A stretch of 64,000 bases of DNA from Streptomyces sp. SCUT-3 (GTDB lineage Bacteria > Actinomycetota > Actinomycetes > Streptomycetales > Streptomycetaceae), in the NCBI RefSeq assembly GCF_014083985.1, contig NZ_CP046907.1, forward strand, positions 62,001-126,000, written 5' to 3'. The position numbers were made by a program, and so were the translations under genes. Shown here piece after piece: positions 1-64,000 of the stretch (the stretch's first letter is position 1; every line of letters begins with the position of its first letter). The notes under the pieces are model-generated. The model did no database searches and had not been told where the DNA came from. It saw nothing but the letters and a program-made list of their open reading frames with translations.

Positions 1-1
1 G

Positions 2-511
2 GGGCCGGTCACCGTCGCCCCGCTGTTCGTGCTCTACGACTACTCCTTCCTCGCGCCCGGGGCGCGCACCAAGGAGGAGTCCCTGCGCACGGCCCACGAC
101 TCGGGGATCGTGTGCACGGACGAGTACCTGCTGCACCCCGACCCGTTCCCCTCGCGGGACGCCTGGTGCCGTGCCCGGGTCGCGCTGACCGAGCAGCGGC
201 TCGCGGCCGTCGACCCGGAGCACCGGACCGTCCTGGTCAACCACTATCCGCTGGTGCGGGAACCCACCCGGATCCTGCGGCACCCCGAGTTCGCCCAGTG
301 GTGCGGCACGGAGCTGACGGCCGACTGGCACACGCGTTTCCGCGCCGAGGCGGTCGTCTACGGCCACCTGCACATCCCGCGGAGCACCCGGCACGACGGG
401 GTGCGCTTCGAGGAGGTCTCGATCGGCTATCCGCGCGAGTGGCGCTCCCGCCCGCCACGCGGACCGCTGCGCCAGATCCCCCCCCACCCCGTGCGGGGGG
501 CGGCGGCATGA
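2..511 (+). CDS. Metallophosphoesterase, C-terminal part (5' end outside window)
   Basis: The frame is open from the first bases of the window, so the gene starts upstream. About 169 residues remain. The stretch VLVNHYPLV followed by VVYGHLHIPR is the C-terminal half of the calcineurin-like phosphoesterase signature, where the NHxP and GHxH histidines bind the two metals. The N-terminal DxH/GD motifs would lie outside the window. Its stop overlaps the start of the next gene (ATGA), so the two are probably cotranslated. A metallophosphoesterase paired with a phosphopantetheinyl transferase is an arrangement I believe is common in Streptomyces. The substrate cannot be told from the sequence. 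Confidence 0.85.
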   Translation, partial: GPVTVAPLFVLYDYSFLAPGARTKEESLRTAHDSGIVCTDEYLLHPDPFPSRDAWCRARVALTEQRLAAVDPEHRTVLVNHYPLVREPTRILRHPEFAQWCGTELTADWHTRFRAEAVVYGHLHIPRSTRHDGVRFEEVSIGYPREWRSRPPRGPLRQIPPHPVRGAAA

Positions 512-1236
512 TCGAGGAGATACTGCCCGGGAGCGTCGCCTGCGCCTCGGCGTTCGGAGACCTGCCGCCCGGGACCGACGGCGGTCTCCTTCCCGCCGAG
601 GCCGCCGCGGTGTCCCGCGCCGTGGCCAAGCGGCGGGCGGAGTTCACCACGGTGCGCGTCTGCGCCCGGCGGGCGCTGAGGGCCCTCGGCCTGCCCGGCG
701 TCGCCCTGGTGCCGGACAGGCGCGGCGCGGTCGCCTGGCCGGAAGGCACCGTCGGGAGCATGACCCACTGCTCCGGCTACCGGGCGGCGGTCGTCGCCCG
801 GACCGGGGACGCGGTCTCGCTGGGCATCGACGCGGAGCCGGACCTGCCGCTGCCCGAGGGGGTGCTGGAGGTCGTCTCCCGCGGACGGGAGCGCGAAGGG
901 CTGGCCGCCCTCGCCGCCCGCCGCCCCGACGTGAGCTGGGACCGGCTGCTGTTCAGCGCCAAGGAGTCGGTGTTCAAAACCTGGTACCCCCTGACGAGGA
1001 AGGAACTCGACTTCCAGGAGGCCGAGTTGGAGATCGACCCGGATTCGGGGACCTTCACGGCCCGGCTGCTGGTCCCCGGTCCGGAGGTGGCGGGGAGCCG
1101 CGTCGGCGTGTTCCCGGGCCGGTGGCTGGCGCGCAACGGCCTCGTCGTGACCGCGATCGCGCTGCCCGGCCCGGCCGGAGGGCCCGGCCCGCGCACCGAC
1201 ACCGACCGGGCGGGGACGGGGGACACCGCGCCCTGA
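508..1236 (+). CDS. 4'-phosphopantetheinyl transferase (Sfp/EntD type)
   Basis: The 242-residue protein transfers the phosphopantetheine arm of coenzyme A to a serine of acyl or peptidyl carrier proteins. Family signatures are SMTHC near residues 84-88, GIDAE at 106-110 (Mg-binding acidic residues) and FSAKESVFK near 149-157. The length and order fit the EntD-like branch. The start is the ATG inside the ATGA overlap with the phosphoesterase. The last 25 residues are Gly/Pro-rich and probably disordered. It could activate the carrier domain of the adenylation-acyltransferase fusion at 45-48 kb, which is inference. Confidence 0.93.
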   Translation: MIEEILPGSVACASAFGDLPPGTDGGLLPAEAAAVSRAVAKRRAEFTTVRVCARRALRALGLPGVALVPDRRGAVAWPEGTVGSMTHCSGYRAAVVARTGDAVSLGIDAEPDLPLPEGVLEVVSRGREREGLAALAARRPDVSWDRLLFSAKESVFKTWYPLTRKELDFQEAELEIDPDSGTFTARLLVPGPEVAGSRVGVFPGRWLARNGLVVTAIALPGPAGGPGPRTDTDRAGTGDTAP

Positions 1237-1300
1237 CACCGGCGCCTCCGCCGGTACCGGCGCTTCCGCCGTCGCCGGGCGCCCCGCGCCCCGGCTCGGC

Positions 1301-2071
1301 TCACGAGCTGCGGCGGGGCCTGCCGCGCTTGGTGTTCCCGGACCCGCGGGAACCGCTGCGGGGCTTCGCGCCGGTGGACCGGCCCGCCGCCTGCTTTCCC
1401 GCCGGCTTGCGGCCCCGGCCTGCCCGGTCGGCGTTCTTCTTCGGCTCCTCGGGAGCCGTGCGGCGGCCCCGGGTGCTGTTGACGGTCCGCCCGCGGACGA
1501 TCCCGATGAAGTCGTCCACCAGGTCGGTGGTCGCTTCCTCCGGCCACGAGAGCGCGACGCCCGACTGCGGCGCGTCCGTCACCGGCCGGTACGTGAGGTC
1601 CCTGCGGTGGTGCAGCCGGGCGAGCGACTGCGGGACCACCAGGAGTCCCACCCCCGCCGCCACCAGTTCGACGGCGTCCGCCGTGGTGGCGGGCCGCTCG
1701 AACGCCGGTCGCCCCGGCGGGTGCTCCCAGTCGAGCGTGTCGTCGAGCGGGTGGAGCGCGATGTCGTCCGCCAGGTCCTCGACGGACACCTCGTCCGCCG
1801 CGGCCACGAAGTGGTCCTTGGGGATCACGACCACGGTCGTCTCGGTGTAGAGGGGGATAGCGCTGAGACCCGTCCGGTCGGTCGGCAGCCGCAGGAGAGC
1901 CGCGTCCGCCCCGCGTGCGCGCAGCAGGTCCGACGCCCCGTCGGCGGGAACGGGAACGAGGACCAGCGGTACGTCGGGCAGGCGCTCGTTCCAGATCCGC
2001 ACCCATTTGGCGGGTGTGGCCCCCGGAACGTACGCGAGCCGGAACGAGGGGGATTCTTCCGAGCCTGTCAC
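1301..2071 (-). CDS. LysR-type substrate-binding-domain protein lacking the DNA-binding domain
   Basis: The 256-residue product begins directly with the substrate-binding fold of LysR regulators (FRLAYVPGATPAKW, later VAAGVGLLVVPQSLARL). No helix-turn-helix precedes it. The last ~60 residues are a basic, low-complexity tail rich in K, R, G and P that could contact nucleic acid non-specifically. The start is a GTG. It is transcribed divergently from the DUF5997 gene 58 bp away, a pairing I recall as conserved in Streptomyces, so the two may act together. It is probably not a classical regulator. Confidence 0.8.
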   Translation of the reverse strand: MTGSEESPSFRLAYVPGATPAKWVRIWNERLPDVPLVLVPVPADGASDLLRARGADAALLRLPTDRTGLSAIPLYTETTVVVIPKDHFVAAADEVSVEDLADDIALHPLDDTLDWEHPPGRPAFERPATTADAVELVAAGVGLLVVPQSLARLHHRRDLTYRPVTDAPQSGVALSWPEEATTDLVDDFIGIVRGRTVNSTRGRRTAPEEPKKNADRAGRGRKPAGKQAAGRSTGAKPRSGSRGSGNTKRGRPRRSS

Positions 2072-2116
2072 CGCGCCAGGCTACCCGCCGTGGTCGGAGG
2101 CCGCGCACACGCTCGA

Positions 2117-2122
2117 TATCCT
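2117..2122 (+). promoter_or_regulatory. Probable -10 box of a leaderless transcript
   Basis: TATCCT lies 7 nt before the ATG at 2130 and no ribosome-binding sequence intervenes. This is the usual geometry of a leaderless actinobacterial message. Confidence 0.45.
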
Positions 2123-2129
2123 TGGCCCC

Positions 2130-2534
2130 ATGAAGTCGCAGCAGACCGCCCAGACGATGAAGCCCGCCACCGCGGCGAAGAAGCTGGGTGTGTACCTCCG
2201 GGCCACCCCTGCAGAGTTCCAGGAGGGCACCGTCTCGCGCACCGAGCTCGCTGCGCTCCAGACCGACCCGCCGGAGTGGCTGCGCGAGTTGCGGCGCAAC
2301 GGCCCCCACCCCCGCCCGGTGGTCGCGGCCAAGCTGGGCGTCTCCATCTCCGGTCTCGCGCGCGGCGGGATCACCGAGGCGCTCACCACCGCGCAGATCG
2401 ACGCGCTGAAGGCCGAGAACCCGGAGTGGCTCCAGAAGGAGCGCGCCACCCAGGCCGAGGTCCGCAAGGAGACGGCGCGCCTGAAGAAGCGGAACGCGGA
2501 GCAGCAGGAGCAGTCCTCCCCGACGCGTTCCTGA
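2130..2534 (+). CDS. DUF5997 family protein
   Basis: The 134-residue protein begins MKSQQTAQTMKPATAAKKLG. It contains two short helical repeats of the type 'TPAEFQEGTVSRTEL' and 'ALTTAQIDALKAENPEWLQ', and ends in a charged coiled-coil-like tail. I recognise it as the DUF5997 family, small cytoplasmic actinobacterial proteins of unknown role. The start was chosen because family homology begins here and a -10-like TATCCT lies 7 nt upstream. It faces the LysR-like gene and is followed by a strong hairpin. Confidence 0.85.
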   Translation: MKSQQTAQTMKPATAAKKLGVYLRATPAEFQEGTVSRTELAALQTDPPEWLRELRRNGPHPRPVVAAKLGVSISGLARGGITEALTTAQIDALKAENPEWLQKERATQAEVRKETARLKKRNAEQQEQSSPTRS

Positions 2535-2581
2535 CCCCCCGGGAGGGCCTGACGGGCTCCTCCCCCTTCTTCCGTGATCCC

Positions 2582-2619
2582 GCGGCCGCCGGTGACCCCC
2601 AGAGGGTCCCGGCGGCCGC
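2582..2619. terminator. Hairpin terminator after the DUF5997 gene
   Basis: Two perfect 11-nt arms (2582-2592 and 2609-2619) flank an inner ACCC/GGGT pair. The hairpin lies 48 bp after the DUF5997 stop, between two convergent genes, and could serve both. There is no U-tract, as is usual in Streptomyces. Confidence 0.6.
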
Positions 2620-2689
2620 CGGTCGTCCGGCGGCGTCCCGGTGCGGGGCGGCTGCGGACGGGACCGCTGCCCGGGGCGGTCCGCCCCGT

Positions 2690-3240
2690 AGTGGCCGAGG
2701 AGCATGTCGACGCCGCTGGTGACGAGGCGGTCGGTGAGGTCGTCGTCGATCGTCGTGCCGTACTGCCCGAAGACCATGTGCGGGTGCACCAGCAGTGCGT
2801 AGAGCTGGATGATCGCGGTCTCCAGGTCGGGGATGTCGAGGCGCCCTCGGTCGACGAGGGCGCGCAGTGCCTCGGCGACGGCCGCGTGGTGGCCGGCGGG
2901 GCCGTGGTCGCGCCAGGCGTCGCCCAGGCCGGGGAAGCGGTGGAGTTCGGCCGCCACCAGGGTGCGCAGGGCCGCCACCTCGTGGTCGGTGCGGACGGCG
3001 TGGACCCAGGCGCGGGCGACGTCGGTCAGGGCGGCGCGCAGGTCCTCGGCCTCGGCCAGCCGGGCCAGGGCGGCCGAGCCCGCTTCACGGGCGAGAGGCT
3101 CGTCGAGGGCTCCCGCGACGACGGCGGTGAACAGGGACTCCTTGCTGCCGAAGTGGTTGTGGACGGTCACCTTGGACACGCCCGCCTCGGCCGCGATGGC
3201 GTCCATGCCGACGCCGAACCCCTCCCGGAGGAACAGCGTG
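2690..3240 (-). pseudogene. TetR/AcrR regulator remnant, start and stop both lost
   Basis: The reading frame encodes TLFLREGFGVGMDAIAAE, VSKVTVHNHFGSKESLF and a C-terminal ligand domain ending near VDMLLGHYG, a TetR/AcrR regulator. The first ~15 residues that precede TLFLREGF in this family are missing. At about 3240 the sequence switches to the reverse complement of an MFS exporter gene. At the other end no stop follows the domain; the frame stays open to about position 777, through unrelated genes. It is therefore a relic. TetR genes are often divergent from the exporter they control, so one deletion across the shared promoter could have removed both 5' ends. Confidence 0.75.
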
Positions 3241-3243
3241 CGG

Positions 3244-3555
3244 GCCGCCGTGGCCGCAGCCACCGGCATCGGCGCGGTCTTCGTCACGGCCACCGCCACG
3301 GCGTTGGCCGCGGCCAGCCACGGGGAGGCGGGCCTGGCCTCGGGCGTCGTCAACACCTTCCACGAGGTGGGCGGCTCGGTCGGCGTCGCGGTCGTCTCCA
3401 CGGTCGCCGCGGCGGGCTTCGAACGGGGCTCGGCCGCCGGATTCGCCGACGCGTTCGCGGTGTGCGCGGCGGCCGCCGCCGTCGCCGCGGTGGCGGCCCC
3501 GGGAATCGTCCCGCCCGGCAGGCCGCAGTACTCCGGCGGCCCGCACGCGCACTGA
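3244..3555 (+). pseudogene. MFS drug exporter (DHA2-like), C-terminal fragment only
   Basis: About 104 codons remain. They encode the last two or three membrane segments, including EAGLASGVVNTFHEVGGSVG, the conserved antiporter-type motif of 14-TM EmrB/QacA exporters (about 480 residues normally). The fragment has no start codon of its own and abuts the beheaded TetR gene on the other strand at about 3240. It is non-functional. With the TetR remnant it marks a lost exporter-regulator pair. Confidence 0.75.
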
Positions 3556-3786
3556 CCGGGGGCCGCGGAGGAATCGCGCCACCGGGCGCGGTGGCCGCGA
3601 CCAGGTCCGATTCCGTTGTGGTTGAAACCGGCTTCTCTGGGCAGAAAACGCCCTAACCGGTGTCGCCGTCGCCCCGCCCCTACCGGTCCTCATTGCGGTT
3701 GCGGGCCCCGGGAACCGGTGAACGTGCGGCTGCGCCCTCCGGAAGGAGGAGGGCGCGGCCGCCCCCACTGCCGCAGGAGGCACGCG

Positions 3787-4362
3787 GTGCGGATCCTCGT
3801 GATCGACGCCCATCCCGACGCCGGGAGCTACTGCGACGCCCTGGCCCGCTCCTACGTGGAAGGGGCCCGCTCTGGCGGGCACGACGTGCGCTGCCTCCGC
3901 CTCCGGGACATGCGGTTCGACCCCGTCCTCCACGGGGGGTTCGCCTCCCCGCAGCCCCTGGAGCCGGACCTGGCCCGGGCCCGGGACGCCGTCCGGTGGT
4001 GCCGGCACCTGGTGATCGTGACCCCCTGCTGGTGGTGGTCCGTCCCCGCGCTCCTCAAGGGGTTCGTCGACCGTGTCTTCCTGCCGGGCTTCGGCGTGGA
4101 CTACCTGGAGGGGTTCCCGTACGTCCGCAAGCTCCTCAAAGGGCGCTCGGCCCGCGTGGTCTACACCCAGAACGCCCCGCAGTGGCTCGCGGTCCTCGCC
4201 CGCGGGGACCTGTTCTGGAAGTACGTGCGCCGCGCCTTCCTGCGGCACTGCGGTTTCCGCCCGGTCCGGCGCACCGTGGTGGCCGGCCCGGGGAGGGCGT
4301 CCGCTGCGGAGCGGGAGGAGTGGCTGCAGAAGGTCCGCCGGCTGGGCGTGCGGGGCCGTTGA
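3787..4362 (+). CDS. Flavodoxin-fold NAD(P)H oxidoreductase
   Basis: The 191-residue protein opens with [19 protein letters not shown], the phosphate-binding start of the NAD(P)H quinone oxidoreductase/MdaB-like flavodoxin fold. Near residues 80-95 is [20 protein letters not shown], the family's flavin-side motif, so FMN or FAD is the likely cofactor and quinones or similar electrophiles the likely substrates. The GTG start follows GGAGG with 6-7 nt spacing. It stands alone and converges on isocitrate dehydrogenase across a terminator. Confidence 0.85.
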
Positions 4363-4405
4363 GGGCCGCTCCGCCCCGGCCGGGCGCCGCGCCCCCGGCG
4401 GGAAC

Positions 4406-4446
4406 GGGTCCGCCCCGGCCGGCGGGGTGCCGGCCGGGGCGGACCC
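4406..4446. terminator. Bidirectional hairpin terminator
   Basis: A perfect 18-bp stem (4406-4423 with 4429-4446) has a GGGGT loop. It lies between convergent genes (reductase ending 4362, isocitrate dehydrogenase ending 4540), so it can end both transcripts. Confidence 0.75.
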
Positions 4447-4539
4447 GGTGCGGGTGGAGGGGAGGCCCGCCGTGCGGCGGGCGCTCCCCGCGCGGGCGGC
4501 GCAGGGGCCCGACGGCTCCTGTCCGCCCGCGTGGCCGCG

Positions 4540-6909
<2,370 letters not shown>

Positions 6910-6984
6910 TCATGCCCCTGCCCTTCTCTCGTACGACGGACGGGGGCCCGTCGCGGCCGCAGCCGCCCCCGAGAAGGGCCGACG

Positions 6985-7485
6985 ATGCACCCGAGAGTCT
7001 CCGAATCGACAGAGGTGGCGGTGCCGCCCCGCGTCGTGTACGACGCGGTGGCGGACGTGGGCGCCATGGGCCGCTGGAGCCCCGAGTGCACAGGGGCCGA
7101 CGTCGAGGGCACCGGCGCCGGGGGCACCGGTAGCCCGGAGGTCCGGGTCGGAACGCGCTTCGCCGGACGCAACGCCTCCGGCCGGGTCCGGCGCTGGTCG
7201 ACCGACTGCACCGTGACCGCCGCGGTCCCCGGGGAGCGGTTCGCCTTCCTCGTGCGCGCCGCCGGCCTGCGCGTCGCCGTCTGGGAGTACCGGTTCGAGC
7301 CCGCCGACTCCGGCCGGGCGACCGTGGTCACCGAGACCTGGACCGACCAGCGCGGGCGGCTCATGCACGTCGTCGGCCGGCTCGTCACGGGCGTCCGCGA
7401 CCGGGCCGCCCACAACCGCGCCACCATGAAGGTCACCCTCCGCCGCCTCAAGGAGGAACTGGAGAGGGAGCACCGGCCGTCCTGA
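6985..7485 (+). CDS. SRPBCC family protein (polyketide cyclase/dehydrase fold)
   Basis: The 166-residue protein starts with STEVAVPPRVVYDAVADVGAM, then GRWSPE, the N-terminal strand and helix of the START/SRPBCC helix-grip fold. Late in the protein are YRFEP and a TWTDQRG turn. Such proteins bind hydrophobic ligands and are often annotated as polyketide cyclases without proof. No membrane segment is present. It is monocistronic, divergent from icd and convergent with the monooxygenase. The ligand cannot be inferred. Confidence 0.8.
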   Translation: MHPRVSESTEVAVPPRVVYDAVADVGAMGRWSPECTGADVEGTGAGGTGSPEVRVGTRFAGRNASGRVRRWSTDCTVTAAVPGERFAFLVRAAGLRVAVWEYRFEPADSGRATVVTETWTDQRGRLMHVVGRLVTGVRDRAAHNRATMKVTLRRLKEELEREHRPS

Positions 7486-7584
7486 CGGGGAACCACCGCA
7501 CCCGCGCCGGCCGGCTCCGCGGCCCGGCCGGCACCGCGGACGGGCGGGCTCCTCGCGGACGGGCGGGCCCCGCCCGCGACGGTC

Positions 7585-9168
7585 TCACGCCGGGCCGGAC
7601 CACCTGGCCAGCGCGGCCGGCAGGCCGTCCGGGCCCCCGTCCGGGGAGGCCCAGCAGACGTGGCCGTCGGGGCGGACGAGGAGGGCCGCCGCGTCCAGTC
7701 CGTCGGCGTCGGCGGAGCGCACGCGGAGGACCCGTCCCGCCCACGGCCCGGCGGCCCCGCCGAGGCCCGGCGCGGCGCCGGGCAGTTCCAGCAGCAGGCC
7801 GCGGCCGTCGGCCAGCAGTCCGTACAGGCCGGTCTGCCGCCCGTCCACGACCAGGTCGGCGTCGGGGACGCGGGCGCCCAGCAGCGGGTGCGGCGGGGAG
7901 CCCGGCACGGGGTAGGAGACGTCCAGCCCGGTGACCGCGCCGGTGGCGTACCGGTTGCCCCCGGGCAGCCGCAGCAGGTCGGTGACGATCTCCCGCAGGG
8001 CGACGGCGTCGTCGTCCCGGGCCGCCATCAGCAGCCCCTGGGCCCTGGTGTTCCGCAGGACGCGGGCCCCGACCGGGTGCCGTTCGGCGTGGTAGCTGTC
8101 CAGCAGGTCGTCCCCGGCCCCGTACCGCACGGCGGCGGCCAGTTTCCAGCCGAGGTTGAAGGCGTCCTGCATGCCCAGGTTGAGGCCCTGGCCGCCGGTG
8201 GGCAGGTGGATGTGGGCGGCGTCGCCGGCCAGGAAGACCCGGCCGGTGCGGTAGCGCTCGGCCTGCCGGGAGGCGTCGGTGAAGCGGGTGGCGTGGCGCA
8301 CCTCCTTCAGCCCCGCCCGGCCGCCGTAGAGCGCCGCCAGGGCTTCGGCCACCTCGGCCGCGGTGACCGGTTCGGCCCGGTCGCGCCGCTGCTGCGCGGG
8401 CCCGGAGAACATGAAGCGGTGCACCCCTTCCCGCAGTGGCAGCATCATCCCGCGCACTCCCCCGCCGGCGCGGGCGGCCTCGCCGACGGAGCGCAGGGCG
8501 CCGGGGCGGGCCTCGGACGGGACCTCGGACAGCACGACGTCCGCCGCGACCATGACCACCGTGCCGGGGGTGCCGGGGGTGCCGGGGAAGGGAGTGCCCA
8601 GCAGCTTGCGGACGGTGCTGCGGCCCCCGTCGCAGCCGACCAGCCAGCGGCTGCGGACGGTGCCCGGGCGTCCGCCGGGGCCGGTGAAGGCGGCGGTGAC
8701 GCCCTCGGCGTCCTGGGCCAGGCCGGTCAGCGCGCAGCCGCGCCGCACCGGGACCCCGTTCCCGGCCGGCCCGTCCTCCAGGAACTCCTCCAGGAACTCC
8801 TCGACGCGGTTCTGGCCGACGGGAACGGCGCCGGGGTGCCGGGTCCTCCATGGGGTGGTGTCCAGCGGCACCGGCAGCCCGGCGAAGTGGAGGGCGGTCG
8901 GGAAGAGGCCCTCGTCGCGGGCGAGCAGGGGCACGAGCAGACCGCGCATCCGCAGGATCTCGGCGGTGCGCGGCTGGAGGCCCAGGGCCCTGGACTGCCC
9001 GTTGCGCCCGGTGCGCCGTTCGAGCACGGTGACCCGCACTCCGGCCAGGGCCAGTTCGGTGGCGAGCAGCAGCCCCGTCGGGCCTGCTCCCACCACGGTC
9101 ACGTCCGTGTCGGCCGTCGCGGTCCTCGCGGTCTTCGCAGTCGTACCCGCGGTCGCGCCGTCGCCCAT
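7585..9168 (-). CDS. FAD-dependent aromatic monooxygenase
   Basis: The 527-residue flavoprotein belongs to the class A hydroxylases (PgaE/RdmE-like polyketide and rifampin hydroxylases). It has the GxGxxG FAD motif (VVGAGPTGLLLATELA), a DG-type motif in WLVGCDGGRSTVRKLLG, and the FAD ribityl motif FLAGDAAHIHLPTGGQGLN. A C-terminal thioredoxin-like domain of this family follows. The ATG at 9168 is preferred because GGAGGAG lies 4-5 nt upstream; another ATG in frame lies 27 nt earlier. It is divergent from a TetR gene across a 30-bp inverted repeat, so it is likely induced by its substrate or a xenobiotic. Confidence 0.9.
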   Translation of the reverse strand: MGDGATAGTTAKTARTATADTDVTVVGAGPTGLLLATELALAGVRVTVLERRTGRNGQSRALGLQPRTAEILRMRGLLVPLLARDEGLFPTALHFAGLPVPLDTTPWRTRHPGAVPVGQNRVEEFLEEFLEDGPAGNGVPVRRGCALTGLAQDAEGVTAAFTGPGGRPGTVRSRWLVGCDGGRSTVRKLLGTPFPGTPGTPGTVVMVAADVVLSEVPSEARPGALRSVGEAARAGGGVRGMMLPLREGVHRFMFSGPAQQRRDRAEPVTAAEVAEALAALYGGRAGLKEVRHATRFTDASRQAERYRTGRVFLAGDAAHIHLPTGGQGLNLGMQDAFNLGWKLAAAVRYGAGDDLLDSYHAERHPVGARVLRNTRAQGLLMAARDDDAVALREIVTDLLRLPGGNRYATGAVTGLDVSYPVPGSPPHPLLGARVPDADLVVDGRQTGLYGLLADGRGLLLELPGAAPGLGGAAGPWAGRVLRVRSADADGLDAAALLVRPDGHVCWASPDGGPDGLPAALARWSGPA

Positions 9169-9202
9169 GTCTCCTCCTCGGTCGGGAGCAGCCATCCAAA
9201 CA

Positions 9203-9232
9203 TTTACCGAGTCAATAAAACAACCCGGTAAA
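9203..9232. promoter_or_regulatory. TetR-type operator between monooxygenase and TetR genes
   Basis: Two perfect 7-nt arms, TTTACCG (9203-9209) and CGGTAAA (9226-9232), are separated by 16 nt in an AT-rich island between divergent genes. The position fits binding of the adjacent TetR protein, repressing both promoters. Confidence 0.65.
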
Positions 9233-9257
9233 GAAATTTCTCCGGTTCATGCGCGGC

Positions 9258-9263
9258 TAGGAT
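9258..9263 (+). promoter_or_regulatory. Probable -10 box, leaderless TetR transcript
   Basis: TAGGAT is followed by 6 nt and then the ATG at 9270, with no ribosome site between. The inverted repeat at 9203-9232 lies just upstream, as expected for autoregulation. Confidence 0.5.
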
Positions 9264-9269
9264 CACCCC

Positions 9270-9935
9270 ATGGACACGGCCACCGACGCACGCGGCGGGA
9301 CGGGCGGACTGCGGGAGCGCAAGAGGCTGCGGACACGGCAGGCGATCTCCGACGCCGCGATCCGCCTCTTCCTCTCCGAAGGGTTCGAGACGGTGTCGGT
9401 GGCGCGCGTCGCGGACGCGGCGGAGGTCTCCAAGCCGACCCTGTTCAAGTACTTCCCCACCAAGGAGGACCTGGTCCTCCACCGCTTCGCCGACCACGAG
9501 GACGAGGCCGCGCGCACGGTGCGCGGCCGGCCCGCGGACGTCCCGCCGCTGGACGCCCTGCACCGCCACCTCCTCGGCGGGCTGGAGCGGCGCGACCCGA
9601 TCACCGGGCTGTCCGACCGGCCCGAGGCGGTGGAGCTCTCCCGCCTCCTGCTCGCGACCCCCTCCCTGGTCGCCCGCCTGGCCGACTACACCGCCCGCAC
9701 CGAGGCCCTGCTCGCCCACGCCCTGGCCGAGGCCGTCGGCGCCGGTCCCGACGACCTCGCCTGCCGCCTGGCGGCCCGTCAGATCGTCGGGACCCAGCAG
9801 CTCCTGGGCATGGACAACTGCCGGCGCGTCTCCTCCGGCATGCCCCTGGACGCGGCGCACCGGGAGGCGGTGGCGGACGCCGACCGGGCCTTCGCCCTCC
9901 TGCGGGACGGCCTCGGCGGCCTCCTCGGCCGGTAG
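9270..9935 (+). CDS. TetR family regulator
   Basis: The 221-residue protein has an N-terminal TetR DNA-binding domain (RQAISDAAIRLFLSEGFETV, VSKPTLFKYFPTKEDLVLHRF) within about residues 22-68 and a helical ligand domain after it. Length is normal. The ATG is the first start after the -10-like TAGGAT. It is divergent from the flavin monooxygenase and probably represses it and itself through the intergenic inverted repeat. The inducer is unknown. Confidence 0.92.
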   Translation: MDTATDARGGTGGLRERKRLRTRQAISDAAIRLFLSEGFETVSVARVADAAEVSKPTLFKYFPTKEDLVLHRFADHEDEAARTVRGRPADVPPLDALHRHLLGGLERRDPITGLSDRPEAVELSRLLLATPSLVARLADYTARTEALLAHALAEAVGAGPDDLACRLAARQIVGTQQLLGMDNCRRVSSGMPLDAAHREAVADADRAFALLRDGLGGLLGR

Positions 9936-10046
9936 GGCGGGCGAGTCGCGGCGGCAAACCGCAATGCAAAAAGGGCGGAACAGGCAGTTTTTCCGCGCTT
10001 TGCCGCCCCGGCCACGGATGCTCCGGCCGTGCTCACCACCGCCGAT

Positions 10047-10062
10047 TGAGTACTCGTACTCA
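10047..10062. promoter_or_regulatory. Inverted repeat upstream of the ketosynthase operon
   Basis: TGAGTAC-TC-GTACTCA is a perfect 7+7 inverted repeat with a 2-nt spacer, 35 bp before the ATG of the first operon gene. It is a plausible operator for a dimeric regulator. No regulator gene lies inside the operon; the TetR gene at 9270 is nearest, but its own operator has a different sequence. Confidence 0.5.
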
Positions 10063-10096
10063 GGCCCGCCGCCCGCCCCGCGGCGATGCTTTGGCC

Positions 10097-11125
10097 ATGC
10101 AGAGTCAGAGCGCAGACGTGGGCGGGCCCCCGAGGGTCGGCATCACCGCCGTCGGCTCCTGCCTTCCGGAACGGGTCCTGACCTCCCGCCGGTTGCAGGA
10201 GGAGGTGGCCGGGGCCAGCGGACTGCCCCTGCCCCCGGGGCTGTTCGAGAGGGCCACCGGGATCCGCACCCGCCGCGTGGCCGCGGAGGACGAGTACGCC
10301 TCGACCCTGGCGGTGGGGGCCGCCCGCACCGCGCTGGACCGCGCCGGGCTCGACCCGCTCGACGTGGACCTGCTGGTGTTCGCCTCGGCCACCCGCGACG
10401 TGGCCGAACCGGCCACCGCGCACATCGTGCAGGCCGAACTGGGCGGCCGGGCGCACGCGCTGGACGTGACCAACGCCTGCAACAGCTTCGTCAACGGCAT
10501 CGACACCGCGCGGGCGATGATCCTGGCCGGCCGCGCCCGCCGGGCGCTGGTGGTAACCGGGGAGACGCCCGGCCGGGCGGTGCGCCGCAACCCCGGCAGC
10601 CTCGCGCAGCTCCGCGACGGGTTCGCGGGCTACACCTTCGGCGACGCGGGCGCGGCCGTCGTCCTCGAGCCCGTGGGCCGCGGCGGCATCCTCGACGTGG
10701 ACGCCGAGACGCACTCCGAGCACTGGCGGGTCGGCGGGATCCCCGGCGGCGGTTCGCGCCACCCGCGCGGGGACGAGCACACCTACTTCCACGGCGACGG
10801 CGGCGAACTGCGGGCGGTCTTCGAGAAGGTGGGCACCTCGGTGCTGGACCGGGTCCGGCACCGCACCGGCCTGGACTGGGGCGACTTCCGGCACGTCCTC
10901 GTCCACCAGGTCACGGTGCCCTACCTGGAGCGGTTCGCGGAGGTCACCGGTGTTCCCGAGGACCGGCTGGTGGTCACCGTCGCGGAGCTGGGCAACGTCG
11001 CCAGCGCCTCCCTGGGGGTGCAGCTGGACCGCGTGCACGCCGGGCTGCGCCCCGGCGACCGGGTGCTGTTCGTCGGCCTCGGCGGCGGGGTCAGCATCAT
11101 GACGATGGTCTGGGAGCAGGCGTGA
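10097..11125 (+). CDS. 3-oxoacyl-ACP synthase III family protein (FabH/OleA-like)
   Basis: The 342-residue thiolase-fold condensing enzyme has the catalytic triad of the KAS III family: Cys128 in DVTNACNSFVNG, His270 in VHQVTVPYL and Asn300 in ELGNVASAS. The chain FGDAGAAVVLEP precedes the substrate-binding half. Members either start fatty acid synthesis or, like OleA, join two acyl chains head to head. The downstream AMP ligase and epimerase/dehydrogenase favour the OleA-like reading, by inference. It is the first gene of a five-gene operon and its GTGA end overlaps the next start. Confidence 0.88.
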   Translation: MQSQSADVGGPPRVGITAVGSCLPERVLTSRRLQEEVAGASGLPLPPGLFERATGIRTRRVAAEDEYASTLAVGAARTALDRAGLDPLDVDLLVFASATRDVAEPATAHIVQAELGGRAHALDVTNACNSFVNGIDTARAMILAGRARRALVVTGETPGRAVRRNPGSLAQLRDGFAGYTFGDAGAAVVLEPVGRGGILDVDAETHSEHWRVGGIPGGGSRHPRGDEHTYFHGDGGELRAVFEKVGTSVLDRVRHRTGLDWGDFRHVLVHQVTVPYLERFAEVTGVPEDRLVVTVAELGNVASASLGVQLDRVHAGLRPGDRVLFVGLGGGVSIMTMVWEQA

Positions 11126-11862
11126 GCGCGCTGTGGGTGGTGGTGCCCGCCCACCAGGAGGAGCAGCGCATCGGCGCCACGCTGGAGGCGCTGGCCGCCC
11201 AGACCGACCGGGACTTCGCCCTGGTGGTCGTGGACAACGCCTCCACCGACGGCACCGCCGGCATCGCGCGGGAGTTCGCCCGCACCGCGCCGTTCCCGGT
11301 GCACGTCGTCGGCGAGCCCGACAAGGGCGTGGGCTGCGCCGTCGACACCGGGTTCCGGTACGCGATCGGGCGCGGTGCCGTGCTGCTCGCCCGCACCGAC
11401 GCCGACTGCCTGCCGCACCCCGGGTGGACGGCCGCCGCCCGGGCCGCGCTGGAGGCGGGTGCCGCAATGGTGTGCGGGCGCATCGACGCCCGCCGCGACG
11501 AGCACGGGCCGCTGGGCAGGGCCGCGTTCCGGGCCCTGGTCGCCGCCGCCGCGCTCTTCGGCCGGCTGCGGCCCGCCCACCGGCGCCGGCACGGCTACCT
11601 GGCGCCGTACCGGATGCACGCGGGCAACAACATGGCGATCACCGCCCGGCTGTACCTGGACGTCGGCGGCATGCCGCGCCGCCCCTCCCCCACCGACCGG
11701 GCGTTCCTGAACCGGGTGCGCCGCCGCACCGCCTCCATAACCCGCTCCAGGGCGATGGTCGTGGAGAACTCCACGCGCCGCCTGCGCGCCTACGGGATCG
11801 CCGGAACCGCCCGCTGGTACCTCGACGGGGGCAGTGGCCGCCACGGGGAGGACCCGCGCTGA
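11122..11862 (+). CDS. Family 2 glycosyltransferase
   Basis: The 246-residue protein starts WVVVPAHQEEQRIGATLEAL, then LVVVDNASTDGTAGIA, the nucleotide-sugar-binding start of GT2 enzymes, with the metal-binding DAD in ARTDADCLPH. No clear membrane anchor is seen, though a short hydrophobic stretch (FRALVAAAALFG) lies mid-protein. The GTG start overlaps the previous stop and the stop overlaps the following ATG. In this operon it may glycosylate the long-chain product or a precursor. The acceptor is unknown. Confidence 0.88.
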   Translation: MSALWVVVPAHQEEQRIGATLEALAAQTDRDFALVVVDNASTDGTAGIAREFARTAPFPVHVVGEPDKGVGCAVDTGFRYAIGRGAVLLARTDADCLPHPGWTAAARAALEAGAAMVCGRIDARRDEHGPLGRAAFRALVAAAALFGRLRPAHRRRHGYLAPYRMHAGNNMAITARLYLDVGGMPRRPSPTDRAFLNRVRRRTASITRSRAMVVENSTRRLRAYGIAGTARWYLDGGSGRHGEDPR

Positions 11863-13342
11863 TGCTCGCCTCCCTCGCACACACCCTCCGCAGGAACGCC
11901 CACCGGCCCGCCGTCCTGGGCACGACCCGCACCGGGGCCGTGCGGACCGCGGCCACCTGCGGCGAACTGGCCGACCTCGCCGACACCTGCGCCGCCGCCC
12001 TGCACGCGCGGGGCGTCGAACGCGGCGGCACGGTCGCGGTGGCGGTGCGGCCCGGGCCGCGCGCCCTCGCCGTGATGCTCGCCGTGCACCGCCTCGGGCT
12101 GCGGGCCGCGGTCCTGGACCCGGGGGCGGGCCCCGACGTGCTGCGGGCCCGGCTCGCCCTCGCCCGCCCCGACGTGGTGCTCGCCGACGCCGCCGCGCAG
12201 GCCGTCGCAGGGTGGGCGCGGCCGCTGGCCCGCCGCGCCCGGCTCGCCCTCCCGGACCTGTCCGGTCTGGGGCCGGTGGCCACGGTCGGCCCCGGCTGCC
12301 CGGCTGCGCCCCCTCGCTGGAGGGGTCCGCCCGGGCGGCCGTCCTGCCCCCGCCGGTGGACGGGGACGGGGACGCCGTCATCGTGTTCACCTCCGGCACC
12401 ACGTCGCGGCCCCGCGCCGTGGTGCACTCCCGGTCCGGGCTCGACGCCGGCATGGCGCAGGTCGCCGGCCTGGTGCGGCCCGCGGCCGGGGAGCCGGTGC
12501 TCGGCGGCACTTTCTTCGTGCTCGTCCCCTCCCTGGCGAGCGGCGCCCCGGTCGCACTGCCCGCCCGGTCGCCCCGCGTCCTGGCCCGGCAGCTGCGGCG
12601 GCTGCGGCCGCAGGCCGCCTACCTGACCCCGCCCCAGCTGCGGGCCGCACTGGCGGCCGGCGCCGGGTTCACCGGGCGGGTGTGGACCGGTTCCGCCCCG
12701 GCGAGCGCCGACCTGCTGACCCGCGTCAAGGCCGCCGGGGCCGACGAGGCGTGGGGGGTGTACGCGCTCACCGAACTGTTCCCCGCGGCCGCCGTCGAAC
12801 AGGCGGAGAAGGCCGCGTTCACCGGGGACGGGGACCTGGTCGGGGAACCGCTGCCCGGCGTCGGGATGAAGTCCGGACCGGCCGGGGAGCTGATGCTGTC
12901 CGGGCCGGCCGCCCGGCACCGCTACCTCGGCGAGGAGCCCGACCCCTGGGTGCGCACGGGCGACCGGGCGCGTCCGGACGGCGGCAGGATCGTGCTCGAG
13001 GGCCGCTGCAAGGACATGGTGCTGCGCGGCGCGGAGAACATCTACCCGGGCCTGTACGAGCCCGCCCTGCACGTGCCCGGCGTCGAACTCGCCCTGCTCG
13101 TCGGGGTGCCGGTCGGTGACGGCGACGAACGCCTGGTCGCCGTGGTGCAGCCCGCCCCGGGCGCCGACCGCGCCCGGGTGCGCGCCGCCCTGGCCGGCCC
13201 GCTGGCCCGGATGGGCACCGCCCGCCCGGACGCGCTGCTGCTGGCCGACGTCCCGCTGGCCGGCCGTTCCCGCAAGCCCGACCGCGCGGCCGCCGCCCGG
13301 CTGGCGGCGGCCCGGCTGGGCGCGCCCGGGAGAACCCGGTGA
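11862..13342 (+). CDS. Class I adenylate-forming (AMP) ligase, OleC-like position, one-base frameshift
   Basis: Repaired, the protein is 493 residues. It carries VFTSGTTSRPRAVVHS (ATP loop), YALTELFP, VRTGDRARPDGGRIVLEG with KDMVLRGAENIYP (hinge and A8), and the catalytic lysine in GRSRKPDR near the end. Residues 1-149 are in one frame and the rest in another. The switch is at the C5 run 12309-12313; a sixth C restores the frame through to the stop. Enzymes of this kind activate fatty acids or, as in OleC, act on beta-hydroxy acids. Ends overlap both neighbours. Confidence 0.85.
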
Positions 13343-14505
13343 GCGCGGCCCGCCGGCGCGACCGCCGGGTCTACCTGAGCGCCCACCCGGTGCTGTTCGC
13401 CCTGCTGGCCGCGGCACGCCGGCGCCCCGCGGTGCGGCTGGGCGGGACCGTGCTCGTGCACGGGAGCGAGGCGTACCGGCAGGTGCTGACCCGGGTCCCG
13501 CTGGACCGCTCCGCGGCGGGCACCACCGGCGGCGCCGGCCGGCAGCTGTCCGGCGGAGGGGTGCTGTTCGACCAGGACGGCGGAGGCCACCGCGACTCCC
13601 GCCGGGCCGTGTCCGACGGCCTCGGCGCGGCCGGGGTGGAGCGGCTGCGCCCGGTGTGGCGCGAAGTCCTCGGCCGCCGGCTCGCCCCGCTGGCCGCCGG
13701 CCGCACCGTCGACCTCGTCCCGGTGGCCCGGGAACTGGCCGGGGCCACGGTCTGCGCGCTGCTGGGGACGGACGCGGACCCGTCGGCCGTCGCCGGCGCG
13801 GCCGCGGACGCGGCGGCCGCCGCCGTGCGCGACCACCTGCCCGGGCCGCGCCGCCCCGGGACGGCCCGGGCCGCCGCGCAGGCCGCGGCCCGGCTGACGT
13901 CCCTCCTCGGCCCGGTCGGCGACGGCCGCGACGGAGACTGCGGGGAGGGCGGGGACGGGGACGGGGAGGGCGGTGCGGGACTGCGGGCGATGCTCGCCGT
14001 AGCCGCGGTCAGTACCACCGCCGCCGCCCTGCCCCGTGCGGCCGCGTGGTGCGCCGACGCCGGCTGGTGGGGCCCGGCCGCCGACGACCGGCTGCGCCCG
14101 GCCCTGGTGTCCGAGCTGCTGAGGGTCACCGCCCCGTCCCCGCTGCTCCCCCGGGTCGCCGCGGCCGGTGCCGAGGCGGGCGGCTGCCCGGTGCGGGCCG
14201 GGGACCGGCTGCTGCTGGTCGCGCGGCACGCCGCGCTCGCGCACAGCCGCGGGCCCGACCCGTACCGTCCGGCCCCTCCCGCCGTCGCACAGCTGGTGTT
14301 CGGGGCCGGCCCGCACGCCTGCCCCGGCGCCCGCCTGGCCCGGGCCCAGCTCGACGACACCCTGGCCGCACTGGCCCCGCACCGGCCGTCCGTGGTGCGC
14401 GCGCGGGCGGACCGCGCCGCCGCGCTGCCGGGCTGGCGCTCCCTGACCGTCCGGGCGGGCACCGTCCGGGCGGGCACCGCCCGCGCACCCCTGGAGGACC
14501 GTTGA
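13339..14505 (+). CDS. Cytochrome P450
   Basis: The 388-residue protein has the haem-binding loop FGAGPHACPGARLA with Cys328 as the thiolate ligand and an ExxR motif at 259-262 (ELLR). The oxygen-activating I-helix normally reads AGxE/DTT. Here the corresponding segment is AAVSTTAAA (222-230), keeping the threonines but lacking the glycine and the acidic residue, which is unusual for a hydroxylase. A Gly/Asp-rich insert lies at about 191-212. It needs ferredoxin partners encoded elsewhere. GTGA overlap with the ligase and TTGA overlap with the next gene show cotranslation. Confidence 0.9.
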   Translation: MSAARRRDRRVYLSAHPVLFALLAAARRRPAVRLGGTVLVHGSEAYRQVLTRVPLDRSAAGTTGGAGRQLSGGGVLFDQDGGGHRDSRRAVSDGLGAAGVERLRPVWREVLGRRLAPLAAGRTVDLVPVARELAGATVCALLGTDADPSAVAGAAADAAAAAVRDHLPGPRRPGTARAAAQAAARLTSLLGPVGDGRDGDCGEGGDGDGEGGAGLRAMLAVAAVSTTAAALPRAAAWCADAGWWGPAADDRLRPALVSELLRVTAPSPLLPRVAAAGAEAGGCPVRAGDRLLLVARHAALAHSRGPDPYRPAPPAVAQLVFGAGPHACPGARLARAQLDDTLAALAPHRPSVVRARADRAAALPGWRSLTVRAGTVRAGTARAPLEDR

Positions 14506-15419
14506 TCCGGATCGCCGTGACCGGGGCCGGCGGCTTCTGCGGCTCCCACGTCGCCACTGCCGCGGCGGCCTCGGGCGCCGACGTGGTGTGCGTGGGACGC
14601 AGACCGGGCCCGGTGGGGCGGCACGTGCCCTGGGAGGCCTCGGCCGACGTCCCCGACCTGGGAGGCGCCGACGTCGTCGTGCACTGCGCGGCCGCCGTCG
14701 GCGACCCCGTACCGGGCTCGCCGGCCGAGGCGTCGATGCGCGCGGTCAACGTCGACGGCACGGCACGGCTGCTGCGGGCCGCCGCCGGACGCCCGGTGGT
14801 GTGGGTGAGCAGCGCGAGCGTCTACGCCCCGGGGCCGAAAGGCGGACGGGTCCGCGAGGACCACCCGGTCGGCGGGCACCTGAACGCGTACGGCCGCACC
14901 AAGGCGGAGGGCGAGGCCCTGGCCCTCGCGGCGGGCGCGGTGGTGCTCAGGCCCCGTGCCGTGTACGGCACCGGCGACCCGCACCTGGTGCCCCGGCTCC
15001 TCGCCGGGGTCCGGGCGGGCCTGCTCCTGCTGCCCGGACCCGACACGGAGCTGAGCCTGACGGCCGTGGAGAACCTCGCCTACGCCTGCCTGGCCGCCGC
15101 CGGCTGGCCGCCGGGCGCCTACAACATCGCCGACCCGGCCCCCTACCGGCGCGACGATGCCGTGCGCGCCGTGCTGCACGCCCACGGCGTGCGGGCGCGG
15201 ATCCGGCACCTGCCGGTGCCGGTGGCGGTGGCCGCGGCGACGGCGGCGCAGGCGCTGACGCGCCTGCGCCCGCACTCCGGGCCCGCACTCACCCGCTACG
15301 CCGTCGACCAGCTCGCCCACGGCGTCGTCCTGGACGTCGGAAAGGCCGAGAGCCGGGGCTGGACGGCGCGCCGCGGCCTGGCCGACCACCTCTCCGCGGT
15401 GCGGAATTCCGGCACCTGA
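14502..15419 (+). CDS. NAD(P)-dependent epimerase/dehydratase (extended SDR, OleD-like position)
   Basis: The 305-residue protein begins IRIAVTGAGGFCGSHVA, the TGxxGxxG cofactor loop of extended SDRs. It keeps the catalytic serine (WVSSASVYAPG) and YGRTK (YxxxK). The TTG start is supported by GGAGGA 5 nt upstream and the TTGA overlap with the P450 stop. Extended SDRs include sugar epimerases and 3-beta-HSD-like enzymes such as OleD, which reduces the beta-keto acid made by OleA. The presence of a KAS III and an AMP ligase in the same operon favours the latter, but a sugar-modifying role beside the glycosyltransferase is possible. Confidence 0.85.
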   Translation: MIRIAVTGAGGFCGSHVATAAAASGADVVCVGRRPGPVGRHVPWEASADVPDLGGADVVVHCAAAVGDPVPGSPAEASMRAVNVDGTARLLRAAAGRPVVWVSSASVYAPGPKGGRVREDHPVGGHLNAYGRTKAEGEALALAAGAVVLRPRAVYGTGDPHLVPRLLAGVRAGLLLLPGPDTELSLTAVENLAYACLAAAGWPPGAYNIADPAPYRRDDAVRAVLHAHGVRARIRHLPVPVAVAAATAAQALTRLRPHSGPALTRYAVDQLAHGVVLDVGKAESRGWTARRGLADHLSAVRNSGT

Positions 15420-15534
15420 CCCGGCCCCGCCCGGCGCGGACCCCGCCCCGCCGGCCCGTGGGCAGGGACCCCGGCGGCGGTCCTCCGGCCGGACAGGAGA
15501 ACCACGTGCCGCGGCCGGAGGATGGGAGGAGTTG

Positions 15535-15583
15535 CGCCGGGCACGTCGGACGTGCCGGGCACGTCGGGCGTGCCGGGAGGACA
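15535..15583. repeat. Short tandem repeat before the MFS gene
   Basis: GGGCACGTCGG(A/G)CGTGCCG-type units are repeated about 2.5 times in the 190-bp gap before the MFS start. Function unknown. Confidence 0.5.
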
Positions 15584-15608
15584 CCTCGTCCGGGAGGAGG
15601 GCCGGGCC

Positions 15609-16922
15609 GTGGGAACGGTGGGACCCCCGCACGGCGGCACGCCGGTCTCCGGGAACACCGCCGCCGTCCCGCCGCCCCGGATGGGGCCGTGGCGGTTCGT
15701 GCTGGCCTTCGGAACCGTGAGCCTGCTCGCGGACTTCGTCTACGAGGGCGCCCGCTCCGTCACCGGTCCGCTCCTGGCCCGGCTGGGCGCGAGCGCCGCC
15801 GTGGTCGGGGCTGTCACCGGGGCCGGTGAGGCCGCGGCCCTAGTGCTGCGGCTGGCCTCCGGGCCCCTGGCCGACCGCACCCGCCGCTTCTGGGCCTGGA
15901 CCGTCGCCGGATACGCGCTGTCCGTACTGACCGTGCCCTTCCTCGGCCTGGTCTCCACCCTGTGGGCGGCCGGCGCCCTGGTACTGGCCGAGCGGGTGGG
16001 CAAGGCGGTCCGCTCCCCGGCCAAGGACACCCTGCTCTCCCACGCCACCGCCGCCACCGGCCGCGGCCGCGGGTTCGGCGTCCACGAGGCGATGGACCAG
16101 ATCGGTGCCCTGATCGGCCCCCTGGTGGTGGCCGCGGTGCTCGCCGCCGGCGGCGACGACTACGGCCCGGCGCTGGGCGTGCTGGCCGCTCCGGGAGTTC
16201 TGGTCCTGGGCCTGCTGGCGTGGCTGCGGTGGCGGGTTCCGGACCCCGCCTCCTACGAGACCGCCCCGGCCCCTGCCCCTGCCGGGGCTCGGGCCGGGGC
16301 CCCCGGGGCCGAGGCCTCCGAGGCCCCGGCCGGCGGCGCGCCCGACGCCGCGGCGGCCCGTACCGGCCCCCTGCCGCGGGCCTTCTGGGTCTTCGCCGCC
16401 TTCACCGCCATGACGACGGCGGGCTTCGCCACCTTCGGCGTGCTCTCGTTCCACCTGGTCGAACGCGATCTGCTGTCTCCCGCCGCGGTGCCCGTGGTGT
16501 ACGCCGCCGCGATGGGCGTCGACGCTCTCGCCGCCCTGGCCGTCGGCTGGGCCTACGACCGTCTCGGCCCCCGGGTGCTCGTGGTGCTGCCACTGCTGTC
16601 GGCCGCCGTGCCGGCCCTGGCCTTCTCCGACGCCCTCGTCCCGGCGGTGCTCGGCTCCCTGGCCTGGGGCGCGGCCACCGGCGTGCAGGAGTCCACCCTG
16701 CGGGCCACCGTCGCTGATCTGGTCCCCTCCGGCCGCCGGGCCACCGCCTACGGCCTGTTCGCCGCCGTCATGGGCGCCGCCGCCGCGGTCGGCGGGACCC
16801 TGGCCGGCGTCCTGTACGAGAGGTCCGTCCCCGCGCTGGTCACCGTCACCGCGTCCGTGCAGGCCGCGGCCCTCCTGCTGCTCGCCGTCCTGCTCCCCCG
16901 GCGCCGCACCGGACGGCGGTGA
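15609..16922 (+). CDS. MFS transporter
   Basis: About 437 residues with roughly 12 membrane segments. The first is FVLAFGTVSLLADFVYEGA, and loop 2-3 has the MFS motif GPLADRTRRFW. A central, probably cytoplasmic, Ala/Pro/Gly-rich loop separates the halves. The GTG at 15609 was chosen because GGGAGGAGGG lies 8-9 nt upstream; MGPWRF at 15681 is an alternative. It follows the ketosynthase operon in the same direction after 189 bp and could export its product, but the gap leaves cotranscription open. Confidence 0.85.
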   Translation: MGTVGPPHGGTPVSGNTAAVPPPRMGPWRFVLAFGTVSLLADFVYEGARSVTGPLLARLGASAAVVGAVTGAGEAAALVLRLASGPLADRTRRFWAWTVAGYALSVLTVPFLGLVSTLWAAGALVLAERVGKAVRSPAKDTLLSHATAATGRGRGFGVHEAMDQIGALIGPLVVAAVLAAGGDDYGPALGVLAAPGVLVLGLLAWLRWRVPDPASYETAPAPAPAGARAGAPGAEASEAPAGGAPDAAAARTGPLPRAFWVFAAFTAMTTAGFATFGVLSFHLVERDLLSPAAVPVVYAAAMGVDALAALAVGWAYDRLGPRVLVVLPLLSAAVPALAFSDALVPAVLGSLAWGAATGVQESTLRATVADLVPSGRRATAYGLFAAVMGAAAAVGGTLAGVLYERSVPALVTVTASVQAAALLLLAVLLPRRRTGRR

Positions 16923-17074
16923 ACCCGTCCCCCTCCCCGTGCGGATTCCCGCGGGCAGCCCGGCCGCGATGCCCCCGCCGGGTGACCGGGGTGCCGGGAG
17001 ACCGGGGTGCCGGATGTGCGCTGGATCGCACCGATACCCGGTTGACGCACCGGCGATCGCAAAGAGAAGCTTCT

Positions 17075-17190
17075 CAGCAAGATATTCACGTCGAGACGGC
17101 GGTGCGCGGGAATCCGGCGGGGATCCGCGGCGTTCCCGTCACCGCGGCCGGGGGTGCCCCCTCGCGCACCGTCCCACGAGCGCGAGGGTC
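17075..17190 (+). promoter_or_regulatory. Cobalamin (B12) riboswitch-like leader
   Basis: The segment 17107-17145 reads GGGAATCCGGCGGGGATCCG, then CGGCGTTCCCGTCACCGC, close to the conserved B12-box core (GGGAANCCGGTGNNAATCCGG with CCCGCCACTGT). A hairpin with perfect 8-nt arms follows (CCCTCGCG 17159-17166, CGCGAGGG 17181-17188). Its right arm contains the GAGGG ribosome site for the ATG at 17197, so translational control by B12 is likely. Outer stems were not folded, so the 5' limit is approximate. Confidence 0.65.
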
Positions 17191-17196
17191 GAACCG

Positions 17197-17898
17197 ATGA
17201 ACGTCCTGCTGTCCCTGCTGACCCGAGGCGCCGCCGCGGGTGGCGCGGCCGGCCTGGTCAGCGGGGTCTTCTCCTATCTGCTCACCGATCCGGTCAGTGG
17301 TCGCCCGGGGTCCTCGGCGGCCGCCGGGAGCCCCCACGGGCACACCGGGATCCTGATGACGGGCACCGTCACCGGCCTGGTCCTCGGCGTGCTCTTCGCC
17401 GCCGTCTACGCGCTGCTGCACCGGCGCGACCCGGACAGGGCGATCTGGTCACGGACCCTGCCCCTGGCCGCGGCGGGCTTCGCCGCCGTCGGACTGCTGC
17501 CGTTCCTGTGGGACCCGGCCGGCCCGCCGGGCGCGGGCGGCCGGACGCCTGCCGGCCCGGGCGCCGATGCGTGGCCGACCGCGGTCGCCGTGGGGCTGGT
17601 CACCCCCGTCCTGGCGCGGTTCCTGCACAGGCTGATGGCCGAGTCCGGCCACGGCGCCACCGTGCGGCGGCTGGCCGTGGCGGCGGTCGTCGTCCTCGGC
17701 CTCGGCACCCTGTTCGCGTTCCCGGGCAGCCCGGCGGTGGGCGTCCCGGCCGACGCGCTGCGGGACTTCCGGGTGCTGTCACTGTCCGCCACCGCCGTGC
17801 TGTGGGCCGGGCTGGGCCTCGGCTTCGGCGCCCTGGGCCTGCGTTCGGCGCGCACGCGCACCGCACGCGCCGGGACGGCCGTCCCCACCGGGGACTGA
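17197..17898 (+). CDS. cbtA: CbtA family membrane protein (predicted cobalt transporter subunit)
   Basis: The 233-residue protein has about five hydrophobic segments and opens LLTRGAAAGGAAGLVSGVFS, the glycine-rich first helix of CbtA, followed by a His-containing loop (GSPHGHTG) and ALLHRRDPD. CbtA normally works with the small His-rich CbtB protein to bring in cobalt for B12 synthesis. No cbtB is visible immediately upstream, so it may have been lost or lie elsewhere. The B12-riboswitch-like leader directly before it agrees with cobalt or cobalamin function. Confidence 0.8.
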   Translation: MNVLLSLLTRGAAAGGAAGLVSGVFSYLLTDPVSGRPGSSAAAGSPHGHTGILMTGTVTGLVLGVLFAAVYALLHRRDPDRAIWSRTLPLAAAGFAAVGLLPFLWDPAGPPGAGGRTPAGPGADAWPTAVAVGLVTPVLARFLHRLMAESGHGATVRRLAVAAVVVLGLGTLFAFPGSPAVGVPADALRDFRVLSLSATAVLWAGLGLGFGALGLRSARTRTARAGTAVPTGD

Positions 17899-18094
17899 AC
17901 GACCGCAGGTCCGCCCCCGAATTCCGCCTCTGTCAGATACCCCCGACCGGCCACGCAAGAGCCGTCGAACCGGTGGGCGGCATCGGTACGGTCAGCACCT
18001 GCGATGCCACCACGCCAACTCCGGGTCTTCTGCCGGCTCGTGATGCGTTCGCCCGAGGAGCACCGCGTCCAGGCGCTCGACCTGCGCCCGAAGT

Positions 18095-18403
18095 TCACCG
18101 GCGGCCCTCGGCGGAAGCATGAACAGAGCATCCTGCATGCTTGTCCCGGGCCCAACCCGCGCCGCAACAGAGGCAGGTGAACTCCGCCTCCCATTGTCTC
18201 AACCGGCGCCTCGTGCCGTGGACGCGCACGGACCACACGCTCAGCGCCACCGCCACGACGCCCGGAGACAATCGTTCCCGTTCGAGCACACGGACAGCGG
18301 CATTCGCCGCTCCCGACAGATCTGGGACATCCCGATACCGCACCCAGGGTCTGCCCCGGTCGCGTTCCCGCGGCCGAAGTGAAGCCGGTGTTCTACGAGG
18401 CAC
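18095..18403 (-). CDS. Doubtful small hypothetical protein
   Basis: A 102-residue frame contains LSVWSVRVHGTRRRLRQWEA followed by EFTCLCCGAGW, which could be a zinc-ribbon-like CxxC pair. Many codons end in A or T, unlike the rest of the window, so this may be foreign or a decaying fragment. I do not recognise a family. No good ribosome site is visible. Confidence 0.3.
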   Translation of the reverse strand: MPRRTPASLRPRERDRGRPWVRYRDVPDLSGAANAAVRVLERERLSPGVVAVALSVWSVRVHGTRRRLRQWEAEFTCLCCGAGWARDKHAGCSVHASAEGRR

Positions 18404-18464
18404 GACCCCTTCGGATGCAAGTCATGGGCGGCATCCTCCCACAGCCCAAGATCGGCCGGACAGA

Positions 18465-18492
18465 ACCTGGTACTCCGGCCGTAGATCATCAT
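18465..18492 (+). repeat. Left copy of imperfect 28-bp inverted repeat
   Basis: ACCTGGTACTCCGGCCGTAG begins a 28-nt segment whose reverse complement recurs at 19574-19601 with a few mismatches. The pair brackets the GNAT gene and the IS701 remnant. Confidence 0.5.
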
Positions 18493-18569
18493 GCGCCCTG
18501 GTCCTGGGGCTGTCTGCCGCCGGCGGAAACTCAGGTGGCCTCAGCGCACGATCCGGATAGAGTCGGGCG

Positions 18570-19064
18570 GTGCCCGAGCTGAAGCTGCTGCATGCCGACC
18601 ACGCCCCGGCGGTCCTGGCCTTCGAGCTGGCGAACCGCACCTACTTCGCTGCCTCGGTCCCCGACCGCGGCGACGACTTCTTCGACCGGTTCACCGACCG
18701 GTACAACGCCTTGCTGGCCGAGCAGGAGGACGGCATCTGCGCCTTCTACGTGCTCGTCGCCGAGGACGGCTCGGTACTCGGCAGGTTCAACCTGTACGAC
18801 TTGGAGGACGGCACTGCGAGCCTCGGCTACCGGGTCGCGCAGCGGGTCGCCGGCCGCGGCGTGGCGACCGCGACCGTCGAGGAGCTTTGCCGGCTGGCGG
18901 CGGCGCGGCACGGGCTGCGCACACTACGGGCGGCCACCTCCCACGACAATGTTGCGTCCCGGAAGGTGCTGACCAAGGCCGGGTTCGGCCCGGTCGGCCC
19001 GGCCGCCCCGGCCGATCTCGACGGCCGGTCAGGCACCTGGTACCAGCGCGACCTTCAGCCGTAG
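18570..19064 (+). CDS. GNAT family N-acetyltransferase (RimJ/RimL-like)
   Basis: The 164-residue protein shows the acetyl-CoA motif in the order LGYRVAQRVAGRGVATATVEEL (residues ~90-111), then TLRAATSHDNVASRKVLTKAGF. This matches the RimJ/RimL-like acetyltransferases that modify protein N-termini or small amines, such as antibiotics or amino acid analogues. The start is a GTG with weak ribosome-site support. It lies in the accessory patch beside an IS701 remnant and may be acquired. The substrate is unknown. Confidence 0.88.
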   Translation: MPELKLLHADHAPAVLAFELANRTYFAASVPDRGDDFFDRFTDRYNALLAEQEDGICAFYVLVAEDGSVLGRFNLYDLEDGTASLGYRVAQRVAGRGVATATVEELCRLAAARHGLRTLRAATSHDNVASRKVLTKAGFGPVGPAAPADLDGRSGTWYQRDLQP

Positions 19065-19080
19065 CCCCTGCCCGCCGGCA

Positions 19081-19440
19081 GGAAGCGTTCGAGAGCCTGA
19101 TGGGCCGGGCGGACCGGGAACTCCCGGGGTGCCGTCCACCTCGTCCGTGCGGGTCTGCGCGGGCACGCGGCGGTGGACCGGGAGCGGTACGTCCCGTGCC
19201 TCGTGGACGTGCGATCCGCACCGCTGCCGGGCCGCGGGACCGGGCGAGGAGACCGCCTTCGCCACCGAGCCGGACCCGGCAGCCCGCATCATCGGCCGGT
19301 TTTTCGACGCCGGGCACCGCGTGGGCCGGGCCTCGGGCGACGAGGTCCACGGCGACAGCCCGAAGCTGCGAACCGCATTGGAAGAGCGCCGGGTCGGCCA
19401 CGTGCTCACCGTCGCCTGCTCACACGAAGTCACCACCGGC
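19081..19440 (+). pseudogene. IS701-family transposase fragment
   Basis: The translated string ETAFATEPDPAARIIGRFFD, AGHRVGRASGDEVHGDSPKL, RTALEERRVGHVLTVACSHEVTTG matches the centre of IS701-type DDE transposases common in Streptomyces, including the GDEV(Y/H)G region with the second catalytic acidic residue. Intact proteins are about 400 residues; only about 110 are left. Both ends are missing and the 3' side dissolves into unrelated sequence after about 19440. It is non-functional. Confidence 0.8.
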
Positions 19441-19573
19441 GCGAGGCTGTTCACGACACCGGTCGTCCGGCCCGTGCACGACGCGGCCCACCGGCCCGCC
19501 CGGCCCGCCCGGCGACGCCGCCACCGAGCCCGAGCTGGCCATCACCGACGGCAAGCCGCGAATCAGCCATAGG

Positions 19574-19601
19574 ACCACGATCCACGGCTGGAGTACCAGG
19601 T
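19574..19601 (-). repeat. Right copy of imperfect 28-bp inverted repeat
   Basis: The reverse complement reads ACCTGGTACTCCAGCCGTGG and onwards, matching 18465-18492. Translations of both contain PGTPAVD, so they may be two fragments of one mobile element's end. Confidence 0.5.
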
Positions 19602-19864
19602 CGTTTCTCCCAACTCTTGGGCGTGGAGGCACGAAGGGCTTCGCCGTGCTCGTACGATTTACGACGTGGCATTCATGAGCACCCCGCACTGCTGCTTCCT
19701 TTGATCGGAAGGCGCTGAGGGCGATGCCGGACGGCGTCGCCCTCCTCGGTGTGCCTGCTGCGTGAACCACGTCCCCACGCTGCCCGTTCCTTCCCGAGGC
19801 AGCGACGCTCTGAGCGCGCGTGCAGGCACGGCCCCTTCCCCTCACCCCTTGCCTGGAGTGCCTC

Positions 19865-20716
19865 GTGCCCGTGTCGCTTCCCCCTGCCCTTGATCTGTCC
19901 CTCGACCTGCTGCGTTGCCCGGCGTGCCGTACGCTCCGCCTGCACCCCGGCCGCGGCGCCCTGCGTTGCGCGGCGGGCCACGCCTTCGACATTGCCCGCC
20001 ATGGCTATGCCGGCCTGCTGACGGGCACCCGCGCCGCCAGCGGCGACGACGCGGCCATGGTCCGGGCCCGGGAGCGGTTCCTGTCCACCGGCGCCTACGC
20101 GCCCGTCCGCGAAGCCGGAGCCCGTCTGGCGGCCACCGCCGTGCCCGAGCAGGCCACGGTTGTGGACGCGGGATGCGGCACGGGCTACTACCTGGCCGGC
20201 GTGCTCGACCAACTGCCCGGCGCCCGTGGGCTGGGCCTGGACACATCGGTGCGCGCACTGCGCTCGGCAGCCCGCGCCCACGACCGGGCCGCCGCGGTGG
20301 CCTGGGACGTCTTCCGTCCCTTCCCGCTGGCCGACGGAGTGGCCGATGTCGTGCTGAACGTGTTCGCACCGCGCAACCCGGCCGAGTTCCACCGCGTACT
20401 GCGCCCGACCGGCCGACTGATCGTGGTCCGACCCACCGGTCGGCACCTGGCCGAGCTGCGCGGCCGGCTGCCTGCCATGGTCACGATCGACCCGGCCAAG
20501 GAGCAGCGCCTGCACCGGGCGCTGAACCCCTTCTTCGAGGCCGTCGTCACCGAACAGGTGGAGTACTCCGCGACCCTGGCCAGGCCGGATGCCCTGGACC
20601 TGGTGGCGATGACGCCGAGCGCCCGCCACGTAAACCGTTCAGACCTGAACGATGACAGCCTCCTGCCCGATCGGGTCACCGTCTCCGTGCTGGCCACCGC
20701 CTACCAACCCCGGTGA
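19865..20716 (+). CDS. 23S rRNA (guanine-N1) methyltransferase, RlmA/TlrB type
   Basis: The 283-residue protein has an N-terminal zinc finger (Cys18, Cys21, Cys35, His39 in LLRCPACRTLRL and LRCAAGHAFDIARHGY). An SAM-binding fold follows (TVVDAGCGTGYYLAGVLD). This order defines RlmA/TlrB enzymes, which methylate N1 of G745 or G748 in helix 35 of 23S rRNA; the TlrB (G748) branch adds to tylosin-type macrolide resistance. The GTG at 19865 was chosen for GGAG 6 nt upstream; a GTG at 19820 is also in frame. IS701 and IS5 remnants flank it, so acquisition is likely. Confidence 0.85.
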   Translation: MPVSLPPALDLSLDLLRCPACRTLRLHPGRGALRCAAGHAFDIARHGYAGLLTGTRAASGDDAAMVRARERFLSTGAYAPVREAGARLAATAVPEQATVVDAGCGTGYYLAGVLDQLPGARGLGLDTSVRALRSAARAHDRAAAVAWDVFRPFPLADGVADVVLNVFAPRNPAEFHRVLRPTGRLIVVRPTGRHLAELRGRLPAMVTIDPAKEQRLHRALNPFFEAVVTEQVEYSATLARPDALDLVAMTPSARHVNRSDLNDDSLLPDRVTVSVLATAYQPR

Positions 20717-20802
20717 CCACGAGCAGGCGCATGCGCCTGCTGACCGACGGGCAATGAGCACGCCCGGAGCCCTGCCTTCCCCCCCGGCGCGGGGAAGGCA
20801 GG

Positions 20803-21200
20803 GCGCCCGTTCGCCGACCACCGTCACATCGTCGAAGGGCTCACCCACCGGTACCGCACCGGCATCCCCTGGAGAGATCCGCCCCGCGAAGCATTCGAGC
20901 CCTGCCGGACGGTACGGAAGCGCCCTGCAGGTGGGCGGCTGACGGCACCTGGGACACGGCGCTCGCCCAACTGACCGCCCAGGCAGGCTCGATCAACGGG
21001 CTCGACTGGACGGTTCCGGTCGACTCGACGATCAACCGGGCTCACCGACACGCCTCGAACACGGCCCGGCCGGAGAAGGACACCAGCGGCGTCACCTGCC
21101 GCAGCAAGAGCGAAGCTCCTGCCACCGAAGGCGAGCCGGCCGGTCACGCCACAGGCCGACCCCGGCGAATTTCAGGGCAGGGCGCGCTGTTGGGGCTTCA
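20803..21200 (+). pseudogene. IS5-family transposase fragment, frameshifted
   Basis: Translation in two frames gives RPFADHRHIVEGLTHRYRTG with IPWRDPPR, then DGTWDTALAQLTAQAGSING with LDWTVPVDSTINRAHRHASN. These match the N-terminal and first-catalytic-Asp regions of IS5-type transposases (PWRDLP; SVDSTxxRAHQH). The two parts are in different frames near 20930, and the C-terminal DDE portion is absent. It is a dead remnant immediately downstream of the rRNA methyltransferase gene. Confidence 0.75.
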
Positions 21201-21367
21201 GTCGAGCCGGTTCGCTTCACTCGGTCATCCAACCCGACGTCACCGGACGACATCAACGCCACCGGACGGCCGCGGACGGATCCTGCTTCTCTTCCTCGTC
21301 CGCGGCCGCACAGTGGAGGGCTCTCGGCCGGGCCCCGCCGCCTTCGGGCCGTCGCGCACGGCCCGTG

Positions 21368-22672
21368 TCAGGCTGTGGCGGGCTCCGGTTCCTCCTTCGT
21401 AGCCGGCGGGTGCAGGCGCCCGGTGCGGTGGAGGCCGTACAGTGCGGACGCGCACACCAGGCCCAGCGCGAGGAGCGCGAGCCACGGCAGCGCGGGCAGG
21501 CCCGCGGTCCGGGCGGCGTCCAGGGCCGCCCCGGTGAGGAGGTTGCCGACGGTGATGCCGATGCCGCAGACGGTGTTGTACAGCCCGTAGTGGGTGGCGA
21601 CGAGACGGTCGCCGGAGAGCCTGACGACGGTGTCCATCTCGAACGGGTAGGCGATCATCGTTCCGGCCGCCAGCAGGAGGGCGGCGAGCACGGGCGGAAC
21701 GGCCGCGAGCAGCCACCGTGCCGCTCCCCCGTCCGGCACGGGCACCGCGGTGGCGAGCAGCAGGGGCACGAACGCCGTACCCATCGTGAGCAGCCCGAGG
21801 GCGAGCGCGCGGCCCGGTTCCGTACGGGCCCTGCACCAGGCGGTCACCCTGGTCTGGAGGAGGATCGTGCTCAGGCCGGACACCGCGAAGAGCAAAGCCA
21901 CCGCGCCCGTGCCGAAGGGGCCCTCGCCGCCCAGGCGCCGCACTTCCAGCGGAAGGGCGAGGTAGATCTGGAAGGTCATCACGTAGGAGCCGGTCATGGC
22001 CGCCGAGAACAGCAGGAACGGCCGGTTGGCCAGGATGCCGCGCCACTGCGCCAGGACGCCCGGCCGTCCTTCGTCCCTCCCCTCCTTCGCCCCGTCCGCC
22101 CGGCGGGCGGGCAGGGCGCGGATCTGCACGGCGCTCAGCAGCGCGAAGATCCCGGCCGCCACCAGGCAGGTGACGCGGAAGTCGATACCGGTCAGCGCCA
22201 TGCCCACCAGCGGCCCCAGCAGGATTCCCGCCTGGTAGAAGACGTTGAACAGCGCGAACGCCTCGACCCGCCGCTCCCCGGAGTCCGCGGCGAGGTACGC
22301 CCTGACGGCCGGGTTGAACAGGGCCCCGGCCAGACCGGTGGCCGCGGAGGCGGCCAGCAGGGCGGGCAGCGAGTCCACGAGCCCGAGCGCGGCGAACCCG
22401 GCGGTGCGCAGCAGGCACCCGGCGACGATCATCGGTTTGCAGCCGAGCCGGTCGGCCAGGGTGCCGCCGACCAGGAACATCCCCTGCTGGCTGAAGTTCC
22501 GCACGCCCAGCACGAGGCCGACGGTCCACCCGGCCATTCCCAGCGTGCCCGACAGGTGCGCGGCCAGGTACGGCATCAGCATGTAGAAGCCGAGGTTGAT
22601 CGTGAACTGGTTCACCATCAGGAGCTGGACGCTGTGTTCGTAGGAGCGCACCTGCGCGAGGATCCCCCTCAC
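21368..22672 (-). CDS. MFS transporter coupled to a cysteine-synthase-like gene
   Basis: The 434-residue protein has about 12 membrane segments, starting [20 protein letters not shown], with the MFS loop motif [13 protein letters not shown] and a charged central loop ([14 protein letters not shown]). The GTG start at 22672 overlaps the stop of the upstream PLP enzyme (GTGA), so both are made from one message. A dedicated exporter for the amino acid made by the PLP enzyme is a reasonable inference. Confidence 0.88.
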
Positions 22673-23871
22673 CGGTCCCCCTCCGCCCCGGCCCGGGCCG
22701 GGGTCCCGGCCGCTCCCGGCCGTTCCGCGGCGCGGGCCTGTTGCCGCGCGCCGGACGGCGCGAGCGGGTCGACCACGGTGGTGCACCGCGTCCAGCGGGT
22801 GACCTCCTTCTCGTCCGGGCGGCCGATCTCGTCGGGTTCGTCGGCCGGCGGCGGGGCGAGCAGCCCGTGGGCGGCGCAGTAGTCGTCGTCGTAGACCGTG
22901 CCGAGGTAGCGCTGCGGACCGTCGGGGAAGACCGCCACGATCCGGGTGTCCGCGGGCAGGGTGCGGGCCAGCCATCCGGCGACCAGGGCGACCGCGCCCA
23001 CGCTCCACCCGCCGGTGGCGTAGTGGGATGCTGCGAGTCGGCGGCAGGTCAGCACGGCCTCGGCGGGTGCCACCCAGTGCACCTCGTCGAACCGGTCGTA
23101 GGCGACGTTGCGGGGGTGGATGCTCGACCCGAGGCCGCGCATCAGGCGGGTCCGGGCGGGCTGGCCGAAGATCGTCGAGCCGACGGTGTCGACCCCGACG
23201 AGCTTCAGCCCGGGGTAGAGCGTCCGAAGGACGCGGGAGACGCCGGCGGAGTGCCCCCCGGTGCCGACGCTGCACACCAGCACGTCGATGTGGCCCAGGC
23301 CGGAGGCCAGTTCCAGTGCGAGCGGGGTGTAGGCGGCGGTGTTGTCGGGGTTGTTGTACTGGTCCGGGCACCAGGAGCCGGGGTGCCTCTCCGTCAGCTG
23401 CGCCACGCGGTCGCGGCGGGCCTGCTGCCAGCCGCCGGCCGGGTGCGGCTCGGGGACCACGTCGACCCGGGCCCCGTACGCGGCCAGTAACCGGGTCATG
23501 GACCGCTCCATACCGGGGTCGGTGACCAGGGTGACCGGGTGGCCGTGGACCATTCCGGCGAGGGCGAGGCCCAGGCCGAGGGTGCCGCTGGTGGACTCGA
23601 TGATCCTGGCGCCGGGGCGCAGGTCCCCGCGGGCGCGGGCCCGCTCCACCATGTGCAGTCCGGCGCGGTCCTTGATCCCGCCGGGGTTGAATCCTTCCAG
23701 CTTCGCCCAGAATCCGCGGCCGGAGGGGGTGAGGGGTTCGGAGATCCGCAGGAGCGGGGTGTTGCCGACCAGGCCCGCCGGACCGGACGCGTCCTGAGCG
23801 GGCCCGGCGGGAGGGCCTTGGCGGTGCGGGCGTGCGGGCGAGGGGGGTGTGGGGGTGGTGGAGTGCATCAT
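22669..23871 (-). CDS. PLP-dependent cysteine synthase family protein
   Basis: The 400-residue fold-type II PLP enzyme has the Schiff-base lysine in [11 protein letters not shown] (Lys68), the asparagine-loop equivalent [11 protein letters not shown], and the phosphate-binding loop [11 protein letters not shown]. It resembles O-acetylserine sulfhydrylase and SbnA-like enzymes that make cysteine or modified amino acids. The C-terminal ~60 residues (after [11 protein letters not shown]) are an extra acidic then Pro/Ala-rich extension. The start is one of two adjacent ATGs (23871/23868) with a weak ribosome site. Coupling to an MFS gene suggests a secreted amino acid rather than housekeeping cysteine synthesis. 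Confidence 0.85.
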
Positions 23872-24271
23872 GTCGCTCTCGGTCGCTGTACGGGGTGCGG
23901 GGTGTGGTGCGCGGGGTACGGCGCGCGGGGTGCGGGGTGCGTCGGCTCGCGCCGCGGCGACCGGGATCCGCGGTCGCGCCGGCGGGGCCCGCGTCCGCCT
24001 GCGGCGGAGGTGGACGGGCACGTCCCTGCCCGTCCTCTGCGCCTTCGGGCCCTCCTCCGGGCGCACACGCGCGCCCTGGTCCGCCGGCGCCCTCCCGGAC
24101 GCGGTGGCGGGCGGGGCCGAGGGGACCGGCTTTCAGGCTCGGAGATCTCGGGCCCGTGCCCGCCCGGCGGCGCCGAGCGGCCGTCGGGCAACCGGACGGG
24201 CGCGGGCAACCGGACGGGCGCGGGCAGGCAGGGCCGTGCCCGGGGCCGGAGGGCCGGGGGCTGCGTCGGGC
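23872..24271. other. Intergenic region with low-complexity G-rich repeats
   Basis: No gene seen. It holds short G/T-rich repeats (GCGGGGTGCGGGGTGT-like, 23890-23945) and two direct copies of GGGCAACCGGACGGGCGC around 24185-24225. It lies upstream of the PLP enzyme and downstream of the DUF6153-like gene. Confidence 0.5.
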
Positions 24272-24757
24272 CTAGACCTGAAGGACTGTCGAGTCTCTCG
24301 GTGGCGCGGGGTCAGCAGGGGCGTCGGCCGGAGGCCGGAGCGTGCGGGCCCGGTCGGGCGGGGGCGCGACGAACTGAAGGGGCGTCGGGCGGGGGACGGG
24401 GAGGTCGGCGCTCTGCTGGGGCTTGTCGGACAGGCAGTTCTGCGCCGCGTGGCCCGCCTCGCCGTCGTGGTGGCGCGGCGGGCCGGTCCGGTGCCGGCCG
24501 TCGGGGTGCGCGGCGTCCGCGTCGTGCACCGTGGTGTCCGCCGTGTCGTGTGCCGCGGTGTCCGCGTGAGCGGAGGCGGTGGCCGTTGCGGCCGTTGCGG
24601 CTGCGCCGGCGGCCACGTGGGTCGCGACGCTCTCGCCGCTCAGGCTGTGCGCGTACAGCAGTCCCAGCAGCAGCGTTCCCCACCACAGCAGGCGCAGTGG
24701 CCCTGCTGTCCCCGGGCGGGGGCGCAGCAGGCGGGGAGCCCGCCGGACCGTGATCAT
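24272..24757 (-). CDS. DUF6153-like small membrane protein
   Basis: The 161-residue protein has one membrane segment near residues 22-40 (LRLLWWGTLLLGLLYAHSL) followed by a long His-, Asp-, Ala- and Thr-rich outer region and a Pro-rich tail ending RDSTVLQV. The layout and a lone Cys after a His-rich stretch (HAAQNCLSD) match actinobacterial DUF6153 proteins, whose role is unknown. His-rich segments could bind metal, but there is no proof. The start is the ATG at 24757. Confidence 0.6.
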   Translation of the reverse strand: MITVRRAPRLLRPRPGTAGPLRLLWWGTLLLGLLYAHSLSGESVATHVAAGAAATAATATASAHADTAAHDTADTTVHDADAAHPDGRHRTGPPRHHDGEAGHAAQNCLSDKPQQSADLPVPRPTPLQFVAPPPDRARTLRPPADAPADPAPPRDSTVLQV

Positions 24758-24801
24758 GCCGTGATCGTAACGTCCCTTTCCTCCCGTCACACGCGGATCA
24801 C

Positions 24802-24825
24802 CCGAACAGTGAGTGAACTGTTCGG
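24802..24825. promoter_or_regulatory. Perfect inverted repeat upstream of the DUF6153-like gene
   Basis: CCGAACAGT - 6 nt - ACTGTTCGG: perfect 9-nt arms, 24 bp in all, 45 bp upstream of the start at 24757. It looks like a dimeric regulator's operator. No regulator gene is adjacent. Confidence 0.5.
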
Positions 24826-25379
24826 TGCGGAAAGTCACCGAATCCCTCCGCAGTCCGGGCGACGGCAGGTGAGGGTTCCGTCACCCACCGCCGCTGCGCC
24901 CCGGGGGCTTCCCGCCCTTCCGGCCGGTGCCGGAAGGATTTTCCCCGCGAGTTCCCGGGGCCGGCCGCCGACCCCCGCGGCAGGGCCGGCCGTGGAATCG
25001 GCGCAGGAACTTCCCTGCTGAGCAGGCGGGTTGTGTTGCGGGTGGTCGAACTGCCGGGCGGGGAGGCGGTCCTGTCGCATAGCATGGCCCGCCGCACGGG
25101 CCCCACCGTTCTCCCCCGGCCCTCAACGGCCGGGTGCCGCTTCGACCGCGCGCCGAAGGCGCCTGCGGACCGGGCCCTGCCCCCCGGAACGGACGGCGGC
25201 CGTCGAGGCGGCGCGGCCGCCCGTCCCCGCCTCGACGTGGTCCCGGCCCCTCGACGTGATCCCGTCGCCCTTCGACATGCTGGAGTTTCCTTTTGTCCTC
25301 CTTGCCCTCCTTGCCCTCCTCGTCCTCCGACCGAGGCACGTCACCGCGGCCGGTCGGCCGCGGAAGGCCGGGGTGCGGG
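24826..25379. other. Intergenic region with short direct repeats
   Basis: No credible gene. A CTCGACGTG-type motif occurs three times around 25230-25282. A pyrimidine-rich tract of repeated CCTTGCCCTCCTTGCCCTCC lies at about 25294-25330. Confidence 0.45.
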
Positions 25380-25571
25380 GTGAGGGCGGCTTCCCCGTCC
25401 TCGGCTGCCGTGCTGGCGGCGCTGCTGGACCGGTCGCTGGTGCAGATCGCGGACGCCTCCGCGGACGCCCGGGGCTTCGACCGGGAGACCGTCCGCGCCG
25501 TGGCGGACGTGTGGGACAACAACACCTTCCCCCTGTTCGGCGCATTGTCCACGGGCGGGACTGCGGCCTGA
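25380..25571 (+). CDS. Small hypothetical protein
   Basis: A 63-codon frame starts with GTG and encodes AAVLAALLDRSLVQIADASA, then RGFDRETVRAVADVWDNNTF. Nearly all codons end in G or C with amphipathic helix spacing, so it looks coding. No family recognised and the ribosome site is weak. It could be a small helical protein or the tail of a decayed larger gene. It converges on the SpoIIE phosphatase gene 27 bp away. Confidence 0.4.
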   Translation: MRAASPSSAAVLAALLDRSLVQIADASADARGFDRETVRAVADVWDNNTFPLFGALSTGGTAA

Positions 25572-25597
25572 GCCGGTACGGCCCGGGCCGGCCGGCG

Positions 25598-27790
25598 TCA
25601 GGCGGCGGTGATGACGAGGGCGGCGCGGTCGTCGTCGTTGGCCTCGCTGCCCTCGGTGAAGGCGCCGAGGGCGCGGGTGACGGCGTCCAGGGCCGCCCGG
25701 GCGGTGGTGGGCCGGGGCTCGCACGCGGCGAGGGCCGCGGCCAGCCCCCGCTCGTCGAAGAGCACGCCTGCGGCGGAGCGGGCCTCGGTGATGCCGTCGG
25801 TGACCGTAACGAGGCTGTCGCCCGGGCGGAGGACGACGCGTCCGGGGCGCAGCACGGGGTCGGGCGTGACGCCCAGGAGCATCCCGGGGACGTCCAGGAT
25901 CTCGGTGGTGCCGTCCGCGCGGTGGCGCAGGGGCGGTGTGTGGCCGGCGCGGACGAAGTCGGCGGTGAGCAGACCACCGGTGCGCGCGAGTTCGCCGTAG
26001 ACGAGGGTGACGAAACCGGTGCCCTGGTGGGGGGAGCGTTCCAGCAGGGCGGCGTTGACCGCCCGGGCGACGGCGACGGGATCGTTCAGGAGGCGGGCGG
26101 CGGCGCGGGCGGTGTGGCGGACCAGGCCGGTGGTGGTGGCCGCCAGGGCTCCGCGTCCGCAGACGTCTCCGACCATGAACGCCCAGCGGTCGTCGCCGCG
26201 TTCGAACACGTCGTAGAAGTCGCCGCCGATCTCCAGTCCCTCGCCGGCCGGCTCGTAGAAGGCGGCGAGGGTGGCGCCGGGGAGGGACGGCAGTTCGGGC
26301 AGGAGCAGGCCCGCCTGCAGGTCCCGGGCGAGCCGTACGCGCTGCGCGTACTGGCGGGCGTTGCGGGCGCTGGCGGCGGCTCGGCGGGCGAGTTCCTCGG
26401 CCAGGGCGACGGTGCGGCCGTCGGCGGGGCGCCCGGCGGTGGCCAGGAGGGTGAGGGTGCCCAGGATGCGGCCGCGGTCGGTGAGCGGGACGCACAGGTA
26501 GCCGGTGACGCCGAGCTCCTCCCACGGGCCGGGGCCGGCGGGGGCGCGGCGGCCGATCTCGGTGGTGCCGGAGGCCAGGACGCGGGCCACCGCGCCGTCG
26601 GCGTCCCCGGCCGGGGAGCGGGACGCCAGGAGGTCCTCCTGCGCGCGGGTGGGCGCCGCGGCGGCGACCCGGCGGACCCGTCCGGCCTGCAGCACGTCGA
26701 CCGTGCACAGCGGGGCGAGCGCGGGGACCGCCAGCCGGGCGAGGCGCTGCAGGGTCTCGTCCACGTCGAGGTCGCGGGCCAGGACGGTGCTGGCCTCCAG
26801 GATGAAGGCGAGGTCCTGGCGGGCGGCCCGTTCCTTGGCCTCGGCCGCCGCGCGTGCCCGCTCGGCGCGGTGGCGTTCGACGGCCAGGGCCGCGGTGCGG
26901 GCGAAGACCGCGCTGAGCGCGAGGTCTTCCTCCTGGGGTGCGCGCGGGGCGCGGTGGTACATGGCGAAGGTGCCCAGGAGTTCGCCGTCCGCGGTCAGTA
27001 TCGGCGTGGACCAGCAGGCGGCCAGGCCCGCCGCTTCCGCCAGGTTCCGGAAGTCCCGCCAGCGCGGGTCGGTGCGGATGTCGGTGACGACGACCGGTTC
27101 GCGCCGGTGGGCGGCGGCCCCGCACGAGCCGACGTCCTCGCCGACGGCGACGCCGTCGATGCCGCGGTTGTAGAAGTCCGGAAGGCTCGGGGCCACTCCG
27201 TGCCGCAGGTGGCGCCCGTCGGGGTCGGCCAGCAGGACCGAGACGATCACCCCCGGCGAGAGTTCCTCGATCGTGCGGGCCATGCCCTCCAGCACCTGCT
27301 CCAGGGGCTGGTCGCGGGCGATCTGCTCCAGCAGGGCGCGCTGCTCGGCGGCCAGCCGCTGGGAGCGCTTGACCTGCGTGGTCTCCACCCCGAGGACGGT
27401 GATGCCGACGACGTTGCCCGCCTCGTCGCGGCGGGGGTCGTAGGTGAAGTCGAAGAACGCCTCGCGGGCCGCCCCGTCGGCGCCCAGCACGACCCGGGCG
27501 TCCCCGGCGGTGTGCGGGCGGCCGGTGCGGTACACGGTGTCCATCAGGTCGATGAAGCCCTGGGCGGCCAGTTCCGGCATCAGTTCGCCGATCGGCCGCC
27601 CCGTCCGGCCGCCGTCGACGCCGACGGCCCTGAGGAACGCGGGGTTGGCCGTCTCCAGTACGTGCGCCGGCCCGGTCAGCAGGGCGAACACCGCGGTGGA
27701 GCGGCCGAACAGGGCCCGCAGGTCGTCCCCGCGCCAGCGTCCCCCGGCCGCCCCCGCGGGCAGCATCGGCGACTCCTGTGGTGCCGTCAT
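25598..27790 (-). CDS. PAS-GAF-GAF SpoIIE-type protein phosphatase
   Basis: The 730-residue protein has a PAS fold (~25-145, LFGRSTAVFALLTG), a GAF domain (~160-325, VGEDVGSCGAAAHRREPVVV), a second GAF (~340-500), and a C-terminal PP2C/SpoIIE phosphatase (~510-730). The phosphatase metal-binding acidic residues are in EIGGDFYDVF, VGDVCGRG and VTDGITEAR. Such proteins dephosphorylate anti-anti-sigma factors and so control stress sigma factors. It is soluble and appears to sense an unknown ligand. The STAS protein at 61.2 kb is one possible target, not linked by position. Confidence 0.95.
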   Translation of the reverse strand: MTAPQESPMLPAGAAGGRWRGDDLRALFGRSTAVFALLTGPAHVLETANPAFLRAVGVDGGRTGRPIGELMPELAAQGFIDLMDTVYRTGRPHTAGDARVVLGADGAAREAFFDFTYDPRRDEAGNVVGITVLGVETTQVKRSQRLAAEQRALLEQIARDQPLEQVLEGMARTIEELSPGVIVSVLLADPDGRHLRHGVAPSLPDFYNRGIDGVAVGEDVGSCGAAAHRREPVVVTDIRTDPRWRDFRNLAEAAGLAACWSTPILTADGELLGTFAMYHRAPRAPQEEDLALSAVFARTAALAVERHRAERARAAAEAKERAARQDLAFILEASTVLARDLDVDETLQRLARLAVPALAPLCTVDVLQAGRVRRVAAAAPTRAQEDLLASRSPAGDADGAVARVLASGTTEIGRRAPAGPGPWEELGVTGYLCVPLTDRGRILGTLTLLATAGRPADGRTVALAEELARRAAASARNARQYAQRVRLARDLQAGLLLPELPSLPGATLAAFYEPAGEGLEIGGDFYDVFERGDDRWAFMVGDVCGRGALAATTTGLVRHTARAAARLLNDPVAVARAVNAALLERSPHQGTGFVTLVYGELARTGGLLTADFVRAGHTPPLRHRADGTTEILDVPGMLLGVTPDPVLRPGRVVLRPGDSLVTVTDGITEARSAAGVLFDERGLAAALAACEPRPTTARAALDAVTRALGAFTEGSEANDDDRAALVITAA

Positions 27791-27956
27791 CCTTCAGCCG
27801 CCTCTCTGGCCCCGCGCGTCGTCCGCCGGGTCGGGGACGACTCCCACGCTGCCACAGCCTTCCCCGGTTCCGGAAAGGGAGACCTCGGCGGGACGGGCCC
27901 GGCGGGAACGGCGGTCCGGCGGGTCCGGGGGGAACGGCGGCTGCGACCGGGGGCTC

Positions 27957-28433
27957 CTACCCGTGGTCGTAGACGGTGACGGCGACACCGCGGGCGCACA
28001 GGGTGCGTTCGACGATCGGCCCGATCAGCTCCCACCTGCCGCCGGCGAGGCCGCAGCCGATGCGGGGCATGTGCACGGAGGCTCCGTGGGCGAGTGCGTG
28101 GTCGGCGACGGTGCGCAGGCACTGCTCGACGGCGTCGTAGCGGATGGGCGGACCGCTGCTCCCGGTCTTCATGCCGTGCTGCGCGACCATGTTCGCGACC
28201 TGGACGTCGGGGCGGACGCGGACCAGCTGCACCGCCCCGAGGGCGAAGTCGTTGCCGGCGCGCCCGCGGTGCCACCGGCGGTACTCGCGTTCCGGTTCGG
28301 GCCAGCGGCGCGAGAGCGCGACGACGAACCCCCTGCCCCACCCGCCGCGGTCGTTGCAGATGTGCGCGATGATCTTCTGGCCCCCGGCCAGGGGGCAGGT
28401 CGCGTCCCCCGCGACGGTCTCCAGTGGTTCCAC
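27957..28433 (-). CDS. Macro domain protein (ADP-ribose-1''-phosphatase/Poa1-like)
   Basis: The 158-residue product is a stand-alone macro domain: GDATCPLAGGQKIIAHICND, then GGWGRGFVVALSRRW for the ADP-ribose-binding Asn/Asp and glycine loop, then VHMPRIGCGLAGGRWELIGP. Such domains remove or bind ADP-ribose derivatives. The GTG at 28433 was chosen because homology starts just after it; the frame is open further upstream with low-complexity sequence. No operon partner. Confidence 0.85.
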   Translation of the reverse strand: MEPLETVAGDATCPLAGGQKIIAHICNDRGGWGRGFVVALSRRWPEPEREYRRWHRGRAGNDFALGAVQLVRVRPDVQVANMVAQHGMKTGSSGPPIRYDAVEQCLRTVADHALAHGASVHMPRIGCGLAGGRWELIGPIVERTLCARGVAVTVYDHG

Positions 28434-28658
28434 GGCTCCATGCTGGTCCGCCCGGCCCCGCTCGTCCAGCCGTTTCCGCCGGTGCGCGGGCGGGCGGCGG
28501 GCGGCGGGGGCCCAAGCACGGACGGCGCCCGGTCCTGCAGCAACTTCGGCCACAACCAAATCCGTTGTCGCCGGTCTCAGTAATCGGAAGACTCGTTCGG
28601 GGCCGGCGGCAAGGACGACGCCGGCGGCCGTTCCGCTTCATCGACCCCGGGGGGACCC

Positions 28659-29570
28659 ATGACGCTCAGCATGCCCGGACGCGCTCTCACCCGCTTGACG
28701 GTCGTACTCGTGCTGGCCCTGGCGCTGGCGACCGGTACGACCGGGTGGTGGACGGGCGCCGTCGCACACGCCCGGACCGTCGAGTCCGGATCGCTCGACT
28801 TCGCCGGTGACGCCGGCGACTGGATCAGCGGTGGGCAGTCCTACTCCTACTCGACCACCTCGCAGGACCGCTTCGACGTCTCGGGCAGTGCGGACAACCG
28901 TGTCGTCTCCCTGTCGGTCGACGGGGCGAACGGCGACTGGTGGTACCTCGACCTCGCGGCACCGTCCGGCAGCACCCTGACGCCGGGCGAGTACACCGAC
29001 GCGGCCCGGTACCCGTTCAACGAGGGTGACCGGCCCGGGCTCTCCCTGTCCGGCAACGGGCGCGGCTGCAACACCCTCACCGGCTCCTTCACCGTCCTGG
29101 ACGTGGAGTTCGGGCCGAACGGGTACGTGCAGACGCTCCATGCCACGTTCGAGCAGCACTGCGAGGGGGGCACCGCCGCCCTGCGCGGCGAGGTGCGCGT
29201 CGGCAACCCCTCCCCGCCCGCAGAGCTCGGTCTCGGTCTCGACGTCGCGACGGACGGCGGGGCGAGCACGCTGAACGGCAACGCGACCGTGCACGGCACG
29301 GTCAGCTGCAACCAGCCGGTCCGGGTGACCGTTTCGGGCAGCGTCACGCAGGTGGCGAAGAAGACCCTCGTCAAGGGCTCGTACTCCACGGCGGTCTCCT
29401 GCGAGCCGGGCACCCCCGCCGCGTGGACGGCGGTCGCGGTCCCCTCCGGGAGCGCCCCGTTCATCAAGGGTGACGCGGAGGTCGCGGCACGCGCCTCCGC
29501 GACCGACCCGAACTACGGCGGAACCGTGACGGTCGACCGGACCGTGGCGGTCAGCCTCGACAAGGCCTGA
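28659..29570 (+). CDS. Secreted protein of unknown function
   Basis: The 303-residue protein has a Sec-type signal (basic start, LTVVLVLALALATGTTGWW, cleavage probably after AHA near residue 38). The mature part is Ser/Thr/Gly-rich, likely beta-structured, with four cysteines (two in NGRGCNTL and FEQHCEGG, later SCNQPV and SCEPGT) that could form disulfides. It resembles secreted hypothetical proteins of Streptomyces but I can assign no function. No neighbour in the same operon. Confidence 0.75.
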   Translation: MTLSMPGRALTRLTVVLVLALALATGTTGWWTGAVAHARTVESGSLDFAGDAGDWISGGQSYSYSTTSQDRFDVSGSADNRVVSLSVDGANGDWWYLDLAAPSGSTLTPGEYTDAARYPFNEGDRPGLSLSGNGRGCNTLTGSFTVLDVEFGPNGYVQTLHATFEQHCEGGTAALRGEVRVGNPSPPAELGLGLDVATDGGASTLNGNATVHGTVSCNQPVRVTVSGSVTQVAKKTLVKGSYSTAVSCEPGTPAAWTAVAVPSGSAPFIKGDAEVAARASATDPNYGGTVTVDRTVAVSLDKA

Positions 29571-29662
29571 GCCGCGCACGCGCACCGTCCCTGCGGGGCG
29601 GGCCGCCCCGGGACGGGGCCGGCCCGCCCCGCAGGCCCCGGGGGCGGGCGTCCGGCCGGCGG

Positions 29663-30669
29663 TCAGGCCAGTTCCAGCACCAGCTTGCCGGTGTTCTCGC
29701 CGCGGAAGAGCATCTGCAGGGTCTCGGGGAAGTCGTCCACGGTCCCTTGACCACGTGCTCCTTCACCTTGATCCGGCCCTCGCCGATCCAGCCGGCGATC
29801 TCCTGCGCGGCCTGCGCGTAGCGCTTGGCGTAGTCGAAGACGACGAAGCCCTCCATGCGGGCGCGGCGCACGAGCAGCGTCAGGTAGTTCGACGGGCCCT
29901 GGACCGGCGTCTCGTTGTTGTACTGGCTGATCGCGCCGCAGATCACGACGCGGGCGTGCATCGCCAGGCGGGTCAGGGCCGCGTCGAGGATCTCCCCTCC
30001 GACGTTGTCGAAGTAGACGTCGATGCCGTCGGGGGTCTGCTCGCGCAGCGCCCGCCTGATGTCGCCGGCGCGGTAGTCGATCGCCGCGTCGAAGCCGAGT
30101 TCGTCGGTCAGCAGGGCGCACTTCTCCGGTCCCCCGGCGATGCCCACGACCCGGCAGCCCTTGATCTTGGCGATCTGGCCGACCATGGTGCCGACCGCGC
30201 CGGCCGCGCCGGAGACCACGACGGTCTCGCCCTCCTTGAGGGCGCCGACGTCGAGCAGGCCGAAGTAGGCGGTCATGCCGGGCATGCCCAGCGCACCCAG
30301 ACAGGTCGAGGGCGGGGCGAGGGAGGGGTCGATCTTCGTCGCGCCCCTGCCGTCGGAGACGACGTGCTCCTGGACCCCGAAGGTGCCCACCACGAAGTCG
30401 CCGGGGCTGTAGCCGGGGTGGTTGGAGGCGGTGACCTCGACCACCGATCCCGCGCGCATGACCTCGCCGATGCCGACGGGCGGCAGGTAGGAGGGGCGGT
30501 CGTCGAGCCAGCCGCGCATCGCGGGGTCCAGCGAGACGAAACGCGTCCGGCCGGCGAACTGCCCCTCCCCCGGCTCCTCGGCGGGCACTGCGGCGTGCTC
30601 CCAGTCCTCCGGCCGTACGTCGCCCACGGGGCGGGAGGCCAGGCGGATCTGGCGGTTGATCGCTGACAT
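29663..30669 (-). CDS. NADP-dependent zinc-type medium-chain reductase (CurA/leukotriene B4 dehydrogenase-like), one-base frameshift
   Basis: Repaired, 335 residues. It starts MSAINRQIRLASRPVGDVRP and has VSGAAGAVGTMVGQIAKIKG for NADP binding, CLGALGMPGMTAYFGL and ISQYNNE, all typical of CurA-like NADPH-dependent enone reductases, which lack catalytic zinc. The last 28 codons (DDFPETLQMLFRGENTGKLV) are in another frame; adding one G to the run at 29744-29746 (C on the plus strand) restores the family's usual ending. A TetR-type palindrome at 30703-30720 lies just upstream, so the TetR gene at 31010 may control it. Confidence 0.85.
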
Positions 30670-30702
30670 GAAGACTCCTGATCGCTGGTGACGCAGAGCA
30701 GC

Positions 30703-30720
30703 GTACCGACCAGTAGGTAC
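30703..30720. promoter_or_regulatory. Probable TetR operator, copy 1
   Basis: GTACCGACCAGTAGGTAC is an imperfect palindrome 34 bp upstream of the reductase start. It shares ACCGAC-N2-GT-GGT with the sequence at 34271-34288. TetR family genes commonly use this kind of site; one is at 31010. Confidence 0.55.
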
Positions 30721-30739
30721 GGGCCGTCGGTGATGCGCG

Positions 30740-30925
30740 TCACATCGTGCGGTGCGGCCGGGCGGCCGCGATGTCGTCGCCGTTCCCGGTCAGCAGCGCG
30801 CGCAGCCGTACGAGCTGCCGCTCGCGCCGGGCCGGGGATTTGGTGCACCCGGTGCAGAGGGCGGCGCGCAGGCGGCCCGCCGGGGCCGGGGCGCGCTCGG
30901 CGGTGAAGCCGGTGCCGGTGGGCGT
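30740..30925 (-). pseudogene. Aldehyde dehydrogenase N-terminal fragment
   Basis: A minus-strand frame reads RLRAALCTGCTKSPARRERQ, then LVRLRALLTGNGDDIAAA, and stops at 30740. This matches the first ~45 residues of class 3-like aldehyde dehydrogenases (RLRATFRSGRTRPLAWRxxQLRALRALLTEHGDEI). The remaining ~400 residues, including catalytic Cys and Glu, are absent. No start codon is obvious. It is a relic between the reductase and the TetR gene. Confidence 0.5.
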
Positions 30926-31009
30926 GGTCGTGATCGTGGTCGCGGCCGCGCCGGCGGTCGTCGTCGCGGTCGCGTCCCGTCCTGTTCGGGCGGAAGGCGG
31001 AAGAGGGGA

Positions 31010-31570
31010 TCAGCGGGTGGCGGCCGGGGCGCCGAGCAGTCCGGCCAGCAGGGCGTCCGCCGCCGGGTCGAGCAGCCGCTCGCCGTCGGGTGCGGACTCC
31101 AGGCCGAGGACGAGGGCGATGCAGATGTCGGCCGCCTGCGCGGGTCCGGCGGGCGCGGTGGTGCCGGCCTCGGCGAACACGCCGGTCAGCAGGTGCCGCA
31201 GCTCGTCGGTGAAGCCGTGGCAGATGTCGCCGAACAGGCGGGTCCTCTCGTCGAGGAGTTCGGCGGTGTGCGGGGAGTCCCCGGTCAGTTGCAGCACCAG
31301 GGCGAGTCTGGCCCCCAGGACGCCCTTGGCGCGGGCCGCGGGCGGGGCGTCCGCGGCCGCGGCCCGCCGGGCCCGCCCGAGCGCCCGGGCGTGCAGGCGC
31401 TCGGCGAGCCGGCGGAAGGCGTCGTCCTTGCCGCGGACGTACTGGTAGACCGCAGACCGGGACACCCCCATGGCGGTGGCGATGTCGTCCACCGTGGTGC
31501 GCCGCACGCCGTACCGGGTCAGGCACTCGTAGGCGGCGTCCAGGACCTCGGTGAGCCGGTCGGTGGCCAT
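31010..31570 (-). CDS. TetR family regulator
   Basis: The 186-residue protein has a TetR DNA-binding domain at residues ~8-50 (VLDAAYECLTRYGVRRTTVD, MGVSRSAVYQYVRGKDDAF) and a helical ligand domain. It starts 2 bp after the DJ-1-like gene stop (31573), so the two are cotranscribed. Two similar palindromes, before the reductase (30703) and before the alpha/beta hydrolase (34271), are its probable targets by inference. Confidence 0.92.
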   Translation of the reverse strand: MATDRLTEVLDAAYECLTRYGVRRTTVDDIATAMGVSRSAVYQYVRGKDDAFRRLAERLHARALGRARRAAAADAPPAARAKGVLGARLALVLQLTGDSPHTAELLDERTRLFGDICHGFTDELRHLLTGVFAEAGTTAPAGPAQAADICIALVLGLESAPDGERLLDPAADALLAGLLGAPAATR

Positions 31571-31572
31571 CG

Positions 31573-32268
31573 TCAGCCCAGCGCCTTGAGCAGTTCGGCG
31601 GCGAGCGGGGCGGAGGAGGCCGGGTTCTGGCCGGTGACGAGGTTGCGGTCGGTCACGACGTTCGGGGCCCAGGGCTCGCCCTCGACGTAGTCCGCGCCCA
31701 GCTCGACGAGGCGGTCCTGGAGCAGCCACTTCGCCCTGTCGGCGAAACCGGCCTGGGCCTCCTCGGCGTTGCTGAAGCCGGTCAGCCGGTAGCCGGCGAA
31801 CGGCGAGCCGCCCTCCTCGCGCGCGGCGGCCAGCATCGCGGCCGGGGCGTGGCACACCACGCCCAGGGGCTTGCCGGACTCCAGGGCGGCGGTCAGCAGG
31901 CGGCCGGAGTCGGCGTTGACGGCCAGGTCCTCCATCGGGCCGTGGCCCCCGGGGTAGAACACGGCGTCGTAGTCGGCGAGGTCGACGTCCTCGAGCCGGA
32001 CGGGCCGCTGCAGCTCCGCCGCGGAGTCGAGGACCTTCTCGATCCTGGCGGCGCCTTCCGGCCCGCCGTTGACCTCGGGGGCCAGGCTCGCCCTGTCGAC
32101 GGTCGGCACGACGCCGCCGGGGGTGGCGACCACGACCTCGTGGCCCGCGTCCTTGAACGCCTCGTAGGGGACGGCGGCCTCCTCCGCCCAGAAGCCGGTC
32201 GGGTGCCGCGTGCCGTCCACCAGTGTCCAGTGGTCGGCCCCGGTCATCACGAACAGGATCCTTGCCAT
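31573..32268 (-). CDS. Type 1 glutamine amidotransferase-like / DJ-1/PfpI family protein
   Basis: The 231-residue protein has the nucleophile elbow GVVCHAPAAML with the reactive Cys, and the acidic partner region YPGGHGPMEDL, as in Hsp31/DJ-1 glyoxalases and deglycases. It likely handles methylglyoxal or damaged proteins. The ATG has AAGGAG 8-9 nt upstream. It is the first gene of a two-gene unit with the TetR gene and is divergent from a LysR gene across GGATCC-type repeats. Confidence 0.9.
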   Translation of the reverse strand: MARILFVMTGADHWTLVDGTRHPTGFWAEEAAVPYEAFKDAGHEVVVATPGGVVPTVDRASLAPEVNGGPEGAARIEKVLDSAAELQRPVRLEDVDLADYDAVFYPGGHGPMEDLAVNADSGRLLTAALESGKPLGVVCHAPAAMLAAAREEGGSPFAGYRLTGFSNAEEAQAGFADRAKWLLQDRLVELGADYVEGEPWAPNVVTDRNLVTGQNPASSAPLAAELLKALG

Positions 32269-32360
32269 GATGGTGCTCTCCTTCCGGTGCACGCTCCGAC
32301 GGATCGGGTCCGGAGCGTCAGTTCGTCGACAAGGCCGAACGTAGGCCGGGTCCGCCGCGG

Positions 32361-32400
32361 GGATCCAATAGGATCCTTGAGGTGAGGGATAGGAATTCCA
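32361..32400. promoter_or_regulatory. Probable LysR binding region between DJ-1-like and LysR genes
   Basis: GGATCC at 32361 and 32371 (10 bp apart, one helical turn) and the palindrome GGAATTCC at 32392-32399 lie between divergent genes. The layout fits a LysR recognition and activation site. Confidence 0.5.
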
Positions 32401-33347
32401 ATGGCGTGCGGGGAATGCCGCAGGGGGCGGAGAGCGTTCCGCCCGCGCCGGTGGACCTGTCCCTGCTGCGCACCTTCCTGGCCGTGCACCGGACCGGCTC
32501 CTTCACGGCCGCCGCGCCCCTGCTCGGCCTGTCCCAGCCGACCGTGACCACCCAGATCCGCTCGCTGGAGCGCCGCCTGGGCCGCCAGCTGTTCGACCGC
32601 CGGCCGCGCGGCGTGACGCCCACGCCCTTCGCCGACGAGCTCGCCCTGCAGGTCGCGGACCCGATCGACACCCTCGCGGCCGTCGCCGACCGCGGGCCGC
32701 TCGGCGGTGACGCGCCGCCGGAGCCGGTGCACCTGGCCGGGCCCGCCGAGTTCATCGGCTCCTGCGCCCTGCGCGCCCTGGCGCCGCTGATCGCGCGGGG
32801 CGTGCGGCTGCGGGTCGCCACGGGCCTGGCCGACGAGCTGCTCGACGGGCTGCGCGCCGGCCGGCACGACCTGGTGGTCTCGGCGCGGCGGCCCCGCGGC
32901 CGCGCCCTGACCGCCGTCCCGCTCGCGGACGAGGAGTTCGTGCTGGTCGCCTCGCCCGAGTGGGCCGGGCGCATCGGCCCGGACCGGGTCGCCGCGGACG
33001 GGCCCGCCGCCCTGCGCGGAGTGCCCCTGGTGACGTACTCGGAGGACCTGCCGATCGCACGCCGGTACTGGCGCCACGTCTTCGGGCAGCGCCTGACCGG
33101 GCAGCCCGCCCTGACCGTCCCCGACCTGCGCGCCGTGCTGACCGCCGTGGCCGCCGGGGCCGGCGTCACCGTCCTGCCCGGCTACCTGTGCCGGGCCGAG
33201 CTCGCCTCCGGCGCCCTGGTCGCGCTGCTGGAGCCGGAGGACCCGCCCATCAACACGGCCTACCTCGTCCAGCGCCCCGGCACCGCGGACAACCCGCACG
33301 TGGCGCTGGTCCGCGACCACCTGCGGCACGAGGCCCGCGGCTGGTGA
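32382..33347 (+). CDS. LysR family regulator
   Basis: 321 residues from this GTG. The winged helix-turn-helix is LSLLRTFLAVHRTGSFTAAA with SQPTVTTQIRSLERRLGRQL, followed by a periplasmic-binding-like effector domain. The family usually begins a few residues before DLSLLRTF, and the putative operator overlaps 32382-32400, so the ATG at 32415 may be the true start (310 residues). It is divergent from the DJ-1-like gene, which it probably controls, as is usual for LysR neighbours. Confidence 0.9.
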   Translation: MRDRNSNGVRGMPQGAESVPPAPVDLSLLRTFLAVHRTGSFTAAAPLLGLSQPTVTTQIRSLERRLGRQLFDRRPRGVTPTPFADELALQVADPIDTLAAVADRGPLGGDAPPEPVHLAGPAEFIGSCALRALAPLIARGVRLRVATGLADELLDGLRAGRHDLVVSARRPRGRALTAVPLADEEFVLVASPEWAGRIGPDRVAADGPAALRGVPLVTYSEDLPIARRYWRHVFGQRLTGQPALTVPDLRAVLTAVAAGAGVTVLPGYLCRAELASGALVALLEPEDPPINTAYLVQRPGTADNPHVALVRDHLRHEARGW

Positions 33348-33414
33348 GGAACCGGCCGGTGAGTGGTCCGCCGGCGGGCGGCGGGGGCCGGCGGGCGGGC
33401 GGCCCGCCGGGCCG

Positions 33415-34272
33415 TCAGCGCCCGGGGTGGGTTTGCAGGTGCTCCAGCAGCAGGCGGTCGAGCGCCTCCGGCGCCTCCTCGGGGATCCAGTGGCCGACGC
33501 CCGGGAGGGTCTCGAACCGGTAGGGGCCCTCCACCCAGTGCCCGGTCTTCCGCGCGGCGGCCGGGCCGAACGCCACGTCGTCGGTGCTCCACACGTACAG
33601 GACGGGCACGTCGACGGTGCCGATCGCGCCCTCGGGGCGGCCGGAGCGGTACCAGTTCAGCGCAGCGGTGAGGGCTCCCGGTTCCGACAGGTGCCGCAGG
33701 TACGCCTCCACGCTGCCCGGCGGGACCTTCTCCCCGTACAGGGCGCGGAGCCCCGCGGCGCCGTCGGCGAGCATGCGGTCCTCGGTCGCGGGCGTCTCGC
33801 GCCAGTCGCGCATGTACTGCGACTTCTCCTTCTGGTCCCGGTCGGTCCGCAGCGCCTCGGCCAGGGCCCCCGGGTGGGGGGTCGACACGACCGTCAGGGT
33901 GCGCAGGCGGGCGGGGTGGGCGGCGGCGGTCCACCAGGCGACCGCGCCGCCCCAGTCGTGGCCGGCCAGGTCGAAGGAGTCCCAGCCCAGTGCGTCGGCG
34001 ATCGCGACGACGTCGCCCACCAGGGCGTCCATGCGGTAGTCGGCGGGCCGCTGCGGGCGGACCCCGGGCGAGTAGCCCCGCTGGTCGGGGGCCACCACCC
34101 GGTGGCCGCGGGCGGCCAGGGCCTCGATCTGGCGCTCCCAGGCCAGGCCCGTCTGGGGGAAGCCGTGCAGCAGCAGCACCGGACGCCCGCCGGGCGGTCC
34201 GGCCGCGATCGCGTCGAACACGCCCGCGGGGGTCGGGATACTCGTACGAACGGCCACGGCCCACCTCTTCAT
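33415..34272 (-). CDS. Alpha/beta hydrolase (epoxide hydrolase/haloalkane dehalogenase-like)
   Basis: The 285-residue alpha/beta hydrolase has the oxyanion motif LLLHGFPQTG, nucleophile elbow DLAGHDWGGAVAWW (Asp nucleophile, as in epoxide hydrolases and dehalogenases), and a late Asp (WSTDD) and His (PGVGHWIPEEAP). The Asp nucleophile makes an esterase unlikely. The ATG lies within a TetR-type palindrome and has no clear ribosome site; a GTG 12 nt further in, preceded by AGAGG, is an alternative. Confidence 0.88.
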   Translation of the reverse strand: MKRWAVAVRTSIPTPAGVFDAIAAGPPGGRPVLLLHGFPQTGLAWERQIEALAARGHRVVAPDQRGYSPGVRPQRPADYRMDALVGDVVAIADALGWDSFDLAGHDWGGAVAWWTAAAHPARLRTLTVVSTPHPGALAEALRTDRDQKEKSQYMRDWRETPATEDRMLADGAAGLRALYGEKVPPGSVEAYLRHLSEPGALTAALNWYRSGRPEGAIGTVDVPVLYVWSTDDVAFGPAAARKTGHWVEGPYRFETLPGVGHWIPEEAPEALDRLLLEHLQTHPGR

Positions 34273-34288
34273 ACCGACTGGTCGGTCA
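34271..34288. promoter_or_regulatory. Probable TetR operator, copy 2
   Basis: ATACCGACTGGTCGGTCA contains ACCGAC-TG-GTCGGT at the start of the hydrolase gene. It matches copy 1 at 30703-30720, so the same regulator may bind both. Confidence 0.5.
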
Positions 34289-34455
34289 GCTTCCGGCGGA
34301 GGACGGGGTCCTGTCAAGTCCCGGGTCTCCGGACCGCCTTCCGGCGGCCGGCTCCCGGCGGCAGCCTCCCGTCCTCCGTCGGCCCTTCCCGGAGGCACGG
34401 GCGCGGCCGCCCGGGGCACCGCGATATTCGGTGGCGCCCCGGCGGCGGTGCCGCC

Positions 34456-34495
34456 TAGGCTCCGCCCCATGGCCTTCCGTCAGATCTACGGCTGA
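34456..34495 (+). promoter_or_regulatory. Leaderless promoter and 8-codon leader peptide before the macrolide glycosyltransferase
   Basis: TAGGCT (34456-34461) is followed by 7 nt and then an ATG at 34469 that opens the tiny frame MAFRQIYG-stop (34469-34495). The -10 to ATG distance implies a leaderless message. The frame lies 150 nt before the glycosyltransferase start. Confidence 0.5.
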
Positions 34496-34568
34496 CGCGC
34501 CGGGAACCGTCCCGGACCGTCCGAGCACTCCGCCGCCGACGCCCCGCTGCGCCGCCGCCGCGGCCCCG

Positions 34569-34592
34569 CGGTGCGCCCGCACGTGCGCACCG
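34569..34592 (+). promoter_or_regulatory. Hairpin between leader peptide and glycosyltransferase
   Basis: Perfect 8-nt arms CGGTGCGC (34569-34576) and GCGCACCG (34585-34592) with an 8-nt loop lie 74 nt after the leader stop and 53 nt before the gene. It could be part of an attenuator or mRNA switch. Confidence 0.45.
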
Positions 34593-34645
34593 GACCGCCG
34601 CGCTCCCGCCCCCGCCGATCTGACCCGGAAAAGAGTGATTCCCCC

Positions 34646-35821
34646 ATGTCCCGTCGCCGTGCCCATGTCGCGATGGTCGGCATCCCCGCGATCAGCCACG
34701 TCCTCCCGAGCATCGAGGTGATCCGCGAACTGGTCGCCCGCGGCCACCGGGTGACCTGCGCCAACGACCCGGCCGCGGCGGGCCCGATCACCGCCGCCGG
34801 CGCCGAGCTCCTCCCGTACGACTCCTCGCTGCCGGTCGCCGACAACGACTGGCCCGAGGACCCCGTCGCCGCGATGGGGGTCTTCCTCGACGACGCGATC
34901 CGGGCCCTGCCGCAGTTGCACGCCCTGTACGACGACGACCCGGCCGACCTGTACCTGTACGACATCGGCGCCTACGCCGCCCGCGCCCTCGCCGAGGCCC
35001 AGGGCCGCCCCCTCCTGCAGCTCTCCCCCACCTTCGTCGCCTGGGACGGCTACGAGGAGGAGGTCGGGGCGCAGCTGTGGCGGCTTCCGGGCGCCGAGGC
35101 GTTCCGGGCGAAGGCCGCCGCGTGGCTGGCCGGCTGCGGGGCGGTCACCACGGACGTGGGCGACTTCCTGGGCCGGCCCCCGCGGGCCCTGGCCCTGATC
35201 CCCCGTGCCATGCAGCCGAACGCGGACCGGGTCGACCCCGACGCGGTGACGTTCACCGGCCCCTGCCTCGGGCCGCGGACCGACCAGGGCACGTGGACGC
35301 GCCCGGCCGGCGCGGAGAAGGTGCTGCTGGTCTCCCTGGGTTCGGCGGCCACGCGGCAGCCGGAGTTCTACCGGCGCTGCCTGGCGGCCTACGGCGACCT
35401 GCCCGGCTGGCACGTCGTGCTCCAGATCGGCAAGTACGTCGCCCCGGCGGAGCTCGGCAGGATCCCGTCCAACGTCGAGGTGCACTCCTGGGTGCCGCAA
35501 CTGGCGGTCCTGGAACAGGCGGACGCCTTCGTCACCCACGCGGGGATGGGGGGCAGCAGCGAGGGGCTGTTCACCGGCACCCCCATGATCGCCGTCCCCC
35601 AGGCCTCCGAACAGCCCCTCAACGCCGACCGCCTCGTGGAACTGGGGGTGGCGCGCCGCATCGACACCACGGACGCCACGCCCGGGGCCCTGCGGACCGC
35701 CCTGGCCGAACTGACCGGAGACCCGCGGGTCGCCCGCCGCTCGGCGCTGCTGCGCGAGCAGGTGCGGGCCGAGGGCGGCACGGCGCGCGCCGCGGACCTC
35801 GTCGAGGAGACGCTCGGCTGA
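34646..35821 (+). CDS. Macrolide-inactivating-type glycosyltransferase (GT1, MGT family)
   Basis: The 391-residue GT-B enzyme begins HVAMVGIPAISHVLPSIEVI and has the donor-sugar motif VHSWVPQLAVLEQADAFVTH, then GMGGSSEGLFTGTPM, ending near PQASEQPLNADRL. This matches macrolide glycosyltransferases (Mgt/OleD/OleI) that inactivate macrolides by adding glucose to the desosamine 2'-OH. The ATG follows AAGAG with ~9 nt. A leader peptide and hairpin precede it and a strong terminator follows, so it is a single regulated unit. Acceptors could include other phenolics. Confidence 0.9.
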   Translation: MSRRRAHVAMVGIPAISHVLPSIEVIRELVARGHRVTCANDPAAAGPITAAGAELLPYDSSLPVADNDWPEDPVAAMGVFLDDAIRALPQLHALYDDDPADLYLYDIGAYAARALAEAQGRPLLQLSPTFVAWDGYEEEVGAQLWRLPGAEAFRAKAAAWLAGCGAVTTDVGDFLGRPPRALALIPRAMQPNADRVDPDAVTFTGPCLGPRTDQGTWTRPAGAEKVLLVSLGSAATRQPEFYRRCLAAYGDLPGWHVVLQIGKYVAPAELGRIPSNVEVHSWVPQLAVLEQADAFVTHAGMGGSSEGLFTGTPMIAVPQASEQPLNADRLVELGVARRIDTTDATPGALRTALAELTGDPRVARRSALLREQVRAEGGTARAADLVEETLG

Positions 35822-35833
35822 GCCCGGGTACGC

Positions 35834-35880
35834 GTACGGGCGGGGCGGCGGCCGGTTTCCGGTCGCCGCCCCGCCCGTAC
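35834..35880 (+). terminator. Terminator of the glycosyltransferase gene
   Basis: Perfect 17-bp stem (35834-35850 with 35864-35880) beginning GTACGGGCGGGG, with further pairing in the 13-nt loop, 12 bp after the stop codon. Confidence 0.8.
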
Positions 35881-35931
35881 GGTGCGCGAGGAGCCGGGGC
35901 CGGCCGCGCGGGCGGGCCGGCCCCGGCGGTG

Positions 35932-36336
35932 TCAGGAGCGGGGGGCCGGGGGCAGTACGAGGACCGTCACGCCCCGGTCCCGGTCGGCTCCGGCCGCGTC
36001 GAGCGCCTCGGCCAGGGCCGCGTACGGGTTCCGGCCGCGGGCGGCGCGGCCGCCGCCCTGCCGGGAGGGCCCGGTGGTGGCGTAGGTGTGCAGCAGGTCC
36101 TTGACCATGGTGCGGGTGTCGTCGCTGGCCGGGGCGTTGACCCCGGCGCGCTGCGCGGCGGCGGCCATGTCGGTGTCGGTGATCCGGTCGATGAGGCGGG
36201 GGTTGAGGTCGTCGCCGAACTCGGCGTAGAGGGCGAAGGCGACGGCGGTGGCCTTGCGCAGCCGGTTGTGGCGGATGCAGGTGGCACCCGGGGTGCCGAC
36301 GGGATAGACGTGGCGGGCGGTCGGCAGCACGGTCAC
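35932..36336 (-). CDS. Conserved hypothetical protein
   Basis: The 134-residue soluble protein begins VTVLPTARHVYPVGTPGATC, then IRHNRLRKATAVAFALYAEF, and ends in a Gly/Arg-rich stretch and a short hydrophobic strand (VTVLVLPPAP). AGGAGGA lies 8 nt before the GTG, so the start is firm. No domain is recognised and there is no operon partner. Confidence 0.7.
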   Translation of the reverse strand: MTVLPTARHVYPVGTPGATCIRHNRLRKATAVAFALYAEFGDDLNPRLIDRITDTDMAAAAQRAGVNAPASDDTRTMVKDLLHTYATTGPSRQGGGRAARGRNPYAALAEALDAAGADRDRGVTVLVLPPAPRS

Positions 36337-36400
36337 GACGGAGGTCCTCCTGGTGTCGTCCGGGAAGCGGGCGGGAATGCGTGCGGCGCGCGCCGCACGG

Positions 36401-36490
36401 GTGCGGCGGGGGTGGAACGGGACGGGTGCGGCGGGGGTGGAACGGGACGGGTGCGGCGGGGGTGGAACGGGACGGGTGCGGCGGGGGTAC
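36401..36490. repeat. 25-bp tandem repeat, about 3.6 copies
   Basis: Units start at 36401, 36426, 36451 and 36476 (partial). Each begins GTGCGGCGGGGGTGGAACGG and ends GACGG. Identical copies suggest recent slippage. It lies upstream of the 35932-36336 gene. Confidence 0.9.
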
Positions 36491-36661
36491 GGGGCCGCGG
36501 CCGGGCCCGGCGGATGACTGCGGCGGGCGGTTCGCAGAACCGTTCCAGCACTGTTCATTCTACTCCCAACAGCCCTTCTTTCCTACCCCTAAAGCGCCTC
36601 TGACCAGCCAAAACATCCTTCAGGGCATCAGTTTTCGCCGTTCACCGAAGAACCGCGCAAA

Positions 36662-36707
36662 GGACCGCGCGGGTCCGGCGTGCGTGCACGCCGGACCCGC
36701 GCGGTCC
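36662..36707 (-). terminator. Very strong terminator after the ferritin-like gene
   Basis: Perfect 22-bp stem (36662-36683 with 36686-36707) around a GT loop. It is 27 bp past the stop of the minus-strand gene ending at 36734. Upstream of it, 36540-36600 is unusually AT-rich. Confidence 0.85.
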
Positions 36708-36733
36708 CGGAGGGGCGAGGGGTCCTCAGCGGA

Positions 36734-37777
36734 TCACCCGGCTCGCTTCTCGGCACGCAGCTCCTGCTCGAAGGCGCGGGCGTGGCGGGCCTCGTCCGCG
36801 GCGGCGTCGGTGAACACCTCCGCGGCGCGGACGTCGCCGGCCTTGCGGGCGCGCTCGGCGAACTTCGGGTACATCACCCGGTGGGCATGGTGCTCGGCGG
36901 CGACGGAGGCCCTCAAGTTGTCGGCGGTGGTGCCCACCAGGCCGGCCTGCCGGGCCAGGCCGGCGAAGTGCTCGTTGAGTTCGACGTCGGCCAGGCCGGT
37001 GAACAGGGCGGCGACCTTGGCGTGGCCGTGGTCCTTGGCGTGTTGGGCGAACAGGGTGTAGGCGGCGTGCGCGAGAGCCTCGCCGTGCATGGCCCTGGCC
37101 AGGTTCTCCCGGGTGCGCGGGGAGGAGGCGAGCGGCATTCCTGCCGCGACGGTCTCGTGGCGGGCGGCCGACGCCGCGGGGACGTTCCCCTTGCCGGAGA
37201 CGACGGCCTTCAGCGCGGCCGTAAGGGCCTTGCGGTGGTCGTTCTCGTCACGGGCGAGCTCGTCGAACAGCTCGGCGGCGGCCGTGTCGCCGTCACGGCG
37301 GGCCTGCTCGGCGAACTCCGGGTAGGAGGTGAGGGCCTCGGTGGTCTCGCCCTCGATCGCACGGCGCAGGTTGGACTCGTCGCTCCCGACGAGGTCGGCG
37401 AGGCCGGCTTCCCTCTTGAAGTGGTCGTTCAGCTCGTCCTCGGCGGTGTCGGCGAAGAGCTTGGCCGCGCGCGGCAGCTTCTCCCGCTCGGCCTGTTTGC
37501 CGAAGAAGCTGTAGGAGGCGTAGGCGAAGGCCTCCTCGCGCATCGAGGCCATCAGGTCTGCCACGGTACTCAGGGCGAGCACGCGGGAGGCGTCCTTTCC
37601 GGCCGCAGCATCCGTCCTGCCCGCCGCGCTCCCCTGCGTCCCGACGCCGGGCTTGACGGGGGAGGCGTCCTGCGGGGAACCGACGGGGGAGGAGAAGGCG
37701 GGCAGGGCGCCGCCGGCCATCGCGGCCGAGGCCACAACGAGGATCGCGAGCGCGCGAACCGATCGAACGTGCTGCAT
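36734..37777 (-). CDS. Secreted tandem ferritin-like (rubrerythrin-type) protein
   Basis: The 347-residue protein has a signal peptide (SVRALAILVVASAAMAGGAL) and then two similar four-helix halves, about residues 73-200 and 220-340. Each half carries carboxylate/histidine helices: REEAFAYASYSF with EDELNDHF, DENDHRKAL; then HGEALAHAAYTLF with DVELNEHF, DEARHARAF. These resemble the ExxH metal ligands of ferritin-like/rubrerythrin proteins, but the Cys4 rubredoxin domain is absent. Export of such a protein is unusual. It is transcribed alone and ends at a 22-bp terminator. Confidence 0.8.
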   Translation of the reverse strand: MQHVRSVRALAILVVASAAMAGGALPAFSSPVGSPQDASPVKPGVGTQGSAAGRTDAAAGKDASRVLALSTVADLMASMREEAFAYASYSFFGKQAEREKLPRAAKLFADTAEDELNDHFKREAGLADLVGSDESNLRRAIEGETTEALTSYPEFAEQARRDGDTAAAELFDELARDENDHRKALTAALKAVVSGKGNVPAASAARHETVAAGMPLASSPRTRENLARAMHGEALAHAAYTLFAQHAKDHGHAKVAALFTGLADVELNEHFAGLARQAGLVGTTADNLRASVAAEHHAHRVMYPKFAERARKAGDVRAAEVFTDAAADEARHARAFEQELRAEKRAG

Positions 37778-37983
37778 GCTGACTTCCTTTCCCGGCACCG
37801 CGACGGCGCCGGAACCGTGATGCCCCCGGCGGTACTCTCACCCGGTTGAGGAAAGTCATACGGCTACCTGCATACACCCCCGCGAAAGGGTGAAGCCGGT
37901 ACGCCCGCCTGCTGCATCGCCCCAGGTCGCGCGGGAAGCCCGGGCGGCCAGGAGGCCGCGCCGGACGACGCGGGCCCCGTGCC

Positions 37984-38118
37984 TCACCGCCTCTTGCGCA
38001 GCCGGCTGAAGGCCTGCTTGGCCTGCTCCCGCTTCCTGGGATCGGAGGCCATCCTCCTGCCCTCCTCGGTCAGGCGGCGCCCCTGCGGGCTCCGCGCGAA
38101 CTCCTTGATCCGGTTCAT
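37984..38118 (-). CDS. Small basic protein
   Basis: 44 residues: MNRIKEFARSPQGRRLTEEG continuing to a basic RLRKRR end. Such short 'FARSPQGRR' proteins are frequent in Streptomyces and have no known function. A GTG four codons upstream (38130), behind GGAGTGGATG, is an alternative start. No neighbour in the operon. Confidence 0.6.
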   Translation of the reverse strand: MNRIKEFARSPQGRRLTEEGRRMASDPRKREQAKQAFSRLRKRR

Positions 38119-38411
38119 GATCCCGGGCACGGTCCATCCACTCCTCGACGTCGTCACCGCCCGGACGGCGGTGCGCTCTCGACCGTCCCCTACCCCGCAG
38201 AACGCGACAGGCACGCGACGGGCACCGGTTCCGCGCAGGTGTTCGGAGCGGTGGGCGGGCGGACCGGACGCACCTCCCGAAAAATCGCCGGACGTGTCCG
38301 GTGGTCTCCGGGGCAGGAGCGGCCGAGGCGGACCGCACGGCGCGGCCGCCCGGGGACAGGACGGCACCGTCGGCGTCCTGTCCCTCACGTGTCCTGTTGA
38401 GGAGAGTTCCT

Positions 38412-39791
38412 GTGCCCGTTTCGGTGGGAGTCGAAGAAGAGTTCCACGTCGTCGACGTGGAGAGCCGGATGCTGGTGCCGCGGGCCCGCGCGGTGCTGGA
38501 CCGGCTGCCGGAGCACGGCTTCACCACCGAGCTCCAGCAGTCGATCGTCGAGGCCAACAGCGGGGTGCACGTCTCGCTCGACGCGCTCCACGCCGACCTC
38601 GCGGAGTCCCGGCGGGCGCTGGACGCGGCCGCCGCGCCGCTGGGCCTGGCCGCCGTCGCGGCCGGCACCGTGCCGCTGGCCCGCGCCGGCTCGGTGGACG
38701 CCACCCCCGACCCGCGCTACCGGCGCATGGTCGAGGAGTACCGCACGGTCGCCCACGAGCAGCTGATCTGCGGCGCACAGGTGCACGTCGACGTGCCCGA
38801 CCGCGACACGGCGGTGCGGGCGATGTGCGCGGTGTCGCCGTGGCTGCCCGCCCTGCTGGCGCTGTCCGCCAGCTCTCCGTTCTGGTTCGGCTCCGACACC
38901 GGGTACGCCAGCTGGCGCACCCTGCTGTGGCAGCGCTGGCCCACCACCGGCCCGGCCGGCTGCTTCGGCTCGGCCGCCGAGTACGACGCGGCCGTGGCAG
39001 GCCTGGTTCGCTCGGGTGTGATCAGCGACCCGGGGATGGTCTACTACGACGTCCGCCCCTCGGCCCACCAGCAGACCCTGGAGCTGAGACTCTGCGACGC
39101 CTGCCCCCGCGCCGAGACCGTGGTGATGATCGCCGGGCTGTTCCGCGCCCTGGTGGTCGACGCCTGCGAGGCCGCGCCGGGGGACTGCGGCGGGGGGCGG
39201 GGCCGGCACGAGGGCCTGCGGGCGGCGAACTGGCGGGCCGCCAGGTCCGGGCTGGAGGGCGACCTGATCGATCCGGTCTCCGGGACGGCGGCGCCCGCGC
39301 CGCAGGTGGTGCGGTCGATGCTGGCCCGGCTGCGCCCGCGCCTGGAGGAGCTCGGCGACTGGGACGCCGTGTCGGAACTGGCCGAGGACGCCCTGGGCCG
39401 CGGCAGCGCCGCCCACCGCCTGCGGCGCGCGGCGGACGACGGCGGCCTGACGGCGGCCGTCGACCTGCTGGTCGACGAGACCCGCGGCGGCCGTGCCGAG
39501 GGCCGGCGGCCGCACCGCGGCGGCCCGTCCGCGAACCGCCGGCCGCGGCGCGGCCTGGCGGTGGCCCGCGGCGGCCTGCTCGGGAGCGGCGGGCAGGCCC
39601 CGGTACTGCCGGGAAGGCCCGCGGCAGTGCCCGCGACCGTGCCCGCGGCAGTGCCCGCGGCCGCGGGCGGTGCGGGCCGTCCGGGCACGGCCGCCGGCGG
39701 CCCGCACCCCCGGCCGAAGAAGCCGGCTCTGCCGCTCGGCAGGACCGTGCTCCCCCTGCACCGGGACGGCCAGGACCCCGTCCCCCGCTGA
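38412..39791 (+). CDS. YbdK-family carboxylate-amine ligase (GCS2, EgtA-like fold)
   Basis: 459 residues. The catalytic part (1-365) is the glutamate-cysteine-ligase family 2 fold: VGVEEEFHVVD, ANSGVHVSL, GAQVHVDVPDRD, TLELRLCDACP. Such enzymes form an amide between a carboxylate, often glutamate, and an amine with ATP. Residues ~370-459 are a low-complexity Arg/Pro/Ala tail, unusual for the family. GTG start behind GAGGAGAG. A 5 x 29-bp repeat overlaps the stop codon. The amidotransferase and peptidase that follow suggest a joint role in a small peptide. Confidence 0.88.
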   Translation: MPVSVGVEEEFHVVDVESRMLVPRARAVLDRLPEHGFTTELQQSIVEANSGVHVSLDALHADLAESRRALDAAAAPLGLAAVAAGTVPLARAGSVDATPDPRYRRMVEEYRTVAHEQLICGAQVHVDVPDRDTAVRAMCAVSPWLPALLALSASSPFWFGSDTGYASWRTLLWQRWPTTGPAGCFGSAAEYDAAVAGLVRSGVISDPGMVYYDVRPSAHQQTLELRLCDACPRAETVVMIAGLFRALVVDACEAAPGDCGGGRGRHEGLRAANWRAARSGLEGDLIDPVSGTAAPAPQVVRSMLARLRPRLEELGDWDAVSELAEDALGRGSAAHRLRRAADDGGLTAAVDLLVDETRGGRAEGRRPHRGGPSANRRPRRGLAVARGGLLGSGGQAPVLPGRPAAVPATVPAAVPAAAGGAGRPGTAAGGPHPRPKKPALPLGRTVLPLHRDGQDPVPR

Positions 39792-39926
39792 CCGCTCCCG
39801 CCGGGACCGTCCCCCGCTGACCGCTCCCGCCGGGACCGTCCCCCGCTGACCGCTCCCGCCGGGACCGGCCCCCGCTGACCGCTCCCGCCGGGACCGTCCC
39901 CCGCTGACCGCTCCCGCCGGGACCGG
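39782..39926. repeat. 29-bp tandem repeat (5 copies) containing the ligase stop codon
   Basis: Copies begin at 39782, 39811, 39840, 39869 and 39898; each starts CCCCCGCTGACCGCTCCCGC and differs only at the last base. The TGA in copy 1 is the stop of the ligase gene. No spacers, so not CRISPR. Confidence 0.95.
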
Positions 39927-39950
39927 CCCCCGCGGGCCGGTCCCGGCGGG
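39913..39950 (+). terminator. Hairpin at the end of the 29-bp repeat
   Basis: Perfect 17-bp stem (39913-39929 with 39934-39950), starting CCCGCCGGGACCGG, with a 4-nt loop. It could end the ligase transcript; the left arm is part of repeat copy 5. Confidence 0.6.
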
Positions 39951-40119
39951 CCGGTCCCGGCGGGGGCGGCGGCCACCGACCGCCGGCGGCGCGCGGCGGA
40001 CCTGCGGATACGCGGACGCGGAGCGGGCAGGCGTCCCTGTGCGTCAGGGGCCCGGCCCGCCGCCTCCGCGCCCGCCCGCCGAGCGTCCCTGTCACCGATC
40101 GAACAAGGAGTGCACGCAC

Positions 40120-40227
40120 ATGCGCCACCACAGAGCCCCGTTCCCGTCCCGCCGGTCCGAGGCAGCCGCTTCCCCACCGCCCGCGGAACGGGCTCCGGCA
40201 GGAGGGGGTGCCGCATGTGCGGGCTGA
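40120..40227 (+). CDS. Small ORF translationally coupled to the amidotransferase
   Basis: 35 codons from an ATG with AAGGAG 9 nt upstream, encoding MRHHRAPFPSRRSEAAASPP and then a Gly/Ala end. Its stop lies inside the start of the amidotransferase gene (40215), so ribosomes finishing it could reinitiate there. It may act as a leader for expression rather than as a protein. No family known. Confidence 0.45.
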   Translation: MRHHRAPFPSRRSEAAASPPPAERAPAGGGAACAG

Positions 40228-41998
40228 GCGGGGAGATCCGCTTCGACGGCGGACGGCCCGACGTCGCGGCCGTGGAACGGATGACCGACCGGCTGGAGGC
40301 ACGCGGGCCCGACGGCCGGGGCGTGTGGTCGCAGGGCGCGGTGGCGCTCGGCCACCGCCGGTTGAAGATCATCGACCTGTCGGAGCGCGGCGCCCAGCCG
40401 ATGACCGACCCGCAGGGCCGGCTCACCGGCGTCTTCAACGGCTGCATCTACAACTACCAGGAGCTGCGCCGGGAGCTGGAGGACCTGGGCCACCGCTTCT
40501 TCTCCACCTCCGACACGGAGGTGCTGCTGAAGGCCTACCTCCAGTGGGGTGCCGGCTGCGTCGACCGCCTCTTCGGCATGTTCGCCTTCGCCGTGGTCGA
40601 GCAGGACACAGGCCGGGTGGTGCTGGCCCGTGACCGGCTGGGCATCAAGCCCCTGTACCTGACGGAGGACTCCCGCCGGCTGCGCTTCGCCTCCTCGCTG
40701 CCGGCCCTGCTGGCGGGCGGCGGCGTGGACACCTCGCTCGACCCGGTCGCCCTGCACCAGTACCTGAGCCTGCACGCGACGGTGGCCGCGCCGCGCACCG
40801 TGCTGGCCGGGGTGCGCAAGCTGCCCCCGGCGACCGTGCTGACCGTGGAGCCGGACGGCAGCCGCCACGACCACCGCTACTGGCAGCCGTCGTACACCCG
40901 CCGTCCCGAGCACGAGGGGATGGACGCCGCCGACTGGCGGGACGCGGTGCTGGAGTCGCTGCGCACCGCCGTGCGCCGGCGCATGGTCGCCGACGTGCCG
41001 GTGGGCGTGCTGCTGTCGGGCGGGCTGGACTCCAGCCTGATCGTGGCGCTGCTCGCCGAGGAGGGCCAGAAGGACCTGGCGACGTTCAGCGTCGGCTTCG
41101 AGTCGGAGGGCGGCGAGCAGGGCGACGAGTTCTCCTACTCCGACCTGGTCGCGCGGCGCTTCTCGACCGACCACCGCCAGATCATGGTCCCCTCGGACCG
41201 GCTGGCGAACGCCCTGGACAGGGCGGTGGCCGCCATGAGCGAGCCGATGATCAGCCACGACACGGTCGCCTTCCACCTGCTGTCGGAGCAGGTCTCCAAG
41301 GAGGTCAGGGTCGTCCAGAGCGGGCAGGGCGCCGACGAGGTCTTCGCCGGGTACCACTGGTACCCGGACCTGGCGGCGGTGCCGCGCGAGGAGGAGCCGG
41401 AGACGTACGCGCAGGTGTACTTCGACCGGCCGCACGCCGACCTCGCCCGGATGCTGCAGCCGCACGTCCTGGCGGACCACGACGCCTCCTCCGCCCTGGT
41501 GCGGGAGCACATGGCGGAGGACGGCGCCGAAACGGCGCTCGACGCGGCGCTGCGGCTGGACACCCACGTGATGCTGGTCGACGACCCGGTCAAGCGGGTC
41601 GACAACATGACCATGGACTGGGGCCTGGAGGCGCGGGTGCCGTTCCTGGACCACGAACTGGTGGAACTGGCCGCCGCCTGCCCCCCGAGCTCAAGCTCGC
41701 CCAGGACGGCAAGGGCGTGCTCAAGGACGCAGGCCGGCAGGTGCTGCCGCGCGAGGTCGTCGACCGGCCCAAGGGGTACTTCCCGGTGCCGGCGATCCGG
41801 CACATGGCGGGACCGGTGCTCGACCGGGTCCGCGAGGCCCTGTCGGCCCCCGAGGCCCGGGCCCGGGGGATCTTCCGGGAGTCGTACGTCTCCGAGCTCC
41901 TGGAGGCGCCCGACGCCCACCGCACCAAGCGCGGGGCGAACACCCTGTGGCAGGTAGCTTTGCTGGAGATATGGCTGCAGACGCACGGAATCCACTGA
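40215..41998 (+). CDS. N-acetylglutaminylglutamine-type amidotransferase (asparagine synthase family), one-base frameshift
   Basis: Repaired, 594 residues. Cys2 in MCGLSGEIRF is the glutaminase nucleophile, which fixes this ATG as the start. The N-terminal glutaminase half is followed by the synthetase P-loop VGVLLSGGLDSSLIVALLAE. Segments such as GHRRLKIIDLSERG and FYxLLSEQVSKEVRVVQSGQ match the branch that amidates N-acetylglutaminylglutamine to an osmolyte. Residues after ~491 are in another frame; a seventh C at 41681-41686 restores GYFPVPAIRHMAG to the end. It is likely cotranscribed with the peptidase, whose start lies within this gene. Confidence 0.85.
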
Positions 41999-44401
41999 CC
42001 GGGGCACGGGAGTCGCGGGCCGGTTCCGCGGCTCCCGCCACGCCCGCCTCCGCCACGCCCGCCTCCGCCGCGGCCACGTCCACGACGGCCGGGGCCTCCA
42101 CGGCCGCGTCCACCGCGGCCGGGCTCCCGGGGCCGGGGCACGGTCCGTCCGGGTACGGCCCGGGCGGGCACGGCGGCCGCGTCCCCGCGACGGCCCCCGT
42201 CGCCGTGCCGCTGCCCGAGGTGCACGTGCGCCGGGACACCCCCGCGCCGGTGACCGCCCACGGCTGCTGGTACCCGGCGGCCGATCCCACCGGCCGGCAG
42301 GTCGCCTTCATCTGCAACCGCAGCGGCGTGCCGCAGCTGTGGACCGGGCCGGTGGACGGCAGCGAGGCCCGCCTGCTGGACCCGGGCCCCGACCCGGTGA
42401 CGGAGGTGTCCTGGTCGCCCGACGGCCGCTGGATCGCCTACACCACCGCCCCGGGCGGTGGCGAGCACACCCGGGTGCTGTGCATCCGCCCCGACGGCAC
42501 CGGCCGCCGGGTGCTGGGCGGCGCCGAACCGGGCAGCTCCGCCTACCCCGGGCGGTGGACGCGCGACGGCTCCGCCCTGGCCGTCACCGTCGCCGCCCCC
42601 GCCGTCCGCCCGTTCCCGGACGGCGGCACCGGGCACGCCCCGGGCGAACAGGCCGGCGCCCCGCCGGGCCCGCCCCCGCTGCCCCGTGCCGGGGCGCTCC
42701 CGCCCGGGTGGAGCCGCCGGGACGGGCACGCGGTGCTGCTCGGCGGCGTGCACCCCGGCGAGGTCGGGCGGGCCCGCACCCGGTGCTGCCAGTGGACGGC
42801 GCCCCGCCGCGGGGCGCCGCGCCGGGGATCGGCACGATCGCGACGCACCCCGCTCCCGGACCGCCCGCGCCGGTCCCGGGCCTCCTCGCCGGGCGGGACC
42901 CGGGGGCGGGCGCGGCGCCGGGGAGCGCGAGCTGGCCGCCTACCTGGCCGACCCCGACGGTGTGCGCTCCCCCGAACTGCTGGCCACCGAGGCCGGTGCC
43001 GCCACCTTGAGGGTGTGCGACACCACCGCGGACGGGCGGCTGGCGCTGCTGCGCCGCGGGCCCAGGGGCCGGCGCGAGGCGGTGGTGCTGCGCACCGCGA
43101 ACCTGGAGACGGCGTGCGTGCTGCCGGTGGCCGACGGCGACCCGTGGATCGGGCGCTTCTCCCCCGACGGCCGCACCCTGTGGCTGCGCAGCGACGCCGA
43201 CCGCGAGTTCGCGGCCCTGCTCGTCGCGGAGCTGGGGCCGGACGGGGACTGCCTGCGCCTGTCCGTGGCGGCCGAGCGGGACGGCGCGGACCTGGAGCTG
43301 CTGGCCGTCTCCGACGACGGCCGGTCGGCCGCCCTGGCGTGGAACGTGCAGGGCCGCAGCGAGCTGGAGACCGTCGCGCTGCCCGACGGGGCGGGGCGGG
43401 ACGGCGTTCCGCTCCCCGCCGGACCCGTGCCGCTGCCGCACGAGGTGGTCACCCGGGTCGTCCCGGTGGAGCCCGGCGGCCCCGGGGGGCCCGGGGGCCT
43501 GCTGGCGGCCCTGTCCGGTTCCCGGCGCCGGCCCGGCGTGTGGCGGGCGCCCGGGGGCGGGCCCCCCGTCCGCACCGGCTGGTCCTCCCGCGACGAGGAC
43601 GTGATCGCCTCGGGCCACCCGCCCGTGCGCCCCGAACCGGTGCGGCTGCGCGCCCGCGACGGCCTGCCGCTGGGCGGCTGGTACTACCGCGCGCCGGGTC
43701 GGGACCACGGCCGGCCGGCCCCGTGCGTGATCCACCTGCACGGCGGGCCGGAGGAGCAGGAGCGGCCGGTGTTCAACCCGCTCTACCACGAGCTGCTGGG
43801 CCGCGGCCTGGACGTCTTCGCGCCCGACGTGCGCGGGTCCTCCGGTTCGGGCCGGTCCTTCGTCGACGCCGACCTGGGCGCCGGGCGGTTCGCGGCGATC
43901 GACGACGTCGCCGACTGCGCGGCCCACGCGGTGGCGGCCGGACTCGCCGACCCCGGGCGGCTGGCGGTGATGGGCCGCTCCTACGGCGGCTACCTGACGC
44001 TGGCCTCCCTGGTGTGGCACCCGCACCTGTTCCGCACCGGCGTCGCGGTGTGCGGCATGTCGGACTTCGCGACGTTCTTCGCCGGCACCGAGCCGTGGAT
44101 CGCGGAGTCGGCCGCCGCCAAGTACGGCCATCCCGAGCACGACCGGGAGCTGCTGCGCGCCCTGTCGCCGATGAGCCGCATCGAGGACCTGCGGGCGCCG
44201 CTGCTGGCCGTGCACGGCGAGCACGACACCAACGTGCCCTTCGGCGAGTCGGAGCAGGTGGTGCGGGCGGCCCGCGAGCACGGTGTCCCGGCCGAGCTGC
44301 TGGTGCTGCGCAACGAGGGGCACGAGTTCCTGCGCGAGGGCAACCGGCTGCTGTTCCGCCGCACCGCCGCGGAATGGCTGGAGCGGTACCTCAAGGGCTG
44401 A
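41971..44401 (+). CDS. S9 family peptidase (prolyl oligopeptidase/acylaminoacyl type), two one-base frameshifts
   Basis: Repaired, 810 residues. An N-terminal ~70-residue Ala/Thr/Ser-rich stretch precedes WD40/TolB-like propeller repeats (VSWSPDGRWIAYTT, GRFSPDGRTLWLR). The C-terminal alpha/beta hydrolase carries the nucleophile GRSYGGYLT, Asp in HGEHDTNVPF and His in NEGHEF. Two single-base gaps (C run 42778-42781, G run 42920-42923) shift the frame; adding one C and one G joins all three segments. No signal peptide. The start overlaps the amidotransferase end. A peptidase also accompanies related amidotransferase operons in other bacteria. Confidence 0.85.
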
Positions 44402-44455
44402 ACCGCCGGCGGCGGCGCGCAGGCCGCGGCAGCCTGCCGGACCGCCGGCGGCCTG

Positions 44456-44817
44456 TCAGTTCCGGGAGACCGTGATCGTCGCCGCCTCGTCGTAGAAGGC
44501 CACGCAGTCCTTGATCAGGGCGACGCCCTCCAGCGGCTCCGGGTAGCCCACACCGCGTTCGCCCGGGTCTCGCCGGTGTCGCGGTCGACGAACGACCAGT
44601 ACCTGGCGTCGCCCTTGAACGGGCAGTGGGTGCTCAGACCGGTGGGCTCCAGGAAGGTGAAGTCGACGTCCTCGACGGGCACGTAGAAGCGGGCGGGCAG
44701 CCCGGTCTCGGTCACCACGACCGGGTGGTCCGTCTCGGCGACGACCCTGCCGCCGATCTCCACCCTGACGTGCCGGTCCCCCGGTACGGCGTCCACTCGG
44801 TGCTGCGACTGGGGCAC
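44456..44817 (-). CDS. DUF427 family protein, one-base frameshift
   Basis: Repaired, 120 residues. HRVDAVPGDRHVRVEIGG, then FYVPVEDVDFTFLEPTGLST, HCPFKGDARYWSF and GYPEPLEGVALIKDCVAFYD are typical of DUF427 (the His and Cys in STHCPFKG are conserved). The frame breaks near 44547; adding one G to that run (CCC on the plus strand) restores it. The GTG at 44817 follows AGGAGGA. A second DUF427 gene lies at 59915. Family function is unknown. Confidence 0.85.
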
Positions 44818-45086
44818 GGGTCCTCCTGAGCGGTGTCGGGAAAGGGACGTCCCGGCGGTACCGGTACCGACTGTACGTGCCCCCGGGCGCCCTCGCCGCG
44901 GTGTTCGCCGCGGGAGCCGCTTCGCGGCGGGCGGCGTGCCCGCGCGGGGCCGTGCCTCGGCACCCGTCACCGCCGGACGCCGGTGAACAGGGCGCCGCCC
45001 GGTGCCGGAGAGGCACCGGGCGGCGGTGGCGCGCGGGGAGCCGGTTCATCCGGTCCGGAACGCCGGGGCCCTTGCGACGTGCGGCG

Positions 45087-47842
45087 TCATTCCGTCCGGG
45101 GGGCCGGCGTCACGTCCGTCCGGTTCCGGACCAGGGAGGGGATCCGGCGCACCAGGCGCGTCGCCACGGCGGCGCAGGCGATGCCCGCGGCGAGCGAGGC
45201 GAGCAGCGCCAGCAGCGCGGAACGGTCCGCGAGGTGGGGGTAGACCTGCCAGTGCACCAGATAGATGTACAGGGAGCTGCTCGCCAGGACCCCCGCGGCG
45301 CGGTTGAGCACCCCCAGGCTCGGCAGGCTCGGCACCCAGATCAGCAGGACGAGCCCGGCCACGACGACCGCCTCCCGCTGCGGCTGGCCGAAGAACCCCG
45401 GGACGGTGGCCAGGACCGCGGCGGTCACCAGCAGCCGCTGCCACGCGCTGCTCGCCTTCGCCGCCGCCCAGCCCAGCGCGAACAGCCAGAAGACGACGAC
45501 CGGCGTCAGGTGCGGGGCGCGCTGGTCGAAACCGGGTAGGTCGTAGCGGGTGACCAGGCCCAGTGCGGCGAGAGCCACGGGGAGGGCGAACGGGAACCGT
45601 CTCTCCGCCCGGTCCACCGCCGGGACGGCCAGGAGGGCGGTCACGACGACCAGGATGTGGACGACGGCCTCGACGAACCAGTAGTGCCAGTGCGTCCGGC
45701 CCTCGTAGGAGCCGAGGACCGTGTTGAGCAGGAAGACGTTCGCCACCTCGTACTTGTCGGTGACGAGCACCACCAGGGCGATCCAGACCGCGCTCGGCAC
45801 GGCGATGCGCACGACGCTGTTCACGGCGTGCCGGACCCGCTCGCGGCGCCCCGCCGGGGTCAGGTGGAAGCGGGCGAAGTTGAAGCCCGCGAGGCCCAGC
45901 AGCACGTGGGCGCCGCCCTGCACCAGGAACAGCGGTATGTGGGAGCCGACGACGAGGACGATGGCGACGGCGCGCAGCGCGACACCGGTCTCCAGGACGC
46001 GCCGCCGGGTCGCGGGCCGCCGCGCGGGCGCCTGCGGGTCGCCTGCTGCCCCCGGGGTTTCCGCCGTTCCCCGGCCGCCCGCCGCCCCCCGGCTGCCTGC
46101 CGGTTCCGGGCGCGGCGCCGGCTCGAGGTCGCGTATCGGCAGGGTGTGCCAGTCGGCGGGCAGGTGCCCCAGCGCCTCCTCCAGCCTCAGCGACATCTCC
46201 ACGTAGCACAGCGAGTCGCCGCCCAGGCCGACGAAGCTGCTGTCCTCGGTGACGTCGGTGCGGTCGAGGATCTCGGCGTAGAGCCGGCACAGCCCGGCCC
46301 GGTCGGCGGAAGCCCGCTCCCCCGGTTCCGGTTCCGGCCCCGGCCCCGGCCCCGGTTCCGGAGCAGGTTTCGCTCCCGGAGCCGGCGCGGGCGGCCGTGC
46401 TCCCCGGACGGCGCGGGGGCGCCTCCGTCCGCGGAGGCCAGCCGCCGCACGGCCCCGTAGTCGGGCTTGCCCGTGGGCAGCCGTGGCAGTTCGGGGAGGA
46501 GGTGGACGCGGACGGCCCGCCGGGGCAAACCGCACGCGTCCGCCACCGTCCGCCGGACCTGCTGGGCGTCCGCGTCGCCGGTGACGGCGACGAGGAGTTC
46601 CCCGTCGCCCCCGACGCAGTACGAGGTGATGCCGTGCCGTTCGAGCAGCACCTCGACCTGCTGCGGGTCGACGCGCAGGCCGAGGATCTTCGCGAACCGG
46701 CTGCGCCGTCCCACGATCTCGTACAGCCCGTCGGCCGCGCGGCGGGCGACGTCGCCGGTGCGCAGTTCCCGGACGGTGCGGCCCAGGCGCAGGTCGGCCG
46801 GGGTCTCGGCGTACCCCAGCATGACGTTGGGCCCCGTGTACACCAGCTCGCCCGTGCCGTCCTCGCCCGTGTCGCCCTCGCCGGGGCGGTCCGGCAGCGG
46901 CAGGAGGCGGAAGGAGCCCCCCGGCACGGGGACGCCGACGGCCTGCGGGCGGGACTCCGCCAGGTGCGGGGGCAGGTAGGCCATGCGCGCCGTGGCCTCC
47001 GTCTGGCCGTACATGACGAACAGGTCCCAGCCGTTGCGCCTGCCGGTGGCGGCGTACTCGGCCACGCGCTCCGGCGCCAGCCGGCCGCCGGCCTGGGTGA
47101 CGTAGCGCAGGTGCGGCAGGTCCATACCGGCGAAACCGATGCGGTCGAGCAGGTCGAAGGTGTACGGGACGGCGGCGAACGTGGAGCCCCGGGCGCGGCG
47201 GAACAGTTCCCAGAAGCAGCCGTCGGCCACCGACAGGTCGGTGAGGACCAGCCCCGCGCCGCGCAGCAGGTGGCTGTTGATGACGGAGAGCCCGTAGCAG
47301 TAGTGCATGGGCAGGGTGGTGGCAGCGCGGTCGCCATCGCGTATGCCCAGGTACTCGGCGATGGACTCGGCGTTCGCCTGGAGGTTCTCGTGCGACAGGC
47401 GGACGAGCTTCGGCGACCCCGTCGAACCGGAGGTGCTCAGCAGCAGTGCGAGGTCGGGGTGGAGGTCGTGCGCGGAGACCGGGCGCCGCTCGCGGACCTC
47501 CCACTCCCCGCCGGACGGGAGCACCACGACGTCGGGGTCGTAGGCGGCGGTCAGCGACCGCACCGCCTCGTCGTTGTCGCCCGGGACCAGCAGGACCGGG
47601 TGGCCGGCGGCCAGCGCCGCGAGGTAGACGACGAGGGCGTCGGCGGTGTTGGCGCCGGCGAGCAGCACCAGCCGCCGTTCCTCGCCGAGGCGTTGCGCCG
47701 TGGCCGCCACCCGCGCGGCGAGCTCCCGGTAGGAGGTCTCGCCGTCACGGGTGACGAGGGCCGTCCGGTCACCGTGGGCCGCCAGGGCGCGGGCGAACGG
47801 GACCGTCTTGGTTCTGGGGAGCAGGTCGGGCGGATATGTCAC
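45087..47842 (-). CDS. Adenylation - carrier - membrane acyltransferase fusion, one-base frameshift, iron-box promoter
   Basis: Repaired, 918 residues. Residues ~1-480 are an AMP-forming adenylation domain (LLSTSGSTGSPKLVRLS; YGQTEATARM; LRTGDVARR; LPTGKPDYG with the catalytic Lys). A carrier domain follows at ~510-590 with the phosphopantetheine serine in FVGLGGDSLCYVEMSL. Residues ~650-915 are a multi-pass acyltransferase-3-like membrane domain (~10 helices; GSHIPLFLVQGGAHVLLGLA, HWHYWFVEA, LYIYLVHWQ). The frame shifts at 46389-46391; one added C (minus strand) joins the linker. The GTG start lies at the transcription start implied by TACTAT, under an iron box. It probably activates an acid and hands it to a membrane acceptor. 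Confidence 0.85.
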
Positions 47843-47848
47843 CAGCGC

Positions 47849-47854
47849 ATAGTA
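47849..47854 (-). promoter_or_regulatory. -10 box of a leaderless transcript for the fusion gene
   Basis: TACTAT on the minus strand, with 6 nt to the GTG at 47842. The iron box overlaps it. Confidence 0.55.
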
Positions 47855-47870
47855 GGTAAGCCTTCCCTTA
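47852..47870 (-). promoter_or_regulatory. Iron box (DmdR1/IdeR-type)
   Basis: On the minus strand TAAGGGAAGGCTTACCTAC matches 14 of 19 positions of TTAGGTTAGGCTAACCTAA, the actinobacterial iron-regulator consensus. It overlaps the -10 box and lies 10 bp before the start codon, so bound regulator would block transcription when iron is plentiful. Confidence 0.65.
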
Positions 47871-48071
47871 TGAAGAAGTGAAAGTGTGCCGTCTCACCTT
47901 CGCGGACACCCCGGCCCCGCCGGCCGTCGGCGGAGCAGGGGCGGGGCCGGGGGCGAAGCCGGGACTGCGGAATCCGCCAACGGGCTTCCCGGTGGGGCAA
48001 GTCGGGCTCGGCCGGCCGGTGACCGGGCCCGCCGGACCGTCGGGGACGGCCCAGGGGGCGGCGGAAGTGGA

Positions 48072-48701
48072 TCAGGGGGCGGCGAGGGCGCCCCCGCCCG
48101 GGAGGGGCCCCGCGTCCGTCTCCACCGTGGTGGTGACCCGCACGAGGGCGGGCGAGCGCGGGACCGAGCCGAACCCGAACCGCACGGGGGGATCGACCGG
48201 GGCGAGCGGGCCGAGGTCGCTGCCGTCGAAAGCGGCGGCGACCCCGGTCACCGGCCTCAGGTCCCGGGCTCCGTACCACTCCCGCCGCCCTCCGCCCGCA
48301 CTCCCCCGGGTACGCACCCCGGGGAGCAGGCGGGCGGGGAGGTCCACCAGCGCCGCCCAGGCGGGGAGGGCGGCGAGCGGGCCGGGCACGGCGCGCAGCA
48401 GCAGCCCCAGCGGTCCGCGCCTGCCGACGGTGAAGCGCAGGTCCAGCGGGCCGGCCGCGACGGTCCAGACCGGGCCTGCCGCACCCACCACGACGGGGAC
48501 GGTCCGCACCCGGTCGAAGCGGTAGGTGGCCGCGACGAAGTCCCCGGTCTCCCGGGTCGGGGCGAGCAGGAGGCGCTCCCCGTCCGCGTGCTCGACCATC
48601 ACGTCGCTGAACGCCCCGAACGGCGACCGCGGCCAGTGCCCCAGCACCACCCTGGTGCCGGAGGCGGTCCCGATGCCGGCGATCCACCCGTCGAACCTCA
48701 T
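48072..48701 (-). CDS. Conserved hypothetical protein
   Basis: The 209-residue soluble protein opens MRFDGWIAGIGTASGTRVVL and has conserved-looking segments HWPRSPFGAFSDVMVE, LLLAPTRETGDFVAATY, LPGVRTRGSAGGGRREWYGA and FGFGSVPRSPALVRVTTTVE. I have seen such uncharacterised proteins in Streptomyces but know no function. No membrane segment. The ATG at 48701 was chosen because the frame before it is low-complexity. Confidence 0.8.
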   Translation of the reverse strand: MRFDGWIAGIGTASGTRVVLGHWPRSPFGAFSDVMVEHADGERLLLAPTRETGDFVAATYRFDRVRTVPVVVGAAGPVWTVAAGPLDLRFTVGRRGPLGLLLRAVPGPLAALPAWAALVDLPARLLPGVRTRGSAGGGRREWYGARDLRPVTGVAAAFDGSDLGPLAPVDPPVRFGFGSVPRSPALVRVTTTVETDAGPLPGGGALAAP

Positions 48702-48800
48702 CCGTGCGGCCCTCACGGTTCCAGGGTTCCCCGGACCGCGCGGAACAGGCAGGGCACGGAGCACGGCCGGCGACGGCTGCGCCCAGGAAGCCGCCGCGCG

Positions 48801-49007
48801 CTACAGCCGTGCAACCCGGCCGCGGCCCTTGTCCCGGTTCCGGCCGCGCCCGTGGCCGCGCCCGTGCCCCGGCTCGGCGTTCCCCCGCGCCGCCGCGCCG
48901 GCCGGCTCCACCGGGGGCGGCGGGGAGAACGGGTCCGTGACCGGTGCGGGCGCCGGTGCGGGCAGCGGCTCGGTGACGTCCGGGTCGGAGAACAGCGGCA
49001 GGGTCAT
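48801..49007 (-). CDS. Small proline-rich hypothetical protein
   Basis: 68 residues: MTLPLFSDPDVTEPLPAPAP, then a Pro-rich and a basic Gly/Arg/His-rich half (GHGRGHGRGRNRDKGRGR) that could bind nucleic acid. GAGAGGTG lies 5 nt before the ATG. Disordered throughout. Function unknown. Confidence 0.55.
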   Translation of the reverse strand: MTLPLFSDPDVTEPLPAPAPAPVTDPFSPPPPVEPAGAAARGNAEPGHGRGHGRGRNRDKGRGRVARL

Positions 49008-49217
49008 TCGAGCACCTCTCGGGTCTGCCGCGGCCGCCTCCCGGAGGGGGAGGCGGCCGCAGTCGTGGAACAGCGCGCGGCCGCGTCCCCGGGAGGGACG
49101 CGCCCGCACCGGCATGTGCCCTACCCCGAACGGCGCGGTTCACCGCGGTGAACCGCGCGGCGTCCGCGCGGCGTTGCCCCGCGCACTGCACGGCCGACAC
49201 CCGACGCCGGGAAACCT

Positions 49218-49230
49218 GACACAAGGTGTC
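49218..49230. promoter_or_regulatory. Short inverted repeat upstream of the PPOX-like gene
   Basis: GACAC-AAG-GTGTC, 25 bp before the ATG at 49255. Possible operator; short enough to be chance. Confidence 0.3.
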
Positions 49231-49254
49231 CGGTTTCCGCGGTTCCCTGGGGGC

Positions 49255-49779
49255 ATGGCAACGAACTGGTCGGAATTCCGCGCGGCGGAGCCCGTCTTCG
49301 CCCGAATCGTCGAGGAGCGGTTCCTGGGCCACCGGCACCACGTCCTCGCCACCCTGCGCAAGGACGGCTCCCCCCGGCTCACAGGACTGGAGGTGACCTT
49401 CCGCTCCGGCGAACTGTGGCTCGGCATGATGCAGGGCTCCCGCAAGGCCGGGGACCTGCGCCGCGACTCCCGCTTCGCGCTGCACGCGAATCCGGGCGGC
49501 GGCACCGGCATGGACGGCGGAGACGTGCGGGTCGCGGGACGCGCCGCCGAGGTGACCGACCCCGCGACGGTCGCCCGGTTCTCGCGGGAGGTCGGGCAGC
49601 CGGAGCCGTTCCACCTGTTCCGCGCCGAACTCGCGGAGGTGGTGCGCGTCTCGGTGGAGGGGGACGAACTGGTGGTGCAGGCGTGGCGCCCCGGCCGCGC
49701 CGTGCGCACCGTCCGCCGCGGCAGCGACGACGCCGTCCCCCGCGAAGAGGGCCGCGGCGAACCGGCCGGGCGCACCTGA
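49255..49779 (+). CDS. Pyridoxamine 5'-phosphate oxidase-like (split beta-barrel) protein
   Basis: The 174-residue protein has the split-barrel flavin-binding fold: FLGHRHHVLATLRKDGSPRL, GLEVTFRSGELWLGMMQGSR, KAGDLRRDSRFALHANP. This group includes F420- or FMN-dependent reductases as well as true pyridoxamine oxidases. The cofactor cannot be settled from sequence. The C-terminal ~35 residues are charged and probably disordered. It stands alone. Confidence 0.85.
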   Translation: MATNWSEFRAAEPVFARIVEERFLGHRHHVLATLRKDGSPRLTGLEVTFRSGELWLGMMQGSRKAGDLRRDSRFALHANPGGGTGMDGGDVRVAGRAAEVTDPATVARFSREVGQPEPFHLFRAELAEVVRVSVEGDELVVQAWRPGRAVRTVRRGSDDAVPREEGRGEPAGRT

Positions 49780-49964
49780 GGACGGGACAGGGCGGGCCGG
49801 GCTCCCCGAGGACGTACCCGCGTCCGTCCGCACGACGCCCGGCGATCCGCTCGTCCGGCCGGTGCGATTCGCACGCGGGCCGCCCAGGGCCGGTCGCGGT
49901 GCGAGCGGCCCGGGGCGGGAGGCGGTCACCGGCCGGTCACCGAAGGTCGCCGGCGGGCGCCGCG

Positions 49965-51011
49965 CTACGGACGGGGGCGGCGGGACGGGGCGGCGGCCCG
50001 CTCGGGGGCCTCGGACCCCGGCCGCCCGTCGCCGTCCTGCCGGTCGACGGGCTGCTGGTCGCCGTCCTGCCGGTCGCCGTCCTGCCCGCGGGTGGCGGCC
50101 AGGGACCAGACGATGGAGACGGTGATGGTGACGACGATGACGCCGAGGGTCACCGGAATGGGCAGCTTGCCGACGGGGGTCTCGGACAGGATCAGCTTCA
50201 CGCCGGCGAAGGCCAGCAGGACGGCCAGTCCGTAGTGCAGGTACTGGAAGCGCCGCAGCAGTCCGGCGAGGCAGAAGTACAGGCTGCGCAGGCCGAGGAC
50301 GGCGAAGGCGTTGGCGGTCCAGACGATGAAGGTGTTGGTGGTGATGGCCAGGACGGCGGCGACGGAGTCGACGGCGAAGACCAGGTCGGTCGCCTCGATC
50401 GCGATCAGGGCCACGAACAGCAGGGTCGCCGTCCGGCGTCCGTTGATCCGGACGAAGAACCTGTCCTTGTGGAACCGCGCGTCGGTCGGGACGATCCTCT
50501 TGACCAGGCGGACCACCGGGTTGCGGTCGGGGTGGACCTCCTCGTCCTTGGAGAAGGCCATCTTCCAGCCGGTCCAGATCAGGAACGCGCCGAACAGGTA
50601 GGCGGTCCAGAAGAACACCTGGAGCAGCTCGGCGCCGACGAAGATGAAGACGAGCCGGGCGGCCAGGGCGCCGAGCACGCCCCAGAAGAGCACCTTGTGC
50701 TGGTAGGCGGCGGGGACCGCGAAGTAGGAGAACACCAGGGCGAAGACGAAGACGTTGTCGATCGACAGCGCCTTCTCGATGAGGTAGCCGGCGTAGTAGG
50801 TGCCGGCCGCGTCCCCGCCCTGCCAGGCCAGCAGCACCAGGCCGAAGGCCAGCCCGGCGGCGATCCACAGCACGCTCCAGGCGGCGGCCTCGCGGAAGCC
50901 GATGACGTGGTTGTCGCGGTGGGCGAGGAGGTCGACGGCGAGCATGAGGGCGATGCCGACGGTCAGTGCGGCCCACACCCACAGCGGGACGGCGAAGGTC
51001 AGGTCTTCCAT
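49965..51011 (-). CDS. TerC family integral membrane protein
   Basis: The 348-residue protein has about nine membrane helices: LWVWAALTVGIALMLAVDLL, FVFALVFSYFAVPAAYQHKV, ATDLVFAVDSVAAVLAITTN and others. The paired acidic motifs (SIDNVFVFALV and ATDLVFAVDSV) are the TerC/Alx signature and probably bind or carry metal, often manganese or linked to protein folding at the membrane. The last ~40 residues are DGDRQ repeats in the cytoplasm. The ATG at 51011 has AAGGAG upstream. No manganese riboswitch was recognised in the 157-bp leader. Confidence 0.93.
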   Translation of the reverse strand: MEDLTFAVPLWVWAALTVGIALMLAVDLLAHRDNHVIGFREAAAWSVLWIAAGLAFGLVLLAWQGGDAAGTYYAGYLIEKALSIDNVFVFALVFSYFAVPAAYQHKVLFWGVLGALAARLVFIFVGAELLQVFFWTAYLFGAFLIWTGWKMAFSKDEEVHPDRNPVVRLVKRIVPTDARFHKDRFFVRINGRRTATLLFVALIAIEATDLVFAVDSVAAVLAITTNTFIVWTANAFAVLGLRSLYFCLAGLLRRFQYLHYGLAVLLAFAGVKLILSETPVGKLPIPVTLGVIVVTITVSIVWSLAATRGQDGDRQDGDQQPVDRQDGDGRPGSEAPERAAAPSRRPRP

Positions 51012-51168
51012 CGGGGCACGCTCCTTCTCCCGGGCGGACACGGGAGAGGAAATACGAAGAAACGGACGAATGCCCCCATCGTCACCCGTCCCACGGGGGG
51101 CGTCAACGGTTGGGCGAAGTTTTTTTCGTCAATTGCGGAGCGTGAAAAATGGTTCGTACGATGGGGCC

Positions 51169-51582
51169 ATGACGGCTCCCTCGTCCGCCCGCGGCAGCGA
51201 CCGGTGGACCTTCCTCACCAGCCACGCCCGCGTGCTGCTGCGCATCGCCCGCGAGCCGGACGTCCGGCTGCGCGACATCGCCGCAGGCGCGGGCATCACC
51301 GAACGCGCCGCACAGGCGATAGTGGCCGACCTCGAGGCGGCCGGATACCTCACCCGCACGCGCGTCGGCCGCCGCAACCACTACACCGTCGACCCCTCAG
51401 TCGGCCTGCGCCACCCCTCCGAGGCCGACCGCCCCGTGGGCGACCTCCTGCAGGCGTTCCTCCGCCGCGAGGACGCACCGCCCGAGGACGCACCGGTCGA
51501 GGGCGCACCGGTCGAGGACGTGCCCGCCGGGAGGATCCCTGCCGAGGCGGCACCGGCTCCCGGCGGGCGGACAAGCACGTGA
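51169..51582 (+). CDS. Winged-helix (MarR/ArsR-like) regulator with acidic repeat tail
   Basis: 137 residues. The winged helix is at ~15-80 (SHARVLLRIAREPDVRLRDI, AGITERAAQAIVADLEAAGY, LTRTRVGRRNHYTVD), a MarR/ArsR-type fold. From ~95 on it has repeated EDAP/VEGAP-like acidic units, a protein-level tandem repeat. Divergent from TerC, which it may control. A poly-T/AT-rich tract lies 15-60 bp upstream. Confidence 0.8.
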   Translation: MTAPSSARGSDRWTFLTSHARVLLRIAREPDVRLRDIAAGAGITERAAQAIVADLEAAGYLTRTRVGRRNHYTVDPSVGLRHPSEADRPVGDLLQAFLRREDAPPEDAPVEGAPVEDVPAGRIPAEAAPAPGGRTST

Positions 51583-51838
51583 AGCCCCGGACGGACGAAT
51601 TGCTCCTGGCCAACACCCCGCCCACCAGGAGCTTCACCTTTTACCGGGCACTCCTCGTACCGACGGGTCAACCAATCGGCCGGTCCAAAAAAGGATCATT
51701 CTCTTTTTGAGATCAAAGTTGCGGAAATTTTCAGCCAAAAATCAGCCGGAAACGTCCTGCCTGGTAATTCGCCGATACCTTAACGTTTCCTGCGCTCGGA
51801 AATTTCCGGAGCTTCGTGACCGAAGGGAACAAGATCCC

Positions 51839-52432
51839 ATGCGCACGAGAACAAAGATCAGCGTCATCCTGGCGGCCAGCGCCGTGGCCGCATTCGGGAT
51901 GGCAGGGCCGACCTCCGCGTCGACCGAACTCGAAAGCACGATCGCGGCTCAGGCACAAAAGGCAGGGTTGGACAAGAGTGAGCTGGCCGAACTGCAGCGG
52001 CAGATCGACAAGCAGATGGCCAAGACCCCCGGCGGGAAGCAGATCGGCGTCAACCAGGTCGCATGGCGCGGCGGCAAGGCCGTCATGACCTTCCCGTTGC
52101 CGGGCGAGAAGAAGGCCCGGGCTGTCGATGAACCCCTCGGCGCTCTCGGGACGCCGAACTGCAGCTACCTCTGGACGTGCCTCTACGAGCACTCCAACTT
52201 CGACGGGCGCCGCCTGACCTGGTCGGACTGCAACTTCGAGAATCTCGCCAACTGGGGCTTCAACGACCAGACCACGTCCTGGCACAACAACCAGAGCCGG
52301 GGCACGCAGACCCACGTCTACAACTGGACAGGGTCGTACTGGGCCCTGCTGTGGTCGTCCACCGCTCCGTCGTCCAGTTCCAACGTCGGCAGCGCAAACA
52401 ATGACAAGGCCGATGGAATCCGGGTGTGCTGA
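51839..52432 (+). CDS. Secreted peptidase inhibitor I36-like protein
   Basis: The 197-residue protein has a signal peptide (KISVILAASAVAAFGMAGPT) and a ~45-residue charged propeptide-like helix region. It then has a betagamma-crystallin-like domain: CSYLWTCLYEHSNFDGRRLT, NFENLANWGFNDQTTSWHNN and a final Cys. This is the I36 family of Streptomyces metalloprotease inhibitors. An AT-rich region precedes it and a hairpin terminator follows. Lower GC in its leader suggests a strong regulated promoter. Confidence 0.85.
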   Translation: MRTRTKISVILAASAVAAFGMAGPTSASTELESTIAAQAQKAGLDKSELAELQRQIDKQMAKTPGGKQIGVNQVAWRGGKAVMTFPLPGEKKARAVDEPLGALGTPNCSYLWTCLYEHSNFDGRRLTWSDCNFENLANWGFNDQTTSWHNNQSRGTQTHVYNWTGSYWALLWSSTAPSSSSNVGSANNDKADGIRVC

Positions 52433-52448
52433 TCAGCAGCGCCGGCCG

Positions 52449-52478
52449 TTCTCCCGGTCTGCCGAGTAACCGGGAGAA
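52449..52478 (+). terminator. Terminator of the I36-like gene
   Basis: Perfect 10-nt arms TTCTCCCGGT and ACCGGGAGAA with a 10-nt loop, 17 bp after the stop. Confidence 0.75.
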
Positions 52479-52569
52479 AGACACCAGCCGTTTCACCCCC
52501 CTTGCTTTGCGTGGTCCTTCACGCCGCAGCTTTTACTCGGAGGAACTCAACAGGTGAAAGGCACCGCGC

Positions 52570-52608
52570 CCCTCGGGGCCGCACCCGAACCGGGTGCGGC
52601 CCCGAGGG
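52570..52608. terminator. Second strong hairpin
   Basis: Perfect 18-bp stem (52570-52587 with 52591-52608; starts CCCTCGGGGCCGC) with loop AAC. It may back up the terminator 90 bp upstream. Confidence 0.65.
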
Positions 52609-52681
52609 CTGTAAAACACAGCCGGGGAGACCTGCGGAAGCCGAGCGGCAACGAAAGTGTTTCGCAGACGCATTGAGCCGT

Positions 52682-52900
52682 TTACAACTCGGCCCACCCG
52701 CCGGTGCAGGGGTCATCGGCTTTCAACAGGTCGACGGCCACCGAGCCCCGCATCGGCCCGGCCGAACCGTTCCCCAGCAGTTCTGCCCCGACTTCGCGGT
52801 CGAGGACCTGGAACAGGACCGAGTCCTGGCTGCTGGAGCCGGGCGCGGGCGAGGCGGGCCACCCGTCGGACGAGGACAGGCAGCGGGTCCTCGTAAACCC
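52682..52900 (-). CDS. Doubtful C-terminal protein fragment
   Basis: A minus-strand frame with good GC3 ends RCLSSSDGWPASPAPGSSSQ, DSVLFQVLDREVGAELLGNG, SVAVDLLKADDPCTGGWAEL. It looks like the end of a real protein, but its upstream part runs in the wrong frame through the protease gene and no start is convincing. It may be a degraded gene. Nothing else was seen in 52609-53034. Confidence 0.3.
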   Translation of the reverse strand, partial: GFTRTRCLSSSDGWPASPAPGSSSQDSVLFQVLDREVGAELLGNGSAGPMRGSVAVDLLKADDPCTGGWAEL

Positions 52901-53034
52901 GGCCGGGTGTCTCCCCCACCCGGCGAGTGACCGGCAGCTCCCGTCCGGTCCGCCGGCTGCCGTGATCGGTCCCGCCGGGACTTCCGGCAACCCCGGTTGC
53001 TCGTGTCCGGAACCCGTCCGGGAGCCCGCGGGGG

Positions 53035-53913
53035 TCAGTACAGGCTCACGCCGTACTTGGCGAGCGCCTCGGTGACGGGCTGGTAGAAGGTCGTGCCGCC
53101 GGTCCTGCAGTCGCCGCTGCCGCCGGAGGTGATGCCGAGCGCCTTGGTGCCGTCGTAGAGCGCGCCGCCGGAGTCCCCGGGTTCGGCGCAGACGTTCGTC
53201 TGGATCATGCCGCGGACGGTGCCGCCCCCGCTGTAGCGGACGGTGACGTCGAGCGCGGTGACGGTGCCGCCGTGCGTGCCGGTGGTCGATCCGGTGCGCT
53301 TGACGGACTCGCCCACGTAGGCGTCGGCGGCGGTGAAGCCGCCGGGGCGGCTGAGGGAGGTGTTGTCGTAGCGCACCAGGGCGTAGTCGTTGCCGGGGAA
53401 GCTGGATCCGGTGGTCGGGCCGACGAGCGTGCGCTGCCCGGAGTCGGCGTACCAGGTGTCGACCACGTTGCCGCAGTGCCCCGCGGTGAGGAAGTGGGGG
53501 ACGCCGCCCTTGACGACGTTGAAGCCGAGCGAGCAGCGGTATCCGTTGCCGTATATGGCGTCGCCCGCGGAGAGCAGCGGGGTGAAGACGCCGGGGGTCC
53601 GTTCCACCTCGATCGCCCCCGCGTCGGCCCCGGCCTCCTTCTCGATCCTGGCGATCTCGGCGCGGGAGACGGTGCTGTCCGCGGTCACGACGACCCGGCC
53701 CGCCTCCTCGTCCACGTGCCAGGCGATGCCTCCCACGCCGGCCCGCGTCACTGCGTCGTCCGCCCTGGCGAGCCGGGCCGCGGAGTGGTCCTGCTGGGAG
53801 GCCGCGGCGGCGCCGGGCACGGCGGCCGCGGCGATGCCCGCGACCGCGGCGAGGGCGAGCAGGCGGGTGCGCACGGTTCCGGCGTTCCGTGAAGTGGTGT
53901 GTCGGGTCGTCAC
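53035..53913 (-). CDS. Secreted S1 serine protease (streptogrisin/alpha-lytic type) with propeptide
   Basis: 292 residues. Signal peptide ([20 protein letters not shown]), propeptide ~35-110, then the mature protease. The catalytic triad is in [11 protein letters not shown] (His), [11 protein letters not shown] (Asp) and [12 protein letters not shown] (Ser). Disulfide cysteines are in place. The GTG at 53913 follows AGGAGGAGACC, which decides the start over an upstream ATG. It likely degrades external protein. It lies beside a secreted inhibitor-like gene (51839), a common pairing in Streptomyces exoproteomes. Confidence 0.93.
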
Positions 53914-54099
53914 CGGTCTCCTCCTGGGGGCGGGGCCTCCCACGGGTGACGGCTCGTCGGGTGCCGGGTCGGGGCACACGCGGTCCGTCCCACCGCAGGG
54001 GACCACAAATGGCGTGTCCCTGACATTTCAATGACGAGTATCGGCCACCCGCACGGCCGCCACAAGAGCGCCTGCAACAAGGGCCCTTCTCGTAGGACT

Positions 54100-54144
54100 C
54101 CTTCCGGCAGGATCCCTTCCGGCAGGAGCCCTTCCGGCAAAGGC
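54100..54144. repeat. 15-bp tandem repeat, 3 copies
   Basis: Units CCTTCCGGCAGGATC, CCTTCCGGCAGGAGC, CCTTCCGGCAAAGGC, in the gap between the divergent protease and stress-protein genes. Confidence 0.8.
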
Positions 54145-54403
54145 CCCGGCGGAGCCGGAGACGGCCGGGAAGCCCTGCCCCCGGCCGCCGCGCACATCCC
54201 TGACCGGACGTCGGCTCCCCGACGGGACTCCATCTTCTCGACGGGGCGTCAGGGACGGTCGGCCCGCCCGGCAGGGGCCGGGGGCGCTCGGCCCGGTGGG
54301 CCGGTCGGCCCCCGGAGGGGACCTGCGGCCCCTCCTGCCAGGAGCCCGCGGACGCCAGGCTGGGGGCGTCAGGCCCCGTCGCCCGCCTCAGGAGGTACCC
54401 ACC
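54145..54403. other. Upstream region of the universal stress gene
   Basis: No gene. It includes the inverted repeat GGGCC-GGTC-GGCCC at 54298-54311, a possible site for a response regulator of the DosR/OsdR kind, by analogy only. Confidence 0.35.
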
Positions 54404-57455
<3,052 letters not shown>

Positions 57456-57498
57456 GATCCGCCCGGTACGGCCCGTACACCCGGCTGCGGGCCGTACC

Positions 57499-57504
57499 TA
57501 GGAT
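57499..57504 (+). promoter_or_regulatory. -10 box, leaderless padR transcript
   Basis: TAGGAT, then 7 nt to the ATG at 57512. It allows the regulator to be made separately from the upstream reductase. Confidence 0.5.
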
Positions 57505-57511
57505 GTGGCGC

Positions 57512-58045
57512 ATGTCCCTCCCCCACGCGATCCTCACCGCCCTGCTCGAGAAGCCGTCGTCGGGGCTGGAGCTGACCCGCAGGTTCGACAAGTCGATCGG
57601 CTACTTCTGGTCGGCCACGCACCAGCAGATCTACCGGGAGCTGGGCAGGCTGGAGCAGGCCGGCCACATCCGCGCCCTGCCCTCCGGGCAGCCGGCCCGC
57701 GGGCAGCGCAAGGAGTACGAGGTGCTGCCCGCGGGCCGCACCGAACTGGCCTCCTGGGTGGCCGGGCGCGAGGACCCCAAGCCCGTCCGCGACCCGCTGC
57801 TGCTGCGCATGCGCGCGGCGGCCGTGGTGGGCTCGCCCGGGCTCGGCGACGAACTGCGGCGGCACCTGGAGCTGCACCGGCGGCAGCTGGCCGAGTACAC
57901 CGGCATCGAGGAGCGCGACTTCTCCGACCCCGGCCTCACCGAGCAGGACCGGATGCGCCACCTGGTGCTCCGCGCCGGCATCGACCTGGAGACCTTCTGG
58001 ACCACCTGGCTCGCCCGCGCCCTGTCCGAGCTGGGCGAGGAGTGA
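57512..58045 (+). CDS. PadR family regulator
   Basis: The 177-residue protein has the PadR winged helix (LPHAILTALLEKPSSGLELT, SATHQQIYRELGRLEQAGHI, KEYEVLPAGRTELASWV) and the C-terminal helical dimerisation domain ending LARALSELGEE (PadR-C, Vir-like). It lies 56 bp after the reductase gene in the same direction and probably represses it through the 52-bp palindrome. The inducer may be an aromatic acid or enoate, by analogy. Confidence 0.92.
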   Translation: MSLPHAILTALLEKPSSGLELTRRFDKSIGYFWSATHQQIYRELGRLEQAGHIRALPSGQPARGQRKEYEVLPAGRTELASWVAGREDPKPVRDPLLLRMRAAAVVGSPGLGDELRRHLELHRRQLAEYTGIEERDFSDPGLTEQDRMRHLVLRAGIDLETFWTTWLARALSELGEE

Positions 58046-58123
58046 CCGCGGGAGCGCCGCGCCGTCCGCCGGGAGCGCGGCGGGGACGCGGCGGGGACGC
58101 GGCGGGGACGCGGCGGGGGACGG

Positions 58124-58393
58124 TCAGTGGTGGCCGCGCAGGGAGGGCGGTGTGTAGCCGAGCTTCTGGTAGAGCGGGCAGTGGCCGAGCCCGCCGGTGG
58201 CCGTCAGGACGATCCCGACGAGCACCACCACGGCACCCAGGACCACGGACAGGACCGAGCCCGCGGCGGTGAGCAGGGCGATTCCGAGGGCGATCACGAC
58301 CAGTCCCGCCACCAGGCGGGCCACCCTCTCGGTGCGGACGATGTTCGTGCTGCGCCGGTGGGGCGCGTGCAGCGTGGCGTGTCGGGTGTTCAT
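58124..58393 (-). CDS. DUF2892 (YgaP-like) small membrane protein
   Basis: 89 residues with two membrane segments (LVAGLVVIALGIALLTAAGS, SVVLGAVVVLVGIVLTATGG) followed by GHCPLYQKLGY, the conserved end of DUF2892. In YgaP this domain anchors a rhodanese; here it stands alone. The ATG at 58393 follows GGAGG. Function unknown, possibly sulfur or membrane stress. Confidence 0.85.
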   Translation of the reverse strand: MNTRHATLHAPHRRSTNIVRTERVARLVAGLVVIALGIALLTAAGSVLSVVLGAVVVLVGIVLTATGGLGHCPLYQKLGYTPPSLRGHH

Positions 58394-58520
58394 GGCGGTT
58401 CCTCCCGGACCGTGCCGGCGGTGTCGCGCCTTGCCGGGCCGGGCGCGGGGCCCGCCGCCGTCCGGCGCTCCTCGTCGCAGTCCACGTTCGCGCCGCCGCG
58501 GCCGACCGCACAGGGCCTTA

Positions 58521-58627
58521 CGTCCCCGGCCCGGGGGCCGGCCGACCCCCGCCGGCCCGGGCGTCCCCGGCCCGGGGGCCGGCCGACCCCCGCCGGCCCG
58601 GGCGTCCCCGGCCCGGGGGCCGGCCGG
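58521..58627. repeat. 41-bp tandem repeat, about 2.6 copies
   Basis: Units start at 58521, 58562 and 58603 and begin CGTCCCCGGCCCGGGGGCCG. Each unit is itself self-complementary, so strong hairpins form. It lies between the DUF2892 and GNAT genes. Confidence 0.9.
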
Positions 58628-58658
58628 CCTCGGCGGAGGCGGTGCGCCCCCGCAGGGG

Positions 58659-59261
58659 TCATCCGGCCGCGGCCCCGGCCGGCCGCCACATCGGGTACAT
58701 CCGCTCCCCCTCGTAGGGGAGGTCGAGCGGTTCCGCGCAGTCGGTGTAGCCGTGTCGCGCGTAGAGCCGGCGGCTGGCGGAGTTGCTGGCCTCCAGGTAG
58801 GCCGGGCGGCCCGCGCGGTCGAGCTCGTCGTGGTGCAGCCGGATGAGCTCCGTCCCGATGCCGTGCCCCTGGCGCCCGGGCAGGACGGCGAGGAGGGCGA
58901 GGTGGTCGTGGTCCCCGCGGTCGGCGGGGTGCGCCTCGTGCATGGCGTCGTCGAAGCGGCGGAACCGGTCCGCCCACGGGCCGCAGGCCTCCAGGAGCCG
59001 CGCGTCGTAGTCGGGGATCTCCGGCGACGGCACCGGGATCCAGACGGCTGCGGCCGACATGTCCTCGGTGACCTGTACCGTCCCGTGCCGGAGGGCGTGC
59101 CCGACGATGATCCGGAAGAAGCGGGGGAAGACGTCGTCGTGCCGTTCCCGGTCGGGCACCAGCCACTGGTTGACGTCGAGGTCGCGGAAGGACGTCGCGA
59201 TCAGGCGCGCGACGTCCTCCTCCTCGCCGTCGGTCGCCTGGCGGATGTGCGTGCTGGTCAC
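58659..59261 (-). CDS. GNAT family N-acetyltransferase
   Basis: 200 residues from the GTG at 59261. Motifs: [24 protein letters not shown] (acetyl-CoA binding), then [20 protein letters not shown]. The N-terminal part ([20 protein letters not shown]) is the usual GNAT beta1. GGGAG precedes the start. The family acts on amines; the substrate is unknown. Divergent from the SnoaL-like gene. Confidence 0.88.
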
Positions 59262-59355
59262 TCGGACTCCCGGTGTCGGTGGAAACGGGCCGCTGCACGG
59301 CGGCGGCCGCCCCGGAAGCCCGCCAGGGCTCCGGGGCGGCCGCGCCCCGAAGAAT

Positions 59356-59790
59356 ATGACCCCAACTCGCTTTCCCAACAGCCGGGTTGGAGTTTTCGGA
59401 CAGCGGTCACCGGACAGCGGTCACGCGGTGGCCCGGACAGCCCAGGACGCCTGGAACACCCGCGACCCCGCACGGGTCGCCCTCGCCTGCACCGAGGACT
59501 CCGAATGGCGCGGCCGCGACCTGTTCCTGCGCGGCCGCGAGGAGATCGTCGAGTCCCTGACCGCCAAGGAGCGGGAACCGGGCTACCGGCTCCGCAAGGA
59601 ACTGTGGGCGTGCACCGGCGACAGGATCGCCGTCCGGTTCGAGTACGAGTACCACGACGCCTCGGGACAGTGGTTCCGCGCGTACGGCACCGAGGACCGG
59701 GAGTTCGACGCGAACGGGCTGATGCGCAGGCGGTACGCCTCCGTCAACGACCCTGCCGTCGCCCCGGAGGAGCGCCGCATCGCCGTCTGA
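59356..59790 (+). CDS. DUF1348/SnoaL-like nuclear transport factor 2 family protein
   Basis: 144 residues. From [20 protein letters not shown] through [20 protein letters not shown] to [12 protein letters not shown] it follows the DUF1348 pattern. The first ~33 residues do not match the usual start, and a 14-bp tandem duplication (CGGACAGCGGTCAC x2) at 59400-59425 lies there. The GTG at 59428 would give a shorter but still plausible protein. The true N-terminus is uncertain. Function of the family unknown. Confidence 0.75.
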
Positions 59791-59914
59791 CCCGGCCGCA
59801 TCCGCCGGCGGGGGCCGCATCCGCCGGCGGGCCCGCGGGCGAAGAGAGGAGTGAGGGTCCTCCCTCGCCGCCCCGGCGTCCGCCGCCGGCCGGTCCGACC
59901 CGGAAGGAGCAGCG

Positions 59915-60403
59915 ATGCACCGCAGCGGAAACGCCCGCCCCCGGGAGTCGGTCCGGGACTACCCGCGACCGCCCGTGGCCGTACCGGACGAGCGCCGGGT
60001 GGTCGTCGAATTCGCCGGCCTCGTGGTGGCCGACAGCGACCGGGCCGTGCGGGTCCTGGAGACCCACCACCCGCCTGTGTTCTACGTGCCGCGGGCGGAC
60101 GTGCGCACCGATCTGCTGCGCCGGTCGTCCACACGGACCTGGTGCGAGTGGAAGGGCGCGGCCGTCCACTGGGACCTCGTCGCCGGACCCCGCCTGTCCG
60201 CCGACGCCGCGTGGAGCTACCCCGACCCCGCCCCCGGCTTCGCCGCCCTCGCCGACCGCCTGGCCTTCTACCCCTCGCGCGTCGACCGCTGCACCGTCGG
60301 CGGGGAGACCGTGGCACCCCAGCCCGGCGACTTCTACGGCGGGTGGATCACCTCCGAGGTCGCGGGCCCCTTCAAGGGCGGCCCCGGCACGAGGGGCTGG
60401 TGA
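59915..60403 (+). CDS. DUF427 family protein (second copy in window)
   Basis: The 162-residue protein contains RRVVVEFAGLVVADSDRAVR, TWCEWKGAAVHWDLV, and FYGGWITSEVAGPFKGGPGTRGW near the end. It is the longer DUF427 subtype and is intact, in contrast to the shorter copy at 44456-44817. AAGGAG lies 7-8 nt before the ATG. It is followed after 80 bp by an SDR gene in the same direction, perhaps one unit. Function unknown. Confidence 0.88.
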   Translation: MHRSGNARPRESVRDYPRPPVAVPDERRVVVEFAGLVVADSDRAVRVLETHHPPVFYVPRADVRTDLLRRSSTRTWCEWKGAAVHWDLVAGPRLSADAAWSYPDPAPGFAALADRLAFYPSRVDRCTVGGETVAPQPGDFYGGWITSEVAGPFKGGPGTRGW

Positions 60404-60483
60404 CCGGGACAGGGAACCGGTGAGCAGGACGGGGGCCGGCCGGCCGGAACGGGGCCCGGCGAGGACGACGACGGGAGCGGCGC

Positions 60484-61191
60484 ATGAGCACGGCGGGTTC
60501 GAAGGTACTGGTGGTCGGCGCCACCGGTGCGGTCGGCGGCGCCCTGGCCGGCGTGCTGCACGGGCGCGGGGCGCGGCTCGCCGCGGCCGGCCGCGACGCC
60601 GGGCGGCTCGCGGAACGGGCGCGCGGCTGGGGTGACTGCCCGGCCCGCGTCTTCGACGCCTACGACGTGGACGGCTGCGCGGCCCTGGCGGGATGGGCCT
60701 GGGAGGCGCTGTCCGGCCTGGACGCGGTCGTCACCGCCGTGGGGACGGTGGCCTTCGGCCGTTCGGAGGACACCTCGGACGAGGTCCTCGAGCACTTGGT
60801 GGCGGTCAACGCCCTGGCCCCGATCGCGGTGCTGCGGGCCGCCCTGCCCCTGCTGCCGGAGGGCGGTGCGGTCGCGGCCGTCACCGGGGTGGCCGAGCGC
60901 CCGATGCCGGGCGCGGCCGACTACAGCGCGTCCAAAGCCGCCCTGAGCGCCTGGCTGACGGCCGTCCGCAGGGAGCAGCGCCGGCGCGGGGTCCACGTGC
61001 TGGACGCCCGGCTGCCGCACATGGACACCGGGTTCGCCGACCGGGCGGTGGCCGGCTCCCCTCCGCCCATGCCCCCGGGCGCCGACCTCGGCGCGGCGGT
61101 CCGCGCGGTCGTCGACGCGCTCGCCTCCGGAGCCGCCGTGGTGCGGCCGGGGGCCGGCGGGAGCCTCGTCACCGAGACGCGGGAGCGCTGA
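60484..61191 (+). CDS. Short-chain dehydrogenase/reductase
   Basis: The 235-residue SDR has the cofactor loop VLVVGATGAVGGALAGVLHG and the catalytic YSASKAAL, with the serine expected in VTGVAERP replaced, so the classical Ser-Tyr-Lys triad is incomplete. The substrate is unknown. It ends before a convergent STAS gene. Confidence 0.87.
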   Translation: MSTAGSKVLVVGATGAVGGALAGVLHGRGARLAAAGRDAGRLAERARGWGDCPARVFDAYDVDGCAALAGWAWEALSGLDAVVTAVGTVAFGRSEDTSDEVLEHLVAVNALAPIAVLRAALPLLPEGGAVAAVTGVAERPMPGAADYSASKAALSAWLTAVRREQRRRGVHVLDARLPHMDTGFADRAVAGSPPPMPPGADLGAAVRAVVDALASGAAVVRPGAGGSLVTETRER

Positions 61192-61240
61192 CCGCCCCGC
61201 CGGGAGGGGGCGGGGCGGGCCGCGGGGGCCCCGCGGGGGC

Positions 61241-61582
61241 TCAGCGCACGCAATCCGCCGACACGAGGAGGTCGGGGAGGGAGGGCAGGGTGCGGGCCAG
61301 GTCCACGACCCTGGACGGCTGGGCGCCCAGCCCGGTGACCCGCAGACGGCCCCCGTCGAGGCCCACCAGAAGCTCGAGGCGGGCGAGGAAGTGCAGGCCG
61401 GCGGAGTCCATGAAGGTCACGCGGGCCATGTCCAGGTGCACCTGCCCGACCGGCCTGCTCAGTGCGTCCAGCGTCCTCTCCAGGGCGGGCCGCGCCTCGT
61501 GGTCGATCTCCCCCGCCGGGCTCAGCACGTCGGCCCGGCCCCGGTCGCTGCGGGTGTGGGTGACGGTGAAAGGAATGCGCAT
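61241..61582 (-). CDS. STAS-domain anti-sigma factor antagonist
   Basis: The 113-residue STAS protein (SpoIIAA/RsbV-like) has VLSPAGEIDHEARPALERTL and the phosphorylatable serine region VHLDMARVTFMDSAGLHFLA (DSAGL). Dephosphorylated by SpoIIE-type phosphatases, it would free a stress sigma factor from its anti-sigma kinase. Neither kinase nor sigma factor is adjacent. GGGAGGGAG precedes the ATG. No gene was seen in the 330 bp upstream (61583-61913). Confidence 0.92.
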   Translation of the reverse strand: MRIPFTVTHTRSDRGRADVLSPAGEIDHEARPALERTLDALSRPVGQVHLDMARVTFMDSAGLHFLARLELLVGLDGGRLRVTGLGAQPSRVVDLARTLPSLPDLLVSADCVR

Positions 61583-61913
61583 GGTGCTCCCTCCCGGAAG
61601 GGATCGGAGCCCACCCGCCGGCCGCCCCGGAGGAGCGGAGCGGGTCCGCGTGCCCCCGGGCGTGCCGGGAGCAGCGTGGTCCAGGAGCCGTAGGAGCACC
61701 CGGACCCCCGCAGCCGAAGGAGACGGTGCAGGTGGTGAGGTGCTGCTGCGCCGGCCGAACCGGGCCAGCTGTTCGTCCACCGTCTCATGCGGTTCGCCCG
61801 ACGTGTCAACCCTGCACCGCCCGAAGGAGAATCGGCGGCTCCGCGGCCGCCGCGCGACCGCGGGCGGGAGTCCGCGGAACGGTGCCGGTCACGGCGGGGC
61901 GACGGCCGGGGCC

Positions 61914-62393
61914 TCAGGGCGCCGTGCCGTCCTCGGGAGCCTCCGGTTCGGGGACGATGTGGACGGCGGCCTCCTCCGCCCCGGCGGCGCCGCTGTCGAT
62001 CCCGACGTCGCTGGCGAACAGTTCCGCGTCGGTGTCGGCGCGGGCGCCCTCGTCCGGGGCGACCAGTCGCCCGGCTCGCGGGCCGCCGACCTCCTCGTCG
62101 ATCGGCTCGCCGTCGCCCCCGGCCAGGTCGCCGATCCCGTTGCCCTCCGGGACCGCCACGTCGGGCACTTCCCGCGACAGCCGCCGGTCCAGCGTCTCGC
62201 CCCGGTGCTGCTCCTCCGCGGTGGTGCCCCACTCGTCCGCCCCCAGGGGTTTCTCGGGCGGGGAGTAGCCCTCGTCCAGGGGCTCCACACCGCGGTCGTT
62301 CAGCGTGTCGCCGGAGTCCAGCGGGCCGGCGTCGTCGACCACGTCCTCGCCCTGGGGCTGGTAGACGTCGTCCCCCATGGTGTTGTCGCTCAT
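61914..62393 (-). CDS. DUF5709 family acidic protein
   Basis: The 159-residue, very acidic, low-complexity protein starts SDNTMGDDVYQPQGEDVVDD and has PLDEGYSPPEKP, DEWGTTAEEQHRGETLDRRL and REVPDVAVPEG, the DUF5709 pattern. Probably disordered; found in Streptomyces stress and spore contexts but not characterised. GAGG lies 8 nt before the ATG; a GTG two codons earlier is also possible. Confidence 0.83.
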   Translation of the reverse strand: MSDNTMGDDVYQPQGEDVVDDAGPLDSGDTLNDRGVEPLDEGYSPPEKPLGADEWGTTAEEQHRGETLDRRLSREVPDVAVPEGNGIGDLAGGDGEPIDEEVGGPRAGRLVAPDEGARADTDAELFASDVGIDSGAAGAEEAAVHIVPEPEAPEDGTAP

Positions 62394-62527
62394 GGCCACA
62401 CCTCACTCACACACGGCATCGGACCGGCGGCCGGCCCACACCCGTCGCGTCTCCGGAACGGCGCCGGGCAAACCCGGCGCCCGCGCGCTCCCGGCCCCGC
62501 GGACACCCGGGGACGGTGGCCGGGGTC

Positions 62528-63625
62528 TCAGGCCCCTGCGCCGGAGCCGCGCAGCAGGACGCCCAGTCCGTCGGTCATCGGCAGTTCCTCGCGGGGCACC
62601 ACGACCAGTTCCGCGCGGGTGCCGACGGCGGCGCGGAGCAGGGCCGCGTCGGCCGGTTCCTCCCAGCCGGAGTGCACCCCGTACGCGTTCAGCTCCGCAT
62701 CCGACAGGCCGATCTGCTTGGGGGCCGTGCCGACCCACAGCCGCACGGACAGGTCCGCCGGGTCGTTGACCAGGAGTGCGTCCGCCCTGCCCTCGCGCAG
62801 CGCCTCGACGACGGCCACGAGTCCCTCCGCGGCGCCGCCGCCGCGGGCCGTGCGGGCCCGGAAAGCCTCGATGCGCGCCTGGTCCCGGGTGTTGGCGCGT
62901 CCCCGGAAGAGGTAGTCGAGCTCCTCCTCGAGCAGGGCCCTGCCGGGCTCGGCCGCCCTCCCGTCGCTCTCGATGCCGATGACCCTCTCGCGCAGGCGGC
63001 CGGGCAGTTCGCGGGTGAGGACGCCGCGCGCCCACAGGTCGCCGGAGAGCACGATCGTCTCCGCCTCCCCCCGGTCGGCCAGTTCCGCCAGTTCTCCGGC
63101 GACCGGGCCCGCCTCCTGCCGCCAGTCCCCCGCCGGCACCCGCCGGAGCGTGCGCTCGCCGGCCGCCACCCTGGCGACGGGCCACCGTCCGGTCTGGAAC
63201 TCCACCTCCAGGTCCTGCTGCGCCGTCTCGCGCCCGGCCTCGGGGACGCGGCGCATCACGACGGCCGCGTACGGGATGTCCGGGGCGTGCTGCAGCGCCA
63301 GCGGCATGGCGTCGGGCACCATCGTGAACCGGGCCCTGTCGCGCGTCGGCGGCCGGGGCAGTTCCTCCGCCAGGGCGAGCCGTCCGTGTGCCGCGAAGAC
63401 CGCCTGCCCGTGCGGCCCAGGCACGTCCTGGTCCGTGCCCACCGTGCGGGCCAGGGTCCCGGTGGTGGCCGGGTCGGCCCCCTGCGCCTCCAGTTCCTCC
63501 TTCAGGTGTCGCCGACGCAGTTCGATCGCCCTGTCCGGGTCCTCGACGTCCCGGGAGGTGTCGACGTACACGCAGGCGAACGGGCCCTGCCTGGCGTACA
63601 GCGGGCTGAGGAAGGTCAGTTCCAC
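62528..63625 (-). CDS. baeRF/Vms1-like (eRF1-family) protein
   Basis: 365 residues. The sequence (FLSPLYARQGPFACVYVDTS; DAMPLALQHAPDIPYAAVVM; LLEEELDYLFRGRANTRDQA; VEALREGRADALLVNDP) resembles the bacterial eRF1-like 'baeRF' proteins, including mycobacterial Rv2629. Relatives (Vms1/ANKZF1) release stalled nascent chains. A GGQ or equivalent Gln loop was not found, so catalytic activity is uncertain. GAGGAGG before the GTG at 63625 settles the start. It may act under translation stress. Confidence 0.8.
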   Translation of the reverse strand: MELTFLSPLYARQGPFACVYVDTSRDVEDPDRAIELRRRHLKEELEAQGADPATTGTLARTVGTDQDVPGPHGQAVFAAHGRLALAEELPRPPTRDRARFTMVPDAMPLALQHAPDIPYAAVVMRRVPEAGRETAQQDLEVEFQTGRWPVARVAAGERTLRRVPAGDWRQEAGPVAGELAELADRGEAETIVLSGDLWARGVLTRELPGRLRERVIGIESDGRAAEPGRALLEEELDYLFRGRANTRDQARIEAFRARTARGGGAAEGLVAVVEALREGRADALLVNDPADLSVRLWVGTAPKQIGLSDAELNAYGVHSGWEEPADAALLRAAVGTRAELVVVPREELPMTDGLGVLLRGSGAGA

Positions 63626-63628
63626 GGG

Positions 63629-63920
63629 TGCCTCCTCACCGGACGGCGGGGGCGCCGTCCGATCGGGCGGGCCTTTCGGCCCCGCGTTCCGGCCGTCGGG
63701 GCCGGCGCTCCGCGGCGGCCGCCGTCGGAGCCGGCGCCGCGGGCTCCCCTGCCGGGCTCTCCCGCCCGGCCCGCCGGCCACTACCCACACTACGCACGCC
63801 CGCTCCGGGCGCGAGGGCCGAAGGGCCCGGCGGCCCGCGCCGGGCGGGAGGTCGCGGGAGGGGGCGGACGGGCCGCCGCGGTCCTCCCCGCCGGCCCCGC
63901 GCCGGGTTCCGTCCGGCGCG
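63629..63920. other. Intergenic region upstream of the baeRF-like gene
   Basis: No gene seen. A less GC-rich patch near 63780-63795 (CTACCCACACTACGCACG) may hold the promoter. Confidence 0.4.
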
Positions 63921-64000
63921 CTACGGCGGTGCGCCCGCCGCCGCGTCGACGGCGGACCGCGCCCGGGCGTCCGGGCCCTCCGCGGGGGCGGGCAGCGGCT
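63921..64000 (-). CDS. C-terminal end of an unidentified gene (5' end outside window)
   Basis: The last 26 codons of a minus-strand frame read PLPAPAEGPDARARSAVDAA then AGAPP and a TAG stop, with GC-ending codons. It is probably the tail of a gene beyond the window. Too short to identify. Confidence 0.4.
   Translation of the reverse strand, partial: PLPAPAEGPDARARSAVDAAAGAPP

Follow-up and report, generated by a model that had tools for sequence, protein, structure and literature searches.

Five overlapping genes of Streptomyces sp. SCUT-3 were found to form a real, coherent and widely conserved actinobacterial gene set, which on balance we favour as encoding an OleACD-type pathway that lacks OleB. 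Its product would be an oxidised glycolipid, and probably a beta-lactone carrying a sugar. The genes are located in the stretch of 64,000 nucleotides analysed here (the window), the start of which is 62 kb from the end of the single 6.08-Mb contig. They code in one direction for a ketosynthase (KS), a family 2 glycosyltransferase (GT2), an AMP-forming ligase, a cytochrome P450 and an extended SDR, in agreement with the five-gene operon recognised in a preliminary description of the region (10097-15419), and overlap successively by 4, 1, 4 and 4 nt (Table 1). The same description had each gene overlapping the next by 1-4 nt, which was true of these five genes but not of the MFS gene (15522-16922), separated from the SDR gene by a gap of 102 nt. 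As no MFS gene was present at any relative's locus, its proposed membership and function in exporting the product were unsupported. Along with the MFS gene, the neighbouring genes for a TetR regulator and a FAD monooxygenase were rejected as parts of the system because they were not conserved alongside the operon in relatives; only two TetR matches, weak and displaced, were found near the operon in relatives, both in Actinoplanes. The FAD monooxygenase gene (7585-9195, minus strand) is similar to rifampin monooxygenase models and divergent from the TetR gene (9270-9935, plus strand), and a tRNA-Gly(CCC) gene is located directly 3' of the MFS gene (17099-17176, plus strand).

Table 1. Positions in the window of the five operon genes and the upstream palindrome
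Feature	Position	Strand	Size and motifs	Basis or remark
OleA-type thiolase/ketosynthase (KS III fold)	10097-11125	+	342 aa	Pfam ACP_syn_III
Family 2 glycosyltransferase (GT2, GT-A)	11122-11862	+	246 aa, TDAD motif	Pfam Glycos_transf_2
AMP-forming ligase, OleC sister family, frameshifted	11862-13342	+		Pfam, trees, frame comparison
Cytochrome P450	13339-14505	+	388 aa	Heme Cys328, E259-x-x-R262, I-helix AVSTT
Extended SDR, OleD-related (putative 2-alkyl-3-oxoalkanoate reductase)	14502-15419	+	305 aa, TTG start	
Palindrome TGAGTACTCGTACTCA	10047-10062	none	16 bp	Conserved 5' of KS; likely operator

The route proposed here, with its individual catalytic steps, their order and the product, is predicted from what was observed of the genes present, their conservation and homology, and the residues of their active sites. 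The KS would join a pair of acyl chains, supplied as acyl-CoA (or acyl thioester), in a non-decarboxylative condensation to a 2-alkyl-3-keto acid; Cys128 would serve in acyl transfer, and the OleA-type base would be Glu104. The SDR would reduce the ketone of this acid, and the OleC-like ligase would then adenylate the resulting hydroxy acid, with ring closure to a beta-lactone as the most likely outcome. An alkyl chain may be oxidised by the P450, and GT2 may attach a sugar, or two sugars in those relatives retaining a second GT2, to yield the probable glycosylated beta-lactone. The sequence of condensation, reduction, lactonisation, hydroxylation and glycosylation suggested previously for the operon is retained as plausible. 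The conserved part of the operon contained no gene for the beta-lactone decarboxylase OleB. As covalent inhibitors of enzymes, beta-lactones such as lipstatin are of interest as drugs.

The search of named genomes with the KS identified 80 loci, in Streptomyces, Yinghuangia, Actinacidiphila, Actinoplanes/Paractinoplanes, Spirilliplanes and Phycicoccus. The order KS-GT2-ligase-P450-SDR was kept wherever the contig was long enough, including dozens of loci of Streptomyces, Actinoplanes and Phycicoccus, with few exceptions such as L044, in which KS and SDR alone were left. The retention of the gene order across about 65 loci excluded chance. At E <= 1e-60, the KS was present in 50 of the 200 sampled genomes of Streptomycetaceae, belonging to 6 of 17 genera, and in 22 of the 395 sampled genomes of the class Actinomycetes, yet the product of the pathway is not known.

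The gene inventory of the preliminary description had overlooked a component of the relatives. A second GT2 paralogue, approximately 50% identical to the first, was located between the ligase and P450 genes in 32 of the 65 complete loci (29 full and 3 partial), while it was missing from the window operon and from the locus of Actinoplanes atraurantiacus (L067). Its presence changed at least 12 times on the KS+GT2 tree, with at least five of the changes forced by well-supported branches, and L012 carried a scar in which the C-terminal tail of the second GT2 was fused to the ligase. The same gene content was also found in deeper relatives in other families, with KS identity of 46-58%. Among these, L206 had the six-gene order, L209-L213 and L216 showed the order KS-GT2-P450-ligase-SDR, and L214 contained KS-GT2-P450-ligase. 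Natural fusions were present as well: GT2 with the ligase in L207 and L208 of one genus (ORFs of 784-801 aa), where no clear OleD or P450 partner was seen, and GT2 with the P450 in L213 (10631-12589). The same content in differing orders and the natural fusions tied the five activities to one pathway, and were good evidence that the operon enzymes work together in it. The deep conservation, the alternative orders, the fusions and the on/off occurrence of the second GT2 provide direct handles on the product of this pathway.

The full Cys-His-Asn triad reported for the KS was confirmed (C128, H270 and N300). The enzyme also possessed E104, which was mapped via the structure of Xanthomonas OleA (PDB 3row) as the equivalent of OleA Glu117 (X. 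campestris numbering). This Glu was found in every aligned cluster KS, distant ones included, as well as in OleA and the LstA/NltA-type enzymes, and was absent from FabH-type KS; the cluster KS showed HQV(T/S) where the FabH type has HQAN. The reference OleA/C/D sets for the trees consisted of synteny-defined loci, the Nocardia-like two-KS locus L138 and the locus L201 of S. toxytricini, called lst-like by its gene content. In the KS tree, from the later version of which the partial KS of L001 was left out, the Glu-bearing enzymes (cluster KS, OleA, LstA and NltA) split from the FabH type at 100/100, while the cluster KS together with that of L139 formed their own clade (99/98) apart from canonical OleA. 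The KS was thus placed on the OleA side, as had been supposed, but as a sister lineage outside the canonical clade. The individual NCBIfam and PDB matches of the KS listed FabH-type enzymes first, as would be expected if it were a FabH-like decarboxylating enzyme extending an acyl chain with malonate and its Ole likeness were superficial; the OleA-specific Glu in all members, the HQV(T/S) motif and the 100/100 split make this hardly credible. The assignment of the KS to the OleA type was also in line with L139 of the same family (9178-13956), a full oleABCD operon composed of KS, alpha/beta-hydrolase, OleC and OleD genes. This operon was mixed, with a KS of the window's lineage and OleC and OleD of the canonical clades, and is of importance in showing a KS of this lineage located beside canonical-type OleC/OleD and alpha/beta-hydrolase genes.

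The cluster ligases formed a sister clade of OleC/NltC (100), and the two grouped at 99 against 32 other AMP/CoA ligases in trees lacking LstC of S. toxytricini, which the ligase profile did not pick up. The intact orthologue in L042 scored 53 bits with the OleC model, under the NCBIfam equivalog cut-off of 900. As the ligase belonged to the sister clade and scored under this cut-off, it is designated OleC-like, not OleC; the relationship to OleC proposed earlier was upheld, but not a position inside OleC. The SDR had GxxGFCG, Ser and YxxxK, which were conserved in relatives and agreed with its earlier description as an extended SDR. Its best NCBIfam matches were OleD models, at 79 and 77 bits, both short of the cut-off of 580. 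The clade with OleD/LstD/NltD had non-significant support of 47/52, a placement that was not rejected, and the SDR lay outside the canonical OleD clade. The supposed OleD likeness is accordingly kept in the form that the SDR is compatible with a relationship to OleD. Since the profile scores were well under the curated Ole cut-offs, the enzymes are described as OleA/C/D-type and not as equivalog members.

Closure of the beta-lactone is the weakest link of the proposal. The ligase might instead activate the 2-alkyl-3-hydroxy acid for transfer as a CoA thioester or ester with no ring formed, so that the product would be a mycolate-like glycolipid or a glycosyl ester. We consider this a credible, though less probable, course: intact cluster ligases scored highest with fatty-acid CoA ligase models, as in L042 (NF006754, 96 bits), and the GT2-ligase fusions of L207 and L208 had neither OleD nor P450 as a clear partner, while the grouping of the ligase with OleC/NltC, apart from the CoA ligases and other AMP ligases, argues against it. 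As a whole, the proposal of an OleACD-type pathway is supported by the Glu117 equivalent, the KS and ligase trees, the OleD matches of the SDR, L139, the absence of OleB and the reordered and fused relatives. Counting against it are the positions of KS, ligase and SDR outside the canonical Ole clades, the scores under the NCBIfam cut-offs, the better match of the intact ligase to generic fatty-acid CoA ligase models than to OleC, the 47/52 support of the SDR and the frameshift of the window ligase.

This frameshift had escaped the preliminary description of the ligase. The gene was not one open frame, with a switch between frames at about 12290-12312; the N-terminal AMP-binding part was read in the frame of 11862, which stops at 12626, and the C-terminal part in another frame carried the motifs TSGTT, TGD, GRxKDM and RKPDR. 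The core motifs attributed to the ligase were hence all present when both frames were combined, but not in any single frame. It is unlikely, in our view, that the frameshift is genuine and the operon dead or decaying in Streptomyces sp. SCUT-3. Such decay might be suspected because one frame change disrupted a gene that was a single intact frame at nearly all relatives' loci, and because L041, L044, L064 and L080 among the relatives also looked broken. The remaining four operon genes were, however, open and mostly 70-85% identical to those of Streptomyces relatives. Moreover, the same assembly had five or more further AMP-binding genes or domains split across frames, including, on contig 1, 2770853-2771913 (2770853/2771347; head of a 3241-aa frame), 2786941-2788013 (2786941/2787747) and 5463565-5464610 (5463565/5464227). 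On this frequency of frameshifts, judged from AMP-binding genes, sequencing error by indels was therefore the more likely cause of the ligase break.

The heme Cys and ExxR were present in 70/70 P450s. The acid of the I-helix was missing from the window enzyme (AVSTT) and was replaced throughout its clade, where most relatives had A-V/I-N-T-T and others carried T, S or A instead; GTET, in which the acid is kept, was limited to seven rearranged distant clusters. An acid-alcohol pair in the I-helix is usual in P450 monooxygenases, although not absolute, and its loss suggests altered P450 chemistry without proving it by itself. The AlphaFold model of the P450 (pLDDT 86) retrieved the catalytic P450s EryK, P450Blt and StaP first in a fold search. 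The best NCBIfam match was TIGR04515, the model of P450-derived glycosyltransferase activators, at 62 bits, and the P450 might be such an activator for GT2, like EryCII/DesVIII, instead of an oxygenase. The loss of the I-helix acid in the window's clade and the GT2-P450 fusion in L213 would fit this function. We regard it as highly improbable and do not favour it, as the score was far from the cut-off of 343, the heme Cys and ExxR were retained throughout, catalytic P450s were the nearest folds, and distant members retained GTET. In addition, known P450-derived activators pair with GT1-type enzymes. For GT2, the AlphaFold model (pLDDT 85) had GT-A sugar transferases as the closest solved folds, and TDADC was invariant among the relatives; an oxidising P450 and a sugar-transferring GT2 are the functions assumed in the proposed pathway.

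The palindrome TGAGTACNNGTACTCA is located 34 nt 5' of the KS start. Of 81 relatives, 60 had it 5' of their KS gene with agreement at 12 or more of the 14 positions, while shuffled controls reached 11 at most, so that the palindrome is likely the operator of the operon. The whole genome had only four sites at one mismatch or fewer, which are perhaps a small regulon of one regulator. An exact copy was located between pccB-like and maf-like genes (L203), and one-mismatch copies were seen near a gene for a small YiaA/B-like membrane protein (L204) and near a TetR gene (L205). BldM was rejected as the regulator as its published consensus, TCACcCgnncGgGTGA, differs, and literature searches on the palindrome and on the short gene 3' of pccB retrieved no regulator. 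More speculatively, and with low probability, the operons may make widespread doubly tailored OleACD glycolipids, with a P450 doing non-canonical chemistry without the catalytic acid, a second glycosyltransferase that comes and goes through repeated gene loss, and a dedicated conserved operator. In streptomycetes, such a compound would possibly serve in development or as a membrane lipid, not as an antibiotic.

The pathway had been introduced as possibly undescribed, which proved to be wrong, although it has no known product: the region oleA-GT-oleC-P450-oleD of A. atraurantiacus, which matches the window operon in all five genes and in their order, was published in 2020 together with the prediction of a hydroxylated, glycosylated beta-lactone (Smith et al., PMC7064751). 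The OleA of that organism, which is of the type found here, showed in vivo activity with p-nitrophenyl hexanoate, a point in favour of the proposed route; counting against it, no Claisen condensation was seen with acyl-CoAs, the protein being limited and precipitating (PMC7064751). A literature search, with most subscription journals, MIBiG and antiSMASH outside its reach, found no paper naming a product. The window differs from the A. atraurantiacus locus in the organism and in its MFS and TetR neighbours, and the orthologous KS was 69-70% identical (L067/L097). Beyond this prior art, the present analysis adds the placement in a third lineage, a second GT2 that was repeatedly lost or gained, relatives with rearranged or fused genes, the change of the P450 motif and the conserved operator; the passages of PMC7064751 considered here make no mention of the second GT2, the rearranged or fused relatives or the I-helix change.

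Among other known systems, the lipstatin (lst) and nocardiolactone (nlt) clusters share with the window operon an OleA-type KS with Glu, an AMP ligase, a 3beta-HSD/OleD-like SDR and the lack of OleB. Unlike the window operon with its single KS, they have two KS genes (LstA/LstB or NltA/NltB type) and neither GT2 nor P450, and the window KS fell in a separate clade outside LstA/NltA. The lst cluster additionally has an NRPS and a formyltransferase. S. toxytricini possesses both kinds, a window-type set (L075) in addition to its own lst-like genes (L201). With the olefin-forming oleABCD operons, represented by Xanthomonas OleA, the window operon shares the enzymes of condensation, reduction and adenylation, but it lacks OleB, has GT2 and P450 added, and its enzymes belong to sister clades.
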